A stretch of 64,000 nt of DNA. Origin: Phormidesmis priestleyi Ana. Lineage in GTDB: Bacteria > Cyanobacteriota > Cyanobacteriia > Phormidesmidales > Phormidesmidaceae. Positions 1 to 64,000 of this stretch are shown here, in pieces. Made by a program: the position numbers and the translations under genes. Location: NCBI GenBank assembly GCA_001314865.1, contig LJZR01000015.1, forward strand, positions 62,001 to 126,000. Direction: 5' to 3'. Below the pieces are notes generated by a model. The model searched no databases. It was not told the DNA's origin and saw only the letters and a list, made by a program, of their open reading frames with translations. Within the stretch, counting starts at the first letter, position 1; the number at the start of each line of letters is the position of its first letter.

Positions 1-594
1 GGCTCTTAAGACTGGAAAGAGATCTTCTTTGAGCAGCAGCTCGCGTCCGGTCTCAAGGGATTCAGCAGCATGTTCGTAGTGATTTTGCTGCCATTCTTCA
101 CGGCCTAGCTCCAAACAGGCCACAGCCAGCGTCAAAATAATGTCAGGTAGATCAGGCTGCGTTTTGATCTGCTGGCCTTCAGGGGAATGTACGTCGCGCT
201 TGAGGTAAGGGCGCCCTAGCCTGAGGACTAGCTCATACTCACCGAGTTCTAGCAAAATCAGCAGCGCCCCTACGAGCTGCTGGTTTTCAATCTCGATGGT
301 GGGCAGGCTGCTTTCTACAGCATCTTCTGAGTCTAGCGATAGACTATCTAGGCTGACCGTATCTGCATTTTTGGAAGCCGCTAAAAATGCCTGGTCGTAT
401 TCAGTGCGGCGAAGGCTGTCGCTTAAAACTTCATAGGCTTTGTCAATCAGCTGACGACGCGCTTCAATCGCCAGCTCAGAATATTCTCGCCGAGGAACTT
501 GCAAAATGCGATCGCGGTGCGATTGCTTAAGCTGCTCGGCAGTCGCCTGAATTGGCAGTCCTAGAATTCGGTAGTAGTCTAGCGGAATTCGCAC
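1..594 (-). CDS. zipN: Cell division protein ZipN/Ftn2 (ARC6 homologue), N-terminal part
   Basis: The gene runs off the left edge; 198 codons from a GTG start at 594 are visible. The protein begins VRIPLDYYRILGLPIQATAE and continues into a degenerate J-domain (YSELAIEARRQLIDKAYEVL, then RRTEYDQAFL), the hallmark start of cyanobacterial ZipN/Ftn2 and plastid ARC6. In the family, the cytoplasmic J-like and repeat region binds FtsZ and anchors the Z ring through a downstream membrane span, which lies outside the window. After about residue 95 the sequence becomes helical (LVGALLILLELGEYELVLRLG), as expected for the family's alpha-helical repeats. The start is placed at GTG because the family motif begins immediately and no in-frame ATG lies just upstream. 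Divergent from pdhA. Confidence 0.9.
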   Translation of the reverse strand, partial: MRIPLDYYRILGLPIQATAEQLKQSHRDRILQVPRREYSELAIEARRQLIDKAYEVLSDSLRRTEYDQAFLAASKNADTVSLDSLSLDSEDAVESSLPTIEIENQQLVGALLILLELGEYELVLRLGRPYLKRDVHSPEGQQIKTQPDLPDIILTLAVACLELGREEWQQNHYEHAAESLETGRELLLKEDLFPVLRA

Positions 595-1058
595 TCTTTG
601 TGTCCCCAGCCATTAAGCCAATCTTTTACTTAAACCCTTTACTTAGACCCTTACGCCTGCCCCGGTGCCACGGTCATTGTCCAACGACCGATTCTGAACC
701 GATTGTCCAGCGACCAATTGCCCTCAAAAGTCACGCAAATCAAGCACCAACAAGCGTCAATGATTCAAAATCATATGATTCAAGACCCGATTAAACAACC
801 CATGGAACGCTAATCGCTGATCCAATTACTATTTATTAATCATTAAATATAACTCTGGCATAGCTTTAAGCGCCGTGTGCCATTTGTCAAGCGACTGGTT
901 AGAGATTGCTCAGTTTGTTTTCGCGTCAGGAACCTTTCTCAAGGGTAAAGAACCTACTATGATTAGACGGGCCTCGTTAAGTAAATCTTAAGGGGGCTTT
1001 TTCCACTAAGAAAATATAGCTGCTAAAGAACATACGGATACAAACCGGATACAAACCT
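595..1058. other. Intergenic region between zipN and pdhA
   Basis: This 464-base gap separates divergent zipN and pdhA and should hold both promoters. It is AT-rich around 830-860 and contains short direct echoes of CGACCGATT/CGACCAATT near 685-720. I see no convincing gene, RNA or terminator; the open frame that crosses 552-794 overlaps the start of zipN and has no recognisable protein features. Confidence 0.6.
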
Positions 1059-2087
1059 ATGGTTCAGGAAAGACCACTGCCGACATTTCAAGCGTCTGAG
1101 TCTCAGGTGACTCGTGATGAGGGCCATCTTATCTACGAAGACATGGTGCTGGGCCGCTATTTTGAAGACAAGTGTGCTGAGCTCTATCAGCGGGGTAAAG
1201 TCAAAGGGTTTGTTCACCTGTACAACGGCCAAGAAGCGGTTTGCTCAGGGGTTGTCAAAGCCATGCGGGCTGATGACTACGTATGTAGTACCTATCGTGA
1301 CCATGTGCATGCGCTAAGCGCGGGCGTGAGTGCTCGCGCGGTCATGGCTGAGCTATTTGGCAAAGAAACCGGATGCAGCAAAGGTCGCGGCGGTTCTATG
1401 CATATGTTTTCAAAAGAACATAATATGCTGGGCGGATTTGCTTTTATTGGTGAAGGCATTCCCGTGGCACTAGGCGCAGCTTTTCAGACTCGCTATCGAC
1501 ACGATGCGATGGGCGATACGAGTGCTGATCAGGTGACGGCTGCTTTCTTTGGCGATGGCACCACGAATAACGGTCAGTTTTTTGAATGCCTAAACATGGC
1601 GGCGCTGTGGAAGTTGCCGATCCTATTTGTGGTAGAAAACAATAAATGGGCAATTGGTATGGCGCACGAGCGGGCGTCATCTCAAGCAGAGATTTATAAA
1701 AAAGCCAGCGTTTTTGGGATGCCGGGGTATGAAGTTGATGGCATGAACGTGTTAGCCGTTCGCGAGGCTGCTAAAACGGCTGTAGAACGCGCTCGCGCAG
1801 GCGAGGGGCCGACGCTATTAGAATGCTTGACCTACCGCTATCGAGGGCATTCCGTGGCTGACCCCGATGAGCTGCGACCCGTTGATGAGAAAAAGTTTTG
1901 GCGCGATCGCGATCCCATCAAGCGCTTTGAAGCCTATCTCCTAGAGCAGGATCTTTCAACCGCCGCCGATCTCAAAGCTATCCGCGACAAAATTACCGAT
2001 GTCGTTGAGGATGCGCTCACCTTTGCAGAGGAAAGCCCCGATCCCAATCCCGCCGATCTTTACAAGTATATTTTTGCTGAGGACTGA
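1059..2087 (+). CDS. pdhA: Pyruvate dehydrogenase E1 component, alpha subunit
   Basis: This 342-residue protein is the alpha subunit of the thiamine-diphosphate-dependent E1 enzyme, which decarboxylates pyruvate and acetylates the E2 lipoyl domain to make acetyl-CoA. The ThDP/Mg motif GDGTTNN lies at residues 165-171, followed by [15 protein letters not shown]; the phosphorylation-loop-like [15 protein letters not shown] is near residues 263-277. Length is normal for cyanobacterial and plastid E1 alpha. The beta subunit gene starts 9 bp downstream, so the two halves of the E1 heterotetramer are co-transcribed here. Start ATG is the first in frame and matches the usual short N-terminus. Confidence 0.96.
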
Positions 2088-2096
2088 TTTTTTCAA

Positions 2097-3080
2097 ATGG
2101 CACAAACCTTTCTATTCGACGCCCTCCGCGAAGCAATTGACGAAGAAATGGCCCGAGACCAAACTGTTATGGTCATGGGTGAAGATGTGGGTCAGTACGG
2201 TGGCTCTTATAAGGTCACCAAAGACCTTTACGAAAAGTATGGCGAGCTGCGTGTGCTAGATACGCCGATTGCTGAAAATAGCTTTACTGGCATGGGTATT
2301 GGCGCTGCGATGACGGGTCTTAGACCGATTATCGAGGGCATGAACATGGGTTTTTTGCTGCTGGCCTTTAACCAAATCTCTAATAACGCTGGCATGCTGC
2401 GCTACACCTCAGGCGGAAATTTTAAAATTCCGGTCGTCATTCGCGGCCCAGGTGGTGTAGGCTCTCAGCTCGGCGCAGAGCACTCCCAGCGACTAGAAGC
2501 CTACTTTCAAGCCGTCCCCGGCCTAAAAATTGTCGCCTGCTCTACCCCTCGCAATGCCAAAGGCTTGCTCAAAGCCGCCATTCGCGATGACAATCCCGTC
2601 TTGTTTTTTGAGCATGTACTGCTCTACTTCAACAAAGAAGACCTGCCAGACGACGAGTACATTTTGCCCTTGGATAAGGCCGAGATGGTGCGCCCCGGTA
2701 AAGACGTGACGATTTTGACCTACTCGCGAATGCGCTACCACGTCATGAAGGCAGTAGAATCGCTTGAGCAAAAAGGTTATGACCCAGAAGTGATTGATCT
2801 CATTTCGCTCAAGCCGATTGACTACGAAACCATTGGTGAGTCTATTCGCAAAACGCACCGGGTCATCATTGTGGAAGAATGCATGAGAACAGGCGGCATC
2901 GCAGCTGAAATCATTGCCTCTATCAACGACCGCTTTTTTGATGAACTTGATGGTCCTGTGATTCGGATGTCGTCGCAGGATATTCCTACGCCCTACAACA
3001 AAGGACTAGAAGACCTTACGATTGTGCAACCTGCGCAGATCGAGGAAGCGGTCGAAAAGATCATGCAAGGCAGACTTTAA
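2097..3080 (+). CDS. pdhB: Pyruvate dehydrogenase E1 component, beta subunit
   Basis: The 327-residue product is the beta subunit of pyruvate dehydrogenase E1. It opens with the family's [20 protein letters not shown] and carries the ThDP-contacting [15 protein letters not shown] (residues 27-41) and [15 protein letters not shown]; the C-terminal transketolase domain follows ([16 protein letters not shown]). With PdhA it forms the alpha2beta2 E1 of the cytosolic complex that feeds acetyl-CoA to fatty acid synthesis and the TCA reactions. It starts 9 bp after the pdhA stop. The secD-secF pair follows on the same strand after 196 bp that hold a weak hairpin. Confidence 0.96.
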
Positions 3081-3113
3081 GCCTGCGTTCTTATCACAAT
3101 TCATCAATCTTTT

Positions 3114-3138
3114 AGCCTCAATTTTTACGATTGGGGCT
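3114..3138 (+). terminator. Weak hairpin after pdhB
   Basis: AGCCTCAAT (3114-3122) can pair with ATTGGGGCT (3130-3138) with one wobble pair, giving a 9-bp stem with a 7-nt loop 33 bases after pdhB. Only a poor T-rich stretch follows, so this is at best a leaky terminator before secD. Confidence 0.4.
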
Positions 3139-3276
3139 GTTTGGTATTAGGATGTTTAACTGCATCTGAGCCCGAATTTATTCAGTCTTTTTGGCCAGCA
3201 TGCATCCGCACTTGGCTATACAACAGGCTTGTTTTAAGCCGCTAAAATTTATATTGACTTCTATTAGGTAGGCATC

Positions 3277-4701
3277 TTGGGTAAGCAACGCTTAATACTC
3301 GCTTCTTTACTAGCGCTCACAATTGCAGCGGTCGTCATCATCATTCAAAATGAAACGCTGCTAGGGCTTGACCTGAGAGGGGGCACACAGCTCACTATGC
3401 AGGTGCAAACAACTGAAAGAATCCCTGAAGTTGGCGAACGTGAATTAGCGGCTGTACAGCGTGTGATTGAAAATCGGGTGAATGGCCTTGGGGTATCAGA
3501 GGCGGTGGTGCAAAGCGTCGGCCAAAACCAACTGTCGATTCAGCTACCGGGTATTGATGATCCTGAACAGGCAGAGCGCGTGCTGGGCGGAACGGCTCAG
3601 CTAGAGTTTCGCAACCAAAAGCCGGGTACAGAAGGGGCCTTTGCAGCACTGCAAACGGTTTCTCAGCAGCAGCAGATTGAAAGACAGGCGTTAGAGGCCA
3701 GTGACGATCAGGCGGCTAAAGCGGCTAATCAGACTGCGATCGCAGCCACCCAAGAAGACATCCTGGCACTCTTTGAAAAATCCGAACTCACCGGAGACAA
3801 ACTACAAGACGCGTTAGCTCAGCCTATGGGCGGCCCCGGTGGTGCCTGGGAAGTAGTGATTGACTTTGACGATGAAGGAGCCAAGCTGTTTGCAGATCTA
3901 ACCCGCAACATTGCAGGCACCGGACGCGGCCTTGGCATCTTTTTAGATAATCAGCTAATCAGCGCCCCTAGCGTAGAACCTCGGTTTGCCGTTAACGGAA
4001 TTGATGGCGGCAGCGCGTCAATTACCGGCGGATTCAATGCAGAATCTGCCCGCGATTTAGAAATTCAGCTGCGCGGCGGCTCGCTGCCATTGCCCGTCGA
4101 AATTGTCGAAAATCGTACCGTTGGGGCAACCCTGGGTCGAGATAGCGTACAGCGCAGTCTGTATGCAGCGCTGTTTGGCCTGGCTTTAGTGCTGATATTT
4201 ATGGCCGTATACTATCGCCTACCCGGCGTTTTGGCCGATATTGCCTTAGTCGTATACGCCCTGCTGACCTGGGCTGCTTACAATTTGCTCGGTGTTACCC
4301 TGACACTGCCCGGTATTGCTGGGTTTATCCTCAGTATTGGTATGGCCGTAGATGCCAACGTGCTGATTTTCGAACGTACTCGTGAAGAGCTGCGGGCAGG
4401 CAAAACGCTCTATCGCTCCGTAGAATCTGGTTTTTATCGCGCCTTTTCCAGCATTTTAGATAGCAACGTCACGACGCTTATTGCTTGTGGCGCTTTGTTT
4501 TTCTTAGGTACAGGGCTGGTTCGCGGCTTTGCACTCACCCTTGCCATTGGTGTGGTCGTCAGTATGTTTACCGCGGTGACCTGCACCCGCACACTGATGT
4601 TTTTTACAATTGGGTTTCCGCAGTTTCGCAAGCTCGATTTGTTCTGTCCTGGCATTGAGTCTATTCCTAAAAACACGACGACGCCATCGCCAACTGCCTA
4701 A
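3277..4701 (+). CDS. secD: Protein translocase subunit SecD
   Basis: This 474-residue membrane protein is SecD, which with SecF uses the proton gradient to help SecYEG-driven export across the plasma and thylakoid membranes. A first membrane span (about residues 5-23) is followed by the SecD signature LDLRGGTQL at 31-39, a large periplasmic domain ending in QLRGGSLPLPVEIVE, and five C-terminal spans with GFILSIGMAVDANVLIFERT, the conserved TM4 motif. The start is TTG at 3277; no ATG is available before the first span. SecF follows after 118 bp. The last codons and stop lie inside an 11-bp tandem array. Confidence 0.95.
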   Translation: MGKQRLILASLLALTIAAVVIIIQNETLLGLDLRGGTQLTMQVQTTERIPEVGERELAAVQRVIENRVNGLGVSEAVVQSVGQNQLSIQLPGIDDPEQAERVLGGTAQLEFRNQKPGTEGAFAALQTVSQQQQIERQALEASDDQAAKAANQTAIAATQEDILALFEKSELTGDKLQDALAQPMGGPGGAWEVVIDFDDEGAKLFADLTRNIAGTGRGLGIFLDNQLISAPSVEPRFAVNGIDGGSASITGGFNAESARDLEIQLRGGSLPLPVEIVENRTVGATLGRDSVQRSLYAALFGLALVLIFMAVYYRLPGVLADIALVVYALLTWAAYNLLGVTLTLPGIAGFILSIGMAVDANVLIFERTREELRAGKTLYRSVESGFYRAFSSILDSNVTTLIACGALFFLGTGLVRGFALTLAIGVVVSMFTAVTCTRTLMFFTIGFPQFRKLDLFCPGIESIPKNTTTPSPTA

Positions 4702-4741
4702 TCACTGCCCAATCACTGCCCAATCACTGCCCAATCACTGC
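4693..4741 (+). repeat. 11-bp tandem array at secD stop
   Basis: Unit ACTGCCCAATC is repeated from 4693 (copies start at 4693, 4704, 4715, 4726, partial at 4737). The first copy reads ACTGCCTAATC and contains the secD terminal Thr-Ala codons and TAA stop; later copies are identical to each other and have C in place of the T of the stop. Confidence 0.95.
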
Positions 4742-4819
4742 TTTACTTGTCTAACGACTGCCTAACTTTACTGTCTAACTTTTAAGTGATCAACGCTTCT
4801 GCCTTTGTATTCGCAACCT

Positions 4820-5821
4820 ATGAAACTCAACGTTATCAAGCAAAGAACCCTTTGGTGGGGCATTTCAGGAGCCGTTATCCTAATTGGCATGGCGTCTATG
4901 GCTTTTTCCTGGCAGCAGTACAATGCGCCCATTAAGCCTAGCCTCGATTTTATCGGCGGCACTCGCTTGCAGCTCACCCGAGACTGTAGCGTTGCAAGCA
5001 ACTGCGATCGCCCCATTGAAATTTCAGAAGTTCGTCAGGTATTAGATGCGCAAGGCTACAGCGGTAGCAGCATTCAGCTACTCGGCGACGACGGCCAATC
5101 GGTCGTTGTGCGTACCAGCAACTTAGATGTCGATCAGCGTGATGCGCTGCAATCAGGACTCGAAGAAGCCATTGGCACCCTCGATTCCGATTCTACGCAA
5201 AACGATACAGTTGGCCCTGTGCTCGGCAAGCAGTTGCTCCAAACGGGCTTACTATCGCTAATTGTTTCGTTCGCGTTGATTGCGGCTTACCTGAGTCTGC
5301 GCTTTAAGCTGGACTATGCCATTTTGGCGATTGTGGCCTTGCTTCACGACCTGCTAGTGACGTTGAGCGTTTTCTCTATTTTGAGTTTGGTGATTGGCTA
5401 CGAAGCTGACAGTCTGTTTATTGTGGCGCTGCTGACGATTGTTGGTTTTTCAGTGAATGACACTGTTGTCATTTATGATCGCATTCGCGAATCGCTTACT
5501 TTGCATCCCGACCACACCATCAACCAAATTGTCGAAGACTCGGTGAACGATACGCTGGGTCGTTCTATCAACACCACATTGACGACGGTATTGCCACTTC
5601 TTAGCATCGTTTTATTTGGCGGAGAGTCATTGAAATTTTTTGCGCTGGCTTTAATTACCGGATTCATAGCGGGTGTGTATTCTAGTATTTTTATTGCGAG
5701 TACGCTGCTGGCCTGGTGGCGTAGCCGAAGTGAAACCGATGGCTTTGGGGGCGACGGCTTTGAGGAAGACCGTTATGGTAATAGCGCTGATGAACCGGTA
5801 GATTCTGCGCCCGTAGTATAG
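4820..5821 (+). CDS. secF: Protein translocase subunit SecF
   Basis: SecF, 333 residues from the ATG at 4820; a TTG five codons upstream (4805) extends the frame but [20 protein letters not shown] is the natural N-terminus. The SecF signature [12 protein letters not shown] follows the first span, and the C-terminal half carries five spans with the motif [16 protein letters not shown], the counterpart of the SecD TM4 motif. It acts with SecD as the proton-driven chaperone of the Sec translocon. The hydrophilic C-terminus after residue 300 is acidic and probably cytoplasmic. The secD-secF pair is a standard operon arrangement. Confidence 0.95.
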
Positions 5822-5912
5822 AATTGGTTAATTTTAAGTAAGCCGCCTGAGTAGGCCGTCTGAAAAATCTATTGAATATTTATTTAATACTTAAATAAGG
5901 TCAAATGAGCCT

Positions 5913-6335
5913 GTGACAGAGCGTAGTAATGATAAAGATACTGCGGAGAGCACGCCTAGCATAGCGCCAGAGCTAGAGCGGTTACGGCAGCGCATGATGC
6001 GTAACTGGTGGTGGGTTTGCCTAGGGTTATGGCTTACCATAGGGGCGTTAAGTGGGTGGTGGTTACGCTCAGAGTTGCAAGAGCTCAGAGCGTATTTTAC
6101 CTGGGCAGCTGTTCGCTACATGCTTTACTATGAGAGACTTGCGGCGGTTGGGTTGGGCCTATGTGTAGGCTTAACTCTGGCGCTACTGTTGGCCGAAAGC
6201 CGCCATATTTTGTTTGGCCTTTCTAAAGGTGAGCAGCAGCGGCTGACCCACCGCCTTGCTAAAATTCGCGAGCAAGGCTCTTCTCATCCGCAGTGGAAAA
6301 TTATTCATCCCGATCAGGCTGGATTAGGAAAATGA
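5913..6335 (+). CDS. Small two-span membrane protein, unknown function
   Basis: I do not recognise a named family. The 140-residue product starts at GTG 5913 (VTERSNDKDTAES), has a hydrophilic N-terminus of about 30 residues, a first hydrophobic span NWWWVCLGLWLTIGALSGWW (about 31-50), an amphipathic stretch and a second span (about 78-93, VGLGLCVGLTLALLLAES), then a basic C-terminus with KIREQGSSHPQWKIIHPDQ. The acidic-Ser-rich start and Trp-rich first span look like a real cyanobacterial conserved hypothetical. It follows secF by 91 bp on the same strand and could be co-transcribed with secDF. Confidence 0.65.
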   Translation: MTERSNDKDTAESTPSIAPELERLRQRMMRNWWWVCLGLWLTIGALSGWWLRSELQELRAYFTWAAVRYMLYYERLAAVGLGLCVGLTLALLLAESRHILFGLSKGEQQRLTHRLAKIREQGSSHPQWKIIHPDQAGLGK

Positions 6336-6385
6336 AGATCGGGTTCAATGCCAGCGCATGATTGAAAGGTCGCTAACAGGCCCGC

Positions 6386-6441
6386 ATTCAAGAGGCAGCA
6401 TTCAAGAGGCAGCATTCAAGAGGCAGCATTCAAGAGGCAGC
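6386..6441. repeat. 14-bp tandem array, 4 copies
   Basis: Unit ATTCAAGAGGCAGC is present in four identical head-to-tail copies (6386, 6400, 6414, 6428), followed by a diverged ATTCT. It fills most of the gap between the converging 5913-6335 gene and nagB. Confidence 0.97.
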
Positions 6442-6468
6442 ATTCTAGCTCTCTTTTTGTTCAACTGT

Positions 6469-7242
6469 TCAGCTCATCAAGCTGGCAGCAGATCGATCTA
6501 ACAACAGCATGGCTTGGGGTGTGTTTCTTAAAATTGATGCTGGGCAGTGAGTATCTACTGGGCCAGTGAGTAGTTGATGGACAATTTTTGCTTTGCCTGC
6601 ACCATATGCAAGACACAGGCTATTGCGAGCGGCGCGAATGGCGCTTAGGGTGAGCGTAAAGGCGTATTGCGGCACATTTTCTAAACAGGTAAAGGCGCTG
6701 GTATTAACTTGCTGCTGACGGTTTTGTTCATCGAGTTTGACGAGTTTTACCCAGCGCGGCTCAGTAAAATCGGCCACAGCAGGATCGTTAAAGGCAAGGT
6801 GACCATTGTTGCCAACGCCCAAGCAGCAAAGGTCTGCGATGTTTGCTTGAAGTGCGCGTTCGTAGCGATCGCATATTTCAATCGGCAATAGTCCGTCTCC
6901 TTCAATCGGATACCACTGACCTAATTGAACCCGGCTGGTGAGATGCGTTTCTAAGTAATGGCGAAAGCTCGCTGGATGCTGGGCACTGAGGGCTAAGTAT
7001 TCGTCTAAATGAAAGCCCGTAATTTTTGACCAGTCGAGATCTGTTGCGGTGAGATAGCGAAGAAAGTTCACTTGCGATCGCCCTGTAGCAAAAATCCCGG
7101 CGGCTTTGCCCTGCGCTTCAATCGCATTGTGCAGAATTTGATAAGCGATCGCACTACCTGCCAACGCCACCTCCTCCGCAGACTCATAAACCCGCACGGT
7201 CAGCGCATTTATCTTTATCGTTTGGAAAGGAGCCGGATTCAA
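6469..7242 (-). CDS. nagB: Glucosamine-6-phosphate deaminase
   Basis: The 257-residue protein matches NagB, which converts glucosamine 6-phosphate to fructose 6-phosphate and ammonium. Visible motifs are the phosphate loop FATGRSQVNF (51-60), the catalytic-base segment FHLDEYLAL (77-85, Asp80) and LGVGNNGHLAFNDP (141-154, His148). Length is close to the bacterial family norm. No nagA, transporter or regulator is adjacent, so the gene is an orphan here and may serve amino-sugar recycling rather than a dedicated uptake pathway; the direction in vivo cannot be read from sequence. It is divergent from the UPF0182 gene. Confidence 0.88.
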   Translation of the reverse strand: MNPAPFQTIKINALTVRVYESAEEVALAGSAIAYQILHNAIEAQGKAAGIFATGRSQVNFLRYLTATDLDWSKITGFHLDEYLALSAQHPASFRHYLETHLTSRVQLGQWYPIEGDGLLPIEICDRYERALQANIADLCCLGVGNNGHLAFNDPAVADFTEPRWVKLVKLDEQNRQQQVNTSAFTCLENVPQYAFTLTLSAIRAARNSLCLAYGAGKAKIVHQLLTGPVDTHCPASILRNTPQAMLLLDRSAASLMS

Positions 7243-7389
7243 AGAAGCAAAATCTAAAAAGAAGCAACATTCAAAATAGCATCAGAATCACACAATAGGC
7301 TCCTCTCGATATCCACACAAGTTACATCAGGTTAAATATTTGCCCAGGTTTCGTTATTTACAGAGCCCATGCTTCATGATCGCTACAGT

Positions 7390-7425
7390 GCGCTTTAGAG
7401 AGCGCTTTAGAGAGTGCTTTAGTCA
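7390..7425. repeat. 12-bp tandem array between nagB and UPF0182 gene
   Basis: Unit GCGCTTTAGAGA is repeated twice (7390, 7402) with a third diverged copy GTGCTTTAGTC from 7414. It lies about 65 bp upstream of the UPF0182 start, in the shared promoter region of two divergent genes. Confidence 0.85.
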
Positions 7426-7489
7426 AACAGCCTTTAATCAAATTCCTTTCGTCAATACCCTTTAGCCAGCAGCCTTTCTCACCCCGCTT

Positions 7490-10348
7490 GTGAAATCACC
7501 CCGCTTCCGCCGTTTCGCCAACAATCCGCCCGCCAATCAGCCGACGCCCACTCAAAATTTACCGAGCTTGGGAGGTTGGTGGCTGTTAGTCGGTATTGGC
7601 CTTTTACTCTTGGCTTTTTCAACGACGCTAACGCACTGGCTCACCGAATATTGGTGGTTTAACGCAGTCGGGTTTGATAGCGTGTTTAAGCTGCGGTTAG
7701 GCTGGAGTGTCCTGTGTGCCATTTTGGCATTTGTGATGTACGCAGCAGTGCTGTTGGCTAACTATTCTCTAGCCCTGTGGCTGACGCGCGATCGCCCTTT
7801 CTATACCCCTCAAAACAACGATTGGGCACCACTGATTCCGGGCCTCACCCTTTATGGCGGCGTGGCGCTGATTATATTGCTCTCAGCAGGTGCAGCACAG
7901 CGAGGCGCTCAGGCTTGGGAACTAATCTTAAAATTTCTCAACCCCACAGCGTTCAACATTGCTGACCCTATTTATCAGCAGGATATTGGCTTTTATGTCT
8001 TTAAAATGCCTGTGTACCAGGGCTTACAGTCTCAAGGCCTAGAGCTACTGATCTGGGCACTCATGCTGTCGCTGGTTGTCTATGCCCTGCGGGGCGAAAT
8101 TCGCTGGGAGCGCGGCTGGAAGTACTTTTTAACAGGGCCTGTAAAAACGCACTTATGTGTGTTGCTTAGTGCGATCGCGCTTTTTGTTGTCTTCGGCTAC
8201 TGGCTAGCCCGCTACGACTTGCTTTATTCTCCTGGCGGTGTCGTGTTTGGGGCAGGCTACACCGATGTCAACGCCCGCCTACATGCCTATGGCATCATGG
8301 GCATTGTGACCCTCATTGTCGGCATTTTGTTCATTGTGTCCCTTTGGCGACAGGGCTTTTCATTGCCTATCACCAGCATTTCGCTTTACGTCATCGTGTT
8401 TTTGGCCGTCAGCGGACTTTATCCTTGGCTACAGCAAAGCTTAGTCGTAGAACCCAACGAACTTGCCAAAGAAGCGCCCTATATTGCTCATAACCTCAAC
8501 TTTACCCGCCAAGCCTACGGCCTCACCGATGTTCAGCGCGAAGACTTCGTGGTCGAAAACACCCTGAACGCAGGCGCACTGGATGAAAACGCCGCGACCC
8601 TAAACAACATTCGGCTATGGGACTATCAAACGCTTCTGAGCACCTATCAAGAGCTGCAAAGCCTGCGCCTGTACTATCGCTTTCACGATGTTGATATCGA
8701 CCGCTACACCATTGAAGGCAACTACCGACAGGTCATGCTATCAGCGCGTGAACTCGACTACGACGCAGTCCCCGAAAAGGCCAGAAACTGGGTAAATCAG
8801 CGCCTTAAGTACACCCACGGCTACGGCGTTGCCATGAGCCCGGTCAATCAGGTCACCGTTGAAGGGCTACCCGATTTCTTTATCAAAAACATTCCGCCAA
8901 CGACCACGACCGACATTGCAATCGATCAACCGCGCATTTACTACGGCGAAGAAACCGACCATCATATCTACACGGGCACCAGCACTGACGAGTTTGACTA
9001 TCCGCTCGGCAATGACAATGCCACTAATACCTACGATGGCAGCGGCGGTGTGCCAATCGGTTCATTTCTTCGCAGGCTGACCTACGCGCTCGACTTCGGT
9101 ACGCTCAAGCCTCTGACCTCTAACTATTTCATCCGCAGTTCTAAAATTCATTACCACCGCAATATTGTTGAGCGCGCCCAACAGATTGCACCGTTTTTGC
9201 AGTTTGATACCGATCCTTACCTGGCTTTAATTGATGGTCGGTTTAAGTGGATTATTGACGGGTATACAACGAGCGATCGCTATCCCTATTCCGAGCCCAT
9301 CGCCAATTCGCCCGATGTAGAAACGCTAGTCGCGAACAACCCGACGTTAGAAAATATCGCCATCAGCGGTGCCAACTACATTCGCGATGCCGCCAAAGTG
9401 GTCATTGACGCCTACGACGGCGCACTGACGATTTACACCATTGACAGCACAGACCCCATCCTGGCCACCTATCAAAAAATATTTCCCCAGCTATTTACGC
9501 CCTTAGCGGCGGCCTCCGAAACACTGCGAAACCACTTCCGCTATCCGCTCAATCTATTTCAAATTCAGTCTCAGATATACCGGGCCTACCACATGGCCGA
9601 TACCGAAGTGTTTTACAACCAGGAAGACCTTTGGCAAGTCCCTCAGCAACAGGGCAACAACGGCCAACCCGAACAAATGCAGCCGTACTACATCATCATG
9701 CGGCTACCCAATGCTGACAAAGAAGAGTTTTTGCAAATTTTACCCTTTACGCCCTCTCGCAAAGGCAATATGGTGGCCTGGATGGCCGCCCGGTGTGACG
9801 GCGATCGCTACGGCGAACTAGTGCTGTACGAGTTTCCCAAGCAGGTATTGGTATACGGCCCTCAGCAAATAGAAGGGCGAATTGATCAAAACACCGACAT
9901 TTCTCAGCAGCTCACCTTGTGGGATCAAGAAGGCTCTAGCGTGATTCGAGGTAACCTGCTAGCCATCCCCATCGACCAATCTCTTCTCTATTTTGAGCCT
10001 ATCTATCTACAGGCTGATCAGGGCGCACTGCCTGAGCTCAAACGAGTCATTGTTGCCTTTAAAGACACCATCGTCATGCGTCAAACGCTGCCCGAGGCGA
10101 TCGCAGCGATCTTCGGCAACACCTCAGGACCCTCATCAGGATTCGAGGGTAGTGTCCAACCGGCTTCGGCCGCTGCACCAACTGCGAACCCTAGCAGCTT
10201 AGTGCAAGCCGCCATTGAAATCTATGAACAAGGTGAAAAAGCTTTGCAAGCAGGAGATTGGGCCGCCTACGGTCAGTCTCAACAGCGTCTAGGCCAAATA
10301 CTTCAGCAGCTAAACGGTGAGCTAACGGCTGAATCAACGCCTGAATAA
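7490..10348 (+). CDS. UPF0182 family large membrane protein
   Basis: This 952-residue protein belongs to the UPF0182 (COG1615) family of bacterial membrane proteins of unknown function. It starts at GTG 7490. The first 340 residues hold about seven hydrophobic spans (for example LGGWWLLVGIGLLLLAF, LCAILAFVMYAAVLLANYSL), after which a very long soluble region begins with PWLQQSLVVEPNELAKEAPY, a family landmark, and includes YTHGYGVAMSPVNQV and RIYYGEE. The C-terminal 60 residues form a helical, Gln-rich tail (AAIEIYEQGEKALQAGDWAAY) like a single tetratricopeptide unit. Full length for the family. No operon partner. Confidence 0.9.
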   Translation: MKSPRFRRFANNPPANQPTPTQNLPSLGGWWLLVGIGLLLLAFSTTLTHWLTEYWWFNAVGFDSVFKLRLGWSVLCAILAFVMYAAVLLANYSLALWLTRDRPFYTPQNNDWAPLIPGLTLYGGVALIILLSAGAAQRGAQAWELILKFLNPTAFNIADPIYQQDIGFYVFKMPVYQGLQSQGLELLIWALMLSLVVYALRGEIRWERGWKYFLTGPVKTHLCVLLSAIALFVVFGYWLARYDLLYSPGGVVFGAGYTDVNARLHAYGIMGIVTLIVGILFIVSLWRQGFSLPITSISLYVIVFLAVSGLYPWLQQSLVVEPNELAKEAPYIAHNLNFTRQAYGLTDVQREDFVVENTLNAGALDENAATLNNIRLWDYQTLLSTYQELQSLRLYYRFHDVDIDRYTIEGNYRQVMLSARELDYDAVPEKARNWVNQRLKYTHGYGVAMSPVNQVTVEGLPDFFIKNIPPTTTTDIAIDQPRIYYGEETDHHIYTGTSTDEFDYPLGNDNATNTYDGSGGVPIGSFLRRLTYALDFGTLKPLTSNYFIRSSKIHYHRNIVERAQQIAPFLQFDTDPYLALIDGRFKWIIDGYTTSDRYPYSEPIANSPDVETLVANNPTLENIAISGANYIRDAAKVVIDAYDGALTIYTIDSTDPILATYQKIFPQLFTPLAAASETLRNHFRYPLNLFQIQSQIYRAYHMADTEVFYNQEDLWQVPQQQGNNGQPEQMQPYYIIMRLPNADKEEFLQILPFTPSRKGNMVAWMAARCDGDRYGELVLYEFPKQVLVYGPQQIEGRIDQNTDISQQLTLWDQEGSSVIRGNLLAIPIDQSLLYFEPIYLQADQGALPELKRVIVAFKDTIVMRQTLPEAIAAIFGNTSGPSSGFEGSVQPASAAAPTANPSSLVQAAIEIYEQGEKALQAGDWAAYGQSQQRLGQILQQLNGELTAESTPE

Positions 10349-10410
10349 GAGGCCCATCAGATCCAAATTAAGGATAGAGAACAAAGATAGAAAACCTAAG
10401 CGGCACAACA

Positions 10411-11727
10411 CTAGCGAGCTTCTTCAAAGTCTGATTTGCGGAGGTCTTGTGCGAGGGATACAACAGTTTGGGCTGCTGGCAGTCCCTTAAAAGCATTTTG
10501 TGGCGCAATCACTTGCTCCATCAATGATTCATAGGCGTTTATCGCCTGATTGACAGAATAGTGCTCAATCGCAAATTGCCGTCCTCGCTTACCGAGTTCT
10601 TCTGCTTTTTCAGGGTTATCGTAGAGTAGCTGAATCGCTTTGGTGAGTTCGGTTGGGCTTTCGGGCTCTACTACAATGCCACTACCGCTTTGCCGTACAG
10701 CCTCAGCTGCCGAGCCATGAGCTGGCACCGATGCCACAATCGGGCGTCCACTGGCCATGATTTTTTGAGTTTTCGAAGGCATGTTAAAGCCAACAACGTT
10801 GTGCTTTTGCATAATCAGCGAGACATCTGCAGCGGCTAGCATTTCTGGAAACGCTTCTTCAGAGACAAAGGGTCGCAGCACCACGTTATGTACATCTAGT
10901 TCAAGGCGGAGTTCTTCGAGTTCTTCGAGCTGTCTCTCTTCGCCTACAATGACAAACTGAATATCGGGATTGCCCTGCATTTGCTCAGCAGTGCGGATAA
11001 TAGTCCGCACGCCCTGCGTACGAGCAATGTTGCCTGAGTAGAGCACCACAAACTTTCCTTTTAAATTGTGGGCTTGGCGAAAGGCATTATTTTCTTTGGG
11101 AAGCGGCCTAACATAAGAAGTGTCTACCCAGTTAGAAATACACTCTAGCTTATCGGCAGGAACCCCTTTGCTTGTTAGGTTTTGGGCAAAAGAAGGCGTG
11201 ATAACACTTATTTTAGTAGCATTGTGATAGGCGAACTTTTCTAGCTGTTCAAATACTTTGATGGCAAACTTATTGCTGATCAGTCCGGTCTGCACAGCGG
11301 CTTCTGGCAAAATATCTTGCAGGCTTAAGACGCTGGGACAGCGATAGAAGGCTTTAGCCGCTGCTACGGGAAGGCAAGCCGGTAGTGAAGGACTTGTTGC
11401 TAATATAATGTCAGGCCGCCAGCCACTAATCGCTTTAATAAAGCTGAGAATTGCAAAGCTGCTGTCTAAGAGTACTCGACCGATGAGTCCTGGCTTAGGC
11501 CTAATCGCGACAAAGCACCGTTCAATTTCTACGCCGTTACGAAGTTCTTTTTTGTAAAGTTGGCCTCGATATCCAGGATATATTTTACGCTCTGGATAGT
11601 TGGGCATTGCGGTGACAACTCTAACTTTGTGTCCTCGAATGACAAGCTCTTCCGCCAGTTCTGTCATCAGCGGGGCGATTCCGATAGGCTCCGGATAGTA
11701 GTTAGAAGAATAGAGGAGGATACGCAT
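10411..11727 (-). CDS. GT4-family glycosyltransferase (WcaI-like)
   Basis: A 438-residue GT-B fold glycosyltransferase. The N-terminal domain starts MRILLYSSNYYPEPIGIAPL and includes ELVIRGHKVRVVTAMPNYP, the layout of colanic-acid WcaI-type transferases; the C-terminal nucleotide-sugar domain has FVVLYSGNIARTQGVRTII and the EX7E-like GSGIVVEPESPTELTKAI. Such enzymes add sugars to lipid-linked polysaccharide precursors at the inner face of the membrane; donor and acceptor cannot be read here. No other polysaccharide genes lie nearby, so it is a solitary transferase. It is monocistronic and divergent from the CIA30 gene. Confidence 0.85.
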   Translation of the reverse strand: MRILLYSSNYYPEPIGIAPLMTELAEELVIRGHKVRVVTAMPNYPERKIYPGYRGQLYKKELRNGVEIERCFVAIRPKPGLIGRVLLDSSFAILSFIKAISGWRPDIILATSPSLPACLPVAAAKAFYRCPSVLSLQDILPEAAVQTGLISNKFAIKVFEQLEKFAYHNATKISVITPSFAQNLTSKGVPADKLECISNWVDTSYVRPLPKENNAFRQAHNLKGKFVVLYSGNIARTQGVRTIIRTAEQMQGNPDIQFVIVGEERQLEELEELRLELDVHNVVLRPFVSEEAFPEMLAAADVSLIMQKHNVVGFNMPSKTQKIMASGRPIVASVPAHGSAAEAVRQSGSGIVVEPESPTELTKAIQLLYDNPEKAEELGKRGRQFAIEHYSVNQAINAYESLMEQVIAPQNAFKGLPAAQTVVSLAQDLRKSDFEEAR

Positions 11728-12248
11728 AGAGAGTCATTTCTTGGACTAAGCGTTTTTAACAGTGAAAGCAGTATGAAAGCAGGGTTAAATGAATCGAGTA
11801 AGCACTAACTGCAAGCAAATAAGTAAGTAAAAGTACTATCTTTACAAATTACTTTTCATGCTCAAGCCTACAGTCGTAGCTTGGTTGAACTCACCAATAT
11901 TTATCTAGCTTTAGCCAATCTTTAGATAGCGACAGGTTTGTATGAGTTTCTATGAAAAAGTACTGAAGAACATGCATCATTTTTAATTAATCGCTAGTGG
12001 TTAATACAGATAGTTTGTGACTGAGTTAGAGAAGGCCTAAATCAGTCATATTCTTTACGTAGCGTGCCTCTGAGCTCAAAATATTTCAATAAAGCTATCA
12101 GCTAAAAATTATTGACTAAGTGCCCATCGATACTGCAATGCTTATTTACTAATTCCCGAATCGCTTCATAAGGAACTGAGATTTTTACCGATCTTTTATG
12201 TTTGAAAGCCGTAAAGTTAATCGTTTTTTTATAAAGGAAGTGAAAAAT
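11728..12248. other. Intergenic region between glycosyltransferase and CIA30 gene
   Basis: A 521-base AT-rich gap with the promoters of two divergent genes. It shows no coding region, no array and no strong hairpin. The last bases hold the Shine-Dalgarno sequence AAGGAAG (about 12235-12241) serving the ATG at 12249. Confidence 0.6.
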
Positions 12249-13418
12249 ATGGCTGAGCAAGGTGACTCTAAATGGAATATTGGAAGGCTTCTTTCAACAC
12301 TGAACTACTTTGGGGAGGTTCCTTTTATTGGCAGCTTTCGATGGATGCAGCAGCTGTTAGGCCAAAGTTCAACGTCTCCAGGGATAACGCTGAATGCGAA
12401 GCAAAAAAAAATACTGCTGATAGGTGCCAACTGCTCTGAGCTATCAGATAGGTTGCAGGCGAAGTTTCCCACCGTTGACTGGCTACTCTATGATGTCTGT
12501 CATCAGGCCCAACAGAGTGAATCAATGGATACATTAGGGCCAAATACTTTAGGGTCAAATACGACTGTTTCCCAGCAATCGGCTTCTGTTTCTGCTGAAC
12601 TTAATACTATTGATAAAATCAGTGTTACCCAACTAAAAGCACTGCTTCGATCAGTAGATTTATTGGTGTTGCTCAATACATCTGAGGTGTTGAATCGAGT
12701 GGCAGATGAAGCAGCTCACTACTTAACCAATGCTTCAGCGACACACCCACCGGCAGATTCAGCTCAGAACTTGAGCCCGAATGCAGATTTTGTCCTGCAA
12801 AGCGTTTTTGATTTTTCTAGGGGCAATGGTGATCTGTCTGCCTGGGGGGTGCTTGACGATGTTGTGATGGGAGGTGTTAGCCAGGGTCGCTTTTTTAAAG
12901 GCGATCAGGCGGCTGTTTTTGCAGGGAATGTCTCTACTAGTAATTCAGGTGGGTTTTCTTCGGTCAGAACTCGAAATTTTGAGCCGCCGTTTAATTTTTC
13001 AGGTTGGAGTGGCCTGCGACTAAGGTTGAAGGGTGATGGGCAAAGATACAAGTTTATTGCTCGTAATAGTGAGGGCTGGGATAGTCCGGCCTATATCTAT
13101 GGAATAGATACAGCTGAAAATACCTGGATAGAGGTCAATGTTCCGTTTGCTGAGATGGTGCCAACTTTTCGGGCCCGGTCTGTCCCTGATGCACCTGCTT
13201 TTGACCCCGCTAAGGTTTTTTCTTTTCAGCTGATGCTCAGTAAGTTTGAGTATGATCGTCGCTTAAATCCTAAGTTTTCAGCGGGTTCTTTTGAGCTGGC
13301 TGTGAGTGATATTAGTGTGTATCGACCTAGAAGCGGCAGTGCTTTAATGATTGTGAATGAAAATGAGATGGATACGATAGAGGATAAGGTCGAGGCTGTT
13401 TTAAGGGCGATCGCATAA
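12249..13418 (+). CDS. CIA30-domain (complex I intermediate-associated 30) protein
   Basis: The product is 389 residues from ATG 12249, preceded by AAGGAAG at good spacing; the frame is open 17 codons further upstream but without such a site. The C-terminal 200 residues are a CIA30 domain (FDFSRGNGDLSAWGVLDDVV, MGGVSQGRF, NSGGFSSVRTR, WSGLRLRLKGDGQRYKF, SFQLMLSKFEYD). In mitochondria the family aids NADH dehydrogenase assembly; in cyanobacteria its role is not settled. The N-terminal 150 residues have one Rossmann-like strand-loop (KKILLIGANCSELSDRL) but no GxxGxxG and look like a shortened NAD(P)-binding domain. That reading is inference. Confidence 0.8.
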   Translation: MAEQGDSKWNIGRLLSTLNYFGEVPFIGSFRWMQQLLGQSSTSPGITLNAKQKKILLIGANCSELSDRLQAKFPTVDWLLYDVCHQAQQSESMDTLGPNTLGSNTTVSQQSASVSAELNTIDKISVTQLKALLRSVDLLVLLNTSEVLNRVADEAAHYLTNASATHPPADSAQNLSPNADFVLQSVFDFSRGNGDLSAWGVLDDVVMGGVSQGRFFKGDQAAVFAGNVSTSNSGGFSSVRTRNFEPPFNFSGWSGLRLRLKGDGQRYKFIARNSEGWDSPAYIYGIDTAENTWIEVNVPFAEMVPTFRARSVPDAPAFDPAKVFSFQLMLSKFEYDRRLNPKFSAGSFELAVSDISVYRPRSGSALMIVNENEMDTIEDKVEAVLRAIA

Positions 13419-13426
13419 AGTCACTC

Positions 13427-13496
13427 CACCATCGAAACTCCATCATCGAAACTCCATCATCGAAACTCCATCATCGAAACTCCACCACCGAAACTC
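13427..13496. repeat. 14-bp tandem array after CIA30 gene
   Basis: Five copies of CATCATCGAAACTC (starts 13427, 13441, 13455, 13469, 13483); the outer copies differ by one or two bases (CACCATC, CACCACC) and the three inner ones are identical. A further partial copy runs into the terminator. Confidence 0.97.
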
Positions 13497-13511
13497 CACT
13501 ATTGAACATAA

Positions 13512-13550
13512 AAAAAGACCTACGACAGAAACGCTGTCGTAGGTCTTTTT
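13512..13550. terminator. Strong bidirectional Rho-independent terminator
   Basis: A perfect 17-bp stem (13512-13528 with 13534-13550), core GACCTACGACAG/CTGTCGTAGGTC, 5-nt loop AAACG, with an A5 run before and T5 run after. It can stop transcription from both the CIA30 gene (plus) and the DUF3318 gene (minus). Confidence 0.95.
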
Positions 13551-13616
13551 CAAAGCAGTTGGTCTTAATCGCTCAGTGATCGAGCTAATTACAATGAGTA
13601 AGATACTCGTAAGACA

Positions 13617-14294
13617 CTAGTAAGACGGACGAGGATTGCGCTCCTCTTGAAGGGGAACTCTGCCACCAGTGCCGACCTGCTGCTTGGCTCGATTGGCGCT
13701 TTTTTTGAGGGCTTCTAGCCGGCGGATGTAGCGATCGCGCTGCTTTTTCTTAGGGGTTTGCTCAATCAGCGTCTTTAACGCGCTGCCTAGGCTTTTGTAA
13801 GCGTTGGGCAAAGTATAGCCAAAGCGAGTAGCAATAGAAATTGCTTTTTCATCGGCGGAAATTGCTTCTTGCAGCGTTTTTTGACCATTGTTACGCTTAT
13901 ACAGCCGCCAACCCGATACGCCGCACAGGCCCATGGCCAGCAACAGCAGCAGCCCATCTTGTACCCATAGCTCACCGACTGCGCCGCCCAGGCCAATCGC
14001 AAGGGCAGCCATTTCCCAACCATCGCGTGGAATAGTGTCGCTTTGAACCCGAGCGACCTCATGCCAAAACAGGAGATTGCGCTGGTCAATTGCAAGTTGT
14101 TCCCATTTGGTGAGATCAATTTGAACCTCCACCTGATCGCGGCCTAGCTCTTCACAGGTAATCAGCGGCGGCGCAACATCGGTGGCAGGTTCTACCGTAA
14201 CCCAGCTTTGTAGTTCGGGCGGCAGCAGACTCCTTAAACGACGCAATTCACCAATATCGGCGCGGGGCGAGGTATAGCTGGCGTAGGAAGTCAT
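13617..14294 (-). CDS. DUF3318 membrane-associated protein
   Basis: A 225-residue cyanobacterial protein of the DUF3318 type, unknown function. I place the start at ATG 14294 (MTSYASYTSPRADIGELRRL) because the family begins near there; the frame stays open 25 codons upstream. The first 80 residues are soluble (LRSLLPPELQSWVTVEPA, LIDLTKWEQL-like strand, NLLFWHEVARVQSDTI with a possible HE pair), followed by two adjacent hydrophobic spans (MAALAIGLGGAVGE, LLLLLAMGLCGVSGWRLY) and a basic helical tail (KKKQRDRYIRRLEALKKSAN). It is convergent with the CIA30 gene across a shared terminator. Confidence 0.75.
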   Translation of the reverse strand: MTSYASYTSPRADIGELRRLRSLLPPELQSWVTVEPATDVAPPLITCEELGRDQVEVQIDLTKWEQLAIDQRNLLFWHEVARVQSDTIPRDGWEMAALAIGLGGAVGELWVQDGLLLLLAMGLCGVSGWRLYKRNNGQKTLQEAISADEKAISIATRFGYTLPNAYKSLGSALKTLIEQTPKKKQRDRYIRRLEALKKSANRAKQQVGTGGRVPLQEERNPRPSY

Positions 14295-14522
14295 AGGATT
14301 AAAGGAGAAAAAAGTCTCAGGCAGCGAAGGTGTCGTAAAGGGCAAGGAAAGTATCATCCCGCTAGCCACAGAGGCGGGTTGTGCTCTAAGCTACAACACA
14401 CTTAGGTAATGGTTATAGCACGCTTGTGGAACGACCTGCTTTGGGGTGAAACCGCCCACTTCCCTATTTTCGCAGATTTTATCAGGATTAGTCAGCAGAG
14501 GGATGAGATTCGTTCTTTAGCT

Positions 14523-15602
14523 TTACGTCTTTGGGAGGGTGTCTTGAAGTTTTAAGATTGCCGCATCCAAGAGCGCCTGCCCTTGCTCAACAGATTCTGT
14601 TTGGTATAGCTGGTCACGCAATTCTGCGGCGCCTGTAAAATCTTTGGCATACCAGGCCATATGCTTACGCGCCTGACGAATGCCGCGATCGCCCTTATAT
14701 TCCCATAGCATTGCCAAATGCTCACGGGCACACAGCAACCGTTCTATGGGGCCAGGTTTTGGCAGGCGATCGCCAGTTTTAAGAAAATGATCAATTTCGC
14801 CGACCAAATACGGATAGCCCAATGTCCCTCGCGAGCACATAATGCCATCGGCTTGGGTTTGCAGCAGGCAGCGGATAGCTGCATCGACTGAAAAAATATC
14901 CCCATTCGCAATGACCGGAATCGACACAGCCGCCTTTACTTTGCCAATCCAACGCCACTGCGCGATGCCGTTGTAGCCCTGCGCTCGGGTTCGGCCATGC
15001 AGCGTAATCATTTGTGCGCCTGCGGCCTCCATCGCCTGCCCAAACTCAACGGCGTTAATCGACTCATCTGACCAGCCGATCCGGGTCTTTACCGTCACGG
15101 GTACGGGCACTGCCTGGCAGACAGCCTCGACAATTTTGATTGCGACATCTGGCTCGCACAACAGCGATGATCCCCCCCCGTTCTTGGTGATTTTGTTCAC
15201 CGGACAGCCCATGTTGATATCAATGGTGTCTGCGCCTTGGTCTACGGCTTTACGCGCGGCTTCAGCTAAAAAATCAGGCCGACAGTCAAACAGCTGAATA
15301 CTAATAGGTCGCTCGTCAGGGTCAATATCCATCACTTCTGGCAGCTGTCGCAAATGCTTAAGTTCGGCAGCGCTGACCATTTCGGTATACATCATAGAGT
15401 AGGGCGCATGACGCCGAACCAACCGCCGAAATACCTTGTCAGTAACGCCTGAGAGTGGCGATTGTAAGACTCGGCTATTCACTGTGACGCTACCGATTTG
15501 TAAAGGGGACTGAAGATGCGATCGCATTTCTACTGGCAGGTCTTCTAAGCCCAGCGTAGGCAATGCATCTGGGCAGGATGGCGTCAGCGTGTTCACAGAC
15601 AT
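14523..15602 (-). CDS. dus: tRNA-dihydrouridine synthase
   Basis: A 359-residue flavoenzyme that reduces uridine to dihydrouridine in tRNA D-loops. Family motifs are present in order: LQSPLSGVTDKVFRRLVRR (FMN site), MMYTEMVSAAELKHLR, DINMGCPVNKITKNGGGSSL with the catalytic Cys, VTVKTRIGW, MITLHGRTRAQGYNG with the FMN-binding Arg, IPVIANGDIFS and GIMCSRGTLGYPYLVGEI. Length fits the bacterial Dus group. The subclass (DusA versus DusB-like) is not decided by eye; cyanobacteria often have more than one. The gene is monocistronic and divergent from the EamA transporter. Confidence 0.9.
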   Translation of the reverse strand: MSVNTLTPSCPDALPTLGLEDLPVEMRSHLQSPLQIGSVTVNSRVLQSPLSGVTDKVFRRLVRRHAPYSMMYTEMVSAAELKHLRQLPEVMDIDPDERPISIQLFDCRPDFLAEAARKAVDQGADTIDINMGCPVNKITKNGGGSSLLCEPDVAIKIVEAVCQAVPVPVTVKTRIGWSDESINAVEFGQAMEAAGAQMITLHGRTRAQGYNGIAQWRWIGKVKAAVSIPVIANGDIFSVDAAIRCLLQTQADGIMCSRGTLGYPYLVGEIDHFLKTGDRLPKPGPIERLLCAREHLAMLWEYKGDRGIRQARKHMAWYAKDFTGAAELRDQLYQTESVEQGQALLDAAILKLQDTLPKT

Positions 15603-15685
15603 AGCAAAAAAAATAAGAAAGAAGTCTGAGCAAAAGGGATGCGCTCAGGCCGAAAGATGCTTAGAGTGACTATTTTAGGTCGGTG

Positions 15686-16729
15686 ATGTCAGATTTGTGG
15701 ATAGCAACGGTTGAATCGGCTGTCGAGTCCGGTGTAGATGGATTAGGCAGTCAGTTTATTGGAGAGTTTGCCGCCCTAGCAGCGGCCTTTTTATGGGCAG
15801 CAGCAACCCTTCTGTTTGGCAAACTCGGACGACAGCTATCACCCTTAGTGCTAAACCTGATCAAAGGCGTGTTTGCAGTCGTTTTTATTGGGGTAACCAT
15901 AGCCGCACGCTATTCTTTCGGAACTGATACCGGCGATGTTGATTTGCCGATAGACGCCATCCTCTATCTTATTCTCAGTGGTGGCATTGGGATTGGACTA
16001 GGAGACACTGCTTATTTTTCAGCGATTAATGCCTTGGGTGCCAGAAGAGCGCTATTACTAGAGACACTAGCACCGCCTATTGCTGCTGTCCTAGCCTGGA
16101 TATTTTTGTCAGAAAGGCTATCTGCGGTGTCGATACTCGGCATTGGCCTTACGCTGATCGGTATTGCCTGGGTCATTAGCGAGCGAGTTCCGGGTAGCGC
16201 CCAAGTCAAGTGGGGGGCTGGTCTTAAAGTTGCTCTGTTAGCCGTATTTTGTCAGGCTTCAGGAGCCGTCCTATCGCGGGCTGCGCTGCTTGATGTCTCA
16301 GTAGATCCATTGTGGAGCAGTTTGCTTCGGCTTATATCAGGTCTAGTATTTATGGCTATCTTGGCGAAGCTCCAACCTCATCGGCTCGGTGACTATCTCA
16401 GTGCCGAGCTCAGTGCCGAACTCAGTGCTGAGACCACCTCTGAGATGAGCAGCTGGCAGTCCCGCTGGCGGCAAAGTCTATCAGCCCTCAGTCAGCCGCC
16501 GCTACTGGGGGCTGTTGCACTAGCGGCTTTCTTTGGCACCTATCTCGGTATTTGGCTACAGCAAATTTCGCTCAAGTACACAGCCGCAGGCATTGCCCAA
16601 TCGCTGCTGGCAACTAGCCCTTTATTCGTTCTGCCACTGGCAGCCGCCTTAGGCGAGCGAATTAGCTTCAGAGCTGTACTAGGTGCAGCCCTAGCACTCA
16701 GCGGCGTATGGATTTTGCTTGCCGGATAA
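15686..16729 (+). CDS. EamA (DMT) family transporter
   Basis: A 347-residue integral membrane protein with two tandem five-span EamA repeats, typical of drug/metabolite transporter superfamily members. First repeat: EFAALAAAFLWAAATLLFGK to ILGIGLTLIGIAWVISE; second: ALLAVFCQASGAVLSRAALL to GAALALSGVWILLAG. ATG 15686 is preferred to the overlapping GTG at 15683. Substrate is unknown. The loop between the repeats contains a 12-bp coding tandem array (16397-16432) that gives LSAELSAELSAE. Confidence 0.85.
   Translation: MSDLWIATVESAVESGVDGLGSQFIGEFAALAAAFLWAAATLLFGKLGRQLSPLVLNLIKGVFAVVFIGVTIAARYSFGTDTGDVDLPIDAILYLILSGGIGIGLGDTAYFSAINALGARRALLLETLAPPIAAVLAWIFLSERLSAVSILGIGLTLIGIAWVISERVPGSAQVKWGAGLKVALLAVFCQASGAVLSRAALLDVSVDPLWSSLLRLISGLVFMAILAKLQPHRLGDYLSAELSAELSAETTSEMSSWQSRWRQSLSALSQPPLLGAVALAAFFGTYLGIWLQQISLKYTAAGIAQSLLATSPLFVLPLAAALGERISFRAVLGAALALSGVWILLAG
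16397..16432 (+). repeat. 12-bp in-frame array inside EamA gene
   Basis: Three copies of CTCAGTGCCGAG (16397, 16409, 16421) with single-base differences encode LSAE repeats in the cytoplasmic loop between the two transporter halves. Confidence 0.9.
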
Positions 16730-16759
16730 AGTTGGCCGGAATCAGTCGGAATAAAATCT

Positions 16760-16820
16760 GGCTAGACATTTGGTTGGCTAGACATTTAATTGGCTAGACA
16801 TTTAATTGGCTAGACATTTA
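16760..16820. repeat. 16-bp tandem array after EamA gene
   Basis: Unit GGCTAGACATTTAATT in 3.8 copies (16760, 16776, 16792, 16808); the first copy has GG for AA near its end. It lies 30 bp after the transporter stop. Confidence 0.95.
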
Positions 16821-16868
16821 GCTAGATGATAAGCATTGAGCTAAATCACCTTATTTTAAGGAAGCCCT

Positions 16869-17153
16869 TTAGGCCACTTTATTGCGGGAGGGGGTTTCCC
16901 ATATTTTTCTAACAGGCGCTGCTTCTCCTGCGGAGAAGCGTTTGAGCGCATCTTCTTCTGTTTTTGCCCGACAGATGGTGTCTATACCTGCTGCAAGCGG
17001 ATTAACAGGCAACGTCGTTGCCGGGTATCTCACGAGCCATCTGCCTGTATCGGGATCTCGGTATGTTTCAAATGGATTTGGGGTAAGCGGGCTGCTGCAG
17101 GGCTTGGGCACAGTTGTTGTGGTTCCTCTGTAAATCCTTTGTGGTAGATGCAC
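16869..17153 (-). CDS. Small hypothetical protein
   Basis: A 94-residue frame with no family I can name. The middle reads NPFETYRDPDTGRWLVRYPA, a GxWxVRYP-type beta element, then VNPLAAGIDTICRAKTEEDALKRF, which looks like a helix. The opposite strand is also open over 16882-17133, but its product is a featureless string of Ser, Val and Gly; the minus-strand reading has better residue balance. ATG 17153 gives the only reasonable start. Convergent with the EamA gene. Confidence 0.5.
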   Translation of the reverse strand: MHLPQRIYRGTTTTVPKPCSSPLTPNPFETYRDPDTGRWLVRYPATTLPVNPLAAGIDTICRAKTEEDALKRFSAGEAAPVRKIWETPSRNKVA

Positions 17154-17503
17154 CTAGGGGAAACTCATAAGGATGGCGAAACATCCTAATTAAGCAGGTA
17201 TCAATACAGCAACAAAAGGTATGTATTAAAACCTGATTTTCCTATAAATATTACATGAAGTTACTGAAATAGCTGTGTGAAGTTACGGACTCATTACACG
17301 AACTAACGACAAAACAAAGCCAAAATTACGCGGAAAGCACCGAAATTATGGCCAAGACCATAACTATGTAAGGCTTTAACAAATTTTAAAATTAGGATTT
17401 AAAAAATTAAGGTTGAGATTATGGTTTTTCTATACGACACTCCATACAAAGATTCGTGAGTAGGGTTAAGGTTTAACTGCCAAATTGCCAACTTTCACAA
17501 AAA
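17154..17503. other. Intergenic region between small hypothetical and mltA
   Basis: A 350-base AT-rich gap between two minus-strand genes, presumably the promoter of the 94-residue gene plus the untranslated end of mltA. It holds only a short inverted repeat TTATGG-CCAAGA-CCATAA around 17347-17364. I see no gene, array or terminator. Confidence 0.55.
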
Positions 17504-18880
17504 TTACTCCTTAATCAAAAGGTAGTAGAGCGCGCCTTGGTCATTGATTAACCCAGCGATTTGGCCCGCGTCATTGCCTGTACCGATAAACAGATCTACT
17601 CGCCCGGCACCTTTAATCGCTCCGCCGGTGTCTTGATCTAATACAAACCGACTCGTCGCTGGATATGCGACATCACCCATGGGGTCTTCAGGCTGGGTTT
17701 CCATTTGCGATGCAATCTGAGCCTCTAAGGGGGCTTTTACAAATACGCCGTTTTCGTCTCTTTGGGGGAGCGGAAGGGTAATCAAGGCCAAGGCACCCGG
17801 CGGCATGAGCGACTTATCAGTCGCGATAGATCGGCCTGCGGTCACTGGAACTCCTAAGCTGCCTGTGGCCGGTGCGCCATGGGTTTCTCTAAAAAATACA
17901 AAGCGGTCATTGCGGGGCAAGTAGCGATCCAATGCGGTTGGATTTTGCTCAAAATATGCCATCAGTACCGGCAGCGTTAGCTCATCTTCTGGAATAATGC
18001 CATCGTCAATCAGGGCTCTACCCATGCTGGTGTAGGGGTAGTTAGTGCGGCCATCGTACCCAACGGACAAGGTGCCGCCCTCTATTAGCTCTAGCCGAGC
18101 CGAGCCCTGCACTTGAATCAAAAAGGCCTCTAGTCGGCTGGGTAACCAAGCGAGTTCTAGCCCGGCGATAGGGCCTTTGCTCGCCTGTAAGCCATCGGCA
18201 CCCTCTAGGGCTAACCGCGTCGGATGTGGCTCTGACCATTGGCCTAGGTTGGGCGGGCTTTGGTAAATGGGATACCGATAGGTTTCATCGGGTGTTCGAC
18301 TCGCTCGGTAGGTAGGCTCAAAGTAGCCTGTAAAGGCAACAGCGCCTTGTTGGTCTTGCCCGATTGCTTGGTAAATGTCAAATTCGGCGGTGACGGCTTG
18401 CTGGAGTTCTTCTGCTGACTGGCTTTGGATGACGAGAGTGCGAAAACGTTGGAGGCTCCGTCTTACCCTGTCATGCGTGATGCTGGGTACGGCGTAGTTG
18501 CTGTACGCAGTGACTGACTCGGGGGTTTGTAGGTAGGCAAGGCTGTTGTCAATTGCAGTGAGCAGTGCCTGACGGTCGCCTGCTGCGAGTGATGTGCGGA
18601 ATAGCGCTGTGTCTAGGCCGATGTGTTCAGCGGTATGTGGTGTCGCAGGACAGTCTAGCTTTCTGAGCGGTGGCATTTGCTCTGGCTGACTTTCTGGTTG
18701 ATTTTCTGGCTGACTTTCTGGCTGATTTTCTGGCTGAACAGGCTGGGTGTTTTGAGCGTGGCTGATATGGCTAGGAAGAATGAGCGCGATCGCTAAACCC
18801 AAGCAGAAAGGCTGTATCCAACGGCGGAGTGTAAAAGTTGCCGGGTGCGTATGAGCAGACGAATAGGAGGAGGTTCGCAA
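17504..18880 (-). CDS. mltA: Membrane-bound lytic murein transglycosylase A (MltA) family
   Basis: A 458-residue exported enzyme predicted to cleave peptidoglycan with formation of 1,6-anhydromuramic ends. It has a signal peptide (basic start, core FCLGLAIALILPS, end SHA), a repetitive linker QPENQPESQPENQPESQPE (about residues 47-66) coded by a 12-bp array, the MltA barrel (AVTAEFDIYQAIGQDQQGAV, GYFEPTYRASRTP) and the C-terminal 3D domain DQDTGGAIKGAGRVDLFIG, with conserved Asp417 and Asp429. No lipobox Cys follows the signal peptide, so unlike E. coli MltA it may be periplasmic and not a lipoprotein. Confidence 0.9.
   Translation of the reverse strand: MRTSSYSSAHTHPATFTLRRWIQPFCLGLAIALILPSHISHAQNTQPVQPENQPESQPENQPESQPEQMPPLRKLDCPATPHTAEHIGLDTALFRTSLAAGDRQALLTAIDNSLAYLQTPESVTAYSNYAVPSITHDRVRRSLQRFRTLVIQSQSAEELQQAVTAEFDIYQAIGQDQQGAVAFTGYFEPTYRASRTPDETYRYPIYQSPPNLGQWSEPHPTRLALEGADGLQASKGPIAGLELAWLPSRLEAFLIQVQGSARLELIEGGTLSVGYDGRTNYPYTSMGRALIDDGIIPEDELTLPVLMAYFEQNPTALDRYLPRNDRFVFFRETHGAPATGSLGVPVTAGRSIATDKSLMPPGALALITLPLPQRDENGVFVKAPLEAQIASQMETQPEDPMGDVAYPATSRFVLDQDTGGAIKGAGRVDLFIGTGNDAGQIAGLINDQGALYYLLIKE
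18681..18740 (-). repeat. 12-bp in-frame array in mltA linker
   Basis: Five copies of TCTGGCTGACTT-type units on the plus strand (18681, 18693, 18705, 18717, 18729) encode alternating QPES and QPEN on the minus strand, just after the signal peptide. Confidence 0.92.
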
Positions 18881-19035
18881 GGGAGTTGTCCAAAGCTACC
18901 TTATCAACTCTATAGGTTGGCGATCGCGCCCACCTCTCGCAGGGTTCAAAATATGCTCTGTCACACCCCATGTGCTAGCTAAAAAAGTACCCCTCAAGCA
19001 GCAAGCAAACCGGATAATAGCTGGCCTAGCCGTAA

Positions 19036-19080
19036 TAAATCATCCCCTAGCTGTGAAATATGCAGATAGAGGATGATTTA
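19036..19080 (-). terminator. Hairpin between the 84-residue gene and mltA
   Basis: TAAATCATCC (19036-19045) is exactly complementary to GGATGATTTA (19071-19080), with a 25-nt loop. It follows the stop of the minus-strand 19159-19413 gene and precedes mltA. There is no clean T-run, so terminator function is only likely. Confidence 0.45.
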
Positions 19081-19158
19081 TCAGCTATTTAGTTATGTTC
19101 TGGCTAGTTTGATCGAAATAACGACGAAATATCGGCGAAATAAATTAAGCCTCGACGG

Positions 19159-19413
19159 TTAGTACCTTTCAACACTAGAGTTGAAAATCGGCTCTACGCG
19201 GATACAGGCGACGCGGGAAGGGCGAATAACCATGTACTCACCGGGGTTAATTTTGGGAATAGGGACATTAATAAACTCCTCGGCGGTTGCTTTGGGCATG
19301 AGCTTATCGCTGTACCATTTTTGAAAGTCTTGAATGGTGGTGAAGCGGACTTCTTCTTTGTGTCCGCCGTCGAAGGCAATATGGACAACGTATTCGCTGG
19401 GAGTTCTTGGCAT
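19159..19413 (-). CDS. Small conserved-looking protein, unknown function
   Basis: An 84-residue soluble protein starting MPRTPSEYVVHIAFDGGHKE, with alternating strands and helices (EEVRFTTIQDFQKWYSDKL, then INPGEYMVIRPSRVACIRVE). It resembles short cyanobacterial hypotheticals that are present as single genes; I cannot assign a family. The residue composition, a start ATG and lack of an alternative frame support it being real. It is flanked by the TIR-like gene and mltA on the same strand with gaps of 180 and 278 bp, so it is probably separately transcribed. Confidence 0.65.
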   Translation of the reverse strand: MPRTPSEYVVHIAFDGGHKEEVRFTTIQDFQKWYSDKLMPKATAEEFINVPIPKINPGEYMVIRPSRVACIRVEPIFNSSVERY

Positions 19414-19593
19414 TTTGCAAAGCTGGACGCTTAGATGACCAGGTTCAGATGACCAAATTAGTATTGGTTGATGGATGCGAAAACTCTCATGTTTGGCGAA
19501 TGTTTTTACCTATTTTTCGGTAAATCCATCAGTTCAACCGAAAAGTTGGTTGAACCGCAAATAGGTGGCCTAATAAGTCTGCTGAAGATAAAC

Positions 19594-20358
19594 CTACTGA
19601 AGATTGAACCGCTGTAGTCTTTCCTGCAATAGCTGGGGCAGTTCTTTTTTGAGGTCAGATTTTTTTTCAAAGCTCAGACGATTGCGGGTGGGGGTGTCAA
19701 AAGGGAACTGACCGGGCAGGTCATTGCGCTCCATTTGAGCCAGGATAATTTGCTCGGGACGTTTGCTTTGGAGGGCATAACCCATTTCTACACAGACTTT
19801 GGGACTCGGTATTAGCTGAGGGGGCGTGCCCTCGATGTCTAAGATAGGTGTGGCATCGGCAATAAAGAGAAGCGATCGCCTAATTTGCCGCATTAGGCTG
19901 CTGTTGATACGCACGGCTCCCTGACTCAACCGATGAGACTCAATGAGCGAAACGGATAAACGCGACTTGTTGTTGAACTTTTTAATAAACGACTCTATTT
20001 CCTCGCGCAGCATATCGCTGGAGTCGGTGTATTCGGTTTGGTAACTCAGGAAAATAGTCGGATCTAAGTTAGAGAGCGAATCTTGCTTGGCAAAGTAGAT
20101 TTCGTGGCTGATCAAATCGATGTTGGCGATCGCATAAGTGCCACTTCCCTCTACATAAAACTCAACCAAATCCCCTTCGAGATAGCGTTGAAACCACTCA
20201 GCCTGCTTGACTTCCTCAATATCTTCTAAAAAGTCGGCACGAAGGGCCGACTTGAGCAGGCTATTTTTGGCCAGGCGTAAATCATGAGGCCGACTCTCTA
20301 GCTCTCGGATAGGTTCGTAGTCGCTAAGATACCAAGCCTTAAGTGCAATAATAGCCAT
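19594..20358 (-). CDS. TIR-like / nucleotide-binding-like protein
   Basis: A 254-residue soluble protein with two parts. Residues 1-95 are an unrecognised domain (MAIIALKAWYLSDYEPIREL, EFYVEGSGTYAIANIDLISH). Residues 100-230 read like a TIR or TIR-like flavodoxin-type fold: strand TIFLSYQ (101-107), helix MLREEIESFIKKF, strand LSVSLIES, helix SSLMRQIRRS, strand LLFIADATP, then PSPKVCVEMGYAL (185-196) with Glu191 where TIR NADases keep their catalytic glutamate, and strand QIILAQMERN. Fold and any NAD cleavage are inference from motif order. No defence partner genes are adjacent. A housekeeping role is equally possible. Confidence 0.5.
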   Translation of the reverse strand: MAIIALKAWYLSDYEPIRELESRPHDLRLAKNSLLKSALRADFLEDIEEVKQAEWFQRYLEGDLVEFYVEGSGTYAIANIDLISHEIYFAKQDSLSNLDPTIFLSYQTEYTDSSDMLREEIESFIKKFNNKSRLSVSLIESHRLSQGAVRINSSLMRQIRRSLLFIADATPILDIEGTPPQLIPSPKVCVEMGYALQSKRPEQIILAQMERNDLPGQFPFDTPTRNRLSFEKKSDLKKELPQLLQERLQRFNLQ

Positions 20359-20455
20359 CTAGCGCGCGTCCTCGGTTAATCCTTTATATCTTCTTTTAAT
20401 CTGCTGCTTTTCACTCTAAATTATCACCCGAATTACAGGGATAGCTTCAAAAATA

Positions 20456-20475
20456 AATAGTATATACATACTATT
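20456..20475. promoter_or_regulatory. 8-bp-arm palindrome in divergent promoter region
   Basis: AATAGTAT-ATAC-ATACTATT (20456-20475) is a perfect inverted repeat in the gap between the divergent TIR-like gene and ggt, about 98 bp upstream of the former and 143 bp upstream of the latter. Size and symmetry suit a dimeric repressor site, but AT-rich chance pairing is possible. Confidence 0.4.
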
Positions 20476-20618
20476 GTATCTTGTTTTTGGGGTTTCTGAT
20501 GACTCATCAGTGGTCGTCAGCAGTCGCTAAGAGCAGCAAAATTCATCTGCTCAATTTGGTGTTCAGATTGGTAGAGTTCAGAAGGATTCAATTGGGCGCT
20601 TAGCGCTAGGAATGGTCA

Positions 20619-22361
20619 ATGGCAGGTGTGGTTTCAGCAGGGCATGAAAAAACGGCTGAAGCCGGACAGATAATTTTGCAGGCGGGGGGCAATGCCTTTG
20701 ATGCAGCGGTGGCTGCTGCTTTTATGGGCTGTGTCGCTGAGCCCACGCTAACTTCGCTTGGCGGCGGTGGTTTTTTGCTGGCGCATCAGGCTGAAGGGAG
20801 CGCAGATAATCGCAACATACTGTTTGATTTTTTTACGCAGACCCCCAGCAGCCGGATGCCCAGCCGTCAAACGCCCAGCCGTCAAACGTCCAGCCGTCAA
20901 ACGTCCAGCCGTCAAACGTCCGGCCGTCAAACGTCTAATAGTTCGCTAGATCAGACTCAGTTGCTCGACTTTTATCCAATTGAAGCGAACTTTGGCGATT
21001 CCGTTCAAGAATTTCACATTGGCCTCGCTTCTATGGCCGTACCCGGTATTTTTGCGGGTTTGCTAGCGGTGCATAAAAAGCTAGGACGGTTGCCGCTGAA
21101 CTTAGTGGTTGAACCGGCGGTCAGCTGTGCTCGGGAGGGTCTGACGGTTACAGATTTTCAGGGCTATTGCTACGAGTTGCTGCATCCTATTTTGTTGGCT
21201 ACGCCAGCAGCGCGCCGAATTTATGCGCCTCAAGGCCATCAGCTACAGGCCGGTGAGCGGATTCACATGCCTGAGTTTGCTGATGTGTTAGAAAATTTGG
21301 CAAGTTTGGGACATGATGCGGCAAAGCGGGCGTTCTATGAGGGAGAGATTGCTCAGAAAACGGTGCGTGATGCCCAGTCAGGCGGCGGTGTTTTGCGCAT
21401 GGAAGATTTTTGCCAGTATTCGGTGATTGAGCGATCGCCCCTTTCTATCAACTATCGCGGTGTACAAATACTAACTAATCCACCCCCTAGTGCAGGCGGC
21501 TCGCTCATTGCCTTTGGGCTAGAACTATTGGATAGGTTTGATCTCTCGGCAATGACATTTGGATCGGTTGAGCATTTAATGCTGTTGTCTCAGGTGATGC
21601 GATGGACGAATGAGGCGAGGCGATCGCACCTAGACGATGCCCTGTTTGACCCAGGTATTGCCGATGCCTTTACCGCGACAGATTTGGTTGAAAAATACGC
21701 TCAGCCAATCCAAAAGACGATGGCCCAAAGCCTAAACCGATGGGGCAGTACCACCCATCTGAGCGTGATAGATGACGAAGGCAACGCAGCTAGCATCACC
21801 ACTTCTAATGGCGAAGGCTCCTCCTACGTGATTCCAAACACCCAAATTATGATGAACAACATGCTAGGAGAAGAAGACCTCAATCCTAACGGATTTCACC
21901 AATGGCCCCTCAATCAGCGGATGTCATCTATGATGGCACCTACGCTCATTTTGGCGGCAGGCACCCCTCAGCTAGCGCTCGGCTCAGGTGGATCTAACCG
22001 AATTCGCACGGCCATTTTGCAGGTAATTTCTAACCTGTTGGACTTTAATATGACCCTGGCTGAGGCTGTTCAGGCGCCTCGCATTCACTGGGAAAATGGA
22101 GTGTTTCATTTGGAGCCCGGTTTGCTAGATCCGGTTTCACCAGCGCCCGATTCGCACAAAGCTCCTTCAAATCCTTCAAATCCTTCGAATTCCTCGAATA
22201 TAGACACTACGTTTGTAACAGAGGCGTTAGGCACTGATCGGGTCGTTCGTTGGCAGCAAGCCAATATGTTTTTTGGCGGCGTTCATACGGTAGGTGTAGA
22301 TTCGTCAGGCACTTTGCAAGGCGCGGGCGATCCTCGGCGCAGTGGCGCGATCGCTCAGTAA
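20619..22361 (+). CDS. ggt: Gamma-glutamyltransferase
   Basis: A 580-residue Ntn-hydrolase precursor that breaks gamma-glutamyl bonds such as that of glutathione. The N-terminal part begins AGVVSAGHEKTAEAGQIILQ; autoprocessing should occur before Thr378 of TTHLSVIDDEGNAASIT, giving the catalytic threonine, and the small subunit has LGSGGSNRIRTAILQVI. No signal peptide is evident, so it is probably cytoplasmic. AGGA at about 20606 supports ATG 20619. An in-frame 15-bp array inserts about 30 residues of (S/G)RQT(P/S) after residue 76, and a 9-bp array gives PSNPSNPSN near residue 515; both sit in likely loops. Gene and stop end in a 12-bp array. Confidence 0.9.
   Translation: MAGVVSAGHEKTAEAGQIILQAGGNAFDAAVAAAFMGCVAEPTLTSLGGGGFLLAHQAEGSADNRNILFDFFTQTPSSRMPSRQTPSRQTSSRQTSSRQTSGRQTSNSSLDQTQLLDFYPIEANFGDSVQEFHIGLASMAVPGIFAGLLAVHKKLGRLPLNLVVEPAVSCAREGLTVTDFQGYCYELLHPILLATPAARRIYAPQGHQLQAGERIHMPEFADVLENLASLGHDAAKRAFYEGEIAQKTVRDAQSGGGVLRMEDFCQYSVIERSPLSINYRGVQILTNPPPSAGGSLIAFGLELLDRFDLSAMTFGSVEHLMLLSQVMRWTNEARRSHLDDALFDPGIADAFTATDLVEKYAQPIQKTMAQSLNRWGSTTHLSVIDDEGNAASITTSNGEGSSYVIPNTQIMMNNMLGEEDLNPNGFHQWPLNQRMSSMMAPTLILAAGTPQLALGSGGSNRIRTAILQVISNLLDFNMTLAEAVQAPRIHWENGVFHLEPGLLDPVSPAPDSHKAPSNPSNPSNSSNIDTTFVTEALGTDRVVRWQQANMFFGGVHTVGVDSSGTLQGAGDPRRSGAIAQ
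20861..20935 (+). repeat. 15-bp in-frame array inside ggt
   Basis: Five copies of CAGCCGTCAAACGTC (20861, 20876, 20891, 20906, 20921), preceded by a diverged copy at 20846. They code for SRQTP/SRQTS repeats. The minus strand is also open across the array, an expected artefact of the unit length. Confidence 0.97.
22163..22198 (+). repeat. 9-bp in-frame array inside ggt
   Basis: Four copies of TCCTTCAAA-type units (22163, 22172, 22181, 22190), the last two diverged, coding for repeated Pro-Ser-Asn in a surface loop of the small subunit. Confidence 0.85.
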
Positions 22362-22427
22362 TTTAATCAGTAATTTAATCAGTCGCTGAATCAGCCGCTG
22401 AATCATTAGCTGAATCATTAGCTCAAT
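22356..22427. repeat. 12-bp array containing the ggt stop codon
   Basis: Six 12-bp units. The first, CAGTAATTTAAT (22356-22367), holds the final Gln codon and TAA stop of ggt; the second is identical; then CAGTCGCTGAAT, CAGCCGCTGAAT, CATTAGCTGAAT and CATTAGCTCAAT follow, each differing from its neighbour by a few bases. Confidence 0.93.
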
Positions 22428-22436
22428 CGGGTTTTC

Positions 22437-22472
22437 CCAATCAACAGGCCAATCAATAGGCCAATCAACTCA
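22437..22472. repeat. 12-bp array before MATE gene
   Basis: Three copies of CCAATCAACAGG (22437, 22449, 22461), the last one diverged, ending 15 bp before the MATE start codon and so lying in its leader. Confidence 0.85.
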
Positions 22473-22487
22473 GGTTTTAACAACAAG

Positions 22488-23918
22488 ATGAATTGGAGTG
22501 TCCTTCAATCTAGAGCTAAATCTAGACTTACGGCTTCTGGCGTGGTGCCAGAGGGTCGAGCATTTTTAGGCTTAGCGGTTCCTTTGGCCACTGCTCAGGT
22601 GGCTCAGTTTGCAGTGGGCTTTGTAGATACGCTAATGATGGGCCACTTGAATACGGCCTCGCTGGCAGCCGGTGGACTGGCCTCTACAACGTTTCAAATG
22701 CTGCTGACGATTGTCTCAGGCTTTGTGATGTCGGTGGGCGTGCTGGCGGCTGAGGCCTACGGATCAGAGAAAAAAAAACGGCTAACGGGCCTTGCGCGAC
22801 AGGGGCTTTGGCTGACGCTGCTGCTGGCTGTTCCGCTGACGCTACTGCTGCTGCAAATGTCGCCCATACTCGAATTTTTGGGTCAGTCTGAACAAGTCAG
22901 GCAGCTTTCTCAACATTACTTCAGCTGGATATCCATAGGGGTGCTGCCTGCATTAGGGTTCGCGATGCTGCGGGGCTATGTGTCGGCTTTTTCGTTGGCC
23001 AATGTGGTGACGGTCATTGTAATGCTGGGGACAGGGTTTAATATTGGCTGCAACTATGTGTTGGGCTTTGGTAAATTGGGCTTTCCACGGATGGAGCTAG
23101 CAGGCTTTGGCTTGGGCAGTAGTCTGAGCTTGTGGCTGATGTTTGGGCTGTTTGCAGCTTACATTTTGCGACATCCAGAGCTTAATCAGTATCGCTTTTG
23201 GCGCGGTCGGCAGCATCCTGATATGGCTATTTTGCGGCGATTGGTTGCGATTGGTTTGCCGATGGCGGTGACCTTCACTTTGGAGCTGGGCCTGTTTTTG
23301 GCGGTGTCTTATATGGCAGGCAGTTTGGGTACTGAAGTGCTGGCGGCCCATCAGATTGCGTTTCAAACGATGGCCCTCATTTTTATGGTGCCGATTGGCA
23401 TGTCGCAGGCGGTGACAACGCGTGTAGGCCTATGGCATGGCCGTAAAAGCCGCAGGGGCGTTCGTCGGGCCGGGTTGGTGGCGATCGCAGCGGCTGTTCT
23501 TTTTTTGGCGGGTTGTGCGATCGCGCTTAGCCATTATCGAGCCTTTATGGTTGGCCTATTTATTGATATGCGTGATCCGCAAAATGCCCCGGTCATTGCG
23601 ATCGCCATGAGCTTATTACTCATCGCCGCGATCGGCCAAACACTCGACGGCATTCAGCGGGTGGCGATGAGCGCGCTCTATGGTTTGCAGGATACTCGGG
23701 TGCCGATGATAATGAGTGCGATCGCCTTTTGGGGGATTGGGCTTCCGATTGGCTACCTGCTGGGCTTTAGGCTTGGGTGGGGCGCAGCTGGGCTGTGGGT
23801 GGGTCAGTATATGGGCGTTGCGATCGCGGGCATCATCTTCCTGTGGCGCTTTTGCAAACTTACAAGCCACAAACGCCGATCACAAACGCTGATCACAAAC
23901 GCTGATCACAAACGCTGA
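22488..23918 (+). CDS. MATE family efflux transporter
   Basis: A 476-residue, twelve-span exporter of the NorM-like MATE family, which uses Na+ or H+ gradients to expel organic cations. The family start FLGLAVPLATAQVAQFAVGFVD and first-repeat motif MMGHLNTASLAAGGLA are clear, and the second half has AVTFTLELGLFLAVSYMAG and GTEVLAAHQIAFQTMAL. Substrate is unknown. The last 16 residues (HKRRSQTLITNADHKR) are encoded by a 13-bp repeat read in successive frames, so the C-terminus appears to have been extended by repeat expansion. The shine-dalgarno before ATG 22488 is weak. Confidence 0.9.
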   Translation: MNWSVLQSRAKSRLTASGVVPEGRAFLGLAVPLATAQVAQFAVGFVDTLMMGHLNTASLAAGGLASTTFQMLLTIVSGFVMSVGVLAAEAYGSEKKKRLTGLARQGLWLTLLLAVPLTLLLLQMSPILEFLGQSEQVRQLSQHYFSWISIGVLPALGFAMLRGYVSAFSLANVVTVIVMLGTGFNIGCNYVLGFGKLGFPRMELAGFGLGSSLSLWLMFGLFAAYILRHPELNQYRFWRGRQHPDMAILRRLVAIGLPMAVTFTLELGLFLAVSYMAGSLGTEVLAAHQIAFQTMALIFMVPIGMSQAVTTRVGLWHGRKSRRGVRRAGLVAIAAAVLFLAGCAIALSHYRAFMVGLFIDMRDPQNAPVIAIAMSLLLIAAIGQTLDGIQRVAMSALYGLQDTRVPMIMSAIAFWGIGLPIGYLLGFRLGWGAAGLWVGQYMGVAIAGIIFLWRFCKLTSHKRRSQTLITNADHKR

Positions 23919-23947
23919 TCACAAACGCTGACCCCACAAACGCTGAC
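23868..23947. repeat. 13-bp array spanning the MATE stop codon
   Basis: Unit CACAAACGCTGAT starts at 23868 (with CGCCGAT), 23881, 23894, 23907 and 23920; a further copy at 23935 follows a CCC interruption. The stop TGA (23916-23918) is supplied by the fourth copy; the equivalent position in copy one is CGA. Confidence 0.96.
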
Positions 23948-23971
23948 CGCGACTGTGTGCAACTGTGCAAA

Positions 23972-24055
23972 CCTGACTGGGACTCAGCCAAGCCTGACTA
24001 GGACTCAGCCAAACTTGACTAGGACTCAGCCAAACTTGACTAGGACTCAGCCAGA
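23972..24055. repeat. 21-bp array containing the speA stop
   Basis: Four 21-bp units (23972, 23993, 24014, 24035), each with the core GACTAGGACTCAGCCAA. The last unit (on the plus strand) holds the final codons (Leu-Ala-Glu-Ser) and TAG stop of minus-strand speA; the other three lie downstream of the gene. Confidence 0.96.
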
Positions 24056-26133
24056 TAGGTGTAGCAAGTCATGCCCGCTTTGTAGTTAGCCATCAGCTTT
24101 CGGGCTTCTTCAATTGTGATTTGGCCGTTTTGCAGGGCCAACTCGGAGCGCAGTCGAATCTGCTCAATCATTTGCTCAGGATCGTACTGCACCTGGGCGA
24201 GTACCTCGTCGGTGGTGTTGCCGCGAACCACATGTTCAATGGTGTAGCCCTGGTGAGATCGCGCCTTAGACGCTAAGCAAATATGGACGGTATTGGTATT
24301 GCCAAACAGGTTGTGTAAATTGCCCAGCGTCTCTTGATAGGCTCCGACTAAAAACATGCCTAAGTAGTAAGGCTCATTGGCTTTGAGCGGATGGAGTTCT
24401 AGCACGTCTTTGGTGCCTTTGGGGCCGATGAATCGGGCGATTTTGCCATCGCTGTCGCAGGTGAGGTCGGCCAGGGTTGCTCGCTGGGTGGGTTCCTCAG
24501 TCAGGCGGTGAATGGGTAGGAGGGGAAAAAGCTGCTCAATCGCCCAGCTATCTAACGCTGACTGAAATAGCGACATGTTGGCGTAGTAAATAGAGGCCAA
24601 GCTTTTTTCAAGGTGTTCTAGCTCTTCGGGGATGTAGTCTTCGTTGCGCAGGAGGGCGACGATTTTGGCGCAGCAAGCCCAGTACAGCCGCTCTACACGG
24701 GCTCGTTCAGTCAAGCGCAAGTAGCTGAAGTTAAACAGACCGGCGGCTTCTTTTTTGAACTGCACGGCGTCGTTAAAGGCTTCTTGGTAGTTTTCTGGGC
24801 TGAGTGAGGTGTATAAATCCCACAGCTCACGAATCAGGCGATGTTCGCCTTCTACATAGGGTTTGGGCGTTTCGTAGCTGGTGGCTTCGCTGGTGCCTAA
24901 GATGTCAAAAATGAGGACAGATTGGTGAGAGGCGATCGCCCGCCCGCTTTCACTCACCAGGGTCGGCATCGGAATAGCTTGCGCGCTACAGGCGTCTTTC
25001 ACCTCAGCCACAACGTCGTTGGCATAGTTTTGAATGCTGTAGTTTTTAGAGCCTTGCGAGCTGGTTTTCGAGCCGTCGTAGTCTACGCCCAATCCACCGC
25101 CTACGTCCAAGTAGCCCATGGGCGCACCTAGCTTAACCAGCTCTACATAAATTTGGCAGGCTTCACGCAGAGCGTCTTTGATGACGCTAATGGCAGAGAC
25201 CTGAGATCCAATATGAAAGTGCAGGAGCTGAAGGCAAGGCAGCATGTTAGCCGCTTCTAGCTTTTCGACAACGGTAATAATTTCAGGAATGCTCAAGCCA
25301 AATTTGGCTCTGTCGCCCGCACTTTCGCCCCAACGGCCTGACCCTTTTGCGGCCAGCTTGGCACGCACACCCAAAACGGGTTGAATACCCAACCGCTGAC
25401 TCAGCGCGATCGCGACATCGACCTCTTCAACCTGCTCCAGTACGATGATGATCTTTTGGCCCAACCGCTGGCCCAGCATCGCTGTTTCTAGGTAGGCATC
25501 ATCCTTATAGCCATTGCAAATAATCAGTGAACCCGGCGTATCAAGGCTAGCCATGGCAATCATTAGCTCAGGCTTAGTGCCTGCTTCTAGGCCAAACTGA
25601 TAGGGCTTGCCAAAGCGCGCGAGATCTTCAACGATGTGGCGCTGCTGATTGCATTTGACCGGAAAAACGCCTTGATACACACCTTCGTAGCTATAGCGGG
25701 CGATCGCCTTGGCAAAGCAGGCGTTTAACCGCTCTAGCCGATCTTCTAAAATCTCTGAAAAGCGAATGAGAATCGGTAGCTGAAAGTCTCTTTGCTTTAA
25801 CCCTTCGACGAGCTGATAAAGATCTAACGAGCCACCGCGATCGCCCTGAGGAGAGACCGTGATGTTTCCGGCTGCGTTGATTGAAAAATACGGCTCTCCC
25901 CAACCCTTAATGCGGTATAGCTCTTCGCTTTGTTCAATGCTCCATGCCTCGCGACTATTCTGTTCGTCGGGGCTGGATGCGATCGCCTCTGCCGCCAATG
26001 AAGTCTCTTCTGAGTTATCGGATGAGTTATCGGATGGATGGGTGGGTTTAGGCAAGGTGGTGCGATCGCTGGCTACTGAGCCGCCGCTTAAAGACGTAGA
26101 AATTGGCGTTGAAGGGATATAAGTAGGGCTCAC
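24040..26133 (-). CDS. speA: Biosynthetic arginine decarboxylase
   Basis: A 697-residue PLP enzyme that converts arginine to agmatine, the first step of cyanobacterial polyamine synthesis. The PLP lysine lies in GVFPVKCNQQRHIVEDLARF, followed by GLEAGTKPELMIAMA and LIICNGYKDDAYLETA; LLHFHIGSQVSAI and YLDVGGGLGVDYDGS are the phosphate-binding and substrate-site motifs. Length is slightly above E. coli SpeA owing to a Ser/Thr-rich N-terminal extension of about 60 residues that looks disordered. It is monocistronic; its 5' leader (26134-26330) is full of direct and inverted 12-bp repeats. The gene ends in a 21-bp array. Confidence 0.95.
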   Translation of the reverse strand: MSPTYIPSTPISTSLSGGSVASDRTTLPKPTHPSDNSSDNSEETSLAAEAIASSPDEQNSREAWSIEQSEELYRIKGWGEPYFSINAAGNITVSPQGDRGGSLDLYQLVEGLKQRDFQLPILIRFSEILEDRLERLNACFAKAIARYSYEGVYQGVFPVKCNQQRHIVEDLARFGKPYQFGLEAGTKPELMIAMASLDTPGSLIICNGYKDDAYLETAMLGQRLGQKIIIVLEQVEEVDVAIALSQRLGIQPVLGVRAKLAAKGSGRWGESAGDRAKFGLSIPEIITVVEKLEAANMLPCLQLLHFHIGSQVSAISVIKDALREACQIYVELVKLGAPMGYLDVGGGLGVDYDGSKTSSQGSKNYSIQNYANDVVAEVKDACSAQAIPMPTLVSESGRAIASHQSVLIFDILGTSEATSYETPKPYVEGEHRLIRELWDLYTSLSPENYQEAFNDAVQFKKEAAGLFNFSYLRLTERARVERLYWACCAKIVALLRNEDYIPEELEHLEKSLASIYYANMSLFQSALDSWAIEQLFPLLPIHRLTEEPTQRATLADLTCDSDGKIARFIGPKGTKDVLELHPLKANEPYYLGMFLVGAYQETLGNLHNLFGNTNTVHICLASKARSHQGYTIEHVVRGNTTDEVLAQVQYDPEQMIEQIRLRSELALQNGQITIEEARKLMANYKAGMTCYTYLAES

Positions 26134-26205
26134 AGATGCTCTCTCAATATGGAATAGATAATTAGGGTAATAACGCTATGGCGATAGTGTCATTCTGCCC
26201 GTCTG

Positions 26206-26322
26206 TTTGGCAACTTGTTTGACAACTGGTTTGACAACTGGTTTGACAACATAGCTTGTTTGACAAATGAAGTTGTCTGAAAAATGAGGCAGACAACTAG
26301 GCAGACAACTAGGCAGACAAGT
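26206..26322. repeat. Two 12-bp arrays with mutually inverted cores in speA leader
   Basis: TTTGACAACTGG-type units occur at 26206, 26218, 26230 and 26242; AGGCAGACAACT units at 26287, 26299 and 26311. Between them, AGTTGTCTG (26271-26279) is the exact complement of CAGACAACT (26290-26298), so at least one stable hairpin can form, with alternatives using each repeat copy. Confidence 0.88.
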
Positions 26323-26659
26323 GGATTCTCCCTTGGCCCACTATCGCGACCCTATCGCCACACCTTGTAAATTTGAAGCTTCAACCCACATAGACTTCAT
26401 ATATCTATAGAAATATATCCGTGAAAACCTGCATAGACAGGCTGATATGCTGCGCTCTATTGTCTGTAGTAACGGTAAAAAGGCCAAGGTAATGACAAGA
26501 AGACAAAGAACACCGTATTTCAGTCAGTAAAACCATATATTCTTTGTAAACTTAGCGGCTTGTAATGCCAAATCTACTGAAAAGATTGCTATTTATTTAG
26601 TTAGCCAAGGTGACTCGTTGAATGATGCCTTTGCAAAGTGATTCATCTACCTGCTCACA

Positions 26660-26692
26660 CAATACCTGGGCAATACCTGGGCAATACCCGTG
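26660..26692. repeat. 11-bp tandem array
   Basis: CAATACCTGGG is repeated at 26660 and 26671 with a diverged third copy CAATACCCGTG at 26682, upstream of the membrane-protein gene at 26743. Confidence 0.85.
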
Positions 26693-26742
26693 AAAACCAA
26701 CGTCAAAACGATGATTCAATACCTGCAATAAGCGTCCTAGCT

Positions 26743-27435
26743 ATGAGAGATTCTTCTATCCATACGGTTGATATATCTGCTGAGCCAATTTCAGCCTATC
26801 GGCCAGGGGTGGCTGCCCGTACCCGCAACTTAAGTGCTGCTATTCGGCAGTCTTTAGGCACTGATGTATTTTTGGTTTTTGTGTCGTTATTTGTCGCATT
26901 GCTGTTTAGCAGTGCGATTGGCGCGGTCATTCCACCTGCCAATTTAGACAGTCCGACAGCCTACATTCCGCCTCAGTGGCTGATTTTTGCCGTTTGCGCA
27001 CTGCCCCCTTCCGTCTGTTTGTTTTTAGATGTTCTCAGTACGGCGAGCAATCCGGCAGCACTCCCATTTGCTCGATCTAAAAGTGCCCTCACTGCAATTT
27101 ATGCGGCCCGTCTGCATTTGATGCTATTGGCGTTTTACTTCACTGCTATTTTGGCTGCGCTGTGCTGGTCTGCGCTCGCCATGCCGCTCGCCTCTAAAAT
27201 ATTTGTTTCGGCCATATTTTCTTTTGCGCTGTATTCGCTTGGCCAAAGCATTCCGTCTAAGCGCATGAGCTTTATGGTCTCTGGCATATTGTTTTTAGTC
27301 GTTCTAGTTGCGACTCAGGCATTTATTGTCATGCGGCTTGAAGCAGATGCCAGCAAGGCAAATCAGACTGTGTTAGATGAGCTTGTGCCCCCTTCTCCCG
27401 AAGAACCCCGACCCCTCGACGAAGCTGCACCCTAG
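26743..27435 (+). CDS. Membrane protein of unknown function
   Basis: A 230-residue protein from ATG 26743 (MRDSSIHTVDISAEPISAYR). After a soluble 45-residue start, four hydrophobic spans are visible: VFLVFVSLFVALLFSSAIGA, WLIFAVCALPPSVCLFLDVL, LHLMLLAFYFTAILAALCWS with ASKIFVSAIFSFALYSLG, and MSFMVSGILFLVVLVATQAF. The C-terminus is acidic and Pro-rich (PPSPEEPRPLDEAAP). I do not recognise a family. It converges on the Hsp70-family gene with only 5 bp between the stops, so antisense overlap of the transcripts is likely. Confidence 0.6.
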   Translation: MRDSSIHTVDISAEPISAYRPGVAARTRNLSAAIRQSLGTDVFLVFVSLFVALLFSSAIGAVIPPANLDSPTAYIPPQWLIFAVCALPPSVCLFLDVLSTASNPAALPFARSKSALTAIYAARLHLMLLAFYFTAILAALCWSALAMPLASKIFVSAIFSFALYSLGQSIPSKRMSFMVSGILFLVVLVATQAFIVMRLEADASKANQTVLDELVPPSPEEPRPLDEAAP

Positions 27436-27440
27436 GTCTT

Positions 27441-29072
27441 TTACTGAAGCTGTACGACTACCTGCTCGTCCATGAGTGTATTTGCAGTGAGCAGATCTTC
27501 TACGGTCATTCGTAAGAATCGTTTGTCGTCAATACTCAGCAGAATGCGAATGCGATCGCTGCCTGGGAAACCAGGAGGGGTGAGCTTGGCAATCGTGCGA
27601 GCCCCCTCTCGGTCATTGAGTGCTTTGACCGATGTATTCTCTGCGCCCTCGTCGGCAGCGCTGGTCTGACGAGTCACGAGCTGATCGCCTTCAAAGTACA
27701 CTTCGGTAGTGGTGAGGGTTTCGCCCAGTTCTCCTAAAATGAGTTCGATACTGGGCTGTTTTTCGCTAGAAGCACCCAAAAACAGTTCAATCGGCTCTGC
27801 TGTCGGGTAGGGCTGTCCTTGGGGAATCACAGGATGCCAGCCGTGAGCATTGCGACGTCGATCCCAATAGCGGATGCCGTAGCCGTGATACAAAAAGTCC
27901 TGAAGCTGAGTGTCGTGAAGGCTAAGCGCACCTTGAGAGACTGCTTCAAACGGGCGATCGCTTTTAATTTTTTCAGGCGCAAAGTAACGGGCAGCCCACT
28001 CCTGAACTGCTGGGATTTGGGCGCTACCGCCCACAAGCAGTACAGCGTCTATGTTCTGTTGAGCAATGTTTTTTCTTTGAGCTTGCTGCAATACTTGGTC
28101 AAGTCTGTGGTCTAGCCGCTCAAAGAAGCCCTGCTCTGTCAAGATTTGGTTGAAGCGATCGCGATCTAGACTCAAATCATAACTATCTAGCGTCTCTTCA
28201 TCAAAATACGCTTCTGCTGCCTGGGTTTGGCTAGAAAGTGCGATTTTTAGCTTTTCGGTGAGTCGCAGTGTGATTGCATTGATAGGCAGATTTTGGGTTT
28301 GTGCAAAATGCTCCGCTAGCCACCGGTCAATATCTGCACCGCCTAGGTTTTCACCTGCCTTAGTCACGACTTTTATCGTTTTATTCAGCACATTGCTCGA
28401 CGATTCGCGTGGCTGTCCTAGCCCTGCCTTTTGGCCCCACTTAAGCAAAAATCCCGCTGGCTTAGAGGCTTTAGCCATCCGCTGCACTAGCGAAAAGTCA
28501 AGCGTCCCGCCACCAAAATCTATCACTAGCAGCGTTCGCTGATCAGCACTGAGCTGATAGCCTAGCGCCGCTGCGGTTGGTTCGTCTATTAGCCTCACTT
28601 GCTCAATTCCCAGCGATTGGCAAGCGTCTGTGAGCCATAGCCGATAGGCTTCAAAGCTATCTACTGGCACGGTAAACACAACCGAATCTAGCTGGGGGTC
28701 TTGCACTTTCAGCTGACTGATAACCTGATGCAAAAAGCAGCTGCCCACCTGCTCGAAAGAGAGAATTTGCCCATCTAACTCTGGGATAAATCCTTGCATG
28801 GGTGCGCCGATGCCGCGCTTAAAGTTGCGAAAAAATCGCGGATCATGGGTCAGATCTAGGCCGCGATCGCGTACCGCCTGCCCTGATACTGCTTGAGTTT
28901 TTACTGCTGCTGCTGCTGCCTTCTCGATATACAGCAAGCTGGGCACCAGCGGTGGAGAGTCTTTTCCGACAGCGACCGATAAGCCTGGCAGTGAAATCGT
29001 CTCAGCTTCCTGAGTGGCTGTGTTCCAGCGGGTAATCACCGTATTGCTGGTGCCAAAATCAATTGCGTACAT
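27441..29072 (-). CDS. Hsp70-family protein (DnaK-like ATPase)
   Basis: A 543-residue protein with an actin-like ATPase fold. The start is placed at ATG 29072 (MYAIDFGTSNTVITRWNTAT, phosphate 1 loop); the longer frame would overlap the upstream membrane-protein gene. LLVIDFGGGTLDFSLVQRM is phosphate 2, and AVLLVGGSAQIPAVQEW the adenosine motif. Compared with DnaK it is about 90 residues shorter and lacks the usual lid; the C-terminal 140 residues resemble a reduced substrate-binding beta domain (VVQLQ end). It is probably a specialised chaperone or regulatory ATPase and not the general DnaK. The 182-residue membrane gene lies 44 bp upstream on the same strand. Confidence 0.82.
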   Translation of the reverse strand: MYAIDFGTSNTVITRWNTATQEAETISLPGLSVAVGKDSPPLVPSLLYIEKAAAAAVKTQAVSGQAVRDRGLDLTHDPRFFRNFKRGIGAPMQGFIPELDGQILSFEQVGSCFLHQVISQLKVQDPQLDSVVFTVPVDSFEAYRLWLTDACQSLGIEQVRLIDEPTAAALGYQLSADQRTLLVIDFGGGTLDFSLVQRMAKASKPAGFLLKWGQKAGLGQPRESSSNVLNKTIKVVTKAGENLGGADIDRWLAEHFAQTQNLPINAITLRLTEKLKIALSSQTQAAEAYFDEETLDSYDLSLDRDRFNQILTEQGFFERLDHRLDQVLQQAQRKNIAQQNIDAVLLVGGSAQIPAVQEWAARYFAPEKIKSDRPFEAVSQGALSLHDTQLQDFLYHGYGIRYWDRRRNAHGWHPVIPQGQPYPTAEPIELFLGASSEKQPSIELILGELGETLTTTEVYFEGDQLVTRQTSAADEGAENTSVKALNDREGARTIAKLTPPGFPGSDRIRILLSIDDKRFLRMTVEDLLTANTLMDEQVVVQLQ

Positions 29073-29116
29073 ATCAATGTTTGAAGCTAGATTCAAGGCG
29101 GTCTCGGTCGAATTTT

Positions 29117-29665
29117 CTACAGCAGAATCGTGATAAATCCGATAAATCCGCCGAGACAAATTCCAAAAAAGCAAGTGCTCAACACAACCGTTAGGCGACG
29201 AGCATCGCTTGTTGTTCTCATCAGCGCTGCGCTCGCCTGGGCGCTGGTAATAGCTGCTGCCGCAGTGAGCACAACCGCTAGTAGGGTTAGCATTGCCAGC
29301 CCAAAAAGGGCAACAAAAAAGCGAACATCGTCAAAACTCTGATTGCTACCGATATAGTTTGCTGCGATCGCCAACGCCACAACCAACAGCAAAGCGCCCA
29401 AATATACAAGCAGTCCCAGCTCATTCTTCCGACTGCCCGACACCATAGGACGATCCATTCCCACGGCTAGCAACACCATGCCTATCGCTGCCGGTATCCA
29501 AACCCAGAAAGGCGGCGCTGGCATCGACAGCAACAGCCCAATCAAAACGTAAACGACAAAAAGAGCCCCTATCGCCCCTACAATAGCGCCAGGCCTATTT
29601 GTCCTTTGACGCTTTATAGTAGTGCGCGGTGGTCTAGAGGAAGGTTTAGGACTCGATCCAGTCAT
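29117..29665 (-). CDS. Membrane protein upstream of Hsp70-like gene
   Basis: A 182-residue protein with a basic Pro/Arg-rich N-terminus (MTGSSPKPSSRPPRTTIKRQ) and about five short hydrophobic spans (GAIGALFVVYVLIGLLLS, VWIPAAIGMVLLAVGM, LGLLVYLGALLLVVALAIAA, FVALFGLAMLTLLAVVLTAA, VVLSTCFFGICLGGFIGFIT). I do not recognise a family. It precedes the Hsp70-like gene by 44 bp on the same strand, so the two are likely co-transcribed, and the membrane protein might recruit or be served by that ATPase; this is inference from position only. Confidence 0.65.
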   Translation of the reverse strand: MTGSSPKPSSRPPRTTIKRQRTNRPGAIVGAIGALFVVYVLIGLLLSMPAPPFWVWIPAAIGMVLLAVGMDRPMVSGSRKNELGLLVYLGALLLVVALAIAANYIGSNQSFDDVRFFVALFGLAMLTLLAVVLTAAAAITSAQASAALMRTTSDARRLTVVLSTCFFGICLGGFIGFITILL

Positions 29666-29971
29666 GGGGATTGGCTTATCGGTAGGTAATCAGTAGGTTA
29701 AAAGAGGTAGGTCAAGACAGACAGCAAACATCAGCTCTGATAAAGCCTTTTAGTGAAGCCTTTTAGTGAAGCCTTTTAATAAAGTCCTAGAGGCGTTAGA
29801 GACGAAAGAGAGAAACGAAATACTCCAAAAACCTTAAAAGAAAAGAAAAACGTACCATAAACGCAACCTCTAACTAAACAAGCGTTAAGTGTTTAATTGA
29901 TGGGTTTAAAGGAGTATAGCGGTAACAGGCCGCTGTGCAGTTTGCTGCGACTGCGCTCATTCACCGCCTAT
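29666..29971. other. Intergenic region between narM and the membrane-protein gene
   Basis: A 306-base gap between two minus-strand genes, with a 13-bp array at 29743-29781 and an AT-rich stretch at 29805-29870 likely to hold the promoter for the 29665 gene. No gene is seen; the plus-strand frame starting at 29897 is the complement of narM. Confidence 0.6.
29743..29781. repeat. 13-bp tandem array
   Basis: AAGCCTTTTAGTG at 29743 and 29756, with a third copy AAGCCTTTTAATA at 29769, about 80 bp upstream of the start of the 182-residue membrane-protein gene. Confidence 0.92.
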
Positions 29972-30442
29972 TTACTCAGTCAAACACTCAGCCAAGCCAA
30001 ATTCTTTGACAGCAGGGATAAAGTTATTGTTTTCGTGACTGGCTCGGCTGAGCTTAATCAAGGCGAACCGCTGCAATTCACTGAGCTTGGCCCACTGCTG
30101 CAAGGACAGCGGTATTCCTTGATCTTGAAACTTATCAGCAACCGATTCTGGGATAGCCGTGACATTTTTCCATGGCGGCGTGGCTAACACCTCTAGCGTT
30201 TTAGCCGGTGCGCCACTGCGTTTGGTAATTAGAGCTTGTAGCTGCTCTCGATAAGTTTGAGCGGATTCATGAGTGTCGCAAGGCCACTCAACCAACGCTT
30301 GCCGCTCAGCCATTGTCAGCAAATTCCAATGCGCCAGCTTTAGCTTGACACCACAAGTATCAAGACTGTGGCGAACGCTCATCGGAATGCAGCGTAAAGA
30401 TCCGACGAAATCTTGCTCAAACTCAAAATAAGGGGTGGCCAT
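29972..30442 (-). CDS. narM: Nitrate reductase-associated protein NarM
   Basis: A 156-residue soluble protein matching cyanobacterial NarM (nitrate reductase associated family). Landmarks are FEFEQDFVGSLRCIPMSVRH near the start, LDTCGVKLKLAHW, then PAKTLEVLATPPWK, LSLQQWAKLSELQRFALIKL and the end SHENNNFIPAVKEFGLAE. In this family it is required for activity or assembly of the molybdopterin/Fe-S nitrate reductase NarB. No narB or nitrate transporter lies in the window, so the gene is unlinked here. Upstream, two inverted repeats lie at 30449-30465 and 30471-30497. No exact GTA-N8-TAC NtcA site was found in the 200 bases upstream. Confidence 0.88.
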   Translation of the reverse strand: MATPYFEFEQDFVGSLRCIPMSVRHSLDTCGVKLKLAHWNLLTMAERQALVEWPCDTHESAQTYREQLQALITKRSGAPAKTLEVLATPPWKNVTAIPESVADKFQDQGIPLSLQQWAKLSELQRFALIKLSRASHENNNFIPAVKEFGLAECLTE

Positions 30443-30448
30443 ACCAAG

Positions 30449-30497
30449 AAAGTTTTTAAAACTTTAACCCTTAAGACATACCTTAGATATGCCTTAA
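30449..30497 (-). promoter_or_regulatory. Two inverted repeats upstream of narM
   Basis: AAAGTTTT-T-AAAACTTT (30449-30465) begins 7 bases upstream of the start codon, and TTAAG-A-CATA-CCTTAGA-TATG-C-CTTAA (30471-30497) lies just beyond it. Their symmetry suggests a protein-binding site or leader structure for narM. No match to a named operator is claimed. Confidence 0.4.
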
Positions 30498-30698
30498 ATT
30501 GCTTGACTCACTTGAAAGGTTAAGGGAGACTTAATACAACACGGAGTAGTCACTTTAGCGTCTCAATAAAAACTGTTAAGTTTTGCTGCGTTATAACTAC
30601 TCTATTTCAAGGACATTGATTACGATTAAGAGGAAATTTGATACCGCTTAAGAATTTGCTTATTGATGCTTGGCGCTTTAGCGCAATGACGATGCCCT

Positions 30699-30728
30699 AA
30701 ACAGTCATATCCCAAACAGTCATATCTT
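30699..30728. repeat. 15-bp repeat, two copies
   Basis: AAACAGTCATATCCC at 30699 and again at 30714 (with CTT at its end), in the gap between narM and the DUF2997 gene. A related 10-bp group TAGTAAACAG lies at 30777-30813. Confidence 0.85.
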
Positions 30729-30842
30729 GGATAAGGCTCTAGGCATGGCGCTACAAGCCCCTGGTAACACACCATCTAGTAAACAGTAGTAACTAGTAAA
30801 CAGTAGTAAACAGTCAGTCCCGCTGCCTTTAACGGTTGTCTT

Positions 30843-31064
30843 ATGGAAACGCTTGAATTCGTAATTTATCCCGATGGCCGAGTCAAAGAGATGGTGACCG
30901 GTGTCGTTGGCGCCTCCTGCGCCGAGGTAACTGCCGCTATTGAGGCTCAGCTAGGCGAAGTCGTCGCCCATGAAAAATCTTCTGAATACTACGCTCAGCC
31001 CGTTGTCGTTTCTGGCAATGTTTCTAGTGTCTCGCAGGCTCAGGTTTCAGCAAGCCAGTGGTAG
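30843..31064 (+). CDS. DUF2997 family small protein
   Basis: A 73-residue protein, METLEFVIYPDGRVKEMVTG, of the cyanobacterial DUF2997 type. The first 50 residues are conserved in the family (VVGASCAEVTAAIEAQLGEV, then SSEYY); the remaining tail is Val/Ser-rich and variable. Function is unknown. In many cyanobacteria DUF2997, DUF1257 (Ycf35) and a small ferredoxin lie together, and the same order is seen here within 1.3 kb, suggesting a shared process, possibly redox-linked. Confidence 0.8.
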   Translation: METLEFVIYPDGRVKEMVTGVVGASCAEVTAAIEAQLGEVVAHEKSSEYYAQPVVVSGNVSSVSQAQVSASQW

Positions 31065-31083
31065 GCGCTAATGGCATATTTTT

Positions 31084-31116
31084 TTCGGTCAGATTTCGGT
31101 CAGATTTTGGTCAGAG
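31084..31116. repeat. 11-bp tandem array
   Basis: TTCGGTCAGAT at 31084 and 31095, then a diverged TTTGGTCAGAG, 20 bp after the DUF2997 stop and before ycf35. Confidence 0.88.
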
Positions 31117-31234
31117 AGCAGATATTAATTAGAAATTGATCTACTTTCTTAGCTTTCGTATTTTCTCCTACGATTATTTTCTCCCTCACGACAGGTTAAT
31201 CACCAGCTTTTGTCTTCTTTACTCGGGTTTCAAA

Positions 31235-31627
31235 ATGTCTCACTTCAGCCAAATCAAAACTAAGCTCCGCAATCTTTCTTCCTTACAGCAAGCCTTGGAT
31301 GATGCAGGTATCCGTTGGGAAGTAGGTCCTAAGGCCGTCAGAGGCTATCAGGGCAAAACGGAAACTGCCGAGGTTGTGATTGAGCAGGCAAACGGTTATG
31401 ACCTCGGCTTTAAGCGCGATGAGCAAACGGGTGACTACCAGCTAGTTGCCGACTTACAGTACTGGCAGCAGCCTTTGTCGGTAGATGGGTTTTTAAATAA
31501 AGTGACTCAGCGCTATGCCTATCACACAGTACTGAATGAATCTGCTGGTCAAGGCTTTCAAGTATCTGAGCAAGTAGATAATAAAGACGGCTCTATTCGC
31601 TTGGTGCTTCAGCGCTGGGGTGCCTAG
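31235..31627 (+). CDS. ycf35: Ycf35 (DUF1257) protein
   Basis: A 130-residue protein starting at ATG 31235 (MSHFSQIKTKLRNLSSLQQA); the open frame extends upstream to 31136 but that part is a hydrophobic, non-family sequence. Family features: LQQALDDAGIRWEVGP, VRGYQGKTETAEVVIEQANG, DLGFKRDEQTGDYQLVADLQ, then the C-terminal VTQRYAYHTVLNES. Ycf35 is encoded in some algal plastid genomes and is widespread in cyanobacteria; its function is unknown. Positioned between DUF2997 and a ferredoxin gene on the same strand. Confidence 0.9.
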   Translation: MSHFSQIKTKLRNLSSLQQALDDAGIRWEVGPKAVRGYQGKTETAEVVIEQANGYDLGFKRDEQTGDYQLVADLQYWQQPLSVDGFLNKVTQRYAYHTVLNESAGQGFQVSEQVDNKDGSIRLVLQRWGA

Positions 31628-31697
31628 TTCAAAAAACTGGAGTTTTTCCTAGTTCAGACAGATGGACTGGCTCGAAAACATGAACTAGCTCGAAAAT

Positions 31698-32150
31698 ATG
31701 AACCCACAAGATAATCACGGCCGCTCAGGGTTAGAGCCCGAACTCGGTGGCGCGTTTAGAGACGCCCAAGCTCGTACTGGCTTAGAGCCAGAGCTGGGCG
31801 GACAATTTCGGCAATCGGGTGTCTATGTGGATGAGCTGACCTGTATTGGCTGTACGCATTGTGCTCATGTGGCTCGCAACACGTTTTACATTGAGCCTGA
31901 TTACGGTAGGGCTCGTGTGATCCGTCAGGGAGGCGATTCACAAGCGCTAATTCAAGAAGCGATAGACACCTGCCCGGTAGATTGCATTCATCAGGTAGAT
32001 TACACTGAGCTGCGTCAGTTAGAGCGTGATCGCCAACATCAGGTGATGCCAGTAGTGGGCTTTCCGGCAGACAAAGCCGTAGTCGCGGTGCAAAAGCGGA
32101 GGCTTAAAGAAAAGCTCAAGGCTAAAAACGCGCGTAAGCAAGGGATTTAA
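31698..32150 (+). CDS. 4Fe-4S ferredoxin (cyanobacterial small ferredoxin)
   Basis: A 150-residue protein with one 4Fe-4S site: CIGCTHCAHV supplies three cysteines and CPVDC the fourth. The fold region is EPDYGRARVIRQGGDSQALIQEA. The N-terminal 40 residues contain a duplicated element, SGLEPELGG followed 18 residues later by TGLEPELGG, which I believe is a family feature. The C-terminus is basic (QKRRLKEKLKAKNARKQGI). It probably transfers electrons in the stroma-like cytoplasm; the partner is unknown. It follows ycf35 by 70 bp. Its stop overlaps the stop of the opposite-strand DUF4335 gene by 4 bp. Confidence 0.85.
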   Translation: MNPQDNHGRSGLEPELGGAFRDAQARTGLEPELGGQFRQSGVYVDELTCIGCTHCAHVARNTFYIEPDYGRARVIRQGGDSQALIQEAIDTCPVDCIHQVDYTELRQLERDRQHQVMPVVGFPADKAVVAVQKRRLKEKLKAKNARKQGI

Positions 32151-33628
32151 TTCTCAAAGACGGTGACTTGACCGTTTGGCAGAATGTTTAAACGTAGCGA
32201 TAAGCCTGTGGTTCTATAAGGTGCGCTAGGTTCAAGCGTGAACTGGACATCGGTAGGGAATAGGCGATCGCGATATTGCTGCGCCGCATCGTTAAGCGCA
32301 GAAAAGCTCACGACATCTCCGTTTGTAGAAATTTGAATTTCATAGCTAATCGGTTCTAAAAGGTCAGCTCCTTGCGCCTGCCACTTCGACTGAAAGTAGC
32401 GCTGTACCTGATTGACCGTGTTTAGCTGCGGTTGAGCGGTGATGGTTGCGGGCGCCATATTCTCTGGATTCCCTGTTTGGTTGCCGATGCGGCTTGGGTT
32501 CGCGCGACGGACGGTTTCAGGTGCTGTATCAGCGGCAGGAGCTTCTGTAAGAGCTTCTGTTTCGGCTGTAGCCCTGTTTTCACTTGGGCCTCCGCTCAAT
32601 CTTTGCGGTTCGCTGTTTATTTCTGATTGCGCAGCGGCAGGGGCAGGCGGTGCAGCGGAAATGCTAGGTGTGTTTGTAGGCGAGGGTGAAGATTCATCGG
32701 CATTAGGCAAACTGGCTCTGCTTGTCTCGGAGCTGGGGCGTTTTGATTGACTGCTTTCTGGTTCCAATGCCGCAGACGGTTGTGAAACATTCGGCACAGC
32801 TGTTTCAGATCGCCGACGCTCTGTTCTGCTTAAATCTGGCGTGGATGAGCGAGCTATCTCGCCGTTGTCTGCTGGACTACTGCCTGCTGAACTACTGCCT
32901 GCTGGACTACTGCCTGCTGGACTACTGCCTGTTGGCTCACCGCCTAGGCTATCTGCCGTTGGGTTATCTGCTAAGTCGTTTGACTCAGTTTGTCTAGAGT
33001 CTTGATCCAAGTCGGCTAGCTCTGAGCTTGCTGGAGATAGGCTGGGTTGAGGCTGTGTCCATAACGACGTTGTCAGGCCAATTGCAAAAACGGCGGCTGC
33101 CGCTGAACTGGCCCACAGCAGGGGACGCCGCCGAGCAGATGTGATAGGAACAACGTTGGTAAGACGTGGCTCACTCGTAAAGCTGGGCTCAGCAATGGGT
33201 AGAAGAGCAGTGGTTTTCTCGTACTGGTGTAGCACCGAACTGAGGTCGCAAAGGGTGAGATAGCTTAACGGCTCGGGCAGCTTTAGATAGGCCGGACAGT
33301 CACGTAATGTTGAGCGAGGCCCCATTGCTGAGCGCTGGTTAACTTGGGCGATGACTAACCGCGATTGAACTTGCTGCAAAATGTATTGAGAAATTTCTTG
33401 CAGGGCTGCGCGATCGCCCTCAGCAATCAGCTGCATCTCAGTTATTTCAGATCCTTCAATCTCGGCTGTATTGGCTGCACTGGCTAGTAGCCATAGTTTG
33501 AAGTGCAAATTTTGGACAACTGGCTGTGGGTACCACTGGGATATCGCTGAAGGGTGTAGTTCAACATTGAGCCTGCAACTGCCAGCGGTATATTGTTTTT
33601 GAAGCGGGTGGTCAGCTGGCATTGCCAT
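32147..33628 (-). CDS. DUF4335 membrane-anchored protein
   Basis: A 493-residue cyanobacterial protein. The N-terminal DUF4335 domain (YTAGSCRLNVELHPSAISQW, VQNLHFKLWLLAS, CPAYLKLPEPLSYLTLCDLS) occupies about 150 residues, then a single span (PLLWASSAAAAVFAIGLTTS) and a long disordered Ser/Pro/Glu-rich linker with GSSPAGSSPAGSS repeats, ending in a small folded domain (VQRYFQSKWQAQGADLLEPI to LRLNILPNGQVTVFEN). ATG 33628 is chosen over the slightly longer frame. Function is unknown. The linker holds a 15-bp in-frame array. Confidence 0.78.
   Translation of the reverse strand: MAMPADHPLQKQYTAGSCRLNVELHPSAISQWYPQPVVQNLHFKLWLLASAANTAEIEGSEITEMQLIAEGDRAALQEISQYILQQVQSRLVIAQVNQRSAMGPRSTLRDCPAYLKLPEPLSYLTLCDLSSVLHQYEKTTALLPIAEPSFTSEPRLTNVVPITSARRRPLLWASSAAAAVFAIGLTTSLWTQPQPSLSPASSELADLDQDSRQTESNDLADNPTADSLGGEPTGSSPAGSSPAGSSSAGSSPADNGEIARSSTPDLSRTERRRSETAVPNVSQPSAALEPESSQSKRPSSETSRASLPNADESSPSPTNTPSISAAPPAPAAAQSEINSEPQRLSGGPSENRATAETEALTEAPAADTAPETVRRANPSRIGNQTGNPENMAPATITAQPQLNTVNQVQRYFQSKWQAQGADLLEPISYEIQISTNGDVVSFSALNDAAQQYRDRLFPTDVQFTLEPSAPYRTTGLSLRLNILPNGQVTVFEN
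32866..32940 (-). repeat. 15-bp in-frame array in DUF4335 gene
   Basis: Five copies of TGCCTGCTGGACTAC (plus-strand starts 32866, 32881, 32896, 32911, 32926) encode GSSPA repeats in the linker on the minus strand. The plus strand is also open here and reads as Leu-Asp-Tyr-Cys-Leu, an artefact. Confidence 0.96.
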
Positions 33629-33763
33629 TGTGAAGCTAAATAATACCTGTAACAACAATAGCGATGAATCGCCCGGTGTATCGTTTGGTTACCGATATGG
33701 CAACGCGATCGCGGCCCCTTTTATCAAGCACTCAGTTTATTTATAGGGCCATGTAAATGGCTG

Positions 33764-34990
33764 TTACGAGTAATACTCATCTTCGCTATCTTCTAACGGT
33801 TTAGACGGCGGCACAATTACTCGGTAGTCTGCCTCGTATACAGTTGATTCATCGAATGACTCATCAAAGTCCTCTTCTTCACCCGCTGCGCTTTCGACAT
33901 AGTTGTCTTCATAACCTTCGTAGTCTTCGTAACCTTCGTAACTTTCGTAGGTGCCCTCTAAAGAAGCCGCATCTATGTCATCATCTGCGGCGTTATTGCT
34001 ATAAGGCCCCTCGTCATAAAGGCCATCGCGGTATATCCTTTTCTCGCTTCTGCGATCTGTAGCATCGACAGATGGGCGATTACCGTAGCCTGATACAGGC
34101 CCCTCGTTATATTGCTCAAAGCCTTCCCAGCCACTATCAAGGTCATCGTCCTGATAGCGAGAATCGTAAACTTCATTTGCTGAGTTGCCAATACCTGAAT
34201 TGCCAATACCTGAATTGCCAACACCAATGAAGTCAAAGAATCCTTTGATCTTTCCACCGTCTGGAGCTGTTCTGGGGTTCGCCTCTGTAGACTCGTTGGC
34301 TGACTCCCAACTATCGCGCTGCCCTACCGGTCTTACTTGACCCCAATCATCCCCGCTAAGGGGCGCTTCTAGCGGTTCTGCTGAACTGCGATTATTCTTT
34401 TTTTTTTCTTTGCCTGCTTGCCCCTCTCTTATATTGGCGATCGCCTTACCAAGGCCAAACAGCGATTTTGAAGCAGGCTCGGTAGCAGAGGCGCCAGAAG
34501 CGTTACTAGAAGCAGAAGCGCTGACATAGCTAGCCTCGGTAGCCGCTGCATCTGTTTGGGCGCTCTCCGGTGTGCTGGGTGAAATGGGTGGTGTGGCGTC
34601 TTGCGGGACGACTGGTTCACTGACAAAGGCGCTCGAACGGCCATAGGGACTCGTTGGCGGGTAGGGTGAACCGGCAGAAGACGGGCCAGAGGACGAGCCA
34701 GAGGACGAGCCAGACGCAGGAAAATTGCTGTTGCCTGGACTATCTGGATAGGGCACTTGGCGTCCTATAGGACGGTACTTACTCTCGGGCGGACGACGCA
34801 GACCTATCAGCCCATAAAGTAATAGCGTAATCAACGCTCCGATGCCCACAGCAGCTATTAACATGAGGCCGAAGGGAATTTCTGGTGTTCTAGCACTGCC
34901 TAAAATAACCAGCGAGACGGGCTGAGAATTTCCGAAGGCGAGTATGGCTAGCGCTGCTGAAATGAACACCAAAATAATCAGTCGGAGCAT
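33764..34990 (-). CDS. LapA-like (DUF1049) membrane protein with long acidic tail
   Basis: A 408-residue protein from ATG 34990 (MLRLIILVFISAALAILAFG). The first 70 residues form two spans flanking SQPVSLVILGSARTPEIPFG, a typical LapA/DUF1049 unit (LMLIAAVGIGALITLLLYGL), known in proteobacteria for lipopolysaccharide export. The rest is a low-complexity, acidic and Tyr/Ser-rich cytoplasmic tail with several short repeats (IGNSGIGNSGIGNSA; EGYEDYEGYEDN) coded by 9-, 12- and 15-bp arrays at 33908-33952, 34688-34711 and 34185-34229. The tail is far longer than in the basic family. ubiX starts 14 bp upstream. Confidence 0.72.
   Translation of the reverse strand: MLRLIILVFISAALAILAFGNSQPVSLVILGSARTPEIPFGLMLIAAVGIGALITLLLYGLIGLRRPPESKYRPIGRQVPYPDSPGNSNFPASGSSSGSSSGPSSAGSPYPPTSPYGRSSAFVSEPVVPQDATPPISPSTPESAQTDAAATEASYVSASASSNASGASATEPASKSLFGLGKAIANIREGQAGKEKKKNNRSSAEPLEAPLSGDDWGQVRPVGQRDSWESANESTEANPRTAPDGGKIKGFFDFIGVGNSGIGNSGIGNSANEVYDSRYQDDDLDSGWEGFEQYNEGPVSGYGNRPSVDATDRRSEKRIYRDGLYDEGPYSNNAADDDIDAASLEGTYESYEGYEDYEGYEDNYVESAAGEEEDFDESFDESTVYEADYRVIVPPSKPLEDSEDEYYS
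33908..33952 (-). repeat. 9-bp in-frame array in LapA-like gene
   Basis: Five 9-bp units of the TTCGTAACC type (33908, 33917, 33926, 33935, 33944), coding for repeated Tyr/Glu-rich triplets near the C-terminus. Confidence 0.85.
34185..34229 (-). repeat. 15-bp in-frame array in LapA-like gene
   Basis: TTGCCAATACCTGAA at 34185 and 34200 with a diverged third unit at 34215; encodes IGNSG repeats. Confidence 0.9.
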
Positions 34991-35004
34991 GGTTCGATTC
35001 CCTC

Positions 35005-35661
35005 TTAGCCTTTCCAACGTTGTAATGGTACACAGTCTATCGCAAGCTGATCTAACGCTCTAGCGACGACAAAATCGACCAGATCGTTGATCGATTGTGG
35101 CTTGTGATACCACGCCGGAATGGCTGGAACGACGCGGACACCGGCTTCTGCTAGCGTGGTTAGGTTGCGCAGGTGAATGAGACTAAGGGGTGTTTCGCGG
35201 GGTACCACAATGAGCGATCGCCCTTCCTTAATTTGAACATCTGCTGCCCGCTCTAATAAATCTGAACTCAGTCCGGCGGCTAGCTTACCCACTGTACTCA
35301 TACTACAAGGGATAATCATCATCCCTAGGGTTCTAAACGAGCCGCTGGCAATGCTCGCACCTACATTGCCCGCAGCATGGCAGCGCAGCGTTCCACGGGT
35401 CGCAACCCCTGCTTGCTCTCGCCAAAACACAGCCTGCTGCGCTGGATTCGTCGGCATCTGAATGCCATCTTCTTGGAGCCATACCTGATGAGACGCTCGC
35501 GAGGCGACCAAATCGACGGTGTAGCCTGCGGTGAGCAAATGAGTCAGCGATCGCACCGCATAAATGAGCCCCGAAGCACCGCTAACGCCCAAAATAATTG
35601 GCCTTTGCGATATGGGATGGGACGGGAGCGGCACCCTTTCAGCAGAGCTCTCTTCAATCAC
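35005..35661 (-). CDS. ubiX: Flavin prenyltransferase UbiX
   Basis: A 218-residue homologue of UbiX, which prenylates FMN to make the cofactor of UbiD-type decarboxylases. Motifs: ILGVSGASGLIYAVRSLTHL (FMN-binding start), VASGSFRTLGMMIIPCSMST and GRSLIVVPRETPLSLIHLRN, with the invariant PRETPL segment. GTG 35661 overlaps the last base of the upstream RNase gene stop (TAGTG), so the two are translationally coupled. The LapA-like gene follows after 14 bp. In cyanobacteria the pathway served may be plastoquinone synthesis. Confidence 0.93.
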   Translation of the reverse strand: MIEESSAERVPLPSHPISQRPIILGVSGASGLIYAVRSLTHLLTAGYTVDLVASRASHQVWLQEDGIQMPTNPAQQAVFWREQAGVATRGTLRCHAAGNVGASIASGSFRTLGMMIIPCSMSTVGKLAAGLSSDLLERAADVQIKEGRSLIVVPRETPLSLIHLRNLTTLAEAGVRVVPAIPAWYHKPQSINDLVDFVVARALDQLAIDCVPLQRWKG

Positions 35662-38015
35662 TATTCTTCTTCACCCATGAAGTCTTCGCTGTCACCTTCG
35701 TCATCTTCGCTGGCTTCGCTGCCGCCGCCCACTGCCACCAAATCAATCTGCTGCCGGTAGTAGTCCACACTCTTTACCTGAACTTCTACCGGATCACCCA
35801 AGCGATACTGCTGCCGGTTTTTGCGGCCTACAAGCTTTTGCTGCCGCGAGCGGTACTCGTACCAGTCATCTTTAAGTGAGCTTACATGCACCAGCCCTTC
35901 TACCAACAACTCTTCTAGCTCTACAAAGAATCCATAGGACTGCACGCCGGTAATCAAGCCATGAAAAATTTCGCCAGTATGCGCCTGCATAAATGCCGCC
36001 TTTTTGAGCCCTTCTAAATCGGACTCGGCATCTTGGGCAATGCGCTCACGTTCGGTTAGCTTAATCGGCGCACGAGACAGCTGGTCTTCCATTTCCTGCT
36101 GAATACCAGGCGGTAGAACGCTCCAGTTGATTTGACCGTGGCAGGAGCTATGCCTGATGTTGACATAGTCTTTAGATCGAGTAGATCGGCGATCGCGCCC
36201 ATGCTCAAACACAGCATGAAGCAGCCGATGCACCAGTAAATCGGGATAGCGCCGAACTGGAGAGGTAAAGTGAGTATAGACATCATCTATTGCCAAACCA
36301 AAATGAGGCCCAGGCTGAGCACTGTACACAGGGGGCTTCAGCGTTGCTAGCAGTAAATAGGTCAGCACCTTTTCTGATTTAGACGATGAAAACTGCTCCG
36401 TAAAATTGCGATAATCACGCGAATGAACGCTTTCCTCATCCTCAAGCGTCAGGTTTAGCTCCATATTGTTTGCTAGCTTAACCAGCTCTTGAGCATCAGT
36501 AAAGTCAGGCTGCGGGTGAATCCGATAGAGCCCTGGCAGACCAAGCTCTTGAATATGCTTAGCAACCAGCTGATTAGCAAGCAGCATAAATTCAGTCACA
36601 ATAATCCGCGCCGGTATGTGGTTCGACACCACCATCGCCCCTAAAGAGCCTTCATCGTCATACTGAAACTTGGGCGATAGATACTCGGCCAGATCTTCTG
36701 CCTCTGGAGGAAAAACATGCTCTGGCAAGTTGAGCTCAAATGAGCCTCGCTCATGACGACGCTGCTGAACCTCTTGAGATAGTTGAAATAAACTATCGAT
36801 CAAGTCAAAAACCGGCTCAAATTCATCCAAGTCGTCGAGATCAACGCCTAGTTTTTCAAGTTCTTCTTCCTCTTCTCGCAGTAAAATGGCCTGCGCCTGC
36901 TCATAGTCAAGCTGGTAGTCCACCTGAATCACGCTGGGCTGAATTTCATATTCCAGCACCTGACCATCGTCATCTAGCGTAATTAACACTGAAATGGCGA
37001 GCCGATCTTTATCAGGCACCAATGAGCACAAAGCATTGGGCAGAGGCGGCGGCAGCATAGGCACCACTTCTTCACCCAAATACACCGCGCATCCTCGCTT
37101 ACGCGCTTCGCGGTCAATCGCTTCGTTGGGCTCTACATAATATGAAACATCGGCAATATGAACGCTCAAGCGGCGGTAGCCATCATCCGTAATATCTAGG
37201 CTCAACGCATCGTCAAGCACCTTAGAATTAGGCCCGTCAATCGTAATAATGTTTTGGCTGCGCAGATCTAACCGCCCTTTCATATCAGCCTTGCGAACCC
37301 GGTTGGGCAGTCCCCGCGCGGCGATAAACACATCTTCTTGAAAGTTATGTGGCAGATCATGCTTGCAGTACACAATATCAATATCAGCCGCATCTTCAGC
37401 ATTGCTGCCCAGGATGCGGACGACTTTGCCCTGAGGCGGCATTTGGGCCAGCGGATAGCGAGTGATTTCTACATGAATGAGATGGTCAATCGCGGCTGAA
37501 AGGTCTTCTTCACTTTCGGTAATGTCTAACTCAAAAAGCAGTCGGTCATCTAACGGGATGGCTTTGAATTTGTTTTCGTCCTCTGCTGAGGCTTTGACTT
37601 TAGAGAGTACTGAGGCGTTAGCTCGCTCTAAAATGAGCTTGACTTCGCCTTCGGGGCTCCGTCGCCGGCTGCCGTCTTTGGTAACTTTTACCAGCACGCG
37701 ATCGCCATTCCAAGCGCTGTGCAGCTGACTCTCCCGCACGTAAATATCATCTGCGGTTTCTTCATCTTGAATGGCAAAGCAAAAGCCCTTACTAGAGCAG
37801 CGCAGCTTGCCCTCAATCACGTCTTCTTCTTCGAGGCGACGGTATTTACCGCGCGATTTTTCTAATACATTGATTCGCTCTAGGGCATCTAGAGCAATTT
37901 GTAAGTCTTTAGCGCAATTAGTGCTTGTGCAGCTCAACTTTTTTTCTAACGTTTTGACGGTGACAAGCTTATCGTCTGAAAAATTGGCTAATAGTGACGC
38001 GATCGAAAATTCCAT
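35661..38015 (-). CDS. RNase R/RNase II-family exoribonuclease
   Basis: A 784-residue protein with the order of RNase R: N-terminal helical region, cold-shock domain (SKGFCFAIQDEETADDIYVR), catalytic RNB domain (LSVHIADVSYYVEPNEAIDR, ALCSLVPDKDRLAISV) and C-terminal S1 domain (GLITGVQSYGFFVELEELLV). It should degrade RNA 3' to 5' in the cytoplasm. In the metal-binding motif, ITIDGPNSKVLDDALSLD (257-274), Asp260, Asp268 and Asp269 are present, but the position matching E. coli RNase II Asp207 is Val266. It may belong to the cyanobacterial Zam lineage instead of classical RNase R. ubiX overlaps its stop by one base. Confidence 0.88.
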   Translation of the reverse strand: MEFSIASLLANFSDDKLVTVKTLEKKLSCTSTNCAKDLQIALDALERINVLEKSRGKYRRLEEEDVIEGKLRCSSKGFCFAIQDEETADDIYVRESQLHSAWNGDRVLVKVTKDGSRRRSPEGEVKLILERANASVLSKVKASAEDENKFKAIPLDDRLLFELDITESEEDLSAAIDHLIHVEITRYPLAQMPPQGKVVRILGSNAEDAADIDIVYCKHDLPHNFQEDVFIAARGLPNRVRKADMKGRLDLRSQNIITIDGPNSKVLDDALSLDITDDGYRRLSVHIADVSYYVEPNEAIDREARKRGCAVYLGEEVVPMLPPPLPNALCSLVPDKDRLAISVLITLDDDGQVLEYEIQPSVIQVDYQLDYEQAQAILLREEEEELEKLGVDLDDLDEFEPVFDLIDSLFQLSQEVQQRRHERGSFELNLPEHVFPPEAEDLAEYLSPKFQYDDEGSLGAMVVSNHIPARIIVTEFMLLANQLVAKHIQELGLPGLYRIHPQPDFTDAQELVKLANNMELNLTLEDEESVHSRDYRNFTEQFSSSKSEKVLTYLLLATLKPPVYSAQPGPHFGLAIDDVYTHFTSPVRRYPDLLVHRLLHAVFEHGRDRRSTRSKDYVNIRHSSCHGQINWSVLPPGIQQEMEDQLSRAPIKLTERERIAQDAESDLEGLKKAAFMQAHTGEIFHGLITGVQSYGFFVELEELLVEGLVHVSSLKDDWYEYRSRQQKLVGRKNRQQYRLGDPVEVQVKSVDYYRQQIDLVAVGGGSEASEDDEGDSEDFMGEEE

Positions 38016-38154
38016 GTAGCGATGAATCCTTAAGTTGAATCCTTATATTTCGAAGAGAAACGAAAGAAATGAAGTGAGCTTTAACGCAAGTCCGCTTAAG
38101 TAACAACCAGGCCGAAAGGGTTCTGATATCAACTTGGTAACGCGCACAGCCTTG

Positions 38155-38180
38155 TTTTCTGAACGTCTTTTCTGAACGTC
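38155..38180. repeat. 13-bp direct repeat
   Basis: TTTTCTGAACGTC occurs at 38155 and 38168, abutting head to tail, in the upstream region of the RNase gene. Confidence 0.88.
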
Positions 38181-38555
38181 GGTTTAGAAGCTATGGCCTA
38201 TAGCGAAAGATTTGCCAGTGCCTAAGTTTCTTCAGTTTTGCTGCTGTGCTTGTTAATGGCTTTTAGTTAGCTTTTGATTAACAGCTTTTGATTAGTTTTT
38301 GATTAACAGCGGCCGCAACTTCTACAGAGCGAGTAGCAGCCTCTATAAAGTCAAAGTCTAAGAAAAATTTTAGAGGTTCCTTCGATAAGTAGTATTACTA
38401 TTTTTTGATCTCACAGCCTTCTTATGTTTCCGCAAGAGGTAGATTACTGTCAAATTTTTCTTTGAGGATGACTTTTTAACAATGCCAGCCGCGAGTCATA
38501 CTGAGGATCTCTAATGATGTTGGATGTTATGTGCTTAGCAACGTGTAACAGTTAG

Positions 38556-38590
38556 TTACCAAAATGGCCCTATTGCAACCACTTTGGTAA
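38556..38590. promoter_or_regulatory. Inverted repeat upstream of psaM
   Basis: TTACCAAAATGG (38556-38567) and CCACTTTGGTAA (38579-38590) are complementary over 12 bp with one mismatch, separated by 11 bp. Located about 155-190 bp before psaM, it could be an operator for light-regulated expression or a leader hairpin. No match to the HLR1 direct-repeat motif is claimed. Confidence 0.45.
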
Positions 38591-38616
38591 ACAATTTAGA
38601 TTGGCACCTGTTTTTT

Positions 38617-38661
38617 AAGCATTGAGTTTTTGAGCATTGAGCTTTTGAGCATTGAGCTTTG
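38617..38661. repeat. 15-bp array upstream of psaM
   Basis: Units GAGCATTGAGCTTTT at 38632 and 38647, with a diverged first copy at 38617 and decayed copies continuing to about 38690. Confidence 0.9.
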
Positions 38662-38745
38662 AACGCTCAGCTTTAATCATTCAGCTTCAATCATTAGGTC
38701 ATTAGGCTATTGTGTATTTTTAAACCTCCGGAGGATACTAACCCC

Positions 38746-38841
38746 ATGGCTCTATCAGATACTCAAATTTTCGTTGCGCTCGGCTTCGCACTAGTTCCAG
38801 GATTTTTGGCCTTGCGCTTGGCGACCGAGCTTTACAAGTAA
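38746..38841 (+). CDS. psaM: Photosystem I reaction centre subunit XII
   Basis: A 31-residue single-span subunit of photosystem I in the thylakoid membrane. The start MALSDTQIF and end LATELYK match PsaM of other cyanobacteria (typical form MALTDTQ to LSTELYK); the span between is [13 protein letters not shown] strong Shine-Dalgarno GGAGG lies at 38730-38734, before ATG 38746. The gene is followed by a hairpin terminator at 38906-38959, so it is probably monocistronic. PsaM helps stabilise PSI trimers. Confidence 0.95.
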
Positions 38842-39181
38842 ATCGCGCGCGTAATGCTCTGCACAGTCGCTGTTTTACGAATCACCTACTTTTAAATCAC
38901 CTAATAAAAAATCTCCTGGCATATAAGCTTAGAAAGCTTGCATGGTTAGGAGATTTTTTGTGGTTTTTGATACAACGCTATCCTATAAAACGGAGAGACT
39001 AGAGTCATCAGTCAAAGAAGCCTGCCATGAAAATTAGACAGAGAAAACGCTCTGAACGAGGTCTAAATTTTGAGAAAATACTTGTGATCTATGCGAATAT
39101 CATTTGAACCGTAGTTTCCCGGAAGCTGTACCTCTCGGAGTCCATATATAATCAGCTCGCTATTTTGGTGATCTTCGCTTT
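38842..39181. other. Intergenic region after psaM
   Basis: A 340-base gap containing the psaM terminator; beyond it, 38960-39181 is AT-rich and probably promoter for the next plus-strand gene. No gene is seen. Confidence 0.55.
38906..38959 (+). terminator. Rho-independent terminator of psaM
   Basis: AAAAAATCTCCT (38906-38917) pairs with AGGAGATTTTTT (38948-38959); inside, AAGCTT (38925-38930) and AAGCTT (38934-38939) extend the pairing imperfectly. The T6 run at the 3' side ends the stem. Confidence 0.88.
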
Positions 39182-39712
39182 ATGAACGCTGCTAAGCGCC
39201 CAGTTATGCCGCCAGTTACATCAGCCACGTCATCGACTTTTCAAGTCGCTAGCACTCAAATCGCAAGTTCATCCGCCGCTGTGCATGCCTCTGAACAAAA
39301 GTCTGATTTGCGCATTTCAGGCGGTTTGTCAGGCAGTTTGTCAGGCAGTTTGAATGATGGCGCGCGGCGTAGCGTTAAACGAGTGCCCTACTCTGGAATG
39401 CGCCAGGCGATCGCGTTTGAATCGTCTGTTAAGCTAACCGTTAACTTATTGCTAGCCATTGTTGCGACGACAACCATGGCCAAGCTGTGGCCCTACTATC
39501 AGTCACAGTACAGCCGACTGACGATGCTGCAAGAATCAGTAGATGTTGCTGAGCAAAAGAATGCCGAATTGCGATCGCAGTTCAGCAGCAATTTTGACCC
39601 TGCCCAGGCTGGCCGCATTATGCAAGAGCAAAGCGGTCTATCGTATCCCAATCAAAAAAAGGTTATTTGGCAAACCGCGCCTCAATCGCCTCAATCGCCT
39701 CAATCGCCTTAA
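39182..39712 (+). CDS. Single-span membrane protein with short coiled coil (FtsL/DivIC-like topology)
   Basis: A 176-residue protein. A long low-complexity Ser-rich N-terminus (about 75 residues, with SGGLSGSLSGSLN) precedes RVPYSGMRQAIAFESSVKLT, one membrane span (LTVNLLLAIVATTTMAKLWP), and a 50-residue segment with coiled-coil heptads (SRLTMLQESVDVAEQKNAEL). The layout resembles bacterial divisome proteins FtsL/FtsB/DivIC, and short cyanobacterial hypotheticals of this type lie near ribBA elsewhere, but no functional claim is certain. The end, PQSPQSPQSP, is coded by a 9-bp array. ATG 39182 is the first in frame. Confidence 0.6.
   Translation: MNAAKRPVMPPVTSATSSTFQVASTQIASSSAAVHASEQKSDLRISGGLSGSLSGSLNDGARRSVKRVPYSGMRQAIAFESSVKLTVNLLLAIVATTTMAKLWPYYQSQYSRLTMLQESVDVAEQKNAELRSQFSSNFDPAQAGRIMQEQSGLSYPNQKKVIWQTAPQSPQSPQSP
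39680..39706 (+). repeat. 9-bp in-frame array at gene end
   Basis: CCTCAATCG three times (39680, 39689, 39698) codes for the final PQS repeats of the preceding gene, ending just before its stop. A separate 13-bp direct repeat TGAGCCAGTCGAA lies at 39773 and 39786. Confidence 0.9.
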
Positions 39713-39931
39713 TTCAGTTGCCCTAACCAATTGTCTTAACCAGACTCTCAGCCAAGATAGTTCTGAATTAAGTGAGCCAGTCGAATGAGCCAGTCGAATC
39801 AACTGAGCGGCGATAGATATTAAATTTAAACTCATTGTAAGGCTGCGATCGCGGTTTATTCATCACAAGCATGAGCCTAGGCCGATACAATCGAAAGGTA
39901 TAATCTTTTTTCGATTGTGTAAGGAATTCTT

Positions 39932-41749
39932 GTGGTTGATGCCGCTTCTGCTATTAGCGATCAAAACGCTAAAGATCAAAACGCCAACGAATTTATAGCC
40001 GAAGGCGCTGACCTGTTTCGTCAAAATCCAGATCAAGCCTTTGAGTTTGACTCAATCGAATCTGCCTTAGCAGATTTGGCGGCAGGACGTGCCATTGTCG
40101 TCGTCGATGATGAAGATCGCGAAAACGAAGGGGATGTCATCTGCGCAGCGCAGTTTGCCACCCCCGATATGATTAACTTTATGGCAGTAGAGGCCCGAGG
40201 GCTAATTTGCTTGGCGATGACAGGCGATCGCTTAGATGAATTAGACCTACCCTTAATGGTCACCAGCAGTCCCTTTGAAGATGAAAACGAGCAGACTGCC
40301 TTTACCGTCAGTATCGATGCATCAACGCAGCTAGGGGTTACGACTGGCATTTCGGCTGAGGACAGAGCCCGCACCATTCAAGTGGCGATCAACTCCGAGG
40401 CTAAACCCCAAGATCTACGCCGTCCCGGCCATATTTTTCCGCTGCGAGCAAAAGCTGGCGGCGTTCTCAAGCGCGTAGGCCATACCGAAGCAGGCGTTGA
40501 CTTAGCTCGGCTCGCAGGTCTTTACCCAGCAGCCGTCATTTGTGAAATTTCTAATCCCGATGGCTCTATGGCCCGCCGCCCCGACTTAGTTGGCTATGCC
40601 CAGCGCCATGGCCTCAAGTTTATTAGCATTGCCGATTTAATCAGCTATCGCCTCCGGCATGAACGCATCGTAAAGCGCGAAGCTGTTGCTGAAATGCCCA
40701 CCAAATTCGGTGAATTCAAGGTGTATGCCTACCGCAACGAGCTAGATGGCTCTGAGCATATTGCCTTAGTCAAGGGTGATCCTGAAACCTTTAAGAGCGA
40801 ACCTGTGATGGTGCGCATGCACTCTGAATGCCTCACGGGTGATGCCCTCGGATCTCTACGGTGTGATTGCCGAATGCAGTTGCAGGCCGCGCTCAAAATG
40901 ATCGAAAGCGCAGGCAAAGGCGTCGTCGTGTATTTACGACAAGAAGGCAGAGGAATTGGCCTAGTGAACAAGCTCAAGGCTTATTCACTGCAAGACATGG
41001 GGCTCGATACGGTAGAAGCCAATGAACGGCTAGGGCTGCCTGTAGACCAACGCAACTACGGCATGGGCGCACAAATTCTGATGGATTTGGGCGTTAGCCA
41101 GTTTCGGTTAATTACAAACAACCCCCGCAAAATTGCTGGATTAAAGGGCTATGGCTTGGAAATGGTAGACCGTCTGCCTCTACTCATTGAAGCAACCACT
41201 TATAACGCCAGCTACTTGGCAACCAAAGCTCAAAAGCTGGGTCATATGTTGCTGCAAACGTACTTAGTAACGGTGGCTATTCACTGGCGAGAAGAAATCA
41301 GTCACAGTGAAGAAGAGGCGACAACCGCTCGCTATGAAAGGCTCGAAAGGCTGCGAAATTTGGGGCAGCGGCACAACCTTATAACCCAAGAAGAAGCTCG
41401 CTCTGTCGCTGTAGCCGTATTTGGTCAAATGCCGCTGATTGCTCATCTCGGATTGGATCAAGCCAACCTTGCCGACCCTTGCTGGTATACAGATCCGGAG
41501 CATCCCTATGTACAAGCTGTGGCCTCACTGCTAGATGAGCTCATTGCTTGGAAAGATATTGATCAGCTGGAGTTTTTGATTTCAGATGGGGGCGATCCCT
41601 TCACTCAGCTAAAAGTCAAGCTAGATCAACAGAGATTTTCCTGGCCTACTGAGAATAGGCAAAGTGTGATGCCTAGTGGTGTTTGCCAAGGGCTAGAAAC
41701 ACAGCGAATCTATGTGTTTTCACAACATCAAGGCTTTTCACCACATTAA
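39932..41749 (+). CDS. ribBA: Bifunctional DHBP synthase / GTP cyclohydrolase II
   Basis: A 605-residue fusion catalysing two early riboflavin steps. Residues 40-240 form 3,4-dihydroxy-2-butanone-4-phosphate synthase (AIVVVDDEDRENEGDVICAA, SPFEDENEQTAF, RRPGHIFPLRAKAGG, HTEAGVDLARLAG). Residues 255-450 form GTP cyclohydrolase II with the zinc cysteines in SECLTGDALGSLRCDCR and VVYLRQEGRGIGLVNKLKAY. About 150 extra C-terminal residues follow, helical, and I believe typical of cyanobacterial RibBA. GTG 39932 is preceded by AAGGA at 39921-39925. The start is supported by the family sequence near residue 40. It converges on the C-terminal protease gene. Confidence 0.94.
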   Translation: MVDAASAISDQNAKDQNANEFIAEGADLFRQNPDQAFEFDSIESALADLAAGRAIVVVDDEDRENEGDVICAAQFATPDMINFMAVEARGLICLAMTGDRLDELDLPLMVTSSPFEDENEQTAFTVSIDASTQLGVTTGISAEDRARTIQVAINSEAKPQDLRRPGHIFPLRAKAGGVLKRVGHTEAGVDLARLAGLYPAAVICEISNPDGSMARRPDLVGYAQRHGLKFISIADLISYRLRHERIVKREAVAEMPTKFGEFKVYAYRNELDGSEHIALVKGDPETFKSEPVMVRMHSECLTGDALGSLRCDCRMQLQAALKMIESAGKGVVVYLRQEGRGIGLVNKLKAYSLQDMGLDTVEANERLGLPVDQRNYGMGAQILMDLGVSQFRLITNNPRKIAGLKGYGLEMVDRLPLLIEATTYNASYLATKAQKLGHMLLQTYLVTVAIHWREEISHSEEEATTARYERLERLRNLGQRHNLITQEEARSVAVAVFGQMPLIAHLGLDQANLADPCWYTDPEHPYVQAVASLLDELIAWKDIDQLEFLISDGGDPFTQLKVKLDQQRFSWPTENRQSVMPSGVCQGLETQRIYVFSQHQGFSPH

Positions 41750-41756
41750 AAGCCTT
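41730..41756 (+). terminator. Hairpin overlapping ribBA stop
   Basis: AAGGCTTTT (41730-41738) and AAAAGCCTT (41748-41756) form a perfect 9-bp stem with a 9-nt loop that contains most of the last three codons and the first base of the stop. It may be a terminator or simply the outcome of local repeat formation. Confidence 0.5.
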
Positions 41757-41865
41757 GAACCACTAAGCCTTAAGCCACTAAGCCTTGAGCCACTAAGCCT
41801 TGAACCACTAAGCCTTAAGCCACTAAGCCTTGAACCACTAAGTCTTGAGCTATTAAGCTTTGAGT
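41746..41865. repeat. 15-bp array between ribBA and protease gene
   Basis: Eight units of the CACTAAGCCTTGAAC type, at 15-bp steps from 41761 to 41851 plus a diverged first copy at 41746 that overlaps the ribBA TAA stop. Units alternate between CTTAAGC, CTTGAGC and CTTGAAC endings. Confidence 0.95.
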
Positions 41866-41874
41866 CTTAGTGCG

Positions 41875-43293
41875 CTACGGCTCTATTCGTCCAAGCTGTC
41901 TGGGGCTTTGCGGTAAGCGACCACTGTTAGTGACTACGGGCGTTGTGCTTTGACGGCGCGCCACTACAGCCGGTTCAATCGCGGCGACAGCTTCGACAAA
42001 TTGTAAATCAGCGCTGGTGCCGCGTACCGCAGGGTTGGTTTCTAGCTCTCGCTGCTGCTGTTGAGTGAGCGTCACATTAATATCTGGTGTAATGCCTCGG
42101 CTGCTGATGTCGGTGCCATCAGGCGTATAGTAATGAGCGACCGTAACGGCTAGTCCTGAGCCATCAGATAGGCCATGGAGGCTTTGTACCAGCGCTTTGC
42201 CAAAGGTCGGGTTGCCGACGACAATGGCTCGGTCATTGTCACCGAGGGCGCCCGTTACAATTTCACTAGAGCTTGCCGACTGACCATTCACCAAAACGGC
42301 CAAAGGCAAATCGGTTAAAGCAGTGCGGTTAGCAGTAATTTCGTCGCTGTGGCCATCTCGATCAACAGTGCGGACGATGCTGCCTCTCGGTAGCCACATG
42401 CGACTAATGTCAATGCTGGCCTGCAATAGGCCACCTGGGTTGCCGCGCAAGTCTAAAACGAAGGCTTCTGCGCCTTGATCGGTCAGCGTTGCGATCGCCT
42501 CGCTCATTTGCTCAGCCGCATGAGCCCCAAATTCGTCTAAGTGAATGTAACCCACGCGGACAGAACCCTGTTGCTGTAGGTTAAATCTAACAGTCGGTAG
42601 CGAAACCACTTCCCGAGTGAGCACCAGCGTTTCTTCCGTGCCATTTCTTCGCCGAACGGTCATCGTGAGTTGGCTACCGCTTTCGCCGCGAATGAGCTCG
42701 GCTGCGTTGTCTATGCTCAAGTTCCTGCCAGATCGCCCATCGATCATGAGGATAATATCGCCTGGAAGCAATCCTGCCTGCTTAGCTGGAGAATTTTCTA
42801 AAATGCTGGAGACCACTAGATCTTGATCATTTTTTTGGAGGACGATACCGACTCCAGTGACCTCTCCAGAAGTTTGCTCAGTGAGCGCTGCATACTGAGC
42901 TGGGTTCAAAAAGCGAGTGTAGGGGTCTTCTAAGCGCTGCAAAACTCGGCGGAGTTCAGTGTAGGCTGCATCTCTAGAAGTATATTCGCCGCTGAGCAGC
43001 GTCTGCCTGACGCCTAACCAATCTACTCGATTAAAGTCAGCATCTACATATTCTTGATAAACCAGCTGCCAAGCCTCATCTAAGATGACTTTTGGGCTGT
43101 CTTGAAAAACGCTTTGAAGTTCTGAAGCAACGGCAGAGTCGGCTAAAAAGGCAATGGTTGAACCCGTCACAGCAACAGGGAGTAGCAGGCTGATAGCTCC
43201 CCCGATGCAGTATTTAGAACCTTGCTCAAGCAGGGCTAGTTTTTTTAGAAAGTCTAGTTTTCGAGAGCCTATTGCACAGGCAGTGTTTTTCAT
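41875..43293 (-). CDS. Carboxyl-terminal processing protease (S41 family)
   Basis: A 472-residue exported serine protease of the CtpA/CtpB/CtpC group. After a basic start and hydrophobic segment (YCIGGAISLLLPVAVTGSTIA) comes a PDZ domain (TGVGIVLQKNDQDLVVSSIL, NSPAKQAGLLPGDIILMIDG) and the S41 catalytic core. Catalytic Ser341 lies in NGQSASSSE and Lys366 in TFGKALVQS; the 25-residue spacing matches the D1-processing peptidase. In cyanobacteria CtpA matures the photosystem II D1 protein; this could be CtpA or a paralogue, so no letter is assigned. The C-terminus after residue 420 is a Ser/Pro tail. Confidence 0.9.
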   Translation of the reverse strand: MKNTACAIGSRKLDFLKKLALLEQGSKYCIGGAISLLLPVAVTGSTIAFLADSAVASELQSVFQDSPKVILDEAWQLVYQEYVDADFNRVDWLGVRQTLLSGEYTSRDAAYTELRRVLQRLEDPYTRFLNPAQYAALTEQTSGEVTGVGIVLQKNDQDLVVSSILENSPAKQAGLLPGDIILMIDGRSGRNLSIDNAAELIRGESGSQLTMTVRRRNGTEETLVLTREVVSLPTVRFNLQQQGSVRVGYIHLDEFGAHAAEQMSEAIATLTDQGAEAFVLDLRGNPGGLLQASIDISRMWLPRGSIVRTVDRDGHSDEITANRTALTDLPLAVLVNGQSASSSEIVTGALGDNDRAIVVGNPTFGKALVQSLHGLSDGSGLAVTVAHYYTPDGTDISSRGITPDINVTLTQQQQRELETNPAVRGTSADLQFVEAVAAIEPAVVARRQSTTPVVTNSGRLPQSPRQLGRIEP

Positions 43294-43816
43294 TTAAGAC
43301 AGGGAGACTGCAAAGAATAGTAGAAGAAAGTGCTGACGTTATAGGCTGAGTTATCTCAGATGTATACCAGACGAACAGCTATAGGCTATCAATATGGCTA
43401 TTAATATAAGGAGTCAGCCATTACAGACGATATCAGAGTTTATAAAAGGAGGGGCAATAATATCGGTAGCTTTATCATTAATCATTAGGCTGACGTACCC
43501 TTTATTAAGGGTAATCAATAAATTTATGCTCGTAAATAGGTAATTGTGACGGGGCAGATCCGCTACGAGTGCTTTATGCCATAGAAGCTTCAACTGAGCA
43601 TCGCTCGCCTATCCCGACATTTTTTATATCTTTTCTCCTTATTTCTGAACCACAGCGCCTTGCTCAGGAATTTAATTGGGTTAACCGTAAAATCGCTGAA
43701 CGTTAGAGTGTTTGTTTAGTATCCGTTATTAATAGCGCGCACTTTATTCTATTTTCACATATCTAATATTTGCGCTTAGTTGCTCAAGATTGGTTTAGTT
43801 CGGGTCATTCTACTCT
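43294..43816. other. Divergent region between protease and creatininase-like gene
   Basis: A 523-base AT-rich gap. It contains an inverted repeat TACCCTT-TATT-AAGGGTA (43496-43513) that could be an operator. I see no gene, array or terminator. Confidence 0.6.
43496..43513. promoter_or_regulatory. Inverted repeat between divergent genes
   Basis: TACCCTT-TATT-AAGGGTA is an exact 7-bp-arm palindrome located 203 bp upstream of the protease start and 304 bp upstream of the creatininase-like gene. Confidence 0.35.
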
Positions 43817-44629
43817 ATGCATAGCTATATTCCGCCAGCACGATTTTTTGCTTACCTCACTTGGGCCGAAATTTCGGCGATACCCGATAAGGCAAATACG
43901 CTCATTATTCAGCCAATAGGAGCGGTAGAGCAGCACGGCCCACACCTACCTTTGATTGTCGATAGCGTAATTGCAACTGCGGTGGTGGGTAAGGCTTTGA
44001 GCGAGCTAGCCCATACAGTACCGGCCTATGCCTTACCCACCCTTTGCTATGGTAAGTCTAATGAACACAAATCCTTTCCGGGTACTGTGACGCTCTCAGC
44101 CCAAACGCTAATGTCTGTGCTAACCGAAATGGCTGAGGGGATCTATCAAGCGGGCTTTAGAAAGCTGGTATTTGTGAATGCTCATGGGGGGCAACCGCAG
44201 GTGTTGGAAATTGTGGCGCGCGATTTGCGGGAACGATTTAGCGATCTGGCTGTATTTCCGCTGTCTGTGTGGGGGGCTCCTCACTGCGCTGCTGAGGTTG
44301 TGGGTGCTCAGGAGTACTTGCAGGGCATTCATGCTGGTGATGTTGAGACGAGTGTGTTGCTCTCATTACTGCCTGATCAAGTCAAGATGAGTAAAGCGCT
44401 ACGAGAATTTCCGCCGTCGTTTGCAGCGGGCAGCTTGTTGAGTTTGGAGGGGCAGCTGCCGACTGCTTGGACGATGAATGATTTGAGCCAAAGCGGGGTG
44501 GTAGGGGATGCCACTGTAGCGACTGCTGAAAAAGGTGAGAGAATTTTAGCCTCACTGACCGCTGGATGGGTAAGGATATTTGAAGAAATCTATCTTTTTA
44601 GGGGTCTAAACCCTGTCGCAGAGCATTAA
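43817..44629 (+). CDS. Creatininase family protein (metal-dependent amidohydrolase)
   Basis: A 270-residue homologue of the creatininase/FAPy deformylase family. Metal ligands are visible in PIGAVEQHGPHLPLIVDS (Glu, His and Asp) and in FVNAHGGQPQVLEIV; GIHAGDVETSVLLSLLPD contains further ligands (His, Glu). Members include creatinine amidohydrolase, ArfB in riboflavin/F420 synthesis and mycofactocin-linked enzymes. Substrate cannot be fixed by sequence here. It is followed 56 bp later by a ROK glucokinase on the same strand. Confidence 0.85.
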   Translation: MHSYIPPARFFAYLTWAEISAIPDKANTLIIQPIGAVEQHGPHLPLIVDSVIATAVVGKALSELAHTVPAYALPTLCYGKSNEHKSFPGTVTLSAQTLMSVLTEMAEGIYQAGFRKLVFVNAHGGQPQVLEIVARDLRERFSDLAVFPLSVWGAPHCAAEVVGAQEYLQGIHAGDVETSVLLSLLPDQVKMSKALREFPPSFAAGSLLSLEGQLPTAWTMNDLSQSGVVGDATVATAEKGERILASLTAGWVRIFEEIYLFRGLNPVAEH

Positions 44630-44685
44630 GACTCTTAATAGGAGCTATAGATATCTCTATAACGCTAACTTAGGTCCCTCATTTG

Positions 44686-45501
44686 ATGGGGCTAGAGTCT
44701 TTGATGACAGCAAATATGACAGCAAATATGGCAGCAGATATATATAGATATCAGAATATTGAAAGTATGCAACAGCCTAGTGATTCTCAATCTGAGAAAG
44801 CTTCTTTTGAAGCGATCACAACGCTCTCTGTAGATGTGGGGGGTAGCGGGATAAAGGTAATGCGGATTGACAATGATGGTCAGCCGTTGGGCGATCGCGA
44901 GCGGATTAAAACGCCCATTCCAGCAACGCCTAACGCAGTGGTTGCTGTCATTGAGAAATTGGCTGGCGCTCAAAAGCAGTTTGATCGGGTTTCGGTGGGC
45001 TTTCCAGGGGTTGTTCGCAATGGTGTGGTTTACACCGCTGTAAACCTGCACGATACCTGGCGTGGCTATGATTTGGTACAGCAGCTGACGACGCGATTGG
45101 GTAAGCCAGTGCGCGCTGCTAACGATGCGGATATGCAGGGGATGGGGGCGATTTCGGGCCAGGGGGTAGAAATGGTCATTACGCTGGGCACTGGGTTTGG
45201 CACGGCGCTGTTTGTAAACGGCCAGTTGGTGCCCAATTTAGAGTTTGGTCATCAGCGATTTCGGAAAGGGGAAACTTACGAAGAGCAATTGGGCCGTGCG
45301 GCACTCAAAAAAATTGGTCCAGCGGTTTGGAATAACCGGCTCGCAAAGGCGATCGCAGCCCTCTCTCATGGGTTTAACTATGACCGCTTATTTCTAGGCG
45401 GTGGCGAGGTCAAACATATTGTGATAGACCTGCCTGAGAACGTAACGGTTGTCTCAAATGTGCTGGGTTTAATGGGTGGCGTTAGGCTGTGGGATCAGTA
45501 G
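44686..45501 (+). CDS. ROK-family (polyphosphate-like) glucokinase
   Basis: A 271-residue sugar kinase. The phosphate loop TTLSVDVGGSGIKVMRIDND begins near residue 48, followed by RVSVGFPGVVRNGVVYTAVN, RAANDADMQGMGA and EMVITLGTGFGTALF, which match the polyphosphate/ATP glucokinase (PPGK) branch. The ROK zinc-binding cysteine motif is absent, as in that branch. The N-terminal 45 residues are weakly supported: the frame has ATG at 44686 and a 12-bp array encoding repeated MTAN; a later start at 44767 is possible. The final codons and stop lie in a 15-bp array. Confidence 0.82.
   Translation: MGLESLMTANMTANMAADIYRYQNIESMQQPSDSQSEKASFEAITTLSVDVGGSGIKVMRIDNDGQPLGDRERIKTPIPATPNAVVAVIEKLAGAQKQFDRVSVGFPGVVRNGVVYTAVNLHDTWRGYDLVQQLTTRLGKPVRAANDADMQGMGAISGQGVEMVITLGTGFGTALFVNGQLVPNLEFGHQRFRKGETYEEQLGRAALKKIGPAVWNNRLAKAIAALSHGFNYDRLFLGGGEVKHIVIDLPENVTVVSNVLGLMGGVRLWDQ
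44704..44739 (+). repeat. 12-bp array at N-terminus of glucokinase gene
   Basis: ATGACAGCAAAT at 44704 and 44716, then ATGGCAGCAGAT at 44728. Each unit starts with an in-frame ATG, so three alternative start codons are created 12 bp apart. Confidence 0.9.
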
Positions 45502-45530
45502 CTGTGGGATCAGTAGCTGTGGGATCAGTA
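45486..45530. repeat. 15-bp array shared by two convergent gene ends
   Basis: GCTGTGGGATCAGTA three times, exact (45486, 45501, 45516). The first copy holds the glucokinase end (Leu-Trp-Asp-Gln and most of the TAG stop); the third contains the TGA stop (plus-strand TCA, 45525-45527) of the opposite-strand formyl-THF ligase gene. Confidence 0.97.
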
Positions 45531-46169
45531 GTTGTTTAAAAATAGACCGCTTTCGGTACAGATCCCGTCGAGGGGGACATCCCAGCTTTCACGCGGAATC
45601 TGAGGCAGTCGGGCATATTCAAACACAATGCCAATCGTGGTTTTGTTGGCCCAGCGATCGCTCCCCAACATGCGATCATAAAATCCGCCGCCGTAGCCCA
45701 AGCGATAGCCATTAACATCACAGGCAACGCAGGGCACCAGAATAAGTGAAACCTTCTCGGGATCAACTAAAGGCGATCGCGCATCGGGCTCCATAATGCC
45801 GTAAGTTCCTGGGCTCAGCTGCCAAGAACCCGTCGAAAACCAACGGTGCCATTGCAGCTGGTCACCTTCACAGCGGGGTAAGCCCCACACCTTTTGCTGA
45901 GGATTGAGCTGATACAGTAAGGGCGCCAAATCAGGCTCGTTTCTAAAACTGCAATAGGCAAGGGTGAGGGGTGATTGCACAAAAACCGGCCAGTTTTGCA
46001 AATGTTGACAAATGCTGGCTGATTTTTCCTGCAAAATGCGCGCAGGCATCTTTTGTCGGGCTTTGAGCAAGGCGCGCCTTTGAGCTTCCTTTTCATCCTT
46101 GAGTGAGCTAGGGCGGCGTGAAGGGGGCGGAAGTGATTGAGACGAGGAGAAGGGGGTGTTGGGGGCCAT
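45525..46169 (-). CDS. 5-formyltetrahydrofolate cyclo-ligase
   Basis: A 214-residue enzyme that makes 5,10-methenyltetrahydrofolate from 5-formyl-THF with ATP. Motifs: KEAQRRALLKARQKMPARIL at the start of the fold, FRNEPDLAPLLYQL, and the glycine-rich RLGYGGGFYDRMLGSDRW loop. The N-terminal 20 residues are low-complexity. Length is normal. It lies 15 bp downstream of panC-cmk on the same strand and probably shares its transcript. Its stop is inside the 15-bp array shared with the glucokinase gene. Confidence 0.9.
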   Translation of the reverse strand: MAPNTPFSSSQSLPPPSRRPSSLKDEKEAQRRALLKARQKMPARILQEKSASICQHLQNWPVFVQSPLTLAYCSFRNEPDLAPLLYQLNPQQKVWGLPRCEGDQLQWHRWFSTGSWQLSPGTYGIMEPDARSPLVDPEKVSLILVPCVACDVNGYRLGYGGGFYDRMLGSDRWANKTTIGIVFEYARLPQIPRESWDVPLDGICTESGLFLNNY

Positions 46170-46184
46170 TGAGACTTTTGACCG

Positions 46185-47921
46185 CTATTTGGTAATAGCT
46201 ATTTGGTGATCTATTTTGTGATACAGATCGGTGATTTGCTCGATCACCTGCTCAGCGGTTAGGTGGTCAGTCACAATTTCAATGGCGTCGTCTGCTTTGC
46301 ATAAGGGTGAGACCGCACGGGTACTGTCTTTATGATCTCGCTCTGCAATGGCTTGGACTAGCTCGCTCATGGCTGGTAAGTCCTGATGATTCTGTGTATG
46401 ACTCTGTGCATGACTCTGTGCATGACCCTGTGCATGACTCTGTTCATGACTCTGTACGAGGTCACGATAGCGGCGCTGAGCCCGTTCCTGCACCGAAGCG
46501 GTGAGGTAAATTTTGAGTTCAGCATTGGGGAATACCTGCGTGCCAATGTCACGACCGTCGGCCACAATGCCGCCGAGTTGGCCATACTCCTGCTGTTGCT
46601 CTACCAGTTTGGTTCGAACCGCAGGCTGAGCGGCAATGGTAGAGACCTGGCTAGTAACATCGCTGGTGCGAATTGCCTGGGTGATATCTTGACCGTTAAC
46701 GCTGACGTTAGGTGGTTGTGGCTGATTGTTTTCTATGCTAGCAGTCAGCCTAATTTGACAGCTGGGCAAGAGCTGGGCCACGCTGTCTGCATCGGTAGGA
46801 TGAATGCCTTGCTGAAGGACAAACCAAGTAAGGGCGCGATACATGGCACCGGTATCAAGGTACAGCAGCCCTAGGTTGTGGGCAACTTGGCGGGCAACGG
46901 TGGACTTACCGGCTCCTGCGGGGCCATCGATCGCGATAATAGGAGTTCGCTGAGGCTGTTCGGTTTTTTTAAGTTCAGTCTTGTCGAGATTAGAGGTTTT
47001 AAGGTGGGGACTCTCAAGGACGACATTGTCGAGTAGTCGGGCCTTACCTACATATGCTGCGATCGTCATCATTCCTACGGTATTGACTACTTGCAAAGTC
47101 TCTAGTGTATCAGGATGAACCAGCTCCAGATAGTCTAGCTTGATGGTCGGTTCGCTGGCTAAAACCGCTTTGGCAACTTGTAGTAGGCGATCGCGCCCTC
47201 GTTCCCCTTGCTCAAAGGTTTTCTGAACTGCGCTCAAGCTTTTGTACAGGACGGTCGCCTGCTGCCGCTCTGAGCCACTTAAGTATTGATTGCGTGAGCT
47301 GAGCGCTAACCCATCGGCTGCTCGCACAATCGGACAAACAATCATTTCACCCGGCAGGTTCAAGTCTTGCACCAGCCGTTTGAGAATGGCAACCTGCTGA
47401 GCGTCTTTTTGACCGAAGTAGGCGCGAGTTGGGCGGACAATATTTAGTAGCTTAGTCACGACCGTCGCAACCCCTTGAAAATGGGTTGGGCGAGTACGAC
47501 CACAGAGGCGGTTGGTCATACTGGCTGGCGGAATGACCTGAGTGACAGTTGAAAGATTGGGATAAGGAGTGCCATATAGGATCTGCGATGATGGCATAAA
47601 GAGGACATCTACATTGGCAGCCTCGCAAAGGGCGGTATCTTCGGCGGTAGGTCTAGGATACTGGTCGAGATCTTCGGTGGGGCCAAACTGAAGCGGATTG
47701 ACAAAGATGCTAACAATTACCACATCGCACTCTTGGCGCGATCGCTCAATCAAACTCAGATGCCCTGCATGGAGCGCACCCATCGTCGGCACTAGGCCAA
47801 TGCTAGGGGCGATCGCAGGTTCACTAACCCCATGGGAAAAACTATCCTCAGATAAATTCTCCCGTTTTTCCAATTGTTTTAAATAGTGACGCAGTTCAGC
47901 CGTGATATGAAATAGCCTCAC
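46185..47921 (-). CDS. panC/cmk: Bifunctional pantothenate synthetase / cytidylate kinase
   Basis: A 578-residue fusion from GTG 47921 (VRLFHITAELRHYLKQLEKR); the longer frame adds 16 unlikely residues. The N-terminal half is PanC (GLVPTMGALHAGHLSLIERS, VVIVSIFVNPLQFGPTEDLD, YFGQKDAQQVAILKRLV), joining pantoate and beta-alanine. The C-terminal half is CMP kinase (IAIDGPAGAGKSTVARQVAH, LDTGAMYRALTWFV, VADGRDIGTQVFPNAELKIY, ERDHKDSTRAVSPL). Such a PanC-Cmk fusion is a known cyanobacterial arrangement. Between RYRDL and ERDHKDS, a 12-bp array adds about 22 His/Gln/Ser residues in the kinase lid region. Confidence 0.94.
   Translation of the reverse strand: MRLFHITAELRHYLKQLEKRENLSEDSFSHGVSEPAIAPSIGLVPTMGALHAGHLSLIERSRQECDVVIVSIFVNPLQFGPTEDLDQYPRPTAEDTALCEAANVDVLFMPSSQILYGTPYPNLSTVTQVIPPASMTNRLCGRTRPTHFQGVATVVTKLLNIVRPTRAYFGQKDAQQVAILKRLVQDLNLPGEMIVCPIVRAADGLALSSRNQYLSGSERQQATVLYKSLSAVQKTFEQGERGRDRLLQVAKAVLASEPTIKLDYLELVHPDTLETLQVVNTVGMMTIAAYVGKARLLDNVVLESPHLKTSNLDKTELKKTEQPQRTPIIAIDGPAGAGKSTVARQVAHNLGLLYLDTGAMYRALTWFVLQQGIHPTDADSVAQLLPSCQIRLTASIENNQPQPPNVSVNGQDITQAIRTSDVTSQVSTIAAQPAVRTKLVEQQQEYGQLGGIVADGRDIGTQVFPNAELKIYLTASVQERAQRRYRDLVQSHEQSHAQGHAQSHAQSHTQNHQDLPAMSELVQAIAERDHKDSTRAVSPLCKADDAIEIVTDHLTAEQVIEQITDLYHKIDHQIAITK
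46391..46450 (-). repeat. 12-bp in-frame array in cytidylate kinase part
   Basis: Five units of TCTGTGCATGAC (46391, 46403, 46415, 46427, 46439), with single-base differences, encode HAQS/HTQN/HEQS-type repeats in the lid region. Confidence 0.95.
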
Positions 47922-48157
47922 GATATGTTTTCTACCATCTTGTATGCAAACTAATATGCAAAACCACACTCATTTAGTGGGTTCATTCAGCGGACTCATT
48001 CAGCGCAGTCCTTTTTCAAAGTGCTGATTTGAGGATAGCAGCCATGAGGGGCGGCTATCCTATCCCTGGTGATTGAAAGTTGGTTTATAACCTATACGTA
48101 CACATCCATTACATCTATTCAGATGAAGAAGAACCCAGCGTAGACGCACTCACACCA

Positions 48158-48190
48158 AAAAGGCCCTCCCGATTTTCGGGAAAGCCTTTT
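48158..48190 (-). terminator. Rho-independent terminator of rlpA
   Basis: AAAAGGC (48158-48164) pairs with GCCTTTT (48184-48190) and TCCCG with CGGGA inside, with a mismatch pair between them and a short loop. On the minus strand, a T5 run follows. It sits 25 bp after the rlpA stop. Confidence 0.85.
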
Positions 48191-48214
48191 AAGAGGGAGG
48201 GTTGTCGCTAAGAC

Positions 48215-49294
48215 TTAGTAAGCCAAGACATCTAGCTGTACTGTACCAACACCCGAATTAATGAGTCCAATTTGTTCAGCAGCACCGGCAGAAAGATCGA
48301 TGATACGATTGCCCGAATAAGGCCCCCGATCATTAATTCGCACGGTTACCTGACGACCATTGTACAAATTAGTCACCAGCACCCGAGTACCGAAAGGCAA
48401 CGTACGATGAGCAGCCGTCAAATCATACTGATTGAAAACTTCACCGCTAGCACTAAGTCTGCCGTTGAAACCAGGGCCATACCAGGATGCGCTGCCGACG
48501 TTGCTAGAGACAATGGCAACTTGCTGAACAGGCGCAACCTCAACAACGGGCTCCGGCTCAGGGAGTCCCTCAATTTCAGAGACGGGATCAGCATCGCCTA
48601 GCAAACGACGTAGGCGGTTGGTGACCTGCAAAGCGTCTTCTGCGACGTCAGTGGTAGTGTCAGGCAACACAGTGCGACTGTCCAAAGCAATCAGATCTTC
48701 ATCGGCAAGCGTGACAATGTATTCATCGCTCTCTTCATTCCACCGAACAGAAAGTGCGGTTGCGTCAACTTCGCCAGAAGTGAGCTTTTCTCCCAGAGTC
48801 GAAGCTCTTAACACTGGGTCTAGTTCTAAGGCTGCGTTGAGCACATCTCCAGTCGGCTCTGCACCCGTCGCCAAGTTAACCGATAAGTTGTTGGCTGCTA
48901 GCGAAACGGCGTTGCTGCCATTAGAAAGAGAGTCAATTTCGGTACCGATGAACGTGAGCACCGGAATGTTTTTGACAAAAAGCGTAGCGGCCCGGCGGCC
49001 ATCTATCTCATGAGCATGAACCAGAATATTGCGATTGGACTCTGGCGTAAGCTCGGCTTGCAGTTCTTGAAGACTGCTGGAAGGCGTATTGGAGGCAAGG
49101 CTGGTCGTACCAGTCGTGCTGCTGTGGTTAGAAGTAATCGCTGTTGCGGACTCTGTGGATTCAGGGGCATTGCTTAGAGCAGTGGCGATAGGCTCGGCAC
49201 TCACAATGGTGGCGCCTACGCCAGACAGCAGAAGGGCTGCTGTCAAACTCGTTGCGAATTGTCGTTTGGTTGAACCGTTAGAAAGCACAAACAT
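48215..49294 (-). CDS. rlpA: RlpA-like septal ring lytic transglycosylase
   Basis: A 359-residue exported protein. Signal peptide MFVLSNGSTKRQFATSLTAA followed by LLLSGVGATIVSAEP. A long Ser/Thr-rich and partly folded central region (ILVHAHEIDGRRAATLFVKN, SVRWNEESDEYIVTLADED) precedes the C-terminal double-psi beta-barrel: GSASWYGPGFNGRLSASGEV, DLTAAHRTLPFGTRVLVTN, VTVRINDRGPYSGNRIIDLS. In proteobacteria RlpA cleaves naked glycans at the septum; in cyanobacteria the role is likely wall remodelling. No SPOR domain is present. Divergent from purM with a 597-bp gap. Confidence 0.88.
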   Translation of the reverse strand: MFVLSNGSTKRQFATSLTAALLLSGVGATIVSAEPIATALSNAPESTESATAITSNHSSTTGTTSLASNTPSSSLQELQAELTPESNRNILVHAHEIDGRRAATLFVKNIPVLTFIGTEIDSLSNGSNAVSLAANNLSVNLATGAEPTGDVLNAALELDPVLRASTLGEKLTSGEVDATALSVRWNEESDEYIVTLADEDLIALDSRTVLPDTTTDVAEDALQVTNRLRRLLGDADPVSEIEGLPEPEPVVEVAPVQQVAIVSSNVGSASWYGPGFNGRLSASGEVFNQYDLTAAHRTLPFGTRVLVTNLYNGRQVTVRINDRGPYSGNRIIDLSAGAAEQIGLINSGVGTVQLDVLAY

Positions 49295-49891
49295 AATGGG
49301 CTACATCTCAACTGACTCTGCCTGGGCTTTTGGCCTTTGACATTTGTTGTGAGCCGTTGTGTCATAGCAGCGCTAGTGAAACCTCGATATCTAATGAAAC
49401 TAACAACGCTTAATTTACACGACTGAATTTGTATGAAGTTCGGCATATTTTCGGGCAACCCCCTGATGAAAAACTTCATGACCTCTTCATAAAAAGTATG
49501 AAATAACGAAATGTAAAGGCTTTGCAGGTTTGAGTTGTCTCCATTCTTATTTCACATTGCTTATAGATTTCTGAAGTGTGTTCTAGATAACTAATCAATT
49601 AGGCTTATTTTTTAATGTGCATAATGGAATAGTCTTTTGGGGACTATGCAATTTTGTGCATCATTTCCTCAAAAACGGGTGCTTTGTCGCTGCCGATTTG
49701 CCGCTGAGATTTACAGTAGAACAGACACTATATGCAGGTTCGTTGGATTGATTTTTCGCTTGATTGGGCCTTTAGTGCAACTAAATGTTGATTCAAGGCT
49801 GCGCGTAGCTCAGCGAGTCGAATGCCTTATGTAACAGGCATTTGTAATGAAATAATGCGAACCTAAGCGTTTTTTGAAGGGTTAAGAGGCT
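49295..49891. other. Divergent region between rlpA and purM
   Basis: A 597-base gap. It contains a hairpin AATGCCT-TATGTAAC-AGGCATT (49821-49842) 50 bp upstream of purM and short TTCATGACC/TTCATAAA echoes near 49475. The open frame 49637-49834 has Cys/Arg-rich composition without family features and is rejected. No other gene, array or RNA is seen. Confidence 0.6.
49821..49842. promoter_or_regulatory. Hairpin upstream of purM
   Basis: AATGCCT (49821-49827) is the complement of AGGCATT (49836-49842) with an 8-nt loop. It lies in the purM leader or promoter; no T-run follows, so it is not a simple terminator. Confidence 0.35.
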
Positions 49892-50965
49892 ATGGACTAT
49901 CGGCAAGCTGGGGTAGATGTTGAGGCGGGTCGGGCGTTTATCGATCAGATTCGAGGCATGGTAAATGGCACGCGCCGACCTGAGGTGCTGGGCGCGTTAG
50001 GCGGATTTGGGGGGTGCTTTGAGTTGCCGAGTGGCTATGAGAAGCCGGTGCTGGTGTCGGGGACAGACGGCGTAGGTACTAAGCTCAAGATTGCGCAAGC
50101 GTTGGATCGTCACGATACGGTGGGCATTGACCTGGTGGCGATGTGCGTGAATGACGTGCTGACGATTGGGGCCGAGCCGCTGTTTTTTTTGGACTATTTG
50201 GCGACAGGAAAGTTGGCCCCTGAGCAGCTAGCACAAGTAGTGTCCGGGGTGGCCTCAGGCTGCAAGACATCAGGTTGCTCACTGCTGGGCGGTGAAACCG
50301 CTGAAATGCCTGGTTTTTATGCACCAGGGGAGTATGACTTGGCCGGTTTTTGCGTTGGCATTGTAGAGAAGGCTCGAATGCTGGATGGATCGGCAGTGAG
50401 GGTAGGCGATCGCCTAGTCGGCTTAGCGAGCAGCGGTGTCCACAGCAACGGCTTTAGCCTGGTTCGCAAAATCATGGACGAAGGCATTAGAGAAGCTCCT
50501 AAAGCAGGTCATCGCCCAACCGGCTATGACTGGACAGAAAAGCCCTCAGAGTTTGGCAGCAAAACACTCGGTGAAGTCCTACTCACGCCAACACAGCTGT
50601 ATGTAAAGCCCGTGCTATCAGCACTGAAGTCTGATTTAGAAATTCATGGAATGGCTCATATTACGGGCGGTGGGTTACCGGAAAATTTGCCCCGCTGCTT
50701 GGGCGAAGGGCAGTCTGTGCAGATAAATCCTGAAAGTTGGCCAATTTTACCCGTGTTTGAATGGATTAGGGCAGCGGGTCAAGTTAGCCTACCTGATATG
50801 TTTAATACCTTTAATATGGGCATTGGATTTGTAGTAATGCTTCCGCTTAAGCAGGTTGAACAGGCCTGTCAGCACTTTAGATCTGAAGGCATCGCTGCTT
50901 ACGACATTGGTGAAGTGGTTGTCGGTGAAGGTGATTTACTGGGGCTGCCAGTTGGTCAGGTTTAG
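49892..50965 (+). CDS. purM: Phosphoribosylformylglycinamidine cyclo-ligase
   Basis: A 357-residue AIR synthetase (purine synthesis, step 5), closing the imidazole ring with ATP. The start [20 protein letters not shown] is the PurM signature; further motifs are [80 protein letters not shown] and [15 protein letters not shown]. Full length for the family. ATG 49892 is preceded by AGAGG. Monocistronic; the SPFH-domain gene follows 247 bp later with its own palindromic leader. Confidence 0.96.
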
Positions 50966-51182
50966 AGGTTCTAAAAGGTCGGAATGAATCTACCTAGATT
51001 GATGCCTTGGAATCTTCGGCAGATTATCTGCATACATATAGACATAGAGAGGCTAGCTATAGATAGCCAGATAGGTAGTCTTCACAGCACGTCATGCATT
51101 AGCAAGTTAGGCTGTATGAGGTATTAGGTCAATGTCTGAATTTTAGAATGTCTGAATTCTAAGACTTCTGAGTTCAAGATTT

Positions 51183-51200
51183 TTATCTATATATAGATAA
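51183..51200. promoter_or_regulatory. Perfect 18-bp palindrome next to the SPFH gene ribosome site
   Basis: TTATCTATA/TATAGATAA (51183-51200) is an exact palindrome that abuts AAGGAG, the Shine-Dalgarno sequence for the TTG start at 51213. A weaker symmetric element (GGCTA-GCTATAGA-TAGCC) lies at 51050-51067. It could be an operator or a hairpin that affects translation. Confidence 0.5.
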
Positions 51201-51212
51201 GGAGTTTTTGCG

Positions 51213-52058
51213 TTGAGTGTCAGTCAAGGATCAGGAAATAATCAGCCGGTGATAATCGCAGTGATCGCAACCGTTGTTGCTGTCATATTAGCGAGTAGTT
51301 TTGTCATCATTAATCCAGGCCAAGCAGGCGTTTTGAGCGTGTTGGGGAAGGCACAAGATGGGGTTTTATTAGAAGGCATTCATCTAAAGCCGCCGTTTGT
51401 ATCCTATGTGGATGTATACGACATCACCGTGCAAAAATTTGAAGTGCCCGCCGAAAGCTCAACCAAAGATTTGCAGGACTTGAAAGCCCGGTTTGCCATT
51501 AACTTCCGCTTAGCACCCGAACAAATGGTGGAAATTCGTCGTAAGCAAGGGTCGCTCTCTAATATTGTTTCTAAGATTATTGCGCCGCAGACTCAAGAGT
51601 CGTTTAAAGTCGCGGCTGCAAGGCGTACGGTTGAGCAAGCAATTACTCAGCGGGCGATTTTAAAGGAAGACTTTGATGATGCGTTAGCGCTGAGGCTAGA
51701 AAAGTACGGCATTGAAGTGCTCGATACAAGTGTTGTTGACCTAACGTTTTCGCCAGAATTTTCTCGGGCAGTAGAAGAAAAGCAGATTGCCGAACAGAGA
51801 GCTCAGCGCGCAGTCTATGTCGCCCAAGAAGCCGAGCAGCAGGCGCAGGCTGAGATTAACCGGGCCAAGGGGCGAGCCGAATCACAGCGGTTGATTGCCG
51901 ATACGCTTAAAGCCCAGGGCGGTAGGCTAGTGCTGCAAAAAGAAGCGATTGAGGCTTGGCGAGAGGGCGGTGCGCAGATGCCTCGGGTGCTGGTCACCAA
52001 TGGCGACACTGGCGGTATTCCCTTTCTCTTCAATTTAGATAAGGAAGATCAGCTATAA
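51213..52058 (+). CDS. SPFH/prohibitin-family membrane protein
   Basis: A 281-residue protein with an N-terminal membrane anchor (PVIIAVIATVVAVILASSFV) and a prohibitin-like SPFH domain (INPGQAGVLSVLGKAQDGVL, GIHLKPPFVSYVDVYDITVQ, DLKARFAINFRLAPEQM), then an Ala/Glu/Gln-rich coiled coil (EEKQIAEQRAQRAVYVAQEA). Cyanobacterial prohibitin homologues occur in plasma and thylakoid membranes as large rings; a link with FtsH proteases is known for the family. TTG 51213 is supported by AAGGAG 8 bp upstream. A terminator follows at 52143-52184. Confidence 0.9.
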   Translation: MSVSQGSGNNQPVIIAVIATVVAVILASSFVIINPGQAGVLSVLGKAQDGVLLEGIHLKPPFVSYVDVYDITVQKFEVPAESSTKDLQDLKARFAINFRLAPEQMVEIRRKQGSLSNIVSKIIAPQTQESFKVAAARRTVEQAITQRAILKEDFDDALALRLEKYGIEVLDTSVVDLTFSPEFSRAVEEKQIAEQRAQRAVYVAQEAEQQAQAEINRAKGRAESQRLIADTLKAQGGRLVLQKEAIEAWREGGAQMPRVLVTNGDTGGIPFLFNLDKEDQL

Positions 52059-52059
52059 G

Positions 52060-52098
52060 TCGGTTCTATCAATCGGTTCTATCAATCGATTCTTACAG
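52060..52098. repeat. 13-bp array after SPFH gene
   Basis: TCGGTTCTATCAA at 52060 and 52073, then a diverged TCGATTCTTACAG at 52086; starts 1 bp after the stop codon. Confidence 0.88.
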
Positions 52099-52142
52099 TA
52101 AGGTCGGCTGATGTCGTCATAACAGTCCAAAAAAACAGCCCG

Positions 52143-52184
52143 AAAAAAAGGTGCTATCTCCAGTTGGAAATAGCACCTTTTTTT
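52143..52184 (+). terminator. Rho-independent terminator of SPFH gene
   Basis: AAAAAAAGGTGCTAT (52143-52157) pairs with ATAGCACCTTTTTTT (52170-52184) in a 15-bp perfect stem, with further pairing CC/GG in the loop; a long T-run ends the stem. The A-run on the other side may also serve the opposite gene. Confidence 0.95.
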
Positions 52185-52252
52185 GTTTTTATTCTATGGT
52201 TCTTATCTTGTGATTGTTATTTTCTGTGATTCTCAAACGACCTACGAGAGGA

Positions 52253-52606
52253 TTATTCAGCGTCGGCGGATTTTACGTTTTTGGTCACGTCTTTGGCCAT
52301 CTCTAAATAGTCGCTAGGGTCGCTATCACCGGGACTATGCGTTGCCTCGCCCAGAGTAGATGAACGGCTGCGTCCTGTTCCGGCCTCACCAGACTGACGA
52401 TTCACTGGGTTTGAATCGCTAGACTGCGTACCTGATCCGCTATTGTTTTGCTGGGCAATGTCGTATTCTTTGTCGAATTCGGGTTTAGCAACTTCGGCTT
52501 TGGCCTCTTTTGCCTCTTGGGCCTCTTCTTTTGTTTGGTTATCGCTGCTGTTGAGCGATTCAGATAGCTGCTCTACTTGCTGGGGGATATTATTCGGATC
52601 GGCCAT
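52253..52606 (-). CDS. Small acidic, disordered protein
   Basis: A 117-residue hydrophilic protein from ATG 52606 (MADPNNIPQQVEQLSESLNS), preceded by GGAGA at suitable spacing; an alternative start lies four codons upstream. It is rich in Glu, Lys, Ala, Ser and Asp (KEEAQEAKEAKAEVAKPEFD, GDSDPSDYLEMAKDVTKNVK), with no hydrophobic core, and is probably disordered. No family is recognised. Such proteins can be stress-related but nothing here shows that. It converges on the SPFH gene. Confidence 0.6.
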   Translation of the reverse strand: MADPNNIPQQVEQLSESLNSSDNQTKEEAQEAKEAKAEVAKPEFDKEYDIAQQNNSGSGTQSSDSNPVNRQSGEAGTGRSRSSTLGEATHSPGDSDPSDYLEMAKDVTKNVKSADAE

Positions 52607-52709
52607 GGCGGTCTCCATAGAGGTATCTAGATGTATCTTATGTAACAAATTTACAAAGCTAGCGAGCCTTTAGACCTGCGCCTTGCGACATAACCGGTTG
52701 CGGATGGCA

Positions 52710-52761
52710 GGGAGAGATTACGGGGAGAGATTGCGGGGAGGGATTGCGGGGAGAGATTGCA
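52710..52761. repeat. 13-bp array upstream of crtD
   Basis: Four units of GGGAGAGATTGCG (52710, 52723, 52736, 52749) with single-base differences, in the region between the small acidic gene and crtD, about 60 bp before the crtD start. Confidence 0.95.
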
Positions 52762-52818
52762 GAAGGTAACCCCTTATCGGCGCTAAACTGAAATTAGGTT
52801 TAAGAAATGTAAAGACTC

Positions 52819-54378
52819 ATGGCTAGTGGCGATGAAAGTGGCAATCGAAGTGGCGGTAAAAGTGGCGGTAAAAGTGGCAACAGAGCAAAGAAAAGAGTAG
52901 TCGTTATTGGCGCGGGGATAGGGGGCCTGAGTGCGGCTGCGCTGCTCGCCCATCGTGGATACGCGGTGAAAGTGTTCGACCAGGCGATTGTGCCGGGCGG
53001 CTGTGCGTCTACTTTTAAGCGTCGTGGATTTACGTTTGATGTGGGGGCAACGCAGGTAGCGGGGCTAGAGCCTGGGGGCATTCACTATCAGATATTTGAA
53101 GAGTTAGGAATTGGAGCGCCGCCTGCGAGTGAGTGCGATCCGGCCTGTGCGGTTTTTTTGCCGGGTGAAACAGCGCCGATTAATGTGTGGCGCGATTCTG
53201 ACAAATGGAAGGCCGAAAGAGCATGGCAGTTTCCGGGCAGTGAGCCGTTTTGGGCTTTTATGCGGGCGATGTTTGACTATAGTTGGCGGTTTCAGCAGCG
53301 CGATCCGGTGCTACCACCTCGTAGCTTTTGGGATATTTGGCAGCTGAGTACTGCGCTGCGTCCAGATACGTTATTGACCGTGCCGTTTACCTTTTCGACG
53401 GTAGGCGATGTTTTGAAGGGCTATGGCCTGTATGAAAACAAACGGCTGCGGACTTTTTTAGACATGCAGCTGAAGCTGTATTCCCAGACGACAGCAGATA
53501 AGACGGCGGTGCTGTATGCGGCGACGGCTCTGGGGGTGTCTCAGGCGCCGCATGGTTTGTATCATTTGCAGGGAAGTATGCAGGCGTTGAGCGATCGCCT
53601 TGTCCAATCTTTGCAGCGCGATCGCGGCGAACTGCATATGCGTCAAACCGCCGAAGCCATCGAAAGTAAAAACGGTGAGCCTTTACGGGTAAAGATCTCT
53701 AACTATAAAGGAGAAAGCTGGATTGAAGCGGCGGATCATGTGGTGGCTAATGTAACCGTGCAAAATTTGGTGCGCCTAGCCCCAGATAAACGCATGAAAG
53801 GCTATCAAAAGAGAGTGAAAAAGCTACCGCCTTCTTCTGGCGCATTTGTTATTTATCTGGGTGTCGATCAGGCGGCGGTGCCTGCCGATTGCCCCCCTCA
53901 TCTACAGTTTATGTATGACTACGATGGGCCAATTGCCGAAAATAATTCTCTTTTTGTTTCGGTGAGTCGTCCTGGAGATGGCCGGGCACCGGCGGGCAAA
54001 GCTACCGTAGTGGCGTCTTCGTTTACGGAAGTGCAGCAGTGGTATGACTGTGATGAGGATGGCTACAAAGCCATGAAGGCGCAGTATGTACAGGAAGCGA
54101 TTGGTCGGCTCAAGGGCTATTTTGATCTGCGGTCTGAGCATTTGGTCTATGTAGAAGCGGCGACACCGAGGAGTTTTGAGCGGTTTACAGGGCGCGATCG
54201 CGGCATTGTTGGGGGCATTGGTCAAAGCGTGCCAACTTTTGGCCCCTTTGGCTTTGCTACTCGGACCCCAGTCAAAAATTTGTGGCTAGTGGGCGATAGT
54301 ACACATCCAGGCGAAGGTACGGCAGGTGTGAGCTATTCGGCCATGACGGCGGTCAGACAAATTGAAGCGGGCGAGTGA
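52819..54378 (+). CDS. crtD: Carotenoid C-3',4' desaturase CrtD
   Basis: A 519-residue FAD-dependent desaturase of the phytoene desaturase superfamily, probably the cyanobacterial CrtD that makes the 3',4' double bond of myxol-type carotenoids. The FAD motif VVVIGAGIGGLSAAALLAHR lies at residues 27-46, followed by PGGCASTFKRRGFTFDVGAT; the C-terminal WLVGDSTHPGEGTAGVSYSA closes the FAD site. The C-3',4' desaturase role is inferred from close resemblance to CrtD; a CrtO/CrtH-type isomerase is less likely. The N-terminal 22 residues are a SG(N/G)(K/R) low-complexity stretch encoded by a 12-bp array. Confidence 0.85.
   Translation: MASGDESGNRSGGKSGGKSGNRAKKRVVVIGAGIGGLSAAALLAHRGYAVKVFDQAIVPGGCASTFKRRGFTFDVGATQVAGLEPGGIHYQIFEELGIGAPPASECDPACAVFLPGETAPINVWRDSDKWKAERAWQFPGSEPFWAFMRAMFDYSWRFQQRDPVLPPRSFWDIWQLSTALRPDTLLTVPFTFSTVGDVLKGYGLYENKRLRTFLDMQLKLYSQTTADKTAVLYAATALGVSQAPHGLYHLQGSMQALSDRLVQSLQRDRGELHMRQTAEAIESKNGEPLRVKISNYKGESWIEAADHVVANVTVQNLVRLAPDKRMKGYQKRVKKLPPSSGAFVIYLGVDQAAVPADCPPHLQFMYDYDGPIAENNSLFVSVSRPGDGRAPAGKATVVASSFTEVQQWYDCDEDGYKAMKAQYVQEAIGRLKGYFDLRSEHLVYVEAATPRSFERFTGRDRGIVGGIGQSVPTFGPFGFATRTPVKNLWLVGDSTHPGEGTAGVSYSAMTAVRQIEAGE
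52825..52884 (+). repeat. 12-bp in-frame array at crtD N-terminus
   Basis: Five units of AGTGGCGGTAAA type (52825, 52837, 52849, 52861, 52873) code for SGDE-SGNR-SGGK-SGGK-SGNR directly ahead of the FAD-binding fold. Confidence 0.95.
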
Positions 54379-54410
54379 ACTGTTTTTTTATAGCGTTGGT
54401 CACTTGGCCC

Positions 54411-54470
54411 AGTCATAGATTCAGTCGTAGATTCAGTCATAGATTCAGTCATAGATTCAGTCATAGATTC
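54411..54470. repeat. 12-bp array between crtD and dut
   Basis: AGTCATAGATTC five times (54411, 54423 with one change, 54435, 54447, 54459), in the gap between convergent crtD and dut. The long plus-strand frame here (repeated Ser-His-Arg-Phe) is a repeat artefact. Confidence 0.96.
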
Positions 54471-54500
54471 AGCTATGAAACGTCAATCTACACAGCGAAT

Positions 54501-54938
54501 CTACACACCTGTAGATCCAAAGCCTCCTTCGCCTCTGACCGAATCAGAGAGACTTTTAACTTCTTGTAGCTCCGCTCGTAGCACCGGTGCGATCACCATT
54601 TGGGCAATTTTCATGCCTGCTAGTACCTGAAAAGGCGATTTGCCATGATTTATCATAATCACGCCAATTTCTCCTCGATAGCCAGCATCAATGGTTCCGG
54701 GTGTGTTGAGCAGCGTGATGGAATGCTTCAGCGCAAGTCCGCTTCTAGGTCTCACTTGGGCTTCGGTGCCGTTAGGAATTTCGATGGCGATGCCCGTAGG
54801 AATGAGCACCGTTTGTCCTGGTTGGATAGTTTGGGACGCGATCGCAAACAAATCTAAACCCGAATCATCGTCATGCTCGTAACGAGGCAGCTTCGCGCTC
54901 TCTACTAACTTTACGACCTTAACTTTTACTGTTTCCAT
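54501..54938 (-). CDS. dut: dUTP diphosphatase
   Basis: A 145-residue trimeric dUTPase that hydrolyses dUTP to dUMP and diphosphate. Start ATG 54938 ([20 protein letters not shown]); the frame opens 17 codons further upstream into the neighbouring array and that part is not used. All motifs are visible: DSGLDLFA (I), [12 protein letters not shown] (II), [20 protein letters not shown] (III), [11 protein letters not shown] (IV) and [10 protein letters not shown] (V). Monocistronic; the ABC ATPase gene lies upstream on the same strand beyond a 13-bp array. Confidence 0.95.
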
Positions 54939-54980
54939 GTAAATCCTATTGCTTCGTCGCCAACGGCAACACTGCCTCTT

Positions 54981-55058
54981 ACTAGGCAATCTTACTGGGC
55001 AATCTTACTAGGCAATCTTACTGGGCAATCTCACCGAGTAATCTTACCGAGTAATCTT
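54981..55058. repeat. 13-bp array containing the ABC-ATPase gene end
   Basis: Six units of ACTGGGCAATCTT (54981, 54994, 55007, 55020, 55033, 55046), with ACTAGGC and ACCGAGT variants; a seventh partial copy at 55059 is the coding end of the minus-strand ABC-ATPase gene (Ala-Gln then TAA). Confidence 0.95.
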
Positions 55059-56127
55059 ACTGGGCGATGAGCTTGCCGAATAAGCGACGCGGCTTTACAG
55101 ACCGTTTGGCTTTGGGGATCTGTTCGGCCGACATTTTATCTGCATTTTCTCGGCGCTGGCGAATTTGCTGTATAAAGAACTCTTCTAGCGTCGGCTTGGC
55201 AATTTCTAGCTTGGCGATGTGAGCGTTCATGAGCCGCGCGGTTGCCATAAACTCAAACGGATTTTCGTAGAGACTGCCTTGCCAGTAACCGTCGTTAAAG
55301 GTGATGTCGCAAAGCCACTGATCTAAAATATCTAAACTGCCACCATGGCCTTTGACCTGGTAGTGGGCCGGATTGCCCAGCAGCTTTTCAATTTCGCCGA
55401 TGCAAATAATATCACCCTGATCGAGAATGGCTATGCGATCGCAGATTTTCTCCACATCCGAGAGCACATGAGAATTAAAAAACAGCGTTTTGCCCTGTTC
55501 TTTAAGCGACAAAATAATCTCCCGCACCTGAAAGCGTCCGGTTGGATCTAACCCCGACATCGGCTCATCTAAAAACACAATTTCAGGATCGTTCATCAGC
55601 GCCTGCGCCATCCCAACGCGCTGCAACATCCCTTTAGAATATCGCCGCATCTGCTTTTTAGTGGCCGAGATTCGGTCTAACTGTACTAAGTCCAAAAGCT
55701 CTGCAATTCTTCGTTTTTTGGCTTGGCCCGAAATGCCAAACAGTCCTGCCGTGTAGCTTAAAAACTCCCAACCCGTTAAATAGTCATAAAAATATGGGTT
55801 CTCCGGAAGATAGCCAATGCGAGATTTGATCTCACTATCGCCAGCGGGTTCGCCCATTAAGGTCGCTGCGCCTGCCGTTGGCCGAATAATACCAAGCAAC
55901 AGTTTCAGCAGTGTGGTTTTGCCTGCACCATTTGGGCCTAGCAGGCCAAACGTCTCGCCTTTGTAAATTTCTATCGAGCATTGCTTCAGCGAAGGCGGTG
56001 CGGCTTTAAGCCAAAAGCCCGTTCGGTACACCTTACGAAGATCTTGCGTGGCAATAATCGTGGGCTTGTGGATAATGGCTGAAGAAGCGGGAGAAACGTT
56101 GCTATGAGGGGAGGAAACCGCGTTCAT
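55057..56127 (-). CDS. ABC transporter ATP-binding protein
   Basis: A 356-residue ATPase subunit of an ABC-type exporter or ABC-2-like system. Walker A is GPNGAGKTT, the signature RYSKGMLQRVGMAQALM, Walker B EIVFLDEPMSGLDP. The extra 90 C-terminal residues after the ATPase domain (LDILDQWLCDITFNDGYWQG, EFFIQQIRQRRENADK) resemble domains seen in Gld/Nos-like ABC-2 ATPases. No permease gene is next to it in the window, so its partner and substrate are unknown. The final codons join a 13-bp tandem array. It is divergent from a 47-residue membrane peptide gene. Confidence 0.88.
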   Translation of the reverse strand: MNAVSSPHSNVSPASSAIIHKPTIIATQDLRKVYRTGFWLKAAPPSLKQCSIEIYKGETFGLLGPNGAGKTTLLKLLLGIIRPTAGAATLMGEPAGDSEIKSRIGYLPENPYFYDYLTGWEFLSYTAGLFGISGQAKKRRIAELLDLVQLDRISATKKQMRRYSKGMLQRVGMAQALMNDPEIVFLDEPMSGLDPTGRFQVREIILSLKEQGKTLFFNSHVLSDVEKICDRIAILDQGDIICIGEIEKLLGNPAHYQVKGHGGSLDILDQWLCDITFNDGYWQGSLYENPFEFMATARLMNAHIAKLEIAKPTLEEFFIQQIRQRRENADKMSAEQIPKAKRSVKPRRLFGKLIAQ

Positions 56128-56205
56128 AAGAGAGTCACGTATTATTTTATTATTATTGAGACAACAACCTTAATAAGCCTGCTGGCAGTAGGAAGATAAA
56201 CGCTT

Positions 56206-56349
56206 ATGGATCGCTCAAAAGTGGTAGCTATTATTACCGGTGTTATTTCTGTACTGCTAGCGGTTGGCTATCTCCTGCTGGTTCAAATACTAGATTTTCG
56301 GGGTGAAATGATTCCTGCGCCAGTGAGTTTTCTAGGAACTTTCATGTAG
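56206..56349 (+). CDS. 47-residue single-span membrane protein
   Basis: A short frame with ATG 56206 preceded by GGAAG, encoding MDRSKVVAIITGVISVLLAV then GYLLLVQILDFRGEMIPAPV and a short tail. A single span (residues 6-28) with acidic and proline residues after it is typical of small cyanobacterial membrane proteins; I cannot name it. It fills the gap between the divergent ABC ATPase and convergent sulfotransferase genes. Too short for routine ORF calling, but start signal, clean hydrophobic profile and charge distribution support it. Confidence 0.6.
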   Translation: MDRSKVVAIITGVISVLLAVGYLLLVQILDFRGEMIPAPVSFLGTFM

Positions 56350-56372
56350 CAATTCAGACAGTCGTAGGTGAA

Positions 56373-57383
56373 TCAGGATTTCTCTGGCGTTTTTTCTGGC
56401 GTTTTCTCTTGTGACTGATTGCACTGAAAAGAATCGGATGATGTGAGTTGAAACCAATGCGATAAGTCGCGGTTGAGCAAATCCTGTAAACGCAGGATGT
56501 CTTCTCGGTAGTAGTTTTCTAAGAGTAGGCGATCTTCATCGGTGAGAGGAAGCGCTTCTTTGCCTTGGGAGTTAGCGGCGATGAGACGCGATCGCAACTG
56601 CTGCCTTTTAGCCTCTGGCAATACCATCTTCAGCAGACTCGCAACTGCCGCACGTACAGGATTATGAGTGCGTAACAATCGATTGAACATTTGATTTTTA
56701 GGCACTTCTGCTTTTTGCTGCCGCTGCTGCGTATTGGCCTTAAAGCTAGGATCTACGCCAATAAATTGGTAAATTTCACTCATGAACGCCGCACTATCGC
56801 GCTGCAAATCATCATATAAAAAAATTTTGACCTGCTCTGTTCCAAACGTTTCTAAAAAGTGCTTAGTCCCTTCGTAGTATCGGCCCTTGAGCAGCGTGTA
56901 TGAGCTTTCAGCACTATTTTTGATCTGTTCAGCCAGCGGCTGACGATTGCCTACCTGCTCGCGGATATGCATTAAATAGTCTGAATAGGCCCTTTCAACG
57001 GGGTTGCGTAATACCGCAATCAGCTTGGCATGGGGCACGTAGGTTTGAATTTGCGGAACAGCTCGCCTGTGCAAAAACAAATAGTTAGGGGAGGCTTCGC
57101 CAATCGCGATCTCATGGGTAACGCCCTTGAACAGCGCCTGATAATCCTCAATAGTGAGAATTTTGTTTCTGCCACCTGGCGTTTTTTGCTGCGCGATGGA
57201 CTCTCCCGCCTGAGCACCTTCAGCGTCTGCCCCTTTGAGCGGCTCACGGCCCATAAATTCTGTTTCTTTTCGCGGGCTCATGTACACCTGCGGATGCTCG
57301 CGCAGGTAGTTGTATAGAGAGGTTGTGCCTGCTTTTTGAACCCCAAATATTAGAAAATTGGGTAAACAATCAGAAGATGCCAT
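56373..57383 (-). CDS. Sulfotransferase domain protein
   Basis: A 336-residue PAPS-dependent sulfotransferase. The 5'-phosphosulfate loop FGVQKAGTTSLYNYL lies at residues 13-27; the 3'-phosphate-binding segment is LIAVLRNPVERAYSDYLMHI; C-terminally, KIFLYDDLQRDSAAFMSEIY fits the family. Cyanobacterial members often sulfate extracellular polysaccharides, but acceptor is unknown here. No signal peptide, so acting in the cytoplasm. The last residues EKTPEKTPEKS come from a short in-frame repeat. Stop follows the small membrane gene by only 23 bp on the opposite strand. Confidence 0.88.
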   Translation of the reverse strand: MASSDCLPNFLIFGVQKAGTTSLYNYLREHPQVYMSPRKETEFMGREPLKGADAEGAQAGESIAQQKTPGGRNKILTIEDYQALFKGVTHEIAIGEASPNYLFLHRRAVPQIQTYVPHAKLIAVLRNPVERAYSDYLMHIREQVGNRQPLAEQIKNSAESSYTLLKGRYYEGTKHFLETFGTEQVKIFLYDDLQRDSAAFMSEIYQFIGVDPSFKANTQQRQQKAEVPKNQMFNRLLRTHNPVRAAVASLLKMVLPEAKRQQLRSRLIAANSQGKEALPLTDEDRLLLENYYREDILRLQDLLNRDLSHWFQLTSSDSFQCNQSQEKTPEKTPEKS

Positions 57384-57437
57384 AAGCAGGTTGTTAAGTG
57401 AATTTAATTCATCAAGCTTATCCGAGTATTCTTGCGG

Positions 57438-58157
57438 CTATTCAAGCGGATCTTCAGCAGGCTCATAGCCTTGTTCAGGATTAAATAGGCCTAGTAAATA
57501 GCCTAAAACAGCGCCAAATATAAAGCCACCCGCATGAGCCCAATAAGCTACGCCGCCATTCATCCCCACATCAGCAGAGACGCCCAAGCTCGCAAAGCCA
57601 TATAGGGCTTGCTGAACAAACCAAAACCCTAAGAACACTAGCGCCGGAACACGAAAAGCGGTGAAAAAGATAGGAATAAAGGTGAGCACACGCACTTCAG
57701 GAAAGCGGAAGATATATGCACCCATAACACCTGCGATCGCCCCACTAGCCCCCAAAGAGGGAATCGGCGAATTAGGCGCCACATACCACTGACAAAGCGA
57801 AGCCAGCACACCACACACTAAGTAAAAAAGTAAAAACTTAAGATGACCTAGCTGATCTTCAACATTATTACCAAAAACCCATAGATAGAGCATATTGCCC
57901 GCAACATGCAAAAAGCCCGCATGTAAAAATTCAGCGCTGAGCAGCGTGCCCCATTCGCTAACATGCGGAAACCCCATCCCAGTATCAAAGCTGCGGCTCA
58001 GCTCGTCAGGCACCACACCAAATGTTCTAAATAGCGACTCTAAATTAGGCCCGCTTAGGGTCGCTTCGTATAAAAACACCAGTACATTGAGCGCAATTAA
58101 ACCGTACGTAACATAGGGCGTAATAGTGATGGGATTGTCATCACGAATGGGAACCAC
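57438..58157 (-). CDS. Rhomboid-family intramembrane serine protease
   Basis: A 239-residue membrane protein with six spans and the rhomboid catalytic dyad. Ser139 lies in SLGASGAIAGVMGAY, His208 in AYWAHAGGFIFGAVLGY; HVAGN (84-88) supplies the conserved His and Asn of the oxyanion region. The N-terminus begins VPIRDDNPITITPYVTYGLI, as in many bacterial rhomboids. Rhomboids cleave membrane proteins within or near their spans; substrate is unknown. GTG 58157 is the start. Located upstream of the sulfotransferase with a 54-bp gap on the same strand. Confidence 0.92.
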   Translation of the reverse strand: MVPIRDDNPITITPYVTYGLIALNVLVFLYEATLSGPNLESLFRTFGVVPDELSRSFDTGMGFPHVSEWGTLLSAEFLHAGFLHVAGNMLYLWVFGNNVEDQLGHLKFLLFYLVCGVLASLCQWYVAPNSPIPSLGASGAIAGVMGAYIFRFPEVRVLTFIPIFFTAFRVPALVFLGFWFVQQALYGFASLGVSADVGMNGGVAYWAHAGGFIFGAVLGYLLGLFNPEQGYEPAEDPLE

Positions 58158-58336
58158 AGCGATTGTCTCCTAAATGTATATATAACAACGCGTAAAAAAT
58201 AGGGCGTCAGTTAGGGCGTGCAGTCCCTTAGGCCAACTTACTAAATTTTGTCCTTTCTAAATTCTCCCTGAAGACAGGCATCTGAGCGGTAAAATCTGAA
58301 ATCTCGACTGAAATTCTGCAAGTGATTAGCAAGCGC

Positions 58337-58750
58337 ATGCCAAAGCAAAACAAGGGCCAGGCCAATAAAGCGACCGCTAATAAAGCGACCGCTAATAAAG
58401 CGACCGCCAATAAAGCGACCGCCAATAAAGCGACCGATAGAGTGGTTTATTCTGAGTTTGGCCCCCCCACTGCTGCCACCGAACGCCCAGTGCCAGATTT
58501 GCCACCCAACCAGCAAGACCTGCTCATACAGGTTTCACGCAAGGGGCGCAAAGGCAAGAGCGTAACCATTATTAGCGGCTTTGCCCACAAGACCGAGACA
58601 ATTGAGGCACTGGCCAAAAATCTCAAAGCTCAGTGCGGATCGGGTGGTACGGTCAAAGACAACAGCATAGAAATTCAGGGAGAACATGCTAGCAAGCTAG
58701 TTTCCCTACTGGTAAAAAAAGGCTACAAAGCCAAAATTAGCGGAGGTTGA
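58337..58750 (+). CDS. SUI1/eIF1-like translation factor (YciH type)
   Basis: A 137-residue protein from ATG 58337, five codons after a GTG that opens the frame. The C-terminal 80 residues are a SUI1 domain: LLIQVSRKGRKGKSVTIISG, KTETIEALAKNLKAQCGSGG, VKDNSIEIQGEHASKLVSLL, KKGYKAKISGG. In bacteria YciH helps start-site fidelity in translation; the cyanobacterial version probably has the same fold. The N-terminal linker contains (ANKAT)5, encoded by a 15-bp array, which is not part of the fold. The GH10-like gene starts 7 bp downstream, so the pair may be co-transcribed. Confidence 0.9.
   Translation: MPKQNKGQANKATANKATANKATANKATANKATDRVVYSEFGPPTAATERPVPDLPPNQQDLLIQVSRKGRKGKSVTIISGFAHKTETIEALAKNLKAQCGSGGTVKDNSIEIQGEHASKLVSLLVKKGYKAKISGG
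58361..58435 (+). repeat. 15-bp in-frame array in SUI1 gene
   Basis: Five units of GCCAATAAAGCGACC (58361, 58376, 58391, 58406, 58421); two carry GCT for GCC. They encode ANKAT repeats. The opposite strand is also open here, giving artefact frames. Confidence 0.97.
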
Positions 58751-58757
58751 GGCATCA

Positions 58758-60578
58758 GTGATTCTCGAACGACATTTCAGGCGGATCGGCGCAGCATTTT
58801 TAATCGGTCTTTTTTGTACAACGCTGCTAGGAAGCTTTCGTCCTGCAAATGCGATTGTAAGAGGTTTTTCTGGCCATCCAGTAGAGCCTTGTGTTCAGGC
58901 GCTGGTAGCGCAGCAAGTGTTTGAGCGACAAGAGGTGAACAGCCGCTATCCCAATAGCTCGTTAAAGCAGTTAGAATTTGCGACTGCTGTTCTCCAGGCT
59001 TTTCCAGGTGCCTTTGCAGCTAGCAATGAAGCCCTCGGCTTAAGCTTTGATAGGGCAGCGTCGGAGGCCGAAGCGCTACTTATGGCCGCGCTCGGAGAAA
59101 ATGCCCGGTTGGATGGCGCGGTGGGTCGGGCGCAGGCCTTGGCAATTTTAACGTCGGGCTCGGCAACGCCTTATCAGGCAGATGCGAGCAAGGCACTGGT
59201 TTCTACCTTTAACGATTCACTGCTGATCCCGCGTAATGTACGCGAAGGTGTTGCGGCGGCTTTGGCCGCAGGCTACATCGTAGACAGAGAAGAAAAGCCT
59301 AAATCGGGTAAGTACCAGCTACGTCCGCGCCGTAGCCTCACGCTAGCAGATGGCGCGTCGTTTATTTGTAGATCTAACTTAGATAGCCGCATTGCCCAAA
59401 CGATCCCCACTGATTGGGTGGTTACCTTTGTGCCGCCGCCAATTGCCGTTGCACCCACTCGTGAGCTACGGGGCGTTTGGTTAACTAATATTGACAGCGA
59501 TGTGTTGTTTTCTCGTGCAAAGCTGGAGCCTGCACTGAATCGACTGGCAGAGCTAAACTTTAATACGGTGTATCCCACAGTTTGGAACTGGGGTACGACG
59601 CTGTTTCCCAGTGAGGTGGCACAGCGCACTATCGGGATCAAGCAAGGGCTATACCCTGACTTGGATGGCACGGGGCGAAAGGATCGGCTAGAGGCTGAGC
59701 AGGGCGATCGCGACATGCTGCTAGAACTAATCGAAATCGCGCATCGCAAAAAACTAAAAGTAATTCCCTGGTTTGAGTTTGGCTTTATGGCCCCGGCAGA
59801 CTCAGCACTGGCCCGCCTTCATCCTGACTGGCTCACCCAAAAAATAGACGGCACTTTAACAACGCCCGAAGGCACTCATGAGCGCGTCTGGCTCAATCCT
59901 TTTCATCCAGAAGTGCAGACCTTTATCAAAGATCTGTTGGTTGAGCTGGCTGCCAACTATGACATTGATGGCTTCCAAGTCGATGATCATATGGGCCTAC
60001 CGGTTGCCTATGGTTACGATCCCTTCACAGTGAACCTGTACCGACAGGAGCATAACGGTCAGTCGCCACCCATGGATGAAAAAGATGCGGAATGGACGCG
60101 CTGGCGTGCCGATAAAATTACTGATTTTATCGGTGAAATGTTCACGACGCTAAAGACCTACCGGCCATCAGCGGTGATGTCAGTTTCGCCTAATCCTCAT
60201 GTGTTTGCCTATGAGTTTTATTTGCAAGACTGGGATACCTGGCTAAAGCGGGGCTATGTGGAAGAGCTGATTATTCAACTGTATCGGAATGATTTGGGTC
60301 GGTTTGTTTGGGAGATGGGTCAAGAGGCCACTGAATTTGCCCGTAACCATATTCCAACGAGCATTGGCATTTTAAGCGGGCTAAAAGGTCGGTCGGTGCC
60401 GATGACGCAAATTGCTGAGCAGGTGGCGGCGGTGCGCGATCGCAACTTTTCTGGCGTTGCCTTCTTCTTTTACGAAACGCTTTGGGAACTTAGCTCAGAT
60501 GGCTCTCCCCCTGAAAGGCAAGCCGCTCTCCAAGCGCTTTTTCCCACCCCAGCCAGCTATCCCCAGGGCAAACCCTAA
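58758..60578 (+). CDS. Exported glycoside hydrolase-like protein (DUF187/GHL10 type)
   Basis: A 606-residue secreted protein. GTG 58758 opens a signal peptide (FRRIGAAFLIGLFCTTLLGS to RPANA). Residues 40-215 form an SLH-like or helical domain (SSLKQLEFATAVLQAFPGAF). From residue 230, RELRGVWLTNIDSDVLFSRA, LNFNTVYPTVWNWGTTLFPS, DGFQVDDHMGLPVAYGYDPF and MSVSPNPHVFAYEFYLQDWD define a TIM-barrel of the glycosyl-hydrolase-like GHL10 (DUF187) family. Known members include possible glycan-binding or degrading wall proteins; the acceptor is unknown. It lies 7 bp after the SUI1 gene. Confidence 0.88.
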   Translation: MILERHFRRIGAAFLIGLFCTTLLGSFRPANAIVRGFSGHPVEPCVQALVAQQVFERQEVNSRYPNSSLKQLEFATAVLQAFPGAFAASNEALGLSFDRAASEAEALLMAALGENARLDGAVGRAQALAILTSGSATPYQADASKALVSTFNDSLLIPRNVREGVAAALAAGYIVDREEKPKSGKYQLRPRRSLTLADGASFICRSNLDSRIAQTIPTDWVVTFVPPPIAVAPTRELRGVWLTNIDSDVLFSRAKLEPALNRLAELNFNTVYPTVWNWGTTLFPSEVAQRTIGIKQGLYPDLDGTGRKDRLEAEQGDRDMLLELIEIAHRKKLKVIPWFEFGFMAPADSALARLHPDWLTQKIDGTLTTPEGTHERVWLNPFHPEVQTFIKDLLVELAANYDIDGFQVDDHMGLPVAYGYDPFTVNLYRQEHNGQSPPMDEKDAEWTRWRADKITDFIGEMFTTLKTYRPSAVMSVSPNPHVFAYEFYLQDWDTWLKRGYVEELIIQLYRNDLGRFVWEMGQEATEFARNHIPTSIGILSGLKGRSVPMTQIAEQVAAVRDRNFSGVAFFFYETLWELSSDGSPPERQAALQALFPTPASYPQGKP

Positions 60579-60603
60579 TCTCAAACCGCCAAAATGTAAC
60601 AAA

Positions 60604-60630
60604 ATTCACCCGGTAAATTACCGGGTGAAT
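60604..60630 (+). terminator. Perfect 12-bp hairpin after GHL10 gene
   Basis: ATTCACCCGGTA (60604-60615) and TACCGGGTGAAT (60619-60630) are exactly complementary with a 3-nt loop. It lies 25 bp after the GHL10 stop. No T-run follows, so a terminator, processing site or protein-binding site are all possible. Confidence 0.55.
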
Positions 60631-60824
60631 CTATATCTTTCGGATGAAATCGCCCGTCGAAATACAAAACTTTTCCTCTCCTTAATGGGAAAAACTGCCA
60701 ACGTTGTTTAAAGTCGTAGCAAGTTCTATTGTTTTGGCCCTTATTGGCCGACTAAAGACCACGCTACGAACTAAAGCTCTATAGAAATCAACCAGAAAAC
60801 AACGAGCAGATAGCAGACCCAGAC

Positions 60825-60862
60825 GACATCGTGAGTCATAACCAGACATCGTGAGTCATGAC
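60825..60862. repeat. 20-bp direct repeat
   Basis: GACATCGTGAGTCAT begins at 60825 and again at 60845, with spacer AACCA between; about 90 bp upstream of gnd. Confidence 0.85.
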
Positions 60863-60949
60863 GGGTCTAATCATCAGGGCTAACCCACAGGTCTAACAAC
60901 AGTCCAGTCCCAGCCCAGTCCCAGCAAAAGATTACGTAACGGAGAGTTT

Positions 60950-62359
60950 ATGGCACAGAGTTTTGGTGTAATTGGCCTAGCGGTCATGGGAGAAAATATT
61001 GCGCTTAATATTGAGCGTAACGGCTTTCCAATCGCGGTGTACAACCGCTCTCGCGAGAAGACCGACGCCTTTATGAAAAACCGCGCCCAAGGCAAAAATG
61101 TAGTCGCGGCTTACTCCTTAGAAGAGTTTGTCGCCGCCCTAGAGCGCCCGCGTCGGATTTTGATCATGGTTCAAGCCGGTAAGCCAGTCGATGCTGTCAT
61201 CAACCAGCTAAAGCCGTTGCTTGATCCAGACGACATGATTATTGACGGTGGTAACTCTTTGTATGAGGACACCGAGCGCCGCGTTAAAGACCTTGAATCG
61301 GCTGGTTTTAACTTTATTGGAATGGGTGTCAGCGGCGGCGAAGAAGGCGCGCTCAACGGCCCTAGTCTCATGCCTGGCGGTAGCAAAGCTGCCTACGATG
61401 CCATTGAGCCAATTGTGACTAAAATTGCCGCCCAGGTAGATGATGGTCCTTGTGTTACCTACATTGGCCAAGGCGGATCGGGCCATTTTGTCAAAATGGT
61501 TCACAACGGCATTGAATATGGTGACATGCAGCTCATTGCCGAAGCCTACGACCTTCTTAAGAACACACTGGGCCTGACGCAAACAGAACTCCACGAGACC
61601 TTTTCAGCTTGGAATAAAACAGAAGAGCTAGACTCCTTTTTAATTGAAATTACCGCCGACATCTTTACCAAGACGGATGATGAAACCGGCAAGCCGCTGG
61701 TAGAGCTAATTGTTGATAAGGCAGGGCAAAAAGGCACAGGCCGATGGACGGTCATGAGTGCCTTAGAGTTAGGGGTTAGCATTCCTACTATTACCGCAGC
61801 GGTCAATGCGCGGATTATGTCTGCCATTAAAGAAGAGCGCATCATTGCTGCCAAGCAACTTACTGGCCCAACGGCGAGCTTTGAGGGTGACAAAGCAGAA
61901 TTTATTGATAAAATTCGCGATGCACTCTACTGCTCCAAAATTTGTTCATATGCCCAGGGCATGGACTTGCTTAGCAAAGCTTCTGCTCTGAACGGCTATG
62001 AACTGGATTTGGGTGAAACAGCACGTATTTGGAAGGGGGGCTGTATTATTCGAGCTGCCTTTTTGAACAAAATCAAAGCTGCCTACGATCAGGATGCTAA
62101 GTTACCCAACCTGCTGCTAGCGCCTGAGTTCAAGCAAACTATTTTAGATAGGCAAAGTGCATGGCGCGAAGTGATCTCCACTGCTGCCAAAATCGGCATT
62201 CCAGTGCCTGCTTTTAGTGCCTCGCTAGACTACTTCGACAGCTATCGCCAAGAGCGTTTGCCACAGAACTTAACGCAGGCTCAGCGCGACTACTTTGGCG
62301 CGCATACTTATGAGCGTACTGATAAGGACGGCTTGTTCCATACCGAATGGATGGAGTAG
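60950..62359 (+). CDS. gnd: 6-phosphogluconate dehydrogenase, decarboxylating
   Basis: A 469-residue NADP-dependent enzyme of the oxidative pentose phosphate pathway: 6-phosphogluconate to ribulose 5-phosphate, CO2 and NADPH. The N-terminal Rossmann fold starts FGVIGLAVMGENIALNIERN (GxAxMG); GVSGGEEGALNGPSLMPGGS and GSGHFVKMVHNGIEYGDMQL are the substrate and catalytic motifs (Lys and Glu). The C-terminus RTDKDGLFHTEWME is short and typical of dimeric bacterial enzymes. Full length. It is monocistronic here, separate from opcA and zwf. Confidence 0.97.
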   Translation: MAQSFGVIGLAVMGENIALNIERNGFPIAVYNRSREKTDAFMKNRAQGKNVVAAYSLEEFVAALERPRRILIMVQAGKPVDAVINQLKPLLDPDDMIIDGGNSLYEDTERRVKDLESAGFNFIGMGVSGGEEGALNGPSLMPGGSKAAYDAIEPIVTKIAAQVDDGPCVTYIGQGGSGHFVKMVHNGIEYGDMQLIAEAYDLLKNTLGLTQTELHETFSAWNKTEELDSFLIEITADIFTKTDDETGKPLVELIVDKAGQKGTGRWTVMSALELGVSIPTITAAVNARIMSAIKEERIIAAKQLTGPTASFEGDKAEFIDKIRDALYCSKICSYAQGMDLLSKASALNGYELDLGETARIWKGGCIIRAAFLNKIKAAYDQDAKLPNLLLAPEFKQTILDRQSAWREVISTAAKIGIPVPAFSASLDYFDSYRQERLPQNLTQAQRDYFGAHTYERTDKDGLFHTEWME

Positions 62360-62471
62360 ATAGCCACAGCTACAGAGCTACAGGGACAAATCCACTACAA
62401 ATCCACAGCTACATCGATCATTGATTCGAGACAACGCTTCTCGGCTTAAACCGACACAATGACCATAAAAC

Positions 62472-62505
62472 ACAACAGCACCTTACTTATGTGAGGTGCT
62501 GTTGT
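62472..62505. terminator. Hairpin between convergent gnd and small minus-strand gene
   Basis: ACAACAGCACCTTAC (62472-62486) pairs with GTGAGGTGCTGTTGT (62491-62505) in a 15-bp stem with one wobble and a 4-nt loop. T4 follows on the minus side (62467-62470 read as TTTT), so it most likely terminates the minus-strand gene and possibly gnd. Confidence 0.8.
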
Positions 62506-62531
62506 ATATGCTATCAGCGCTATATCTAACG

Positions 62532-62774
62532 TTATATCGAATTAGAAGCTGAACTTTGGGTTGTGGGGCTATTGAGACGGTTGTATTGTTGCATGACAAT
62601 ACTGAGTTGAGGGTTTTGTAAGGGAGCGATCGCTAAATAGAAGCTGCCTATAAGCAAACAGCTACATCCAGACAGGAACCAGCGCCACTTGATTTTAGAA
62701 AGTACCTGTCGGCACAAAGTTAAGCTAGGGGTCGAACTAGGAGTCAAACTAGGGGGCGAACTAGGCTGGGTCAT
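62532..62774 (-). CDS. Small single-span membrane protein, unknown
   Basis: An 80-residue frame from ATG 62774 (MTQPSSPPSLTPSSTPSLTL; six extra codons are open upstream). A Ser/Pro/Thr-rich N-terminus, coded by a 12-bp array, is followed by KIKWRWFLSGCSCLLIGSFY, one clear membrane span, and a Gln/Asn-rich C-terminus. I do not recognise a family, and the low-complexity start makes it possible that only the second half is ancestral. It sits between gnd and the HEAT gene, on the HEAT gene's strand. Confidence 0.45.
   Translation of the reverse strand: MTQPSSPPSLTPSSTPSLTLCRQVLSKIKWRWFLSGCSCLLIGSFYLAIAPLQNPQLSIVMQQYNRLNSPTTQSSASNSI
62725..62770 (-). repeat. 12-bp array in the small minus-strand gene
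   Basis: CTAGGGGTCGAA (62725), CTAGGAGTCAAA (62737), CTAGGGGGCGAA (62749) and a partial copy CTAGGCTGGG (62761) code for SPPSLTPSSTPSL in the small membrane protein. Confidence 0.88.
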
Positions 62775-62818
62775 AGTGGTATCAAAAAGCACTTTGTTTG
62801 GCTTTAAATTACCCAGGA

Positions 62819-62860
62819 CTAGGGACTTTCTTCTAGGGACTCTCTTTTAGGGACTTTCTT
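62819..62860. repeat. 14-bp array holding the HEAT gene stop
   Basis: Units CTAGGGACTTTCTT (62819), CTAGGGACTCTCTT (62833) and TTAGGGACTTTCTT (62847). The third contains the last codons and the TAA stop (62847-62849) of the minus-strand HEAT gene; the other two give TAG in the same place. Confidence 0.95.
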
Positions 62861-63518
62861 CTAGCCGTTTGAGTGAAATTTGGGCCGCTTCGGAGACCTG
62901 TGAATGACTGTCTTTGGCTAGGTAGCGAAGGGCAGAGACGCTTTTTGGGGTGGGCAGGTGGCCCAGGGCTTCGGCGAGGCGCTGGCGGACGAGCCAGTCT
63001 TCGGACTGAGCAAAGTTTAGAATGTGGTCAACAGCGTCTAGGTCTTCGATTTCGCCTAGGGCTGCGATCGCAGCCTGCTGAATGACCACTTCTTTACTGT
63101 CCAAAGCGGCGATCAGCGCATCGTGCGCCTGAGGATTTTTAAGATTGCCTAAAGACACCGCTGCGCTGAAGCGAACCAGCCAGTCCACATCTTCGTACAG
63201 CGTTTTGACGAGGGGATCAAAAGCGCGGGGATCTTCTAAGTAGCCCAGCGCGCCAGCCGCATCCGCGCGTAGTCCGTAGTCAGGATCATTCTCTAAAACA
63301 TTGATCAATAGCTCATAACATTCGTCAGTTTGCTTAACTCCAAGGGCAAAAATGGCCATCGATCTGACCTGCTCGTTTTTGTCGTTCAACACTTTTTTGA
63401 TCAGTGGAACAGCCTTGTCGGCAGGCACTTCGCGAAGGGACGCAAGGGCAATTTTGCGAGCAGCAATGTTACCGGTTTCGAGTTGACGGGCGAGCATTTC
63501 AAGATCAGGCTGGGTCAT
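62847..63518 (-). CDS. HEAT-repeat protein (PBS-lyase type, NblB-like)
   Basis: A 223-residue alpha-solenoid from ATG 63518 (MTQPDLEMLARQLETGNIAA); the frame opens 11 codons further. Six to seven HEAT units are visible, for example VRSMAIFALGVKQTDECYEL, LRADAAGALGYLEDPRAFDP, VRFSAAVSLGNLKNPQAHDA and VRQRLAEALGHLPTPKSVSA. The size and repeat form resemble NblB, which acts with NblA in phycobilisome degradation, and phycobilin lyases CpcE/F; no lyase-specific partner is adjacent, so NblB-like is the cautious call. It ends in a 14-bp array. Confidence 0.8.
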   Translation of the reverse strand: MTQPDLEMLARQLETGNIAARKIALASLREVPADKAVPLIKKVLNDKNEQVRSMAIFALGVKQTDECYELLINVLENDPDYGLRADAAGALGYLEDPRAFDPLVKTLYEDVDWLVRFSAAVSLGNLKNPQAHDALIAALDSKEVVIQQAAIAALGEIEDLDAVDHILNFAQSEDWLVRQRLAEALGHLPTPKSVSALRYLAKDSHSQVSEAAQISLKRLEESP

Positions 63519-63573
63519 AAGTTCAAAGCAAGCACCCAGAGCTAGGGGCACTATTTAATAAAGTTAATAGGGG

Positions 63574-64000
63574 CTACGACTTTATTATAAGTTCGCTAGC
63601 TGAAGCGATGAGCGTAACGCGATCGCCATAAGTGATATCTCTGATTTTCGGAAGCAATAACTCAATGACCGAAGGATCTTGAAAATGATCAATTTTAGTC
63701 TCAGGGCAGGGATAGTAAATGAGGCCCACGGCTGTCTGCTGCTGCCAGATAAAGCGAATCGGCACAAATGAAAAGCTCTCAGCGTCGTGACCAGGAGACC
63801 ACTTCACCTGATGCAGCGTGACCGGAGGCAATAGCGCAAAGCGATAAGGGGCAATAGAAACATTGAGCGTACCGGGATAAAAGGGCGAAAGATCTACGCC
63901 GAGCGCTGCAAAATGAGGGGTTTGCAGCGCAATGGTGCCAGCAGGATAGGGACTATTCTTACCGAGCCCCGAGGCGACTTGATAGCCAGGGACAACTTTT
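63574..64000 (-). CDS. CTP-dependent riboflavin kinase-like (DUF120-type) protein, partial
   Basis: The gene enters from the right edge; its last 141 codons are visible (63574-63999; 64000 is the last base of an incomplete codon). The visible part matches the archaeal RibK (DUF120) fold: VASGLGKNSPYPAGTIAL near the start, then LSPFYPGTLNVSIAP, where PGTLN is the family's Mg/nucleotide motif, then IRFIWQQQTAVGLIYYPCP and VIELLLPKIRDITYGDRVTL, like the family's C-terminal IEIIAP-DGD strand. Archaeal RibK phosphorylates riboflavin with CTP; bacteria normally use RibF. Function is inferred from motif order only. It is 55 bp upstream of the HEAT gene start. Confidence 0.65.
   Translation of the reverse strand, partial: KVVPGYQVASGLGKNSPYPAGTIALQTPHFAALGVDLSPFYPGTLNVSIAPYRFALLPPVTLHQVKWSPGHDAESFSFVPIRFIWQQQTAVGLIYYPCPETKIDHFQDPSVIELLLPKIRDITYGDRVTLIASASELIIKS

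Follow-up and report, generated by a model that had tools for sequence, protein, structure and literature searches.

A bacterial protein family, found mainly in cyanobacteria, that shares the fold and the putative kinase centre of archaeal riboflavin kinase RibK

The archaeal riboflavin kinase RibK (PF01982/DUF120) is typified by MJ0056, which PDB titles, and that of Ammelburg et al. 2007 (cited in PMC8305020), describe as using CTP. The same kinase fold is joined to DNA binding in the archaeal regulator RbkR (title of 5trd; PMC8305020). In CaFADS, the FADS of Corynebacterium ammoniagenes, replacement of T208, N210, or E268 with Ala or Asp in every case prevented FMN production, and E268D left traces of FAD (PMC2573891). 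We infer that these three residues correspond to T43, N45, and E107 of MJ0056. The titles and opening abstract lines of the accessible literature describe no bacterial family of the kind reported here.

The gene lies at the edge of a 64,000-nucleotide stretch of Phormidesmis priestleyi Ana (the window, contig positions 62001-126000). Positions 63574-63999 on the minus strand hold the C-terminal 141 codons and the stop codon of a riboflavin-kinase-fold gene, taken from the list of open reading frames (ORFs), and this ORF is still open where the window ends. An earlier sequence-only reading of the window had proposed obtaining the remainder. The contig supplied it: the complete gene (window positions 63574-64059; L001:4575-5060, minus strand, contig G000:C118) has 161 codons and a GTG start at 64059, 59 bp beyond the window edge. 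Residues 1-20 of the 161-residue protein are incomplete in the window, and residue numbers refer to the full protein. Every peptide quoted in that reading is present in ORF 63574-63999, and the ORF is judged real beyond chance from its matches in other phyla and in 28 of the 57 further genomes of relatives. Elsewhere in the window, an ORF at 58322-58750 (plus strand) carries five A-N-K-A-T repeats near its N terminus; we take its C-terminal part to be like a SUI1-type translation factor.

Sequence searches alone did not connect this protein to RibK. No Pfam or NCBIfam family matched the window protein at an E value of ≤1, the full 161-residue protein had no Pfam match at E ≤ 10, and PF01982 had no match in the organism's own genome. 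A PDB sequence search with the window protein returned nothing at E 10, and one with the family profile returned no RibK, only two unrelated entries (E 0.96 and 1.9). Nine of 36 family members scanned singly matched PF01982 weakly (best E 0.0069), and the sole other Pfam match among the 36 was DUF5329 in one member (E 0.0034). The link to RibK therefore requires profile-profile or fold comparison. In hhalign, the 36 family sequences matched MJ0056 plus 3cta with a probability of 71% (E 3.7e-5) and a set of six RibK sequences, one from Azoarcus included, with a probability of 91.9% (E 7e-7, 121 columns, score 45.9), where each E value refers to a single pairwise comparison and not to a database search. 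The best score among 200 column-shuffled controls was 25.3 (probability 12%), and the reversed profile scored 12.0; judged by these controls the match is significant, in a pairwise form of the HHpred check that had been proposed.

The predicted structures agree. AlphaFold2 models were obtained for a complete homologue with 69% identity (locus L032; pLDDT 87.3, pTM 0.81) and for the window's own 141 residues (pLDDT 87.8, pTM 0.82). With the homologue model, Foldseek against the PDB gave five matches at E ≤ 0.001, all of them MJ0056, with TM-scores of 0.53 to 0.65. VIA-align placed the MJ0056 CDP/FMN complex (2vbv_A) first for both the homologue (Z 13.5, rmsd 2.3, 126 aligned) and the window fragment (Z 12.1, rmsd 2.4, 117 aligned), followed by RbkR (5trd_A, Z 10.7; 5trd_B, Z 9.7, respectively) and 3cta (Z 7.3 and 6.4). 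The first row outside the archaeal riboflavin kinases was 3op1_C with both models (Z 6.7 and 5.5). Its PDB title is macrolide-efflux protein SP_1110; we presume it to be pneumococcal RibF, and it is perhaps itself a distant relative of the fold. Comparison with MJ0056, which the sequence-only reading had named as a check, thus recovered the RibK fold from predicted models, and we regard homology to the archaeal CTP-dependent riboflavin kinase, together with a shared fold, as close to certain. That reading was right to see a bacterial homologue of the RibK fold. Its placement in DUF120 proper was not supported, as PF01982 misses both the window protein, which is not a member at the curated score, and the full protein.

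Residue equivalences to MJ0056 were taken from the profile alignment, in which T64 and N66 align with T43 and N45 and E133 aligns with E107. T43, N45, and E107 are invariant in six of six RibK sequences, and T64, N66, and E133 are invariant in all 74 unique aligned family sequences, as are G41, Q46, F50, G54, W87, E94, F96, F98, Y115, T121, and K122. T64-L65-N66 (63862-63870, minus strand; coordinates computed from the ORF) is expected to be the Mg/phosphate motif by analogy with CaFADS T208 and N210, and E133 (63661-63663, minus strand) is expected to be the catalytic base by analogy with CaFADS E268. Two further stretches, both defined in the 74-sequence alignment, are signatures of the family: E-x-F-S-F, here E94-S-F-S-F98 (63766-63780, minus strand), in which S97 is kept in 71 of the 74 sequences, and YYPHPETKxxHFQ, here Y115-YPCPETKIDHF-Q127 (63679-63717, minus strand), where the window protein has Cys118 at a position occupied by His in 68 of 74.

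The site expected to bind the nucleotide is less alike. RibK has G14 and G16 of a G-x-G loop in six of six sequences; G14 aligns with family G25, and G16 aligns with a position that is not conserved. The ASGLG stretch that had been read as the glycine loop is conserved in part, A, S, and G each being kept in 73 of 74 sequences, while L32 and G33 are not conserved and read Q-A, L-T, Q-G, and so on in other members; the archaeal S-G-L-G-E-G aligns upstream of it, with P-G-Y-Q-V-A. Two other landmarks of the reading did align with RibK in the profile comparison, the PGTLN stretch and the IELLLP strand. So did the last strands at the C terminus, except that the archaeal LREQ stands opposite a gap. 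RibK R115 (six of six) likewise faces a four-residue gap, no conserved Arg is found there, and the loop that follows the Glu is shorter by four residues in the family than in RibK. Of the putative CTP-binding residues proposed for checking, the family therefore keeps the T-x-N motif and lacks both the glycine loop and LRE. The absence of these two elements and the shorter loop suggest that the donor site differs from that of RibK, and on these alignments CTP cannot be assumed to be the donor.

In the genomes sampled, most members of the family are cyanobacterial, its distribution is patchy, and some copies are broken. Among relatives, 29 of 58 genomes, own genome included, and 28 of the 57 others gave matches in a protein search (E ≤ 1e-3), with identities of up to 69%. 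In a sample of 386 genomes of the phylum, 48, own genome included, or about one in eight, were positive in a profile search (E ≤ 1e-5). Three of these 48 matches are interrupted by stop codons (G230, G232, and G313) and are apparently decaying copies. Such patchy presence and broken copies show that the gene is dispensable. The 12 related loci that were confirmed include Leptolyngbya, Picosynechococcus, Acaryochloris, Aliikangiella, Thalassotalea, Metallococcus, and a Verrucomicrobia MAG. Five of 398 genomes from the phylum to which the Aliikangiella genome belongs were positive, that genome included, and for the phylum of the Metallococcus genome the single positive among 296 was the Metallococcus genome itself.

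A separate RibF gene, which the sequence-only reading had expected besides this one, is present on contig C9 (G000:C9), where it gives the genome's one match to PF01687 (Flavokinase); the family gene does not match. All 60 family-positive genomes tested have RibF, which rules out the family gene as a RibF replacement. Directly downstream of the family gene, on the same strand after a gap of 22 bp, lies a gene for a HEAT-repeat protein (62847-63551, minus strand; Pfam HEAT_2 on the L080 orthologue). Two loci of this genus, L080 and L081, keep the same order, and the HEAT-repeat protein is probably just a neighbour. Among those listed, immediate neighbours vary, with NlpC/P60, QueF, ScpB, and a phosphoribosyltransferase elsewhere, and most contexts seen are not flavin-related. 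In G019, RibD follows the family gene on the same strand after 80 bp; in G026, a member of that genus, it was read by eye beside the family gene, and no other genus has this neighbour among the contexts seen.

A fixed context occurs in one group of genomes (f2; 2 to 3 Mb), which we take to be picocyanobacteria. TerC, DUF6464, and the family gene follow one another on one strand in 15 of 15 f2 loci examined (L041, L042, and L100-L112; Pfam names from L101), and outside f2 the context is not conserved. Several f2 members carry a C-terminal extension without a Pfam match. At one f2 locus (L104:6070-7022), the kinase-like part is followed downstream by an ORF of its own that holds this extension. 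G390 encodes a fusion protein in which a cpYpsA SLOG domain (Pfam E 9.6e-32 for L115) precedes the family domain. The same fusion is seen by eye in G056 (L088), of the same genus, where the start of the cpYpsA part looks disturbed. The two fusions group with a Pseudanabaena plasmid gene in the tree (support 0.97).

On balance, we consider it probable that the family is a catalytically competent kinase, a distant sister of RibK, that acts on riboflavin or a related small molecule, a reading drawn from the sequences and the models. It would be a single-domain enzyme with the riboflavin-kinase (cradle-loop/RIFT barrel) fold that binds NTP and Mg2+ through T64 and N66, and E133 would deprotonate the terminal hydroxyl of a small molecule and so allow its phosphorylation. 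The acceptor would be held in a rebuilt pocket including some of W87, E94-x-F-S-F98, and YYPHPETKxxHF. The analysis shows homology, a predicted fold, conserved catalytic residues, and a RibF that coexists with the family; that the protein is active, which nucleotide and acceptor it uses, and where the signatures sit in the pocket are what we infer from these. Residue conservation makes an active kinase likely, and a riboflavin or flavin-like acceptor is the most economical guess. Since RibF can make housekeeping FMN, the enzyme would be an accessory beside it. A regulator that retained the fold and binds a flavin or nucleotide without catalysis has a precedent in RbkR, and the loss of the RibK glycine loop would suit it. 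We think such a regulator unlikely, as the T, N, and Glu of the kinase centre are present in 74 of 74 sequences and the 161-residue protein has no Pfam match to a DNA-binding domain.

A more serious rival keeps the fold and the active kinase and changes the acceptor, which would be some other small molecule of an unrecognised accessory pathway. Outside the kinase core, the signatures vary little or not at all within the family and differ from those of RibK, phosphorylation of riboflavin would be redundant where RibF is present, as it is wherever tested, and most contexts are not flavin-related. The TerC-DUF6464 order and the SLOG fusions point the same way. Nothing names the acceptor, however, RibD adjoins the gene in one genus, and the constant context is confined to f2. 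We therefore rate a non-flavin acceptor as possible rather than probable, and equally tentative is its extension to a new bacterial kinase family for a non-riboflavin metabolite, linked to TerC/DUF6464 in picocyanobacteria and to SLOG in one other genus. Many cyanobacteria can make FO (8-hydroxy-5-deazaflavin), which makes an FO kinase conceivable. CofG was found in 26 of 48 family-positive genomes, the organism's own among them, versus 104 of 338 other genomes (Fisher P = 0.002, not corrected for kinship). The 22 family-positive genomes of the 48 in which CofG had no match at E 1e-30 refute FO phosphorylation as a general function and leave it a very improbable reading.

Phage and defence origins were also considered. 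In a phage collection, the window protein had no match at E 0.01, and neither an f2 member with the extension nor the Azoarcus DUF120 protein had one at E 1; MJ0056 as the query gave three rows at E 8, none significant. The best PHROG match of any of the 36 members had an E value of 0.13, and the best viral-structure match had one of 0.055. On these results, phage origin was rejected. DUF120 is listed among the genes of five cyanophage genomes in a 2010 paper (PMC3037559, Table 2). PADLOC gave no match at E 1 among 36 members, and a role as a defence gene was rejected on that basis.

A formerly nameless protein can thus be assigned a fold and a likely active site, along with a few candidate substrates, and the archaeal RibK superfamily is extended into bacteria that already have RibF. 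If the acceptor is new, it would reveal a small-molecule pathway, probably in picocyanobacteria too.

Among the known systems, RbkR, represented by 5trd and 3cta, has a similar kinase-domain fold (5trd, Z 10.7 and 9.7) and differs by its N-terminal DNA-binding domain, which the 161-residue protein lacks (Pfam, E ≤ 10). The flavokinase domain of RibF (PF01687) has the same broad barrel type and a similar T-x-N ... Glu logic, and it is a weaker structural match (1s4m, Z 5.7 and 5.0; 5a89, Z 5.3). The same superfamily is represented in a bacterium by the DUF120 protein of an Azoarcus sp. KH32C plasmid, which, unlike the family, is a full PF01982 match (E 4.4e-29). Its gene (L075:5974-6411) is flanked by ubiX and a NUDIX gene within a UbiX/UbiD-type cluster for phenylphosphate carboxylase, and the product may be an archaeal-type kinase of a bacterium, feeding into the synthesis of prenyl-FMN. 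The nearest relative by fold remains RibK itself. Compared with MJ0056, the family lacks the GxGEG loop and LRE, is about seven residues longer from the first strand to the helix end, has E-x-F-S-F and YYPHPETKxxHF as signatures of its own, coexists with RibF, and, in the window protein, escapes Pfam as PF01982. At 15 to 20% identity in structural alignments, it shares with RibK the fold over nearly the whole domain, the T-x-N and Glu in their Y-x-G-T-L-N context, and the final strands.
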